Source: a virus. From it: DNA of 30,131 nucleotides. Of this stretch, positions 1-30,131 are shown one piece after another (within the stretch, counting starts at the first letter, position 1; the number at the start of each line of letters is the position of its first letter). The notes beneath the pieces were generated by a model. The model saw only the letters and a program-made list of their open reading frames with translations, was not told where the DNA came from and did not search any database. The stretch is taken from positions 1-30,131 of IMG/VR virus record IMGVR_UViG_3300027749_000371. One strand, given 5' to 3'. The translations under genes and the position numbers were made by a program.

Positions 1-38
1 CAGCGGGGCAGGAAACGCCTTGTTACCTAAGCAACCAG

Positions 39-62
39 AAAAGGCCTGCAAGGGCCTTTTCT
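39..62 (+). terminator. Rho-independent terminator
   Basis: An 8-bp perfect stem (AAAAGGCC at 39-46 and GGCCTTTT at 53-60) closes a 6-nt loop, and the 3' arm supplies the U tract. It would end transcription of a gene lying upstream of the window. Two reading frames stop just before or within it (stops at 28-30 and 65-67), and I cannot tell which is the upstream gene's true end. A late promoter starts right after it. Confidence 0.8.
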
Positions 63-70
63 TATAAATA
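63..70 (+). promoter_or_regulatory. T4-type late promoter (perfect TATAAATA)
   Basis: This is a perfect TATAAATA box. In T4 the box occupies about -13 to -6, so transcription is expected to start at about 76, which is the A of the ATG. There is no Shine-Dalgarno sequence between box and start codon, so the transcript would be leaderless. Confidence 0.75.
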
Positions 71-75
71 GTACT

Positions 76-614
76 ATGAAAGCCAAAGAGATAATTCATA
101 AACCAAAGCTGCCTAAACGTCAATGGGTAATAGATATCTCACACTCGGCTAAACATGAGTTGTCAAATGATCTAATTGATTTAGTGCTAGTACACACCAA
201 GCTGGTTTTGTACAAAGTTTAAGACAAGTACTACCCAGTGACTGGGATGTTTTTACTTGGGATGGTGAAGATATAAGCTGCTGCGTGTTTTATCGCAAGC
301 CAAGATCAGGTGAAGATTGGAGAGGGAGAAAAATACAAGGAATAGGCCACGACGGAAGCGGGGCAAGTAAAGTAGAAGTAATACAAAGATTATCAGAGAT
401 GCTACAAGAAACAGGTTATTGGATAGAAAGTTCTCATGCTATGAGAGCAGTTTTGAAGAAAAGATCACTTCCTGCTGTTACTGACGTAGATCTGTTAAGA
501 AAACTGTTCAAAGATCCCGATCTTAGAATGGTAGATCGTGATACTTATGTGCGACAATTACCTAGCGGTAATACTATTACTGAAACTGTTTTTGGATATC
601 CTGTACTAAAGTAA
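76..614 (+). pseudogene. Frameshifted conserved phage protein (virion-associated family, unknown function)
   Basis: An ATG at 76 opens a 48-codon frame (begins MKAKEIIHKPKLPKRQWVI) that stops at 220-222. The rest of what looks like the same protein continues in the -1 frame: after a TGA at 177-179, that frame is open through FVQSLRQVLPSDWDVFTWDG and FYRKPRSGEDW to the stop at 614. No usable start codon exists in the second frame before a GTG at 285, yet the residues before it look like real protein, so a single-base deletion (or a net -1 change) around 180-190 best explains the layout. The C-terminal part (KIQGIGHDG, WWIESS-like WIESSHAMR, TITETVFG) matches my memory of a domain common in T4-like aquatic phages, sometimes inside polyproteins. 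No function is known to me. Real mutation, assembly error and recoding all remain possible; no obvious slippery heptamer is visible. Confidence 0.7.
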
Positions 615-617
615 ATT

Positions 618-1067
618 ATGCTGCCCATTTACGTTTCTTATATAGCAAAGTTTCCCGGAGTTGTAGTAAACCTTGGCAAAATGTTGTTTGACTACGAGGT
701 AATCAAAAGCAAAGTAACAGCCGGTAAGTTCTACTTGATGCAAGATAATAAGTATGCTCCAGAAGCGGACTTATTAGAGTATACGGTAAACATTGTAGAG
801 TATATCAGAAAGTCCGTCCTTTTCAATACGATAGCCTATGAAGTCCTTCTACCCAATACCGCACTTGAATGGACTTCGATACATGACAAATATAGTCACC
901 ATATTCCGTTGATTACTAATCGAGGGTGTTGGGCCGTGTACGAGAACAACACCTTTCATATGCTAGCTGACGGGACAATCTATACAGTAAACAAGAGTAA
1001 TGGGCATAGTTTTATCAACGCTGGACCAAACCCCAGAGTACATTTGACTCTAGAAATGTTAGAATAA
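618..1067 (+). CDS. Probable aspartyl/asparaginyl beta-hydroxylase-like 2-oxoglutarate oxygenase
   Basis: This 149-residue protein starts 3 nt after the stop of the preceding frame. The C-terminal half carries a pattern typical of the Asp/Asn beta-hydroxylase branch of cupin-fold Fe(II)/2-oxoglutarate oxygenases: W-x3-HDKYSHHIPLIT around residues 85-100, then HMLADG, VNKSNGHSFINAG and finally PRVHLTL. The spaced His residues would bind iron and the late Arg would bind 2-oxoglutarate. Small oxygenases of this kind are frequent in aquatic T4-like phages, and their substrates are mostly unknown. No Shine-Dalgarno sequence is seen, so translation is probably coupled to the gene before it. The family assignment rests on motif spacing only. 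A structural protein is the main alternative. Confidence 0.55.
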   Translation: MLPIYVSYIAKFPGVVVNLGKMLFDYEVIKSKVTAGKFYLMQDNKYAPEADLLEYTVNIVEYIRKSVLFNTIAYEVLLPNTALEWTSIHDKYSHHIPLITNRGCWAVYENNTFHMLADGTIYTVNKSNGHSFINAGPNPRVHLTLEMLE

Positions 1068-1070
1068 ATA
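1063..1070 (+). promoter_or_regulatory. T4-type late promoter (AATAAATA)
   Basis: AATAAATA overlaps the end of the upstream gene and sits 4 nt before the ATG at 1075. There is no Shine-Dalgarno sequence. It is one of the series of boxes placed immediately before start codons in this genome. Confidence 0.6.
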
Positions 1071-1074
1071 CTAG

Positions 1075-4000
1075 ATGAATTTAAAAGAACTACACTCTTT
1101 CAAAATGTCGGATGCAGTCAAGTTTCACGACCAACTGAATCCATTACTTTTTCACGGGCAGCATTTAGACTCGACAGTAAGAAAAAAGCTATTAGTTATA
1201 GCAGAAGATTTTTTAAACGAGTTAGGAATTAGTCAATTTAAAGTTAAAGATGTTACGATATCAGGGTCTAATGCTGCCTATTCTTACACCCCTCACAGCG
1301 ATATTGACTTGCACGTTATTGTAGATATGGGTCAATTTGACAATGATGAAGTATATCAAGAGTTGTTCAATGCTAAAAAGTCTGTGTATAATGACAAACA
1401 TGATATCAAAATAAAAGACATCCCTATAGAACTCTATGTTCAACCAGCAAGCGACCCACATGTATCATTGGGCGAATACAGTATATTGAATGATCATTGG
1501 ATTAAGTTTCCACTAAAGCGCAGAGCAAACTTTGATCAAAACAATACTAGAGCCAAATATGAACAGTTAAAGCGTTTGTGCCAAACTGCATTAAGAGAAC
1601 GTGACCTCAAGAAAGTCGGTAGAGTAATTAAAAAGATAAAACAATATCGCAAAGCAGGGTTAGCAAACTTTGGCGAATTTGGCCCTGAAAATCTAGCATA
1701 CAAGATGGTAAAGAATCAGGAATACTTACAGAAATTATATGATTTGCGCGACAAACTGCATAGTGCAAAGTTAAGCTTTGAGACTATGTATCAGAATCCT
1801 AAAAAGATTGCAGAGACAATAGGCCCGCACGAAAAAAAAGAATTAGAAATGATGCTGCATGGTTCTAAGCCTGCTGCACTTATAGATTTTGATGAACTAA
1901 AGCAACCCAATTGGCAAGACGCTATACAAAAGAATAACTGGACAGTAGAAAAAGTAGACATAGCCAGTATACCTACGCGCCCCGGAACTATATGGGCTAG
2001 CTATAAACCACTGATTATCGTCAGCAAAGATCCTAACGTAGCTAAAAGTATTAAACGACTAATGCTCAACACTTTAGGTAAGTACCCAAATGGGGCTCCA
2101 GAATCTTATCATATTCAATTGGGTAAACTATTGGGATACGGTGAAGAAGATATTGAGCATTTCTTAAACCATACTGGGCATGAGAAACCTAAAATCTCAG
2201 AAGAAAATACTACATTGCAAAAGATATATGGAAATAAACTTCCTAAGCGCGATGAAACTTCCAAAGAAAAAGTATTATACCATGTTACGACTACCGCCAA
2301 TATACCTCAAATAAAAAAAAGAGGTATACTACCATTACAACCCAGTAATTGGGTACAGGCAGGCACAGGCGAGCGTTACGGTGGAGGGGAGATATTCGCA
2401 TTTGACAATCTTAGAGATGCTCAGAGCTGGGCTGGCAAAATGGATTGGGAAAAGAATAAGAAGATGGGCAGTGGCAAGATATCAATTATCAAGTTTACTG
2501 ATGATAGTGATTGGGAAAAAGATCCTGCGCCATTGGTTGCCTATCAAGGCACAGCATTAAAGAAGCACGGAAGAGTCAAGCCTAAAAATATAATAGATGC
2601 ACAACCGTTTACTACAGACATAGCTAGAAGTTTAGCTTCACCAAACACGATTACAGAAGAAAATACTACATTGCAAAAGATATATGGAAATAAACTTCCT
2701 AAGCACGATGAAATTTTTTGGAACTATGTTTCCTCAGAGGATTTAAAGAAACAGCTATTAATAAAAACCATGTCTAAGCATTCAGTAATGCATCATCTGC
2801 TTGGTCAATACAGAGTTGAGCATATTGATGATCTTGTAGATAGACTAGATGACGAGCAAGTAGAAACTTTAGGGCAATATATGCTTGATCCTAATTTGTC
2901 TAACTATATTATTGTTGTAGATGACAATAAGATAATTGACGGTCAGCACCGTGCGCTTGCCGCTGCAATTCAAGGATCTCCTATTAGGTATGTAGACTTA
3001 TCAGATGAACTAAAAGAAGCGAATATAGATAACAACACGGGTTGGGGGGCAGTAGGTAACAATAGAGAAGTAAATTATTTTGGGTTACGAGTTAATATGA
3101 CTCCAAGTACTTTCTTAAAGTTAGCCGCCCCATTAAATGACGAGCCTAATCAGGAAATGATAGATTATATACAAAAAGGTGGAGCGATTGGTTCTCCGCA
3201 TCTTTACATTACAGTGCCCGAAGAATGGGAAAGCGGTGACTTTAGTATGCCAGCGAGAGTTTCCGGGCATGAGGGTCGTCATCGCATGAAGTCTATATTT
3301 AAGATTGAAGGTGACAAGCCTGTAGAAGTTCACTTGTTTCCGTACGGATACAGAAACAGACACCTAACACCCGAGATTGTCAACAAACTAAACAAATCGC
3401 TATTTGCAGAAAAAAGTCGCAATGTGGTGCTTGGTCCTCTATTCACCGAAGAGGTGACAGAAGGACTTAAATTTAATAGCCGTAAAAGAGACAACTCATC
3501 CAAAGATTTAGCAAAAAAAATCAAAGACGGGGAAGGGTTGACAGAAGTTCATGCAAAGACTCCCGCAATAGGCATCAACGTCAGAAGCGACAGTGATATT
3601 GATTATGCTGATTTAATTGTTGATGGTAAAAAGAAATACGAATCCAGAAACACCAATAGCCTCAGACCGTACGTTGGGAAAACAGTTGGCATTATTAGAA
3701 CCGGTAGCGGACCCGCAGTTGCAATTGGTCAAGCGACAATAGGAGAACCTATAGTAGCAGATGAAAAAAAGTTTAATAAACTTAGAAAGAAGCATCTAGT
3801 TCCAAAAGGTAGTAAGTTTGATATTAATAGCAATGGCACAAAATATTTGTATCCAATCATCGATCCAGTACGCTGGGATAATGAAAAACCAATAAAGCAT
3901 AGAGGTATCGTTTCTAGGAAAATACAAGAGCAAGGTGTGGCGGAGGGGCTGGATCAAGATGTACCTTCAGTATTATACCATGCTACTTATAAACCAAGAT

Positions 4001-4893
4001 TGAAAAGTATTCAATTGAAAGGGCTAGGGTCTGGAGGCAGGCGTAATTGGGAAGATAGCCAGCGTGGTGTAGTATATCTTGCACTAGATCCTGATGTAGC
4101 AGAAAGTTATGCTGAAACCAGTGACATGGTTCCTGATGAATGGTTGGATCAAATTGTCATGCTTAAAATTTCTACAGCAGGGCTAGATCCAAACAAGTTT
4201 GGCATTGACAGCAATGTGCAAGACAATGCAGGTGATACTATAGAATATCATGGAGTCATTCCAGTCGGTAATATTTCCTTATACAAGCAAGGTGTGGCGG
4301 AAGCTTCTGGTTACATACCTAATGCCAAACAGCGAAATGATCCGCGATGGTGCATGGCCTTGACAGTTGATGTAAAACCTGATAGTATAAAGAAGAATGC
4401 TAAAGCATTTGGGTTTAAGACAAGTAGAGCAGGAATCCCCCCGCTCGCCAATCCTAACGGTAAAGTGAATGAAGTAAAACGCATAGGTAATATTTCACGT
4501 CCAACACGCGCAGACTGGGAAGATTGGGATTTTAGTGAAAAACGCAAATATTTTTCTTTTGTGTCTCACTCAGGTGCCACCGTAGATGTATACAAAGATA
4601 AAACAGGAATTTTAGCTGCAATTGATGGTAAGGTTCTTGCAAACTTAGATGGCGAGTTTCAAAATGCTAAATTTTTTAAAATTGATAGCGTAGCAAGCAT
4701 ACCAAGTCTAGATTTGTATGCTAGTGAATTATACAAAGCACTCATACTAGACAAAAACCTGACTTTAATTTCCGGAGATCAGCAAACATACGCGGGTTCA
4801 AAAATTTGGGATAGGTTGAGCAAAGTTCCAAATATTACCGTCGAAGAGGTCAATGATCTGATGGTCGCACATAAAACGTTGACTTCTCCCTAA
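1075..4893 (+). CDS. Multidomain effector-like polyprotein (NTase, ART-like x2, ParB-like x2, ASCH)
   Basis: The protein has 1272 residues. Domains in order: a nucleotidyltransferase fold (about 40-235) with G64-S65 and D76-x-D78; a phage domain of unknown function (about 275-368); an ADP-ribosyltransferase-like domain (about 385-525, LYHVTT with H403); a ParB-like domain (IIDGQHRA, D622-R626); a second His/Arg-rich domain (GHEGRHR, 731-737) that resembles ParB folds; an ASCH/PUA-like domain (about 830-950, KKKYESRNT at 852); a second ART-like domain (about 963-1068, VLYHAT with H969, then YLALDPDVAESYA); and a C-terminal domain (1158-1272) shared with the gene at 11000-12055. Linkers recur: ENTTLQKIYGNKLPK twice, and QGVAE at 953-957 and 1072-1076. 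These linkers resemble T4 gp21 prohead-protease sites. T4 packages and injects the ART Alt, so I infer a head-packaged, protease-cut effector string. Catalysis by any domain is unproven. Confidence 0.7.
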   Translation: MNLKELHSFKMSDAVKFHDQLNPLLFHGQHLDSTVRKKLLVIAEDFLNELGISQFKVKDVTISGSNAAYSYTPHSDIDLHVIVDMGQFDNDEVYQELFNAKKSVYNDKHDIKIKDIPIELYVQPASDPHVSLGEYSILNDHWIKFPLKRRANFDQNNTRAKYEQLKRLCQTALRERDLKKVGRVIKKIKQYRKAGLANFGEFGPENLAYKMVKNQEYLQKLYDLRDKLHSAKLSFETMYQNPKKIAETIGPHEKKELEMMLHGSKPAALIDFDELKQPNWQDAIQKNNWTVEKVDIASIPTRPGTIWASYKPLIIVSKDPNVAKSIKRLMLNTLGKYPNGAPESYHIQLGKLLGYGEEDIEHFLNHTGHEKPKISEENTTLQKIYGNKLPKRDETSKEKVLYHVTTTANIPQIKKRGILPLQPSNWVQAGTGERYGGGEIFAFDNLRDAQSWAGKMDWEKNKKMGSGKISIIKFTDDSDWEKDPAPLVAYQGTALKKHGRVKPKNIIDAQPFTTDIARSLASPNTITEENTTLQKIYGNKLPKHDEIFWNYVSSEDLKKQLLIKTMSKHSVMHHLLGQYRVEHIDDLVDRLDDEQVETLGQYMLDPNLSNYIIVVDDNKIIDGQHRALAAAIQGSPIRYVDLSDELKEANIDNNTGWGAVGNNREVNYFGLRVNMTPSTFLKLAAPLNDEPNQEMIDYIQKGGAIGSPHLYITVPEEWESGDFSMPARVSGHEGRHRMKSIFKIEGDKPVEVHLFPYGYRNRHLTPEIVNKLNKSLFAEKSRNVVLGPLFTEEVTEGLKFNSRKRDNSSKDLAKKIKDGEGLTEVHAKTPAIGINVRSDSDIDYADLIVDGKKKYESRNTNSLRPYVGKTVGIIRTGSGPAVAIGQATIGEPIVADEKKFNKLRKKHLVPKGSKFDINSNGTKYLYPIIDPVRWDNEKPIKHRGIVSRKIQEQGVAEGLDQDVPSVLYHATYKPRLKSIQLKGLGSGGRRNWEDSQRGVVYLALDPDVAESYAETSDMVPDEWLDQIVMLKISTAGLDPNKFGIDSNVQDNAGDTIEYHGVIPVGNISLYKQGVAEASGYIPNAKQRNDPRWCMALTVDVKPDSIKKNAKAFGFKTSRAGIPPLANPNGKVNEVKRIGNISRPTRADWEDWDFSEKRKYFSFVSHSGATVDVYKDKTGILAAIDGKVLANLDGEFQNAKFFKIDSVASIPSLDLYASELYKALILDKNLTLISGDQQTYAGSKIWDRLSKVPNITVEEVNDLMVAHKTLTSP
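2198..2257 (+). repeat. 60-bp direct repeat, copy 1
   Basis: This copy matches 2654-2713 at 59 of 60 positions; the only difference is G versus A near the 3' end (AAGCGC versus AAGCAC). Both copies are in the same reading frame, 456 bp (152 codons) apart, and encode the linker around ENTTLQKIYGNKLPK. Together they bracket the first ADP-ribosyltransferase-like module. Confidence 0.95.
2654..2713 (+). repeat. 60-bp direct repeat, copy 2
   Basis: This is the second copy of the repeat at 2198-2257, with one mismatch. In-frame recombination between the copies would precisely delete or duplicate a 152-codon module without breaking the gene. Confidence 0.95.
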
Positions 4894-4907
4894 AGTTCTA
4901 CTATCAT

Positions 4908-5186
4908 ATGATAATGACTGATCAGTTGTTCAGTAATTCGATTGAAGCCCGAAAAGTGTATGACCAATTGGGTGTTAGAATGCATAACACTGAGTGCATA
5001 CGCTTTAAGCGAGACATTTGGGCAATCTATGCCAACATCTCTATTATGATTACCGAACTTTCCAACCTTGAGGTCCGCGCCCGTCAGACCCACAATACCC
5101 GAAAGTTGCCCCCTCAGCGTCAAAAAATCCAAGAGGCCATAACGCTTTTGGAAAAACTAATTTTAGTCCAAATTTTAATGCAATAA
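4908..5186 (+). CDS. Small conserved phage protein of unknown function
   Basis: This 92-residue predicted helical protein follows the polyprotein gene by 14 nt. It contains LFSNSIEARKVYDQLG, ECIRFKRDIWAIY and a C-terminal helix ending in LLEKLILVQILMQ. I recognise the general look of a small T4-like phage protein but no function. Two in-frame ATGs (4908 and 4914) are possible and neither has a convincing Shine-Dalgarno sequence. There is no signal peptide or membrane segment. Its codon use (CGC, GCC, CCC) is less AT-biased than that of the gene before it, and it may belong to the early side of the junction. Confidence 0.65.
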   Translation: MIMTDQLFSNSIEARKVYDQLGVRMHNTECIRFKRDIWAIYANISIMITELSNLEVRARQTHNTRKLPPQRQKIQEAITLLEKLILVQILMQ

Positions 5187-5215
5187 AATCAATAACTTAC
5201 GTAGCCAAAAAGTTC

Positions 5216-5243
5216 TTGCATTTTCCTGTGATCTGCGTATAAT
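5216..5243 (+). promoter_or_regulatory. Sigma70-like promoter before the MoxR gene
   Basis: TTGCAT at 5216-5221 and a perfect TATAAT at 5238-5243 are separated by 16 bp. The start of transcription would be near 5250, leaving a leader of about 37 nt with AAAGG at 5271-5275. It is probably read by unmodified host RNA polymerase early in infection. Confidence 0.7.
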
Positions 5244-5286
5244 AGATTCATAAGTTGATTGTTTCTCACAAAAGGTAAATAGGTAT

Positions 5287-6390
5287 ATGGCGACTGTCTC
5301 TGACAATAACACTATTACGAGCATTCAAGCCCGCAAGGCGTTGCTCAAAGCATTTAAGGCTAAACGTCCCGTTTTTCTTTGGGGACCTGCCGGTATCGGC
5401 AAGTCTGAAGTGGTCTCTGAGATCACTGAGGAACTCGGTGGTCTTATGATTGATTTGCGTATGGCGCAAATGGAACCCACTGACATTCGGGGTATCCCTT
5501 TCTATAACAAGGACATTGGCAAGATGGATTGGGCTGAGCCCGTCGATCTTCCGACTGAAGAGCTGGCTTCTCAGTATCCTATCGTTGTCCTGTTTTTGGA
5601 TGAGATGAACTCTGCTCCCCCTGCTGTTCAGGCTGCGGGATATCAGTTGGTTCTCAACCGTCGAATTGGCAAGTATAAGCTTCCAAATAACGTAGTGATT
5701 GTTGCGGCTGGCAACCGCGAAAGCGACAAAGGTGTTACGTATCGTATGCCGATGCCGCTTGCTAATCGTTTTCTGCATTTGGAGATGCGCGCCGACTTCA
5801 ACTCTTGGCAGCAGTGGGCAGTGAACAACAACATCCATAAGGATGTGGTTGGTTATCTGTCGTTCGCTAAGCAGGACCTGCATGACTTTGATGCTAAGTC
5901 GGCAAATCGTGCGTTCCCTACTCCACGTACTTGGTGTTTTGTGAGCGACCTTCTTGCAGACGAGGATACCGACAACGATACTCTGCACAATCTGATTGCA
6001 GGTGCAGTTGGTGATGGGCTTGCATTCAAGTTCATGACTCATCGTAAGGTTTCCGGTCGTATGCCAAAGCCTGAGGACATTCTTGACGGTAAGGTTAAGG
6101 ATCTAGCAGTCAAGGAAATTTCGGCGATGTATTCGCTTACGATTTCTTTGTGCTACGAACTCAAGGATGCTATTGACAACAAGCGTGTGGACCTGAAGAA
6201 GTTCCATCAGATGGCTGACAACTTCATCTCGTACATGATGACCAACTTTGAAACTGAGTTGGTAGTTATGGGTGCAAAGATTGCTCTCAAGACTTATAAA
6301 CTTCCAATCGAACCCACGCAGTTGAAGACCTTTGATGAATTCCACAAGAAGTTTGGAAAGTACATTGTGGAAAACGGTAACGATCATTAA
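5287..6390 (+). CDS. MoxR-family AAA+ ATPase
   Basis: This is a 367-residue single AAA+ domain protein. Walker A is GPAGIGKS (33-40, with K39 and S40). Walker B is VVLFLDEMN (D105 and E106). A sensor-1-like Asn follows in AAGNRESDKG (about 138-147), and a helical lid follows. MoxR proteins are chaperone-like ATPases that remodel or activate target complexes together with a von Willebrand A (VWA) partner. That partner is encoded next, at 6469. The gene has its own sigma70-like promoter and ends in a strong terminator, so expression is independent of its late-gene neighbours. Arginine codons are almost all CGN, unlike the AGA-rich late genes. The target in the infected cell is unknown. Confidence 0.9.
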   Translation: MATVSDNNTITSIQARKALLKAFKAKRPVFLWGPAGIGKSEVVSEITEELGGLMIDLRMAQMEPTDIRGIPFYNKDIGKMDWAEPVDLPTEELASQYPIVVLFLDEMNSAPPAVQAAGYQLVLNRRIGKYKLPNNVVIVAAGNRESDKGVTYRMPMPLANRFLHLEMRADFNSWQQWAVNNNIHKDVVGYLSFAKQDLHDFDAKSANRAFPTPRTWCFVSDLLADEDTDNDTLHNLIAGAVGDGLAFKFMTHRKVSGRMPKPEDILDGKVKDLAVKEISAMYSLTISLCYELKDAIDNKRVDLKKFHQMADNFISYMMTNFETELVVMGAKIALKTYKLPIEPTQLKTFDEFHKKFGKYIVENGNDH

Positions 6391-6398
6391 TATGTCGT

Positions 6399-6431
6399 AA
6401 AAGGATTTGGTTGACACCGAATCCTTTTTTT
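6399..6431 (+). terminator. Strong rho-independent terminator overlapping a promoter
   Basis: A 12-bp stem (6399-6410 with 6417-6428, including one G-U pair) closes a 6-nt loop and is followed by a T run. The loop sequence is exactly TTGACA, the -35 element of the next promoter. Confidence 0.85.
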
Positions 6432-6439
6432 GATAAGAT
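6411..6439 (+). promoter_or_regulatory. Sigma70-like extended -10 promoter before the VWA gene
   Basis: There is a perfect -35 TTGACA at 6411-6416, a 17-bp spacer and a -10 TAAGAT at 6434-6439 preceded by TGA (an extended -10, TGnTAAGAT). A second AT-rich hexamer TATAAT lies at 6447-6452, but its distance from the -35 is wrong (30 bp). The promoter restarts transcription right where the previous transcript ends. Confidence 0.7.
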
Positions 6440-6468
6440 ATATACATATAATGCGATTGAGGTGATGT

Positions 6469-7758
6469 ATGAGTGAAGTGATCGGTAAGAAGAAAAAATC
6501 CAAACACAATAAGAAGTTTGAAAAACTCATTGGACCAACTGAGCCTAAAGTTGATGCAGCGGCCCGTGACCGACTGATCTCAGCCCGAATCGGTTTGCTA
6601 CTCAAGCACTCCTTCTTTGGCAATCTTGCAACTCGGTTAAAGTTAGTCAACGCTGATGAATGGTGCGGTACTGCCGCAACCGATGGTCGGCACTTCTACT
6701 ATAATGCCCGATTCATCATGCTTCTTAAGCCCAAGGAAGTTGAATTCCTTGTAGGACATGAGGTTCTTCATGTGGTGTACGATCACATGGGTCGCATTGG
6801 TGATCGTGATCCTAGCATTTTCAATATTGCCAATGACTATGCGGTAAATGCGGATCTCAAACGGCATCGTGTCGGTGAGTTTATTAAGACAGTACCTTGC
6901 CTGTTTGAAGCTAAGTATGATGGCTGGGCATCTGAGGCTATCTATGATGACCTCATGAAGAATGTTCAACGCATCAGCATCGACGACCTCGTGAATCAAA
7001 TGATTGATGACCATATGGACGATGCCGGTGAAGGTGAAGGCGAAGGCGAAGGTGAAAATGAAGGCAAGAAGGGCAAACGACCAACTCTGACTGAAACCGA
7101 ACGCGAGGAAATTCGTAAGGAAGTCAAACAGTCTATTCTTAATGCCGCACAAGGTGCTGAAGCAGGTAGTGTGCCTAAGGGCGTCGAGCGTATGATTAAG
7201 GATATGACTGAATCCATCATGCCTTGGAACGATCTGATACAGACCAATATCACTAGCACTATCAAGTCTGATTTTTCTTGGCTGCGTCCCTCACGTCGTG
7301 GATGGCACATGGATGCTATCATGCCCGGCATGACGCCCGGTGAAGAGATTGATGTTACGGTCATGGTAGACATGTCAGGATCAATTTCTAACGCTCAGGG
7401 CAAAGCTTTCATTTCGGAAGTTGCAGGCATGATGGATGCATTTGATGGTTACAAGATTAACATCGCCTGCTTCGATACTAAGGTCTACAACTATCAGACT
7501 TTCACCAGCGAGAACATGGATTCTATTGAAAAATATGAACTAGCTGGCGGCGGCGGTACCGATTTTGACTGCATCTTCAATTATCTTAAGGAAGAAAATA
7601 AGAACCCTAACCAATTGATCGTATTCACTGACGGATATCCGTACGGCAGTTGGGGTGATCCTGATTACTGTGATACGACATGGATCATTCATGGTGATCC
7701 AAACCCGAACCCACCGTTCGGTACATATGCCCTATACAATGATCATAAAGTCGGCTGA
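6469..7758 (+). CDS. DUF2201-like metallopeptidase-fold/VWA protein, partner of the MoxR ATPase
   Basis: This 429-residue protein has an N-terminal zincin-like domain with HEVLHVVYDH (H97, E98, H101, H106), an acidic Gly-Glu repeat linker (about residues 186-200) and a C-terminal VWA-like domain. The VWA domain has a MIDAS motif VDMSGSIS (D301, S303, S305) plus GGGGTDFD. This matches the DUF2201 architecture, which is characteristically encoded beside MoxR ATPases, as here. GAGGTGAT at 6459-6466 is a strong Shine-Dalgarno sequence just before ATG 6469. Metal binding by the MIDAS and possible zinc binding by the HExxH motif are expected from family knowledge; peptidase activity is not certain, because many DUF2201 proteins are thought to act as scaffolds. 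Confidence 0.88.
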   Translation: MSEVIGKKKKSKHNKKFEKLIGPTEPKVDAAARDRLISARIGLLLKHSFFGNLATRLKLVNADEWCGTAATDGRHFYYNARFIMLLKPKEVEFLVGHEVLHVVYDHMGRIGDRDPSIFNIANDYAVNADLKRHRVGEFIKTVPCLFEAKYDGWASEAIYDDLMKNVQRISIDDLVNQMIDDHMDDAGEGEGEGEGENEGKKGKRPTLTETEREEIRKEVKQSILNAAQGAEAGSVPKGVERMIKDMTESIMPWNDLIQTNITSTIKSDFSWLRPSRRGWHMDAIMPGMTPGEEIDVTVMVDMSGSISNAQGKAFISEVAGMMDAFDGYKINIACFDTKVYNYQTFTSENMDSIEKYELAGGGGTDFDCIFNYLKEENKNPNQLIVFTDGYPYGSWGDPDYCDTTWIIHGDPNPNPPFGTYALYNDHKVG

Positions 7759-7996
7759 AGAGATAATAGTGTTTGAATCTCCTGACGGGGGTAAGACTAT
7801 TTTTTCTAGAAAATCAGGTGAGGTCAACCGAACTTTGCATCATAAAGATGCCTCTTTGATTGAAGAGGAAAAGGAAAATCAACGTTGGCTAATTTGGCGT
7901 GACATACTCTGCTACGCCAAATCCAATTCCGCATTGAACGATGTAGTACATCAGGCTGAAATGGTTTATAATTTGATTAGAGAAGAAAAGAAATGA
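7739..7996 (+). CDS. Small protein of unknown function
   Basis: This 85-residue protein starts MIIKSAEEIIVFESPDGG. The chosen start (ATG 7739) overlaps the end of the VWA gene by 20 nt. A further upstream ATG at 7655 would overlap it by about 100 nt and adds residues that look like a shadow frame. The protein is charged and mostly helical in its C-terminal half (WRDILCYAKSNSALNDVV). It ends in a 4-nt ATGA overlap with the next gene, which suggests translational coupling. I do not recognise the family. Confidence 0.65.
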   Translation: MIIKSAEEIIVFESPDGGKTIFSRKSGEVNRTLHHKDASLIEEEKENQRWLIWRDILCYAKSNSALNDVVHQAEMVYNLIREEKK

Positions 7997-8406
7997 TGCT
8001 CATTGGTACCAGTTTTGGCGGCTGTCTTCAATCTATCATGTTGGGTGAAGTGTCCAAGGAAGACGTTTTGGTCATCATTTCTAGAACACGAATGCGTACT
8101 CTTGCGGACGTTGTTCAGGTTGTTGAGGATTATCATGCCAATGGAAATCATTGGGCCACAGTGCCAGGCAATTACAGCAAACTTGCTGAGTTTGATTTGG
8201 CAGATGTACTACGGCTAGCATGTGATCTATATGAGGCGGGAAAAATTCACCAACCACAAAATTTCACAGAGAATCCTGAATTCGTTCATCCAAATCTTAA
8301 ACGAACTAAAATTTGGTTAGAAGTGGTTCCTAAATCTGATACCCATCATCATAGCGTTTTGGATGCGTATAATAAGTACAAGATGGTAGCAGCATTGATA
8401 AAATGA
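7993..8406 (+). CDS. Conserved T4-like phage protein of unknown function
   Basis: This 137-residue protein begins MMLIGTSFGGCLQSIMLGEV, with two consecutive ATGs at the overlap with the gene before it. Motifs such as GKIHQPQNF and LADVLRLACDLYEAGKI resemble a small protein widely kept in aquatic T4-like phages, judged from memory of the family's appearance. No catalytic motif, signal peptide or transmembrane segment is visible. It overlaps both neighbours (ATGATG at 7993 and ATGATAG at 8403), so the three small genes are probably translated as one coupled unit. Confidence 0.75.
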   Translation: MMLIGTSFGGCLQSIMLGEVSKEDVLVIISRTRMRTLADVVQVVEDYHANGNHWATVPGNYSKLAEFDLADVLRLACDLYEAGKIHQPQNFTENPEFVHPNLKRTKIWLEVVPKSDTHHHSVLDAYNKYKMVAALIK

Positions 8407-8633
8407 TAGAACTAGATTATAATACCTGGTTTTGTGATAGAAACTTAAAAGAGTTGCCGGTTCACTTTGTCAAAACCGGTACACCTGCAACTAATGAAAG
8501 AATTATTTGGATACTTGAAAAATTTACAGGCAGATTCCATATTGGCTCGCCTGATTTCTTTGGCCTCAAGACGGGCTACGTTGCGTTTGAGGACCCAAAA
8601 GAAGCGTTATTCTATGATCTGCGTTGGTCCTAA
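8403..8633 (+). CDS. Small protein of unknown function
   Basis: This 76-residue protein starts MIELDYNTWFCDRN. It overlaps the previous gene by 4 nt and closes the run of small genes downstream of the MoxR/VWA pair. It is rich in aromatic residues (WILEKFTGRFHIGSPDFF) and ends DLRWS. No family is recognised. A DNA mimic, a small enzyme subunit or a regulator cannot be told apart from sequence alone. Confidence 0.7.
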   Translation: MIELDYNTWFCDRNLKELPVHFVKTGTPATNERIIWILEKFTGRFHIGSPDFFGLKTGYVAFEDPKEALFYDLRWS

Positions 8634-8649
8634 CAAAAATTTCAGTTGA

Positions 8650-8657
8650 ATTAAATA
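8650..8657 (+). promoter_or_regulatory. Possible T4-type late promoter (ATTAAATA)
   Basis: The box lies 44 nt upstream of the next ATG and would give a leader of about 30 nt that holds a normal Shine-Dalgarno sequence (AGGAG at 8680-8684). A second TTAAATA at 8661-8667 could serve instead. Confidence 0.4.
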
Positions 8658-8693
8658 CTATTAAATATCTCTAAGATATAGGAGAATATTTAT

Positions 8694-9374
8694 ATGGCAT
8701 TTACACGACACGTCGGGAAACATGGTGATAGAAAAGTTGCAATTGTTTTCCGTGAAGTTCCGGGCGAGCCACACATGGCACTAGTAGTTTATACTCAACT
8801 ATTAAATCAAAACATCCACGACCCATTGATTAACTGCATTGATAGCGATATTGGACAAAACAGTAATAGTTTGTCAGATGCACTTAATCGTATGCATACA
8901 AGAGATGGTAAAATTCTGTTACAGGTACTACATTCTGAGGGTATGTTAAAGAAGGTACAAACTGAGCAAATCGTAATGACTCCGCAACCTAACACTCAAA
9001 TTAAGTTGAGCGATCTAAACAAGATGCTTGACGAAATGGAGAAGGGTGAAGAAGCAGTCAGACGTATGGCTGAGCTAGACTCGCAGCGAGGAATTCAAGA
9101 CCCCGCTCAAGTGGCAAGAAGAATGCGCGAAAATAAAACACGGGACGCCAAGTCACCGGTTGTTGCATCCGGTGATGCATTAGGTGATACTTCATTAGCG
9201 AGTAACTTGCGCCAGCAAGCAGCGAAAATGAGTGCAGAAGCAAAGGGATTACTAGCAGAAGCGGACCGCATGTTGCAAGAAGCCACTCTACTTGATCCAG
9301 TGGTCGTAACGAGCCCTGCAAAAGACGCAAAAACAAAAGTAGCAAAGCCAAAGAAAACTAAAGTAACCGCGTAA
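8694..9374 (+). CDS. Conserved phage protein with Ala/Lys-rich C-terminus, unknown function
   Basis: This 226-residue protein has a conserved N-terminal region (MAFTRHVGKHGDRKVAIVF) and a central acidic helical part (LNKMLDEMEKGEEAVRRMAE). A predicted coiled coil follows (MSAEAKGLLAEADRMLQEA), and a basic tail ends KPKKTKVTA. The N-terminal block looks like a protein conserved across T4-like aquatic phages, but I cannot name its role. AGGAG lies 9 nt before the ATG. The stop at 9372-9374 is followed one base later by the next ATG, so the two genes form a pair. Confidence 0.75.
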   Translation: MAFTRHVGKHGDRKVAIVFREVPGEPHMALVVYTQLLNQNIHDPLINCIDSDIGQNSNSLSDALNRMHTRDGKILLQVLHSEGMLKKVQTEQIVMTPQPNTQIKLSDLNKMLDEMEKGEEAVRRMAELDSQRGIQDPAQVARRMRENKTRDAKSPVVASGDALGDTSLASNLRQQAAKMSAEAKGLLAEADRMLQEATLLDPVVVTSPAKDAKTKVAKPKKTKVTA

Positions 9375-9375
9375 A

Positions 9376-9672
9376 ATGTCACCAGATTTCATTAAGAAGT
9401 GGGAACATATATTAGAAGATGTTGAGAAGCAAAAGATTCCTGTGGAGTTTATTAAAAAGCTAGTTATTAAACTCCGCGGGAAGCGTCAACAAACTATTAA
9501 TATTAAGAAGTTTTTAGAACAAGGATTAGACCCCTCACAAATAGAAGAAGCTGTATCCCGAAAATTAAATGAAATGGATGATGATATAACAGGTGTAGAA
9601 TTTATTCTTAATGTAGAGAATATAGCGAACATAGTTCAACCTGAAACAGATAAGCTCTTAAACAAGCTTTAA
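9376..9672 (+). CDS. Small conserved phage protein of unknown function
   Basis: This 98-residue, highly charged, all-helical-looking protein starts MSPDFIKKWEHILEDVEKQ and ends VQPETDKLLNKL. It begins 1 nt after its neighbour's stop and has no Shine-Dalgarno sequence of its own, so it is likely translated by coupling. It faces the spanin genes tail to tail, with a 17-nt gap. I see no helix-turn-helix, zinc or nucleotide-binding motif. Confidence 0.75.
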   Translation: MSPDFIKKWEHILEDVEKQKIPVEFIKKLVIKLRGKRQQTINIKKFLEQGLDPSQIEEAVSRKLNEMDDDITGVEFILNVENIANIVQPETDKLLNKL

Positions 9673-9689
9673 CTGCTAGACTACTTCTA

Positions 9690-9974
9690 TTAATTAGGAG
9701 CAGGAGAGTGAAGGGAGTTAAAGTTTGTTTTTTGACTATTATACCAATCTTGCCATGCGTCAACCGCAGCAGCGCAGATATAATATCTAGAATAGTTCAT
9801 AGCCACTACCGCTAGCACATCACTGACCTGTGTGTTTGTGTCATGGTCTACCGCAGCAAGATCGGGACATTTTTGAATGATCCCAATTGGCGGATCAGGG
9901 AAGGTCTGCTTAATTAGAGGTTTGGATGAGCAACCTGCTACTAGTAATAACGGAATCAATAGTAACTTTTTCAT
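9690..9974 (-). CDS. Outer-membrane lipoprotein, probable o-spanin
   Basis: This 94-residue protein has a classic lipoprotein signal: MKKLLLIPLLLVAGC, with the lipobox Cys at residue 15, followed by SSKPL, which favours outer-membrane sorting (no Asp at +2). The mature part is short, with a pair of Cys and NYSRYYICAAAVDAWQDWY. It overlaps the preceding gene on the same strand by 4 nt. That gene has i-spanin features. Spanin pairs fuse inner and outer membranes at the last step of lysis of Gram-negative hosts. The assignment rests on lipobox, size and pairing. Confidence 0.7.
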   Translation of the reverse strand: MKKLLLIPLLLVAGCSSKPLIKQTFPDPPIGIIQKCPDLAAVDHDTNTQVSDVLAVVAMNYSRYYICAAAVDAWQDWYNSQKTNFNSLHSPAPN

Positions 9975-10417
9975 TTCTTTACCTTGACAGGGTGTTTGGC
10001 CGCATCATTTAGTATATCAATTGCATCGGTGCTTAGATGACAGTCGGCATTGACTTTTGTAGATTCTTTCTTTATTTCTATTTGGATACGCTCTAAAGCA
10101 TCGTGAATATTTTGAACCTGCTCAGCATAGTCAGTACTAACTTTTACTACAATCTTTCCCGATTTGGTCTCAATATTATTGATATCTTGCTGCACTTGCT
10201 TCATTTTGACTACCCATTCGTTGTTGGCAGTTAATCCACCTTCTAGATATAGAGACAGGAAAATAATCAAAATTCCTAAAGTTTTGATCTGTGCGCTATA
10301 CAGGGAAACAAAGGGAATAGATCCTAATAGGAACCCCGCCCCAGCCGCTATTAGTCCAAACAGGAATAATAGATGTATAAAATAGAAAGACATGTGCGAG
10401 TATAGCCAAATGAGCAT
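9971..10417 (-). CDS. Membrane-anchored probable i-spanin
   Basis: This 148-residue protein has a strongly hydrophobic N-terminus (two segments, about residues 9-30 and 44-57), then a charged coiled-coil-like periplasmic part (VQNIHDALERIQIEIKKES). It ends in CHLSTDAIDILNDAAKHP, which fits the C-terminal pattern seen in many Rz-type i-spanins. A longer reading from 10465 is open, but I chose the ATG at 10417 because a GATAAATA late box lies exactly 5 nt before it, as at other late genes here. Two hydrophobic segments are unusual; one is typical. It overlaps the lipoprotein gene by 4 nt. Confidence 0.7.
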   Translation of the reverse strand: MLIWLYSHMSFYFIHLLFLFGLIAAGAGFLLGSIPFVSLYSAQIKTLGILIIFLSLYLEGGLTANNEWVVKMKQVQQDINNIETKSGKIVVKVSTDYAEQVQNIHDALERIQIEIKKESTKVNADCHLSTDAIDILNDAAKHPVKVKK

Positions 10418-10422
10418 AAGAG

Positions 10423-10430
10423 TATTTATC
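10423..10430 (-). promoter_or_regulatory. T4-type late promoter for the spanin genes (GATAAATA)
   Basis: On the minus strand, GATAAATA is followed by 5 nt (CTCTT) and ATG at 10417, which predicts a leaderless transcript. It stands back-to-back with the plus-strand box at 10438-10445, with only 7 bp between them. Confidence 0.65.
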
Positions 10431-10437
10431 GTTGGGG

Positions 10438-10445
10438 GATAAATA
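10438..10445 (+). promoter_or_regulatory. T4-type late promoter (GATAAATA)
   Basis: This is the plus-strand member of a divergent pair. The expected start is near 10451, giving a short leader with AGGA (10454-10457) before the ATG at 10467. Confidence 0.6.
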
Positions 10446-10466
10446 TATAATATAGGATTAAACACT

Positions 10467-11000
10467 ATGACTATGGTAAACTATGAGATTATTAATGTAG
10501 GTTCAGCCCCAAACGACGGTCAGGGCGATCCGCTACGAACTGCGTTTGAGAAGATCAATAATAACTTTGCTGTCACTTTTAACACTGGTATATTCAATAC
10601 TACTAAAGTTGTGACCTTTGGTAATACTTCTCAGACTATATTCAGTTGGCCAGCAAATAACTTTACACAGGCTACGTTTCAGATCAATTCAACTGACATC
10701 ACGACCAATACTCAGAGCGTCACCATAAACGCCACACTTAGTCCCGATCTTTCAACAGTTCAATTTACTGCCCAAAATACATTGTTTTTAGGTGATCCTA
10801 TTACTCAATATGACATGAACGTAGATTTATCAGGTAACGTAAATCTTAATGTAGATCCGTTTGTTACTGGTCAGTTAAACCACATTGTACAGTTCCAAGT
10901 TATACCTGCTAATGCCAATATTGCTCTCTCACTAGTACTAACTCAGAATACTGGGGTAGCTCTAGCAACCAACAATCCTGGTCAAATATTGGTGACTTGA
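10467..11000 (+). CDS. Virion structural protein with a tail-fibre/adaptor-type N-terminus
   Basis: This 177-residue protein starts MTMVNYEIINVGSAPNDG and continues GQGDPLRTAFEKINNNF. This block recurs at the N-termini or in the repeats of phage tail and appendage proteins. The rest is Thr/Asn/Val-rich and beta-structured (TINATLSPDLSTVQFTAQN). No enzymatic motif is present. It sits first in the operon that carries the capsid-targeted proteins, and its stop overlaps the next ATG by one base (TGATG). Its role as a fibre accessory or adaptor is inferred. Confidence 0.7.
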   Translation: MTMVNYEIINVGSAPNDGQGDPLRTAFEKINNNFAVTFNTGIFNTTKVVTFGNTSQTIFSWPANNFTQATFQINSTDITTNTQSVTINATLSPDLSTVQFTAQNTLFLGDPITQYDMNVDLSGNVNLNVDPFVTGQLNHIVQFQVIPANANIALSLVLTQNTGVALATNNPGQILVT

Positions 11001-12055
11001 TGAAACCTAGTGAATTTATATTTGAGTCAGGCTGGCGTAGGCCAATCAGTGCCCGAGACCAAATTCGGATTGACGCATACAAGGCTAAGAAAAGAAATCA
11101 AACCGGACCAAACATTCCTGATCGGATAACTACCAATCCTAAAAAAGTAAAAAGGACAGCCGATCATCTAATTCAGAAAATGCAAGATCAGGAAAAGCCA
11201 AAACTTGACGAATCCGATGTAATCCCGGGACCGTGGCCAGGAAGTGTTGCCACTGCAAAAAATGAAGAGCTAGCAACTATAGCAAGAAAAGAAGGTAAGT
11301 TGTTAGCTCTTTATCGTCCCTACTCCGAAGGATATACAAAGTATATAAAGTCCATGGTAGCTAAAAATAAACATAGTCAAATATATGTTGAAGATTTTAT
11401 TGCAGGTTGGACTGAAGGTAGAAAAGTCAAAATTAAATCAGAAGAAGAATATTATAAAATAAAGTTGAAGCTATTACCCGACGGTAGCATCGCTGAGTTT
11501 GAAGATGTAGATCCCATCACCGAAGTGCATAGGTTTGATAGACACGGTACCAATCTTAACCCTGAACCTATCAGTGATTATTTCGTGGACTCCAAAAAAT
11601 TGTTCAAATTTACTAGCCACACCGGCGAAAGAATCACAGTATATCGTTCTGGGGCATTTGGCGATGAGTTTGCCGCGGCCGATTCAAACGACATGTTACA
11701 AATGTCGGTAAGCGGGGAATGGGATAATCACTACTACGATGAAACGGCAAATAAAAAATCCACATTTTGGATAGATAAGCTAGAATCAATTAGCAATAAT
11801 CGAAAGGTTTGGGCTAGTGAGTTTTATGCTCAGTTGATACTTAAACTTAATATGGTATTGGTTTCTGGACAAGATTTAAGTGACAGCGGTGCAGCAGTGT
11901 GGTCTAGATTGACCAAAGATCCCCGTCTGCAAACTTATATATTTGATGCACATAATAAAAAAATATGGAATGTACCTACCAACAAAAGAGCAGAATTTAT
12001 AGCCGGTGTCAATAACCGCAACCTTCGTTATGTAGCCACAAAGAGAAGCAAGTAA
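11000..12055 (+). CDS. Probable head-internal protein with capsid-targeting N-terminus
   Basis: This 351-residue protein begins MKPSEFIFESGWRR. The first nine residues fit the T4 capsid-targeting sequence (T4 IPIII: MKTYQEFIAE), with Glu9 as the expected prohead-protease cut. A second site-like motif, KLDES, lies at Glu71. The C-terminal 160 residues are homologous to the end of the 1272-residue polyprotein: TSHTGERITVYRS aligns with VSHSGATVDVYKD, and both share [WY]ASE.Y..LIL and SG......G..[VI]W.RL.K.P. This region could be a GNAT-like acetyltransferase fold, but I cannot confirm it. I start at ATG 11000 rather than TTG 10997 because it restores the targeting motif. Inferred fate: packaged, trimmed and injected. 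Confidence 0.7.
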   Translation: MKPSEFIFESGWRRPISARDQIRIDAYKAKKRNQTGPNIPDRITTNPKKVKRTADHLIQKMQDQEKPKLDESDVIPGPWPGSVATAKNEELATIARKEGKLLALYRPYSEGYTKYIKSMVAKNKHSQIYVEDFIAGWTEGRKVKIKSEEEYYKIKLKLLPDGSIAEFEDVDPITEVHRFDRHGTNLNPEPISDYFVDSKKLFKFTSHTGERITVYRSGAFGDEFAAADSNDMLQMSVSGEWDNHYYDETANKKSTFWIDKLESISNNRKVWASEFYAQLILKLNMVLVSGQDLSDSGAAVWSRLTKDPRLQTYIFDAHNKKIWNVPTNKRAEFIAGVNNRNLRYVATKRSK

Positions 12056-12885
12056 TGCGTGCCAAAGACTTTATATTTGAAGGTGATGTTATTAGGTTTC
12101 CTAAGAAGAAAACCAACCTAGAGAAATACTCCGATGCGTTTTCTAAACAACACAATGATGAACATCGGTATGGTGTAGGACATATACCGTGTGATTATTG
12201 TGGCGAAGTCAATTGTGACTATGACTGTGATGGTAGTCAAGCTGACGGAGAATTGGATGAGAGCTTTAAGAAGAAAGCTGCTGCTGCCCTAGTTGGATTA
12301 GGGTTATTAGCAACACCAACGGCGATACAACATACTGGGATAACACCAAAGCAGCAATCAACTAAACCAGTCGGGGCGTTGAATCGTATAGAAAGTATGC
12401 TGAAAAGTGTAGCTAATCAGGCTAACATCGAAGGTCATGAGCTAGCACAGTTTTTAGGACAGGCTGCTCACGAAACAGGTGATTTTGATCAAATGAATGA
12501 AATTGGCGGTAGACAGTATCTTATACATAAGTATTGGGACAATGTAGTTACCCGCAATGCATTAGGTAACATTTATCCAGAAGATGCTATACGCTATAGG
12601 GGTAGGGGGTTTATACAATTGAGCGGCAGAGGTAACTATGATAAAATGGGACAGAAGTTAAACATAGATTTAGTAAAGAATCCTAAATTAGCGGCAAGAC
12701 CTGATATTGCGGCTAAGATACTAGTGCTTTGGTTCAAGGACAATATAGAGCCTAAGGTGACAGACTTTACAAATACTCAGGAAGTCACGAATAAAATTAA
12801 CCCGCACGACAAGCCCGAATCTAGATTAGATCGCGAGAAGAAGTACCAAAAGTATAAAGACCTATTAGGGCTGCAAGATAAATAA
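12055..12885 (+). CDS. GH19 chitinase/lysozyme-family muralytic enzyme with capsid-targeting-like N-terminus
   Basis: The protein has 276 residues. The catalytic domain (about 100-276) is GH19-like: QAAHETGDF with Glu140, then YRGRGFIQLSGRGNY (about 181-195), and a final KYKDLLGL. Such domains cut peptidoglycan in phage endolysins. The N-terminus is unusual. MRAKDFIFEGD fits a T4 capsid-targeting sequence (Glu9). A Cys cluster (C46, C49, C54, C58) may bind zinc, and a second cleavage-like site GELDES has Glu69. Right after it comes FKKKAAAALVGLGLLAT, a signal-peptide- or signal-anchor-like segment. The start overlaps the upstream stop (TAATG). Both an endolysin role and a packaged entry enzyme are possible. 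Confidence 0.85.
   Translation: MRAKDFIFEGDVIRFPKKKTNLEKYSDAFSKQHNDEHRYGVGHIPCDYCGEVNCDYDCDGSQADGELDESFKKKAAAALVGLGLLATPTAIQHTGITPKQQSTKPVGALNRIESMLKSVANQANIEGHELAQFLGQAAHETGDFDQMNEIGGRQYLIHKYWDNVVTRNALGNIYPEDAIRYRGRGFIQLSGRGNYDKMGQKLNIDLVKNPKLAARPDIAAKILVLWFKDNIEPKVTDFTNTQEVTNKINPHDKPESRLDREKKYQKYKDLLGLQDK
12877..12884 (+). promoter_or_regulatory. T4-type late promoter (GATAAATA)
   Basis: GATAAATA followed by ATACT and then ATG at 12890 puts the expected start of transcription on the A of the ATG. The box overlaps the last codons and stop of the GH19 gene. Confidence 0.65.
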
Positions 12886-12889
12886 TACT

Positions 12890-13270
12890 ATGAGAGCAAG
12901 AGAATTCATCAATGAAGGAAATGTTGACATACCTGCATGTGGAGAAGATTTTGCAGAAGAGCATATGGCCGCTAGCCCGGGCGCAGTCAGTATGCCAGAC
13001 ATTAGTAACAACAAATCGTCCGGTAGTCCATATAAAGGTTGGCGTTTTGGTATAGCAATGGCAGGAGCTCCCGATTTTCCAACTCCGCCAGTTGGAGCAA
13101 TGGCGGGAGATCCTTTACTAACTTGCTATACAGATGTAGATATGGAAATCATTCAATCCGCCCGTGACTTTACTGGTGCAGGTAGAATTAACAAACTGAA
13201 CAAACAAACAAGTCATGAAATCAAGAGCGTTAATAAAGCAAGTCCAGTGAAGGGATTCAAGGGCTACTAA
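12890..13270 (+). CDS. Small probable head-internal protein with capsid-targeting N-terminus
   Basis: This 126-residue protein begins MRAREFINEGNVD, the best match in the window to the T4 capsid-targeting/gp21 site pattern (cut expected after Glu9). The remainder is Gly/Pro/Ala-rich with little predicted helix (AMAGAPDFPTPPVGAMAGD) and ends in a basic tail (SHEIKSVNKASPVKGFKGY). No enzyme motif is seen. It has its own late promoter directly before the ATG and no Shine-Dalgarno sequence. A short packaged protein like T4 IPI-IPIII is the natural analogy, but a minor structural role is possible. Confidence 0.65.
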   Translation: MRAREFINEGNVDIPACGEDFAEEHMAASPGAVSMPDISNNKSSGSPYKGWRFGIAMAGAPDFPTPPVGAMAGDPLLTCYTDVDMEIIQSARDFTGAGRINKLNKQTSHEIKSVNKASPVKGFKGY

Positions 13271-13324
13271 AAAATAATTATCACTAATATTGAGAATAAG
13301 TAGTGTTACAACTACAGGATTCTT

Positions 13325-14035
13325 ATGCAAAATTTAGTCGATATCAATCAAACACTAGACCTAGTAAAGTTAAAGTTCTATAACGAATGGCTTTATACCG
13401 CACACATTTACGATGAAAATGATAGTCAAATTCACCGTGATCTAACTACGCGAATGGTAAAAGAATATATAGACCCATTAAACTTACCTAAAAATGCTAA
13501 GATTCTTGATTTAGGTGCAGGTCCGGGGTATTTCTTAGACGAGATGAAAGCTCGCGGCTATACTGATTTGACTGGCGTAGGGCTCAGTTTGGGCGACAAT
13601 AAAATTTGTAGAGATAAAGGCCATACTATTAAAGAGTATGATATTTCTTTCTTACCGCAAAAAGATGGGTATTATGATGAAAGTGTAGACTTTATCTTTT
13701 TGCGCCATGCATTAGAACACAGTCCATACCCTATCTTTAGTCTGATGGAATACAATAGAGTACTTAAGCAAGGGTCTAAGATTTACATAGAAGTTCCTGC
13801 ACCAGATTGTGATAGAAAGCACGAATTCAATCTTAATCATTATAGTATTTTTGGTCATACGCAATTAGCTGCCCTTTTGATGAGAACGGGCTTTAATATA
13901 GACATCTTTCAGGACTATGTGTTTGATATCCGCATGCCCAAAGATCAAGCTGACCCTGCAGGCGAGCAGATCACCTTGCAGGAGAAGTTCTACTGCATTG
14001 TTGCTACTAAGGCTAGGCCGCTAGACATTAAATAG
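13325..14035 (+). CDS. Class I SAM-dependent methyltransferase
   Basis: This 236-residue protein has motif I ILDLGAGPGYF at residues 60-70, which forms the S-adenosylmethionine-binding loop. Motif II/III-like segments follow (VDFIFLRHALEHSPYP, then IYIEVPAPD), as in the Methyltransf_11/23 group, so small molecules, lipids or sugars are more likely substrates than DNA; no DPPY-type DNA methyltransferase motif is seen. AGGAT lies 5 nt before the ATG. The gene sits between the capsid-targeted proteins and the fibre genes, so modification of a virion protein or glycan is a reasonable but unproven idea. Confidence 0.85.
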   Translation: MQNLVDINQTLDLVKLKFYNEWLYTAHIYDENDSQIHRDLTTRMVKEYIDPLNLPKNAKILDLGAGPGYFLDEMKARGYTDLTGVGLSLGDNKICRDKGHTIKEYDISFLPQKDGYYDESVDFIFLRHALEHSPYPIFSLMEYNRVLKQGSKIYIEVPAPDCDRKHEFNLNHYSIFGHTQLAALLMRTGFNIDIFQDYVFDIRMPKDQADPAGEQITLQEKFYCIVATKARPLDIK

Positions 14036-14045
14036 TTACCAAAAG

Positions 14046-14053
14046 AATAAATA
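14046..14053 (+). promoter_or_regulatory. T4-type late promoter (AATAAATA)
   Basis: AATAAATA gives an expected start near 14059 and a leader of about 17 nt that contains AGGA at 14064-14067. This gene therefore has a conventional short leader, in contrast to the leaderless set. Confidence 0.6.
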
Positions 14054-14075
14054 GTATTACTATAGGAATACTATT

Positions 14076-14633
14076 ATGGCATCATATGTTTATACAGCAA
14101 GCAACTCGGCATCTGCGTCTGCCAATATACAGACGGACAAGATTAGGATTGCTACGACAACCTCTGCGGTACAGGTCGTAGCAAGTTACCCAAATGTTGC
14201 GGGTAACGGTACAGTTACTTGTGCAACTAGTTCAGCAACCGTTACTGGATCTAGCACCACATTTACATCTCAGCTAAACACTGGTTATTGGATTGGTAAT
14301 GCTACTGGAGCAACTGTAGGTATTGTGAAGATTGTTGCTAACAACACAAGTCTTACCCTTACTGCTAATGCTAACGTAGCAATCAGTGGCGCCGGATACA
14401 CAATCAACCCATTTGGTGTACCGTTTGTTGTAGCAACCGGTAATAGTATGATAATTCCTCCAAACTCGGTTAACAATAGTCTTATTGTAGGTCAGGGAAA
14501 CGTCGTCTCTTATCTCAATGTAGCAGGTGCTACTGCTGCTCCATTTTCAATTACTGAATTAGGCGCAAATCATCCAAATACTGGCACAACTGGAGTATTG
14601 CCTCCACCAGCAAGTAATCCAAATGCAGTCTAA
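14076..14633 (+). CDS. Beta-rich virion structural protein
   Basis: This 185-residue protein is rich in Ala, Ser, Thr and Asn and has a strong beta propensity (TVTCATSSATVTGSSTTF, then TSLTLTANANVAISGAGY). It ends in a Pro-rich tail (GVLPPPASNPNAV). There are no enzymatic motifs and no signal peptide. Composition and position, just upstream of the large fibre-like gene and behind a late promoter, indicate a structural component such as a decoration, neck or fibre-accessory protein. I cannot assign it to a specific T4 gene product. Confidence 0.65.
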   Translation: MASYVYTASNSASASANIQTDKIRIATTTSAVQVVASYPNVAGNGTVTCATSSATVTGSSTTFTSQLNTGYWIGNATGATVGIVKIVANNTSLTLTANANVAISGAGYTINPFGVPFVVATGNSMIIPPNSVNNSLIVGQGNVVSYLNVAGATAAPFSITELGANHPNTGTTGVLPPPASNPNAV

Positions 14634-14647
14634 TAGGAATTAATAAA

Positions 14648-14998
14648 ATGAAAATAGCAGAACTCTTGAGAGGATTGGCAGATATGGTTGACTCTGCGTC
14701 TGGTGAAACTCAACCTAAGGCAGATGGTGGAATCCCGCCCAGCTATGTGTCAAAGCAAGCAGGTCCACCAGAATCTATTAGTGATCTAGATCAAGCACCT
14801 GAAGTTTTTCTGCCCCCATTGCAAATGCAATTAGAATTACTAAAGAAAGCAACCGGCGTACAAAATGTCTATGACGAGAATCCAGAAAATTATGAAGATG
14901 AGAAGGGTGACGAAGATTTAGACGCAATTAAAAAGAATGCAGGCATAAACACGGTAGTACTAGATAAACTAGTTAAAAACCCACCGCTACAATCTTAA
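14648..14998 (+). CDS. Small acidic protein of unknown function in the structural block
   Basis: This 116-residue protein has an amphipathic N-terminal helix (MKIAELLRGLADMVDSAS), a central PPLQMQLELLKKATG segment and an acidic stretch (ENPENYEDEKGDEDLDAIK). AGGA lies about 9 nt before the ATG. It is placed between two structural genes and ends 9 nt before the fibre gene, so co-expression is likely. A chaperone or assembly role for the adjacent fibre is one possibility. No homologous function is recognised. Confidence 0.7.
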   Translation: MKIAELLRGLADMVDSASGETQPKADGGIPPSYVSKQAGPPESISDLDQAPEVFLPPLQMQLELLKKATGVQNVYDENPENYEDEKGDEDLDAIKKNAGINTVVLDKLVKNPPLQS

Positions 14999-15007
14999 GG
15001 AGTTACC

Positions 15008-18000
15008 ATGAGTGACGGTAACACCAATAACACAGTTTTCATACAAAAATTATTCACAAGCCGAGATAATTTTACCGAAGGTAATGTCCAAGAAGCTACT
15101 GCCAACGCTCTTGCCTTTGTAGGCCAAGAGGGCCGCATTTGGTGGGAACCAACTACAAACAGTTTTTACTATAGTGATGGTAACACTCCCGGCGGTGTGC
15201 CGATTGGCGGCAGCGGCTCGGGCAATGGTGTACCTGGCGGACCAACCAACACGATACAATATAATGCAGGCGGCGGATCTTTTGGAGGTACTAGCAACTT
15301 AACAATCTCTGGCAACGGTATGGCTGTTGTAGGTAATGTTAGTGCAGCATACTTTATTGGTAACGGTAGCAGCTTAACTAATATGGCAGGCGGTAACATA
15401 ACGGGTACGGTTGCAAATGCAACTTACGCAACTACTGCCGGCGCAACAAATAGTGTAGCCGGTGCTAACGTAAGCGGTGAAGTCAGTTATGCAGCAACTG
15501 CAAACGCAGTGGCGGCGGCAAATGTTGCCGGTTTAGGTAATGTATCATTATTAAATTATGATGGTAATGCGGGTAATGTATTGTACGGCAACGGCGTGTT
15601 TGCCAACGCACCAAGCGGCGGCGGCAGTTATGGCGATAGTAATGTTGCTACATTTTTAGCAAGTTACGGTAGCAATACAATCAGCACTACCGGTAATATC
15701 ACAGCAGGTAATATTATTGGTAATGGGCAGGCATTGACAAGTATTTCAGCCGCTAATGTCAGTGGTACAGTAGCGAACGCAACGTATGCAGATACTGCCG
15801 GAGCAGCTAATCTTGTTGACGGGGCTAATGTTTCAGGTGCAGTAGTTCTTGCAACATATGCCACCACAGCAAACTCAGTGGCAGGTGCTAATGTTTCAGA
15901 TACTGTAGCAAATGCAACCTATGCAGATACGTCCGGAGTTTCATATTCAGTTGACATAGCAAATGTTGTTGGAATTGGTAATATTGCCACTATCAATCTA
16001 GATGGTAATGTAAGTAACATCTTAGCAGGCGATGGCAATTGGATTGCTGCCCCAGCAAGTGGCGGAAACACGGATAACATCAGCAACGGAACAAGTAATG
16101 TTTCTATTCCGGTAGTTGATGGTAATGTTTATGTCAATGCTAACAGTGTACAATGGATATTTGGTACAGACAGTAAACTAACAGTACCAACACTTAGCGG
16201 ACAAGAAAATTATATCACCGAAGATCCAATGAACGGTGACATGGTTCTATACGGATCAGATGGAGTTAGATTAGCTAGCGGGTTTGGTCCAGTTGCTGAA
16301 TTAGTATTTGATGGAACCGGCAGTCTATCTATTCCTAATTACGGTTTGGCAAACTTAGGTAACTTAGTAATCTCAAACTACTTTAGCGGTGATGGTTCAT
16401 TATTGTCTAACATTAATGGTGCTAACGTCAGTGAAGTAGCTACTGCAAACTATGCAACTTATTCCGGTACTGCATATTCAGTAGATGGAGCAAACGTCAG
16501 TGGTGAAGTGGCTACTGCAAACTATGCAACTTATTCCGGTACTGCAAGTACCGCTAACTCAGTAGCTGGTGCTAATGTAAGTGGTGAAGTGGCTACTGCA
16601 AACTATGCAACTTATTCCGGTACTGCAAGTACCGCTAACTCAGTAGCTGGTGCTAATGTAAGTGGTACTGTTGCTAATGCAACCTACTCTACATATGCCG
16701 GTACTGCTTATGCAGTAGATGGCGCCAATGTAAGTGGTACAGTTGCTAACGCAACTTATGCAATTACAGCAGGAACTGCATATTCAGTAGATGCAGCAAA
16801 CATTAGCGGAACCGTTAATCTTGCAAATTATGCAACAACGGCAAACTCTGTATTAGGGTCCAATGTAAGTGGAGCTGTAGGTCTTGCTACGTATGCAACA
16901 ACAGCAAATAGTGTATCGGGATCTAATGTAAGCGGTGCCGTAGGTCTTGCTACATATGCAACGTTAGCAAACGCCGTAGCAGGTGCTAATGTTACCGGTC
17001 AAGTTAGTTATGCTGCTACAGCAAATGCAGTAGCTGGAGCAAATGTTAGCGGTGCGGTGTCTTTCGCAACAACAGCAAATGCAGTAGCTGGCGCTAACGT
17101 ATCAGGTCAAGTCAACTATGCGGCTACAGCTAACGCCGTAGCTGGTGCTAATGTATCAGGTCAAGTCAACTATGCGGCTACGGCTAACGCAGTAGCTGGT
17201 GCTAATGTAAGCGGTACTGTAGCAAATGCGACATATGCAGTGACAACGGATACTGCAAACTCAGTAGCTGGTGCTAACGTTTCGGGCGCAGTATCTTTTG
17301 CAACAACAGCAAACTCGGTAGCTGGTGCTAACGTAAGTGGCCAAGTTGGATTTGCAGCAATAGCTAACTCAGTATCAGTAGCAAATGTGGTCGGTATAGG
17401 AAACATCGCTACAATCAACCTAAATAACACTGGATCACAGGTACTAGCAGGTAACGGTGTTTGGGTTGTGCCATCCGGAACATACAGCAACAGCAATGTG
17501 GCAAATTATTTACCTAACTACACCGGAAATATGGGTAATTTAGGCAACGTCACTGCAGGTACATTGATTGTCATTGGCAATGCCAATGTTCAAGGTACGC
17601 TAACCTATAATCAGGTAAGTTATATCACTACCAGTAATCTAGCAATTGGTGTTGGCAATACTGAAACGGGAATAAATGTAAGTGGCGGCGGTATCGTTGT
17701 AGGTAATACTGCTGAAGCAGCGTTTCTTTATAGCTATCCAGCACAAGAATGGCAGAGTAACATTGGTCTTTCTGCAATAGGTAATGTTTCGGGTGCAAAT
17801 ATTAATACAGCCGGAAATGTAAATGCTACTAATGCAAATTTAGGCGACGTGGTAACTGCAAATTACTTTGTGGGCGACGGTAGCAACCTAAGTAATATAC
17901 AAGGTTCAAACGTATCGGGTGCAGTATCTTTTGCAACAACAGCAAACTCAGTAGCCGGAGCAAATGTATCAGGCGAGGTTTCATTTGCAGCAACAGCAAA

Positions 18001-20245
18001 TGCAGTAGCTGGTGCTAACGTATCGGGAGCTGTTGGATTAGCTACATACGCAACAACAGCGAACTCGGTAACCGGCGCTAATGTAAGTGGGGAAGTTGCA
18101 TTTGCAGCTACTGCTAATTCAGTTGCCGGTGCCAACGTCAGCGGACAAGTTAATTACGCTGCCACAGCAAATTTGGTTGCTGGCGCTAATGTAAGCGGCA
18201 CTGTAGCAAATGCAAACTATGCAACCTATTCCGAAACAGTTTTAACCAACGCTCAACCTAATATCACATCAGTAGGTACATTAACAAATTTACAAATTGG
18301 TTCAAGCACGCCTAATGTTTCTATTAATAGCTCAGGCAACGTAACTGCTAACACAATAATTGCAAATCTGTTCACATCATCCGGTGACGCTTTATTTGGT
18401 ACTACCACAGGAAATACTCTTCTTGCAGGTGTTGGTCTTACAGCTGGAACAGAGAGTACAGGTAATCTTACTGCCGGTATATCGTTAAACTGGAATGTTC
18501 CAAAATTTGGAGGAGGTTTAGGTAATGTTACTCTTTCCGCCGGTAACTCAGCTACTACAATGTATAATTATTGGACGTTTGACTCTAACGGAAACCTAAC
18601 ACTACCAAACGGTACACGTATTAGTGGTAACGGCATCCCAATTATACGAGTTGGTACTAATGATGCAGCCTCTGGTTATATTGGGCATTTTCCAAGTATG
18701 GAATTTGGTACGCCTCAAATTGAGAGTACTTGGACTGTAAATGGGCCAGGGGTTACTAATGGTATAATTGATGGTGTTGACAATTTTACCCATCAGGTTG
18801 CTTTATTGGTATCTGATGGGCAGCAGTTTCAAAACGGAGGAACATATTCGTTTACTGCCCCGACCACTCCAGCAAGTTCTAATATTGTTGTTAATGGCAA
18901 TAACTTTTCTTTTGGTTATGATGGCAGTCTAGGATTACCCGGGAACATCAATAACGCTAATGTAATACAAGCAAATACATTTATTGGTAACATTTCAGGT
19001 GCTAATGTCACTAGTACCGTAGCGAATGCTACATACGCAGTAACAGCAGGTACGGCAAATAGTGTAGCTGGTGCTAACGTTTCGGGTGCGGTAAGTCTTG
19101 CTACGTTTGCAACAACAGCAAATAGTGTAGCCGGTGCTAACGTATCAGGTCAAGTCAACTATGCGGCTACGGCTAACGCAGTTGCCGGTGCTAACGTTTC
19201 GGGTGCGGTAAGTCTTGCTACGTCTGCGACAACAGCAAACGCCGTAGCAGGTGCTAATGTTACGGGTGAAGTTGGATTTGCAGCTACTGCTAATTCAGTT
19301 GCCGGTGCCAATGTCACCGGTCAAGTTAGTTATGCCGCTACAGCAAATGCAGTAGCTGGCGCTAACGTATCAGGTCAAGTCAACTATGCGGCTACAGCTA
19401 ACGCAGTAGCTGGTGCTAATGTAAGCGGTACTGTAGCAAATGCGACATATGCAACGAGTGCAGGTTCTGCAACGAGTGCAGGTTCTGCCACAACTGCGGC
19501 GACAGTAACAACAAACGCACAACCAAATGTCACTTCGGTTGGCACATTATCAGCACTAGTTGTAGGTAATGCCACCGCAAACTCAACTTTTGGTAATGGT
19601 ACACTCGTAGCAACAGGCAATGCTACTGTTGGTAACTTAGGCTTTGGTTCTGGCGTCATCACCGGTACAGGTAATATCACTGCCAACGTAGCAACTTTTA
19701 CAACTGGTAATATCCCAACACTCAATAGTGGTGTGATACAGAATGGTAATAGTAATATTACTGTTACTGCAAATGGTAATACTGCAATATATTACCAAGG
19801 AACTCAAAAAGTACAGATTAATGCTTCTGGAATAAACTTGACCGGTGGAATACTTGTAAGCACATATGTAAATTCAAGTACTGTAACTGCAACATCAACT
19901 GTAACAGCGGGATCATTTCTAGTTTCGGGTATTTCCACTGGTGTGACTGCTCTTGGAACCGCATATGCTAACGCATATTTTGTAACTAAAGGTTATACAA
20001 TAATAACTACGGTTACTTCAACAAACAATGGTGTAGCTCTTGGAACTGGCACCTACCCCGGACTCCAATTAACTATAACTAATGCTACTGCAAATGCAGC
20101 GAATGTATGGCCTTACCTTGCAACCGGAAAGATTAATAATCTAGGAGCCGGCGTTCCTTATGTCCTGTCAGGAAACACTACTCAAACCTTTTATTGTGCT
20201 GCTACCGGCGCCACCAGTTGGTTCTACACTTTAGGCCCTAATTAA
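15008..20245 (+). CDS. Giant repeat-containing tail-fibre-like protein
   Basis: The protein has 1745 residues. The N-terminal region (about 1-75: FIQKLFTSRDNF, VGQEGRIWWEP, SDGNTPGGVP) matches the head of many phage fibre proteins. The body carries more than 30 copies of a unit built around GANVSG(T/Q/E/A)V followed by A-T-x triplets. Most full units are 18, 21, 24 or 27 residues long, that is, multiples of three. These blocks are separated by non-repeat modules such as GDGSxLSNI and NITSVGTLTNL. The C-terminus (about 1670-1745) is non-repetitive and would be the receptor-facing tip. AAGGAG precedes the ATG. The composition is very rich in Ala, Asn, Val, Gly, Ser and Thr, and low in charge. 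Expected role: host recognition; the repeats favour length and specificity variation by recombination. Confidence 0.85.
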   Translation: MSDGNTNNTVFIQKLFTSRDNFTEGNVQEATANALAFVGQEGRIWWEPTTNSFYYSDGNTPGGVPIGGSGSGNGVPGGPTNTIQYNAGGGSFGGTSNLTISGNGMAVVGNVSAAYFIGNGSSLTNMAGGNITGTVANATYATTAGATNSVAGANVSGEVSYAATANAVAAANVAGLGNVSLLNYDGNAGNVLYGNGVFANAPSGGGSYGDSNVATFLASYGSNTISTTGNITAGNIIGNGQALTSISAANVSGTVANATYADTAGAANLVDGANVSGAVVLATYATTANSVAGANVSDTVANATYADTSGVSYSVDIANVVGIGNIATINLDGNVSNILAGDGNWIAAPASGGNTDNISNGTSNVSIPVVDGNVYVNANSVQWIFGTDSKLTVPTLSGQENYITEDPMNGDMVLYGSDGVRLASGFGPVAELVFDGTGSLSIPNYGLANLGNLVISNYFSGDGSLLSNINGANVSEVATANYATYSGTAYSVDGANVSGEVATANYATYSGTASTANSVAGANVSGEVATANYATYSGTASTANSVAGANVSGTVANATYSTYAGTAYAVDGANVSGTVANATYAITAGTAYSVDAANISGTVNLANYATTANSVLGSNVSGAVGLATYATTANSVSGSNVSGAVGLATYATLANAVAGANVTGQVSYAATANAVAGANVSGAVSFATTANAVAGANVSGQVNYAATANAVAGANVSGQVNYAATANAVAGANVSGTVANATYAVTTDTANSVAGANVSGAVSFATTANSVAGANVSGQVGFAAIANSVSVANVVGIGNIATINLNNTGSQVLAGNGVWVVPSGTYSNSNVANYLPNYTGNMGNLGNVTAGTLIVIGNANVQGTLTYNQVSYITTSNLAIGVGNTETGINVSGGGIVVGNTAEAAFLYSYPAQEWQSNIGLSAIGNVSGANINTAGNVNATNANLGDVVTANYFVGDGSNLSNIQGSNVSGAVSFATTANSVAGANVSGEVSFAATANAVAGANVSGAVGLATYATTANSVTGANVSGEVAFAATANSVAGANVSGQVNYAATANLVAGANVSGTVANANYATYSETVLTNAQPNITSVGTLTNLQIGSSTPNVSINSSGNVTANTIIANLFTSSGDALFGTTTGNTLLAGVGLTAGTESTGNLTAGISLNWNVPKFGGGLGNVTLSAGNSATTMYNYWTFDSNGNLTLPNGTRISGNGIPIIRVGTNDAASGYIGHFPSMEFGTPQIESTWTVNGPGVTNGIIDGVDNFTHQVALLVSDGQQFQNGGTYSFTAPTTPASSNIVVNGNNFSFGYDGSLGLPGNINNANVIQANTFIGNISGANVTSTVANATYAVTAGTANSVAGANVSGAVSLATFATTANSVAGANVSGQVNYAATANAVAGANVSGAVSLATSATTANAVAGANVTGEVGFAATANSVAGANVTGQVSYAATANAVAGANVSGQVNYAATANAVAGANVSGTVANATYATSAGSATSAGSATTAATVTTNAQPNVTSVGTLSALVVGNATANSTFGNGTLVATGNATVGNLGFGSGVITGTGNITANVATFTTGNIPTLNSGVIQNGNSNITVTANGNTAIYYQGTQKVQINASGINLTGGILVSTYVNSSTVTATSTVTAGSFLVSGISTGVTALGTAYANAYFVTKGYTIITTVTSTNNGVALGTGTYPGLQLTITNATANAANVWPYLATGKINNLGAGVPYVLSGNTTQTFYCAATGATSWFYTLGPN
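16501..16662 (+). repeat. Two perfect tandem 81-bp repeats in the fibre gene
   Basis: Copies at 16501-16581 and 16582-16662 are identical and encode 27 residues each (GEVATANYATYSGTAS and following). A diverged copy lies just upstream at about 16420-16500. Perfect identity at all codon positions implies a recent duplication. Confidence 0.9.
17092..17240 (+). repeat. Fibre-gene repeat block A (near-identical to 19362-19452)
   Basis: This block contains two successive 54-bp units (GQVNYAATANAVAGANVS) followed by a GTVANATYA unit. The second half is almost base-for-base the same as the block around 19352-19452, with about three mismatches over about 100 nt, although the copies are 2.2 kb apart. 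Confidence 0.85.
19352..19452 (+). repeat. Fibre-gene repeat block B (near-identical to 17143-17240)
   Basis: This is the distant near-identical copy of the block within 17092-17240. Such low divergence at synonymous sites between distant copies suggests gene conversion or recent segmental duplication inside the fibre gene. Confidence 0.85.
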
Positions 20246-20317
20246 TGCAGAATGACATGCGAGTATAAGGTAATCATCTAAGCGAGCAATCTTTCTCAAA
20301 GAAGTAGTATATTGGCT

Positions 20318-20325
20318 ACTAAATA
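20318..20325 (+). promoter_or_regulatory. T4-type late promoter (ACTAAATA)
   Basis: The box is followed by ACACT and ATG at 20331, the same 5-nt spacing as at other late genes, with no Shine-Dalgarno sequence. The first two bases depart from the consensus. Confidence 0.5.
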
Positions 20326-20330
20326 ACACT

Positions 20331-22463
20331 ATGAGTAACAAGTCAGGCCAATCGGAACTAGTCAAAAGTCCATACACAAAAACACACTTTGTTAATCAGC
20401 AACAGATAGATGAATTTGTGGCTTGCTGTGATCAAGTTACTGGTCACTTATATTTCATGGATAACTTCTTTTACATACAACATCCTACTAAGGGTAGCAT
20501 GGTGTATCACCCGTGGGATTATCAAAAGCGGCTGATACATACATATCATAACTATAGGTTCAGTATCTCTCTGATGCCTAGACAGTCAGGCAAGTGTTTT
20601 GGAATAAATACTACAGTTAAAATAAAAAATATTCACACCGGTAAGGTTGAAGAAATAACTATAGGAAAATTTTATGAACGATTTAGTAACTTGTCTAATT
20701 TGCTCAACAGAGATGAAGGAATTGCACTCTCATCTATTCAGAAAACACAATATGACAGTGACCAAATACAAAGAAGTCTATCCGAAACAAGTGCTTCAAG
20801 AATGTCTGAACTTTCTGAATCAGTAGAAAGAAAATTTATAGAGTCATACGAAATAACCGATTATGAAATAACCACTGACACAGGATGGAAACCAATAACA
20901 CACCTCCATCGTACTATTCCGTACAATGTTTGGGAAATTAAAACTGTAACAGGATTAATTTTGCAATGCGCCGACACTCATATTTTGTTTGATGGCTCAA
21001 TGAATCAAGTTTTTGCAAAAGACTTAACTATTGGTTCGCATATTCATACTGTTAACGGAATAGAAAAAATTAAACATATTAGAGAAACAAATAATATTGA
21101 AAATATGTTCGATTTAACTATTAGAGATGAAAATCACAGATTTTATTCAAATGGTATTTTAAGTCATAATTCTACAAGTGCTGCCGGATACTTGTTGTGG
21201 TACGCTATGTTTGTACCAGACTCTACTATATTAATTGCAGCACACAAATATCAAGGTGCTCAAGAAATCATGCAGCGTATTAGGTATGCTTATGAAAACT
21301 GCCCTAATCACATTAAAGCGGGGGTGACAACCTATAACAAGGGCAGTTTAGACTTTGAAAACGGTAGTCGTATTGTTTCGGCAACTACTACTGAAAACAC
21401 GGGTCGTGGTATGTCTATTACGCTACTTTATTTGGACGAGTTCGCATTCGTGCGACCAACTATCGCCGAACAATTCTGGACTTCAATTACTCCTACACTG
21501 AGTACAGGTGGTAAAGCAATCATTACTTCAACCCCAAATTCGGACGAAGATCAATTTGCTCTTATTTGGAAAGGGGCAAACAAAACAGAAGATGAGTTTG
21601 GTAATATAACAGAAGTTGGAATAAACGGATTTAAAGCGTATCGCGCAGATTGGAGAGAACAGCCCGGAAGAGATGATAAATGGGCAGAAGAAATGAAGGC
21701 TCAGCTAGGACAAGATAAGTTCAACCGTGAAATAAATTGCCAATTTATCATCGCCGATGAAACGCTGATCAATCCAAATACTTTGATAATGTTAGAAGGT
21801 ATAGAACCTATTAATAGAATGGGTCAAATCAGATGGTATAAACAACCAACTAAGGGTAATATTTACGTAGTTGGATTAGATCCAAGCTTGGGTACTGGTG
21901 GAGATCCGGCTGCTATAGAAATCTTTGAAGCAGATACTACAACACAAATTGGGGAATGGAAACACAACAAGACTGATATTCCTAGTCAGATTAAGCTGTT
22001 AGCAGAAATAAACAAATATATTGTAGAAAGAACGAATGAACCTAATAACCTATATTATTCACTAGAAAATAACTCTATAGGTGAGGCAGCAATTATTTCA
22101 CTAAACGAATACGGAGAAGCTAATATTCCTGGAATATTTATTAGCGAACCCGGTAAAAAGCGTAAGGGATTCAATACAACCAATAAGAGTAAATTAGCAG
22201 CTTGTGCTAAGTTTAAAACTCTGCTAGAAAGTAAAAAACTAACAATTTATAGTCGCAGCTTAATATCTGAGTTAAAGACCTTTGTAGCCTCAGGTGGAAG
22301 TTATGCTGCCAAAATAGGGGATACTGACGATCTTATTATGGCTACATTGCTAATTATTAGGATTTTTAAGCTGTTAAGTGATTACCACGTAGATTTAGAG
22401 TCGCAAATGCGTGACCATGCGGAAGTTAAGATGCCTTTGCCCTTCTTTGCAGTCTTTGGTTAG
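20331..22463 (+). CDS. terL: Large terminase subunit (T4 gp17-like), interrupted by an intein
   Basis: The 710-residue precursor is the motor ATPase/nuclease that packages DNA into proheads. The ATPase P-loop would read PRQSGKSTSAAGY but is split after K88 by a 192-residue intein (residues 89-280); splicing leaves a 518-residue enzyme. Walker B is LLYLDEF (D369, E370 in precursor numbering), followed by a coupling motif TSTPN. The C-terminal nuclease shows VVGLDPSLGTGGD, SLENNSIG and GDTDDLIMA, which supply the acidic metal ligands. The mature length is somewhat below the 610 residues of T4 gp17, and no small subunit is recognisable next to it. The late box is 5 nt from the ATG. Confidence 0.95.
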   Translation: MSNKSGQSELVKSPYTKTHFVNQQQIDEFVACCDQVTGHLYFMDNFFYIQHPTKGSMVYHPWDYQKRLIHTYHNYRFSISLMPRQSGKCFGINTTVKIKNIHTGKVEEITIGKFYERFSNLSNLLNRDEGIALSSIQKTQYDSDQIQRSLSETSASRMSELSESVERKFIESYEITDYEITTDTGWKPITHLHRTIPYNVWEIKTVTGLILQCADTHILFDGSMNQVFAKDLTIGSHIHTVNGIEKIKHIRETNNIENMFDLTIRDENHRFYSNGILSHNSTSAAGYLLWYAMFVPDSTILIAAHKYQGAQEIMQRIRYAYENCPNHIKAGVTTYNKGSLDFENGSRIVSATTTENTGRGMSITLLYLDEFAFVRPTIAEQFWTSITPTLSTGGKAIITSTPNSDEDQFALIWKGANKTEDEFGNITEVGINGFKAYRADWREQPGRDDKWAEEMKAQLGQDKFNREINCQFIIADETLINPNTLIMLEGIEPINRMGQIRWYKQPTKGNIYVVGLDPSLGTGGDPAAIEIFEADTTTQIGEWKHNKTDIPSQIKLLAEINKYIVERTNEPNNLYYSLENNSIGEAAIISLNEYGEANIPGIFISEPGKKRKGFNTTNKSKLAACAKFKTLLESKKLTIYSRSLISELKTFVASGGSYAAKIGDTDDLIMATLLIIRIFKLLSDYHVDLESQMRDHAEVKMPLPFFAVFG
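20595..21170 (+). other. Mini-intein inside the terminase P-loop
   Basis: This in-frame, 192-codon element begins with Cys (CFGINTTVKIKN) and ends HN before Ser (GILSHN followed by ST). These are the hallmark splice-junction residues: Cys1, penultimate His, terminal Asn and +1 Ser. Block B is LQCADTHILF, with the conserved His but Ala instead of Thr three residues earlier. Blocks F/G are FDLTIRDENHRFYSNG. No LAGLIDADG or HNH homing endonuclease is visible; the middle is a hydrophilic spacer. The element is visibly more AT-rich than the flanking terminase coding sequence. Confidence 0.92.
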
Positions 22464-22471
22464 CATATTGG

Positions 22472-22479
22472 AATAAATA
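22472..22479 (+). promoter_or_regulatory. T4-type late promoter (AATAAATA)
   Basis: AATAAATA followed by TTACT and then ATG at 22485 predicts transcription starting on the A of the start codon. No Shine-Dalgarno sequence is present. Confidence 0.65.
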
Positions 22480-22484
22480 TTACT

Positions 22485-24830
22485 ATGGCAATCAATCAAG
22501 AATCCTTCAATACCGGACTGTACGATCTTTTAAAAACAAGAGGGTACAATCCAACCCCAATCGACTCAAAAGGGCAAAATACTCCTGTACCCCAAAATGC
22601 TGATATTTTTAAATTTGACTTTAAGAAAGGGCCAAATACAACCGAAGATTATGGCCCGGTTTGGGTCACGATTGATAAAGCTGCTAATTTAATTGTATAC
22701 TTTGATGACGATATAGCTGATAGTGGAGATGACAATACTTCGGGTACAGAGTTCAGTGATAGCTGGCCTAGCTTATTAAATGTATTGAAAAGATGGGCTA
22801 TGAGAAAGCAGTTAGGATTTGAACTCAAAAACAGAGATCACTTAGGAAGCGATATGGCACAAAGAGAGTATACAAAAAAGAAAGAAACTATAGGTGAAAG
22901 CTATCATTCGTTAGGAAATAAAGCTAGCTATAATGATGCAGTACCTAAAGTAAAAATTATCATTCAGCATACCCGTAAAATAGAGGAAGGTGAAAAGCGT
23001 TTTCGTAATGTTGAAAGAATCTTTGTTGAAAATTCTAATGGCGAAAGATTTGCTATTCCAACAAAGCGTCCAGGAATTGCTAAAGTATATGCTCGTCATG
23101 TAGCAGAAGGTGGTACACCGTATGATGATAAGGGCAAGCACATTACATCATTAGTAGAAGAATATACAAAGATGGCAGGATTTGTGCGCGCCACACGCAA
23201 CTCTACATTTAACGAATCAGCACAACAACTAATTAACGAAGGTCTTAATCATTACCAATCATTGCGAGAAACACTAAGCAGAATGATTGGCTATAAAGGT
23301 TATAATGCTTACTTTGAAAGCTGGACTCCAACACTTATGGAGACCGAAGGTGAAGAAATGAATTTAAATGAATTATTTGTAAAAGAAACTCTAGATCCTA
23401 GAATTGAAAGCGTAATGCCAATTCTTAAGAAACTAAGTAAGAACATTAAAGAAGTAACCGAAGTAAAAGAATTAGAAGAGTGGGCTAACACACTGATTGA
23501 TGAAGCTACCGATCTTAAGACAATTCCAGAAGAAAAGGAAGTTATCGCCTTACCCCCAGCAAAGGAATTATATAAAGAATACTTGCATAGCATGGATTTT
23601 GAAAAAGACAATGTGAGTAAAACTAACCCAGAATGGGAAAACTATTTTATATCTGGCGCGTTGAACTTTCTAAGCAAGAAAGGAATACCCTTAAATACTA
23701 GAACTCGGTTAGCTAAAGATATGCTTACTGTATTTGACCCAAGTGCTGCTAAAAAACTTCCCTTTAAAGAAAACTTCATTAATATGGCACCACAAGCTGT
23801 GGCGGAAGAGAGCAACGATCATGAAGAAATATATGGTATAAATTTAGAACCATTTATTGATTATGTTAAACGTAAGTCTGGAAAATTAGGTGCTGCTAAG
23901 GCTATGGATAATGTCAAGTATTCGTTGGAAGTATATCATAACAAACAGGGCGAAGAACTTAACAAAATATTAAATGCTGTAAAAATGGCAGCATCTGGAT
24001 TAGGCGAAGCCGATGAAAGTCACACCGATGAAGAAAATAGTATGGCTAGTGACAATCTTAACAAAATGGCTAAAGCGTCTACTAAAATAAATAAAAAAGT
24101 TAAGGGTATGGGGAATAAAGGTAGTTTAGAGCCATGGCAACAACAATTAGTTGCCACAGCAGCCGACAAAGTAGATGCTGTTTATCATAGCCTAGATGAT
24201 GAAGAATTAGATGAAGGTTGGAATGATCACTTGGATCCAGAAACTAATCTAGATGATTATATTGAAAGAATGTACGACCGTGCTGACCGAGACAGAAAAG
24301 AAAAAAAAGAAAAAGAATTACTTGATAAAGAAGAGCCACCGTTTATTGGTGGTCATGCAGTCACCACACATAAAGACGAATACGGTAATGTAATAAAGCA
24401 TGTTGCTAAACATCTTGCTCGTAAAGCAATGAAAGATCAAGAAGATAAAGAACTTGATGATGAATTAGATGAGAGCAAATGGCGGTATGGCTGTGGTAAA
24501 AAGATGTCTGCATTTGTGCCTAAGGGTTATGGATACAAAGAAATTCCAGTAGAATGCGGTAGTACCGCTTATGATGGAAGCGTAAATCAATGTGAAAAAT
24601 GTGAGATAACAAAAGCTCAACCGCGTGTTCATGATTACGGTGATGCCGAACATATGGATGACGACGATATTGAAGAAGGCTTAGACGCAAATCAAAAGCG
24701 TGTAGGTCAATTAGGACCAACAACACCGGTTGGTAAGAATGAAAAGAACTTGCGTAATAAGGGTTTATTTTTTGGTGCAGAAAGCGTTGATCCGGAGCTA
24801 GCAAGAATCAAAAAACTATCGGGCAATTAA
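22485..24830 (+). CDS. Large acidic probable virion protein with C-terminal four-Cys cluster
   Basis: This 781-residue protein follows the terminase gene by 21 nt. The N-terminal part (MAINQESFNTGLYDLLKTRG) is followed by long charged helical regions. The C-terminal 120 residues hold C670, C691, C703 and C706 (GCGKK, VECGS, CEKC), a zinc-ribbon-like arrangement. Prohead-protease-like motifs occur at INEG (Glu252), QAVAE (Glu441, encoded by TGTGGCGGA as in the polyprotein linkers), LDEG (Glu577) and LDES (Glu663, just before the Cys cluster). I do not recognise a T4 counterpart. The motifs and late promoter suggest a head-associated protein that is processed during assembly; this is inference. 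Confidence 0.7.
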   Translation: MAINQESFNTGLYDLLKTRGYNPTPIDSKGQNTPVPQNADIFKFDFKKGPNTTEDYGPVWVTIDKAANLIVYFDDDIADSGDDNTSGTEFSDSWPSLLNVLKRWAMRKQLGFELKNRDHLGSDMAQREYTKKKETIGESYHSLGNKASYNDAVPKVKIIIQHTRKIEEGEKRFRNVERIFVENSNGERFAIPTKRPGIAKVYARHVAEGGTPYDDKGKHITSLVEEYTKMAGFVRATRNSTFNESAQQLINEGLNHYQSLRETLSRMIGYKGYNAYFESWTPTLMETEGEEMNLNELFVKETLDPRIESVMPILKKLSKNIKEVTEVKELEEWANTLIDEATDLKTIPEEKEVIALPPAKELYKEYLHSMDFEKDNVSKTNPEWENYFISGALNFLSKKGIPLNTRTRLAKDMLTVFDPSAAKKLPFKENFINMAPQAVAEESNDHEEIYGINLEPFIDYVKRKSGKLGAAKAMDNVKYSLEVYHNKQGEELNKILNAVKMAASGLGEADESHTDEENSMASDNLNKMAKASTKINKKVKGMGNKGSLEPWQQQLVATAADKVDAVYHSLDDEELDEGWNDHLDPETNLDDYIERMYDRADRDRKEKKEKELLDKEEPPFIGGHAVTTHKDEYGNVIKHVAKHLARKAMKDQEDKELDDELDESKWRYGCGKKMSAFVPKGYGYKEIPVECGSTAYDGSVNQCEKCEITKAQPRVHDYGDAEHMDDDDIEEGLDANQKRVGQLGPTTPVGKNEKNLRNKGLFFGAESVDPELARIKKLSGN

Positions 24831-24836
24831 TACTGC

Positions 24837-24844
24837 ATTAAATA
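24837..24844 (+). promoter_or_regulatory. T4-type late promoter (ATTAAATA)
   Basis: ATTAAATA followed by ATTTA and then ATG at 24850 repeats the exact 5-nt spacing of the leaderless set. No Shine-Dalgarno sequence is visible. Confidence 0.55.
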
Positions 24845-24849
24845 ATTTA

Positions 24850-25545
24850 ATGAAATTAGTATTTTGCTTACCTGGAGACTACTTCAGTAAAAATTGGCTA
24901 TGCGCTTGGAATGATACCATCAAGTATCTACACCAAAATAATATAGAATATGCTACCGTAAATGCTTACACACCCATAGTCTATAGTTGCAGAAATTGGC
25001 TATTAGGTGGTAAAGGTAACCCACCTAAAACATTCAAACCATTCAATGGAATAATAACTTATGATTGGATAATTTGGATAGACAATGACTGTATTTGGAA
25101 ACCTGAAGATTTAGCACGATTGATAAGTAATAATGATCACAAAATTGTTACTGGGTTCTATATGCAACACGACAACAAAACTTATGCACAGGCTATATCA
25201 TTTACAGCAAAAGAAATAGATGAGTATCAGCATTTACATTGGATAGAGCGAGATCAACTAGACTTAGCAAGTCATCGCATTAAATTGGGTGCAACTGGTA
25301 TGGGATTCATGGCTGTTAAAGCAGGAGTATTTGAATCATTGGAATGCCCGTGGTTCACTCCGATCGACCATGAATATGAAAATACTTTCTTATCAGAAGA
25401 TGTTGGGTTTTGTCATAAAGTAAGTAACTTGGGATATACTATTTGGGGCGATCCTAAAATTCAAATTAAACACGAAAAGACTTGGTTACTATCAGGTGAT
25501 GAACCAACTGGCACTAGACCAGACCCTTTAGTACTAATAAAATGA
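24850..25545 (+). CDS. GT-A fold glycosyltransferase-like protein
   Basis: This 231-residue protein has WIIWIDNDCIW, which places a DxD-type metal/nucleotide-sugar motif at D78-N79-D80. It is followed by RLISNNDHKIVTGFY and, later, GATGMGFMAVKAGVFE and a FLSEDVGFCHKV segment that would supply the acceptor-side acidic residues. This order fits family-2-like glycosyltransferases with a single soluble domain; there is no membrane segment. Donor and acceptor are unknown. The stop overlaps the next ATG (ATGA at 25542), so it is made together with a radical SAM enzyme. Decoration of virion proteins or host glycans is possible. Confidence 0.75.
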   Translation: MKLVFCLPGDYFSKNWLCAWNDTIKYLHQNNIEYATVNAYTPIVYSCRNWLLGGKGNPPKTFKPFNGIITYDWIIWIDNDCIWKPEDLARLISNNDHKIVTGFYMQHDNKTYAQAISFTAKEIDEYQHLHWIERDQLDLASHRIKLGATGMGFMAVKAGVFESLECPWFTPIDHEYENTFLSEDVGFCHKVSNLGYTIWGDPKIQIKHEKTWLLSGDEPTGTRPDPLVLIK

Positions 25546-26585
25546 TCCACCCGCCTAAATTCTTATTCTTGGATACCAACTTACAATGTAATCTTAAATG
25601 CAAAACCTGCATGTATTGGACTAGAGATGAAGTAGTATTACCATCTCACATTACTATAGAACATAGAAATGAAATCATTAACGAATTTTATGAGTTAAAT
25701 CCTAAAGGTACAATTGTTATTTGTGGCGGCGAAGCAATGATGAATCAAGAACGGTATTGGCCTATTACTAGACAATGCAGATCATTGGGATTAGGTTGTC
25801 TGTCAGTTATGAATGGCACTATGGTAACTGATCTTAGTGTTGCTAAAAGATTAATCACAGAAGGTCCTACGGAAATAACAATATCTCTAAACAGTTATAT
25901 TCCAAAAGTACATGACTCAACTAGGGGAGTAATTGGATCATTTGATATGGCAGTGAACGCTATTAAACTATTACTAGAAGCAAGAAAGATACTAAATAAA
26001 CCAACTCCAATATACGCCATGTCTATTATGTGTGAGCAGAATTATAGAGATTTGGACAAGTTTTATGATTTTGTATTAAACAATTTGGGTGCGGACAAAT
26101 TAAAATTAAATTGGTTGCAACCAATGTTCGGTACACTAATTGATAAGAAGGGGAAACCGCGCCCGGACAAGTTTTATAATAAAAATGTAATTCATGACCA
26201 TGCAGGTTTAAAAAAGATATTACACGATTGCAACGCAAAATATAAATTAAACTTAGATCCAGAATACATTGACACAGTAGAGATGTATCATGATAGTGTG
26301 CATAAAAATGAAGATGCTCTATTGGGTTGGGGCGGTAGAGGCACTGAAAAATTAATTTGTAATAGTTTTAATAGAAATATTATGATTGATATGGATGGTA
26401 TTGCCCGTCTCTGCTTTTCACACAAGTTCCCAGGATTCAAGATAAATAAAAAAGGTGACTTAAGATTATTTTGGTACGGTACAGATAAAGTAAGAGAAGT
26501 TATGGCACAGTGTACACAGTATTGCGGGATAAGTCACAGTGTTCGCGGCGTAAACGCCACATTAAAATCACCAAAAACAACATAA
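25542..26585 (+). CDS. Radical SAM enzyme with SPASM-like C-terminus
   Basis: This 347-residue protein has CNLKCKTC at C16, C20 and C23 (CX3CX2C), the iron-sulphur cluster site that cleaves S-adenosylmethionine. It is followed by a GGE-type motif (VICGGEAMM) and a TIM-barrel core. The C-terminal part has further Cys (LICNSF, RLCFSHKF, QCTQYCG), which suggests an auxiliary cluster as in SPASM/Twitch enzymes that modify peptides or small molecules. Its 4-nt overlap with the glycosyltransferase gene suggests that the two act in one pathway. The substrate cannot be predicted from sequence. Confidence 0.88.
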   Translation: MIHPPKFLFLDTNLQCNLKCKTCMYWTRDEVVLPSHITIEHRNEIINEFYELNPKGTIVICGGEAMMNQERYWPITRQCRSLGLGCLSVMNGTMVTDLSVAKRLITEGPTEITISLNSYIPKVHDSTRGVIGSFDMAVNAIKLLLEARKILNKPTPIYAMSIMCEQNYRDLDKFYDFVLNNLGADKLKLNWLQPMFGTLIDKKGKPRPDKFYNKNVIHDHAGLKKILHDCNAKYKLNLDPEYIDTVEMYHDSVHKNEDALLGWGGRGTEKLICNSFNRNIMIDMDGIARLCFSHKFPGFKINKKGDLRLFWYGTDKVREVMAQCTQYCGISHSVRGVNATLKSPKTT

Positions 26586-26609
26586 AAAAATCTATTATTC
26601 CTAATTAGG

Positions 26610-26617
26610 GATAAATA
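26610..26617 (+). promoter_or_regulatory. T4-type late promoter upstream of gene 32 (GATAAATA)
   Basis: GATAAATA lies just upstream of and abutting the sigma70-like promoter at 26622-26649. Its expected start (about 26623) would give a leader of about 110 nt. It would keep the gene expressed late. Confidence 0.5.
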
Positions 26618-26621
26618 CATA

Positions 26622-26649
26622 TTGACACATCATATGATTAGTGTATAAT
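26622..26649 (+). promoter_or_regulatory. Consensus sigma70-like promoter of the recombination block
   Basis: A perfect TTGACA (26622-26627) and a perfect TATAAT (26644-26649) with a 16-bp spacer make this the strongest -35/-10 promoter seen in the window. The expected start is near 26656, leaving a leader of about 80 nt that contains repeated AAAGCTCA elements (AAAGCTCAAACTAAAGCTCA at 26685-26704). Confidence 0.85.
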
Positions 26650-26734
26650 CAATGATGTGTTAGTTGTCTCCGACAGCAAAACATAAAGCTCAAACTAAAG
26701 CTCAGTATAGACACATTTTAAAGGAGAAATCACA

Positions 26735-27703
26735 ATGGCAAGTCTAGCAGAAATCCGTGCCCGTATTACGGCACAAGACAATAAGACTCAGAATCGAGGG
26801 TCTAACAACCAATCAGATAACGCAATTTACGCTCACTGGAATATTGACGAGGGTGCTACAGCAACCATTCGTTTTCTTCCAGATGCCGACGCAAAGAACG
26901 AATTCTTTTGGATAGAGCGTCAGGTTATCAAGCTACCATTCAATGGTGTTAAAGGTAATCCTGCAATGAAGCAGATCACTGTACAAGTTCCATGCATGGA
27001 AATGTACGGAGAGAATTGCCCGGTTCTTGCAGAAGTGCGTCCTTGGTATAAGGATGAGACTTTGAAAGAAATGGCAAACAAGTATTGGAAGAAGCGCACT
27101 TACATCTATCAGGGATTGGTTCGTCAAAATCCACTTGGTAATGACAAGACCCCCGCGAATCCAATTCGTCGCTTTGCAATCACTTCACAGATTCAGGAAA
27201 TCATTAAGTCATCGTTAATGGATCCCGAAATTGAGAATCTGCCAACTGACTATATTCATGGTCTTGATTTTAATATTCGCAAGACACCTGGCAAGGGTGG
27301 ATTTGCAGTATATACTACATCCAGCTGGGCCCGTAAGGAAACCCCGCTTACCGAAGCAGAACACGCGGCTATTGAAGCACATGGGTTGTTCAATCTAAAG
27401 GACTTCTTGCCCAAGAAGCCCAGCGAAGCAGAACAGCGTGTTATCAAGGAAATGTTCGAGGCTTCAGTTGATGGTCGCCCATACGACAATGATAAGTGGG
27501 GCGCATACTACAGGCCATATGGTCTTGACGCTCCTGCAGGAGTAGTCACACAATCGGAACCAACTGCTGTACCAGCAGTAGCGACCGATGAAGATGATGC
27601 TTCGGTAGCAGTAGCCCCCGTGGTTGTTCCTACTAAGGCAACTTCAAGTGACAAGGCTCAAGATATTCTAGCACAAATTCGTGCTAGACAGAAAACAGCC
27701 TAA
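26735..27703 (+). CDS. 32: Single-stranded DNA-binding protein, T4 gp32-like
   Basis: This 322-residue protein begins MASLAEIRARITAQDNKTQ, a basic N-terminus of the type that drives cooperative binding in gp32. It is followed by an OB-fold core (ATIRFLPDADAKNEFFWIE, then KRTYIYQGLV). The C-terminus is acidic and Ala/Val-rich (ATDEDDASVAVAPV) and ends in a short basic segment (KAQDILAQIRARQKTA). T4 gp32 holds zinc with one His and three Cys; here only C87 and C95 are seen in that region, so zinc binding may be lost. AAGGAG lies 8 nt from the ATG. It leads the gene order 32-uvsX-uvsY, is driven by a consensus promoter and is followed by a GC hairpin. Confidence 0.88.
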   Translation: MASLAEIRARITAQDNKTQNRGSNNQSDNAIYAHWNIDEGATATIRFLPDADAKNEFFWIERQVIKLPFNGVKGNPAMKQITVQVPCMEMYGENCPVLAEVRPWYKDETLKEMANKYWKKRTYIYQGLVRQNPLGNDKTPANPIRRFAITSQIQEIIKSSLMDPEIENLPTDYIHGLDFNIRKTPGKGGFAVYTTSSWARKETPLTEAEHAAIEAHGLFNLKDFLPKKPSEAEQRVIKEMFEASVDGRPYDNDKWGAYYRPYGLDAPAGVVTQSEPTAVPAVATDEDDASVAVAPVVVPTKATSSDKAQDILAQIRARQKTA

Positions 27704-27710
27704 GGTATTA

Positions 27711-27736
27711 GGGGAGAGGTAACTCTCCCCTTCTCT
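27711..27736 (+). terminator. GC-rich hairpin after gene 32, terminator or attenuator
   Basis: An 8-bp perfect stem (GGGGAGAG at 27711-27718 and CTCTCCCC at 27723-27730) has a GTAA tetraloop, followed by TTCTCT rather than a clean T run. The stem is strong, but termination may be partial, which would lower downstream uvsX expression or protect the gene 32 mRNA 3' end. Confidence 0.65.
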
Positions 27737-27751
27737 AATCAGGAAACTATC

Positions 27752-27979
27752 ATGACACTACCGGATGAAAGATTTAGGGCTATTAAGCAAGGTAAGAAAT
27801 TACTAGAAGAATTATGTGATCCTGGTAAGACACCACGGGTACCTTCGTTGGTACGGGATCGCGCTAGGGGTGCTTTACGGCACTATCCAAGCGATTATGA
27901 ACTTGATCAGATTGCGGAGAACTGTCCTGAACTACTTGACAGAGAACCGTTTTCTGTTAAACTAAGAAAAGCAAAATAG
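27752..27979 (+). CDS. Small protein resembling the BPSL0761-type family
   Basis: This 75-residue protein is MTLPDERFRAIKQGKKLLE followed by TPRVPSLVRDRARGALRHYPSD. The order PDER..A...G...L..L.....TP..P...R..A...LRHYP is, from memory, the pattern of small bacterial BPSL0761-family proteins found in Betaproteobacteria. Their function is unknown. AGGA lies 9 nt before the ATG. It is placed between gene 32 and uvsX and ends 9 nt before uvsX, with that gene's Shine-Dalgarno sequence at its stop codon. The family link is tentative. Confidence 0.65.
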   Translation: MTLPDERFRAIKQGKKLLEELCDPGKTPRVPSLVRDRARGALRHYPSDYELDQIAENCPELLDREPFSVKLRKAK

Positions 27980-27988
27980 GAGAATAAA

Positions 27989-29053
27989 TTGACTAAGGCA
28001 TTTGACGTAAGTAAATTCAGAAAAGAAATTACTAAGAGTATTGAGGGATTGAGTTTTGGTTTTAATGATCCAACTGATTGGGTTAGTACAGGAAACCACG
28101 CATTGAATTATCTTATTAGCGGAGACTTTAACAAAGGTGTCCCACTTGGTAAGGTAACTGTATTTGCAGGTGAATCAGGTTCGGGCAAGAGTTATATCTG
28201 TTCAGGTAATCTAGTTCGCCATGCACAGGAACAAGGTATATTTGTCGTACTTGTTGATTCAGAAAACGCACTAGATGAAAATTGGTTAAAGGCACTTAAT
28301 GTTGACACCGACGAAAGTAAATTGTTGAAATTAAATATGGCAATGATTGACGATGTAGGTAAGACCATTAGTGAATTTATGAAATCATACAAGCAGTTAC
28401 CAGATGACGGAGAACGTCCAAAGGTACTTTTTGTAATTGATTCACTTGGTATGTTGTTAACTCCAACAGACGTTAATCAGTTTGAAGCAGGTGATATGAA
28501 AGGTGACATGGGTCGCAAGCCCAAAGCACTCACCGCGCTGGTTCGTAATTGTGTTAACATGTTTGGTAGTTATAATGTAGGGTTAGTTGCTACTAATCAC
28601 ACTTATGCATCACAAGATATGTTTGACCCAGATGATAAAATTTCTGGTGGGCAAGGATTTGTGTACGCATCATCTATTGTTGTTGCTATGAAGAAACTAA
28701 AACTAAAAGAAGATGAAGATGGTAACAAGGTTACTGAAGTATTAGGTATTCGGGCTGCGTGTAAAGTTATGAAAACCCGCTATGCAAAACCTTTTGAAAG
28801 CGTACAAGTTAAGATTCCATATTCTACAGGTATGAATCCATACTCCGGCTTACTTGATTTGTTTGAAAAATCAGGTATTCTTACTAAAGAAGGCAACCGT
28901 CTAAGTTACACAACTGAAGATGGCGAAGTAATCAAGTATTTTCGTAAGGGTTGGGAATCTAATAACGACGGTTGCTTAGATAAAGTAATGACCGAATTCC
29001 AAAAAGCTAAGCAAACAAAGATAAGTAATGTTGTAAAATCTGAGGAGGTTTAA
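27989..29053 (+). CDS. uvsX: RecA-like recombinase UvsX
   Basis: This 354-residue recombinase forms filaments on single-stranded DNA and exchanges strands in phage recombination-dependent replication. Walker A is GESGSGKS (61-68). Other conserved parts are VVLVDSENALDENW, the Walker B strand VLFVIDSLGML, and GLVATNHTYASQDMF followed by SGGQGF. These are typical of T4 UvsX rather than of host RecA. The start is TTG at 27989, seven bases after AGGAG; no upstream in-frame ATG fits. The neighbours gp32 and UvsY are its known functional partners. Confidence 0.95.
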   Translation: MTKAFDVSKFRKEITKSIEGLSFGFNDPTDWVSTGNHALNYLISGDFNKGVPLGKVTVFAGESGSGKSYICSGNLVRHAQEQGIFVVLVDSENALDENWLKALNVDTDESKLLKLNMAMIDDVGKTISEFMKSYKQLPDDGERPKVLFVIDSLGMLLTPTDVNQFEAGDMKGDMGRKPKALTALVRNCVNMFGSYNVGLVATNHTYASQDMFDPDDKISGGQGFVYASSIVVAMKKLKLKEDEDGNKVTEVLGIRAACKVMKTRYAKPFESVQVKIPYSTGMNPYSGLLDLFEKSGILTKEGNRLSYTTEDGEVIKYFRKGWESNNDGCLDKVMTEFQKAKQTKISNVVKSEEV

Positions 29054-29056
29054 TAC

Positions 29057-29320
29057 ATGGGAATTGAACTTATAGCTGATGTATGGACATTACTTAAAGA
29101 AGATATTGATTATGCAACTCGCCGAGAATCTGCCGACAATCTTGTTAGTTTACTGATCGATAATGATTTCAGCCCGGCAGAAGTCAAGCAGGCGTTTAAA
29201 CGAGATCCTGAGATGACAGCGGCTCTTAAAGATTACAATGAGTCGCATCAGGATGAAGAAGATGATTACGACGATGATGAAGAATACGAAGAACAGGAAG
29301 AAGATGAAGATAACTGGTGA
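29057..29320 (+). CDS. Small protein with very acidic C-terminal tail
   Basis: This 87-residue protein has an N-terminal helical part (WTLLKEDIDYATRRESADNLV) that resembles a small fold conserved between uvsX and uvsY in related phages. The last 25 residues are almost entirely Asp, Glu and Tyr (for example EEDDYDDDEEYEEQEEDED). AGGAGGT at 29043-29049, inside the end of uvsX, is a very strong Shine-Dalgarno sequence. The acidic tail could mimic DNA or bind OB-fold proteins such as gp32, but that is speculation. Confidence 0.75.
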   Translation: MGIELIADVWTLLKEDIDYATRRESADNLVSLLIDNDFSPAEVKQAFKRDPEMTAALKDYNESHQDEEDDYDDDEEYEEQEEDEDNW

Positions 29321-29323
29321 TAT

Positions 29324-29779
29324 GTGAATTGGTATTCAAAAATCACAGTAGACCTAGGCTCTATACCTGACTTCATAGCATACTATGAAGCAGAGTTGAA
29401 TAGTGCTAGGTTTGATGTGAGCATAAAAGGCAAGATTGAGAAAAATCTTGCCGATTTGCCTGGCGTCACAGAGCATAGATTTAATCAGTTACAAGAAGTA
29501 GAAGCGGTGCTTAACTACTTGAATATTCAATTACGGAAAATTCGCCGAAAGCACTTTCAAAAATATCTAGAGGCATATAATAGAGCATTGACTAGCCGAG
29601 ATGCGGAGAAGTATGTAGATGGTGAAGAAGAAGTCATAGACTTTGAAACTATAATAAACGAAGTAGCTTTGATCAGAAATAAATGGCTAGGAATACTTAA
29701 AGGAATAGAAAGTAAAAATTTCATGTTAGGTCATGTGGTTCGTCTTAGGGCGGCTGGGATGGAAGATGTTACACTTTGA
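29324..29779 (+). CDS. uvsY: Recombination mediator UvsY
   Basis: This 151-residue protein loads UvsX onto gp32-coated DNA in T4. It is all-helical and basic. The C-terminal part (KWLGILKGIESKNFMLGHVV followed by RLRAAGMED) parallels the end of T4 UvsY, where a W-x-IL helix is followed by IKSRGFAIKHI and the residues RAFEAG. The start is GTG at 29324, 3 nt after the previous stop; no ATG is available. Length and gene order relative to uvsX support the call. Confidence 0.8.
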   Translation: MNWYSKITVDLGSIPDFIAYYEAELNSARFDVSIKGKIEKNLADLPGVTEHRFNQLQEVEAVLNYLNIQLRKIRRKHFQKYLEAYNRALTSRDAEKYVDGEEEVIDFETIINEVALIRNKWLGILKGIESKNFMLGHVVRLRAAGMEDVTL

Positions 29780-29790
29780 CACACAATTGT

Positions 29791-29798
29791 AATAAATA
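29791..29798 (+). promoter_or_regulatory. T4-type late promoter (AATAAATA)
   Basis: The expected start is near 29804. The short leader holds GAGG (29805-29808) before the ATG at 29818. Confidence 0.55.
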
Positions 29799-29817
29799 GA
29801 TTCAGAGGTACAAACTG

Positions 29818-30099
29818 ATGGATAGACAGACCAGCATAGATTACTTAATCTACCAACTTAACAGTCTTTTTACTAATGTGCAGATCACTGATCATCCTAA
29901 CCATAACAGCACCGGCTACACACAAATAACTTTCACTCATGATAAAACACTAGGGCAAATTCAATTTTTTAACGCTAGCTTCATAAAAATGAACACAAAC
30001 AATGGCTTAGCTGAGATTTATGCATCTGTTCAGCAAGTAGTTGAGGAATTAAAAGAGTTGACTTTCGCCTCAAACTCATATAGAATAGCTTTATCTTAA
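29818..30099 (+). CDS. Small protein of unknown function
   Basis: This 93-residue protein starts MDRQTSIDYLIYQLNSLF. It has an alpha-beta pattern (YTQITFTHDKTLGQIQFF) and a C-terminal helix (IYASVQQVVEELKEL). No motif is recognised and there is no signal or membrane segment. It has a late-type promoter box of its own downstream of uvsY and ends 17 nt before another start codon. Confidence 0.65.
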   Translation: MDRQTSIDYLIYQLNSLFTNVQITDHPNHNSTGYTQITFTHDKTLGQIQFFNASFIKMNTNNGLAEIYASVQQVVEELKELTFASNSYRIALS

Positions 30100-30116
30100 G
30101 TAGATGGAGCGAGAAA

Positions 30117-30131
30117 ATGGGATATCGTAAG
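30117..30131 (+). CDS. 5' end of a gene cut by the window edge
   Basis: ATG at 30117 opens a frame (MGYRK) that runs off the window. TGGAGCGAG at 30104-30112 supplies a Shine-Dalgarno-like sequence. It is too short to identify. Confidence 0.4.

Follow-up and report, generated by a model that had tools for sequence, protein, structure and literature searches.

Three consecutive phage genes with a shared T4-like start tag, predicted to encode packaged and protease-trimmed cargo, and a modular polyprotein on the same fragment

What do three neighbouring phage proteins have in common when they share nothing but their first nine residues? The window analysed here, a virus record of 30,131 nucleotides in IMG/VR (IMGVR_UViG_3300027749_000371), is a fragment without head genes, and it encodes on the plus strand three consecutive ORFs, P1, P2 and P3, which begin MKPSEFIFES, MRAKDFIFEG and MRAREFINEG, each with Glu at residue 9 (P1 being counted from the ATG at 11000; were the mechanical TTG start at 10997 used instead, it would gain one residue). 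Outside this tag, their mutual similarity is undetectable. The stop codon of P1 overlaps the start of P2 (TAATG) and only 4 nt separate P2 from P3, so that the three look like one translation unit. A preliminary description had taken the N-termini for capsid-targeting signals like those of the T4 internal proteins, and the locus for one dedicated to packaged, injected proteins with a two-step trim. The ORFs and their tags are as follows, a slash marking a predicted cut here and throughout.

11000–12055, plus strand: P1, tagged ORF of 351 aa (MKPSEFIFE/S), an orphan apart from its C-terminal module
11000–11026, plus strand: P1 tag, putative capsid-targeting sequence, predicted cut after Glu9
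12055–12885, plus strand: P2, tagged GH19 (chitinase/lysozyme) ORF of 276 aa (MRAKDFIFE/G); Pfam PF00182, 7e-10; PHROG endolysin
12055–12081, plus strand: P2 tag, predicted cut after Glu9
12890–13270, plus strand: P3, tagged protein of 126 aa (MRAREFINE/G), from a family of about 125 aa that is often found in tandem
12890–12916, plus strand: P3 tag, predicted cut after Glu9

The shared start is not a product of base composition. A scan of the window with the DNA pattern ATG-MRN-N6-GAN-TTY-ATH-NNN-GAR (M-[KR]-x-x-[DE]-F-I-x-E as protein) returned exactly three matches, all of them the starts of P1, P2 and P3, against a mean of 0.01 in the shuffled window, where none of 100 shuffles reached three; the observation of three consecutive ORFs with Glu9 is thus borne out. 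Its likeness to the T4 signal also held when the motif M.{2,4}[DE]F[ILVM].E was compared with 1251 ATG starts of T4 ORFs of at least 50 aa (the T4 map being covered except for roughly its first 11 kb), among which it selected only ipII, ipIII and gp61.1. In T4, the ten N-terminal residues of IPIII are enough for packaging; targeting depends mainly on residues 4 and 7 and processing on residues 8 and 10, and the gp21 protease cleaves after L/I-x-E (PMC9026906). Residues F6, I7 and E9 of the tag correspond to F7, I8 and E10 of T4, and the tag ends in [LI]xE, the cut motif.

The genome-wide scan for such starts that had been proposed shows the motif to be widespread in IMG/VR. The pattern M[RS]Ax[DE]FIxE was found in at least 120 IMG/VR stretches, 130 of the 144 matches listed lying at plausible gene starts, whereas a control pattern with F and I swapped was found in 34 stretches, with 10 matches at gene starts; in 16 large related records the tag pattern gave 32 matches and the same pattern written backwards none. 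Synonymous codons within the tag follow background usage, with the exception of the second codon (R2), which indicates that selection acts on the protein. The 96 tagged proteins of at least 150 aa, a set for which the tag itself was the selection criterion, have a mean column identity of 5% and include GNAT, GH19, ASCH, ART, ParB and Kinase-PolyVal domains. The close relative L002 has three consecutive tagged ORFs at the equivalent position, and relatives hold tagged genes at several places. Variants of the P1 tag (MKPSDFLTE) occur in two loci, L081 and L301; relatives of P1 itself were not found in IMG/VR. The strict pattern is absent from Sinorhizobium phage Phosso and Agrobacterium phage Atu_ph07, the nearest named relatives by TerL, both of which have the protease discussed below. 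From these sequence comparisons, the tag is real, widespread and modular.

The P3 family, gathered by similarity of the body, carries the tag on 51 of 52 members; 40 of these loci came from searches with the tag pattern itself, but all 12 obtained in other ways carry it too. No relative of the family was found in PHROG or among isolate phages; the predicted fold of P3, three helices (pLDDT 84, 44 sequences), has no match in the PDB.

The terminase places the fragment. The closest named relatives of the window's TerL are those of Phosso and Atu_ph07, followed by the PA5oct group, and the window is therefore assigned to a huge T4-type myovirus. The order methyltransferase–TerL–virion protein–ssb–recombinase is found again across many IMG/VR records, often with tagged genes nearby, and two records, G013 and G008, combine the same TerL neighbourhood with a TerL 84% identical to that of the window. 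Both of these syntenic records encode Peptidase_S77, the T4-type prohead protease; because head genes are missing from the window, we infer its protease from these relatives. Peptidase_S77 is present in all seven tag-bearing large records of at least 191 kb that were examined (one of which, G014, was fetched through the control pattern and also holds a tag match), and the major capsid proteins and proteases of these large records have N-terminal [LIV]xE sites of their own. The window also encodes, after TerL, a protein whose PA5oct homologue was marked as structural by ESI-MS/MS, which backs the picture of packaged cargo, if indirectly.

22485–24830, plus strand: head-associated protein of 781 aa (phrog_13484), its N-terminal domain conserved, its C-terminus variable and rich in sites

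Taken together, the T4 proteome test, the fusion of the tag to unrelated domains, its conservation at the protein level and the prohead protease of syntenic relatives make a T4-like capsid-targeting sequence the best reading of the tag, and one that the sequences support well.

The preliminary description had further noted a second LDES in two of the three proteins, and this was found as described, at Glu71 of P1 and Glu69 of P2; P3 has no second site. The corresponding features are listed here.

11204–11215, plus strand: P1 LDE/S site (Glu71), followed by DVIPGPWPG
12082–12261, plus strand: Cys-rich segment of 60 residues in P2, bounded by both predicted cuts, 83% identical to L002
12253–12264, plus strand: P2 LDE/S site (Glu69), LEE/G in L002 and LNE/G in L043
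12262–12330, plus strand: Sec-like signal segment of P2, SFKKKAAAALVGLGLLATPTAIQ, beginning at the predicted cut
12415–12738, plus strand: GH19 domain of P2

A two-step trim as a general rule for tagged proteins is rejected, a second site being present in 13 of 71 tagged and 252 of 1423 other ORFs, without excess in the tagged ones. Some [LI]xE[GSA] falls at residues 56–88 in 9.7% of related ORFs of at least 250 aa and, the [LI]xE motif being short and common, the second site of P1 may be due to chance. For P2, the two-step trim fares better: its site is kept through different residues among relatives and directly precedes a signal-like segment. The notion of a plain propeptide of about 60 residues does not survive the comparison with L002, in which no other part of the protein is as well conserved as the segment bounded by the two cuts (83% identity, against 59% for the catalytic domain); rather than a piece to be discarded, this segment probably represents a separate product or recognition module. 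As for P1, the sequence after its LDE/S, DVIPGPWPG, may be set beside a joint of L032 (of the type described below), which reads QGMAEG-EVIKGPWSG.

Immediately behind LDE/S in P2 begins the Sec-like SFKKKAAAALVGLGLLATPTA. Scored by hydropathy and by eye, such signal-like segments are a feature of the class: by eye, 15 of 17 cargo-type GH19 ORFs have a Sec- or Tat-like segment (the exceptions being L102 and L135), which in 13 cases is immediately preceded by an [LIVM]xE site, whereas none of the eight untagged GH19s listed has one. The tagged P2-type GH19s and the separate untagged class occur together in L135 and L076. In L027, L245 and L257 a twin-arginine segment follows the tag directly; L027 begins MRAVEFIAE/IDRRGFLGALGAGAMAAAGVPAQA, with DRRGFLGALGAGAMAAAGVPAQA as the twin-arginine segment. 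Over all cargo ORFs, a signal-like segment follows 35 of 2680 [LIVM]xE sites against 52 of 10,900 control sites with D, Q, K, N, T or S (p = 1e-5), and no such difference between E and control residues was seen in non-cargo ORFs. The second cut in P2 may thus uncover an export signal, which the precursor would keep masked.

Elsewhere in the window lies a much larger ORF that resembles cargo of another build, with modules in the order NTase, KptA/ART-like, ParB-like, an unnamed module, ASCH, a second ART/KptA-like module, a tail and a P1-like module, the last of which links it to P1.

1075–4893, plus strand: modular polyprotein of 1272 aa
2198–2260, plus strand: first copy of a 63-nt direct repeat, on the upstream side of the ART-like module, encoding the SEE/NTTLQKIYGNKLPK region
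2654–2716, plus strand: second copy (97%) of the 63-nt direct repeat, on the downstream side of the ART-like module, encoding TEE/NTTLQKIYGNKLPK
3931–3948, plus strand: QGVAE/G joint, residues 953–958, between ASCH and the second ART-like module
4288–4305, plus strand: QGVAE/A joint, residues 1072–1077, preceding the SGYIP tail module
11582–11929, plus strand: C-terminal module of P1, residues 195–310, 32% identical to polyprotein residues 1153–1254 (BLASTP E = 7e-10)

The polyprotein and its relatives differ in their sets of modules (NTase, GIY-YIG, ASCH, GNAT, ART/KptA-like, ParB-like), and its ASCH module is found as a separate tagged ORF (MRATEFIVEN) in L012 and L013. Its own N-terminus, MNLKELHSF, has no clear tag, which makes its packaging less certain, and a domain search found no peptidase domain in it. 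Homology breaks lie near [VLIM]xE[GAS] in 461 of 1500 and 526 of 1474 cases, more than twice the roughly 200 of random placement, and do not cluster at D or K control sites. The commonest joint, QGVAEG, was counted 20 times, whereas permutations of its residues occur 0.017 times on average. Its DNA is conserved beyond the code and with sharp edges: in loci not fetched by joint DNA, Ala is GCG in 35 of 38 cases (background 7.6%) and Val is GTG in 32 of 38 (background 19.6%), the former figure ruling out codon bias as the source of the joint. At least 120 stretches of IMG/VR contain the exact 18-mer, and each of the 154 sites among the matches listed is read in the QGVAE frame within an ORF of at least 100 aa, so that a freely placed repeat or promoter is also excluded. 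In cellular genomes the exact joint was found in 26 stretches in 257 Gb, counted irrespective of reading frame; it is absent from Phosso, Atu_ph07, T4 and three records of 635–735 kb. Among 231 non-redundant joints, 54 pairs agree upstream only and 37 downstream only, the similarity shifting at the joint. The simplest reading of these sequences, and one that we infer from them, is that the joint is where recombination exchanges the cassettes; the 63-nt repeat flanking the ART-like module is a further trace of recombination. Tag and joint can occur within one ORF (e.g., in L185 and L301), an association significant in the whole-genome set only, and Peptidase_S77 is encoded by four of seven IMG/VR records picked via the joint (three of the five of at least 250 kb). 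Some joint-bearing ORFs begin MFVDDLFD or MFVNELFS, starts that presumably resemble the N-terminus of T4 Alt, which we take as a lead only.

We therefore propose, with a probability of about 0.78, that P1, P2 and P3 are tag-loaded, protease-trimmed and injected cargo of a T4-type huge myovirus, that a second cut in P2 frees a signal, and that the 1272-aa ORF is a cargo polyprotein. The nine-residue tag would bind the scaffold core as a capsid-targeting sequence, and the protein would thereby be incorporated into the prohead; the gp21-type (S77) protease would then cut after Glu9 within the [LI]xE motif, and the trimmed cargo would be injected alongside the DNA. In P2, a second cut after Glu69 would expose the Sec-like signal, so that an enzyme made and packed in one cell could reach the cell wall by export only once it has been delivered into the next. 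The polyprotein would play the same role, its modules separated by a cut site of the same type, QGVAE/G. Packaging, cleavage, injection and export are thus all predicted from sequence. The idea of a dedicated cargo locus is supported as far as capsid targeting is concerned and has to be widened, given the other tagged loci of relatives and the cargo-like look of the 1272-aa ORF.

Other readings of the same data differ in their odds. That the common N-terminus merely reflects descent of three paralogues, with the second sites a coincidence, is highly improbable: the shortness of [LI]xE and the want of a general second-site excess in tagged ORFs would suit it, yet similarity between P1, P2 and P3 stops at the tag, ASCH occurs tagged as a standalone ORF and untagged inside polyproteins, relatives show the tag on new bodies, and the P2 site is kept by different residues. 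It is also quite unlikely that the tag is a genuine protein signal with another task, addressing proteins to a phage compartment or the host membrane, or serving degradation or stability. Conservation by itself leaves the destination of a protein unsaid, and the strict tag is missing from the closest named relatives by TerL; against this, the motif matches the T4 capsid-targeting sequence, both processing positions included, singles out internal proteins among T4 starts, and ends in a cut motif whose cutting enzyme is encoded by related phages.

Were the proteins packaged and trimmed, they could still serve head assembly or DNA condensation instead of acting as injected effectors, which we consider unlikely. 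Heads do assemble more slowly in T4 IPIII mutants (PMC9026906), and P3 belongs to a small tandem family without an enzyme signature; nevertheless, most of the cargo is made up of enzyme domains of the kind typical of conflict and host take-over, which differ from phage to phage, and several cargoes have export-signal-like segments, useless within a head. Somewhat doubtful, finally, is the view that the hydrophobic segment after the LDE/S of P2 is a membrane anchor or flexible linker and not an export signal. The segment is rich in Ala and Gly, and only Sec-like in P2 itself, as that view would have it, whereas L027, L245 and L257 have twin-arginine segments instead and nothing similar is found in the eight untagged GH19s listed.

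Among known systems, the T4 internal proteins IPI–IPIII, injected inhibitors of GmrSD enzymes (PMC12373910), are similar in their short N-terminal tag ending F-I-x-E (IPII and IPIII), in their unrelated bodies, in the several genes per phage and in the gp21-type protease of the phage group. The tag described here is one residue shorter and mostly MRAxEFIxE, its cargo includes large enzymes (GH19, ART, GNAT, ASCH, kinase) and in some cases bears a further cut site with a Sec/Tat-like signal behind it, and packaging, which is established for the T4 proteins, is here predicted from sequence. T4 Alt, a packaged ADP-ribosyltransferase trimmed by gp21 (PMC9026906), parallels the ART-type cargo; unlike Alt, the ART-like domains here are polyprotein modules or stand behind the tag, with no single dedicated enzyme. 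In phiKZ and SPN3US, many head and ejection proteins are cut after Glu by a gp21-like protease, with the specificity S/A-x-E in phiKZ, and the excerpted text of PMC9026906 reports for them neither a uniform nine-residue start tag nor modular joints.

Closest to the 1272-aa ORF are the polyvalent proteins (Iyer, Burroughs and Aravind 2017, PMC5512222), which are multidomain, mosaic, inferred to be packaged and likened to polyproteins, and whose domains include lysozyme, GNAT, kinase and ParB. The 1272-aa ORF and its relatives likewise carry several conflict-type domains per chain in mosaic arrangement, and a Kinase-PolyVal domain is found among the tagged proteins. Release of polyvalent domains was ascribed to embedded peptidase domains, described for some members, and the word "linker" was not found in the text of PMC5512222; the modules here are instead bounded by short sites of prohead-protease type, with a near-identical DNA joint. 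Judged by its sequence, the window polyprotein appears to be of the polyvalent kind, released at such short sites and not by an embedded peptidase.

A tentative extension, to which we assign slightly less than even odds, is that these phages carry interchangeable, in-frame cargo cassettes linked by a single short DNA sequence with the core AGCAAGGTGTGGCGGAAGG, which as DNA would be the place of recombination and as protein (QGVAE/G) the prohead-protease site at which the cassettes come apart during head maturation, and that in some cassettes a Sec/Tat signal becomes N-terminal only after the cut, routing the product to the envelope of the next host. A literature search that covered few subscription papers found no mention of QGVAEG and no description of export signals behind prohead-protease-type sites, and on packaged polyproteins of huge phages it gave nothing beyond the works cited. 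If the reading of the tag is true, a nine-residue pattern would list predicted packaged proteins of huge phages from sequence, many unknown families included. The cassette joints would represent a concrete genetic system for the swapping of effectors, explaining how the arsenals of these phages diversify, and exposing a signal by cleavage would offer a simple means of delaying the secretion of an enzyme until the next cell.

Unrelated cargo modules, putatively packaged proteins, switch exactly at the joint DNA CAAGGTGTGGCGGAAGGC in many huge-phage contigs. It codes for QGVAEG and occurs twice in the window (3931-3948 and 4288-4305) and in L234-L350 of the contigs compared, with conservation that extends to its synonymous positions. 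The 1272-aa modular polyprotein of the window also carries a direct repeat, whose upstream copy is absent from the protein of the close relative L002:

window 2198-2260 and 2654-2716, 63-nt direct repeat, copies 97% alike, on both sides of the KptA/ART-like module

Behind many of the putative T4-like capsid-targeting N-termini (tags) come a basic run (e.g., KKKRKK) and a Gly/Tyr-rich stretch (YFFPGYAYYGG...GGDGGGGES), as seen in L014, L039, L076, L079, L086, L087, L132, and others; together they form another N-terminal segment, besides the tag, that turns up repeatedly in cargo. The stretches between predicted cut sites repeatedly hold small modules rich in Cys and resembling zinc ribbons (window 12082-12261; L012 1350; L005 12619). 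Some cassettes start with a twin-arginine motif (RRGFLKGLGAA...), with a predicted prohead-protease cut after VAE, VSE, or LEE within a few residues:

L339 7893-9377, twin-arginine-start cassette
L342 1537-4548, the same
L312 5751-8642, the same
L218 15686-17341, the same

The TerL of the window (20331-22463) has an intein-like insertion in its Walker A region (GKC...HNS).

L135 (8344-9633 and 9868-10497) and L076 each encode two GH19 paralogues as separate ORFs on the same contig, one with the tag and one lacking it; the pair are probably delivery and lysis enzymes. Among T4 starts, the only one found to fit the tag motif besides ipII and ipIII is that of gp61.1:

L232 7967-8131, T4 gp61.1, 54 aa, starting MKTFKEFIKED

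This gp61.1 may be a packaged protein of T4 that has gone unrecognised.
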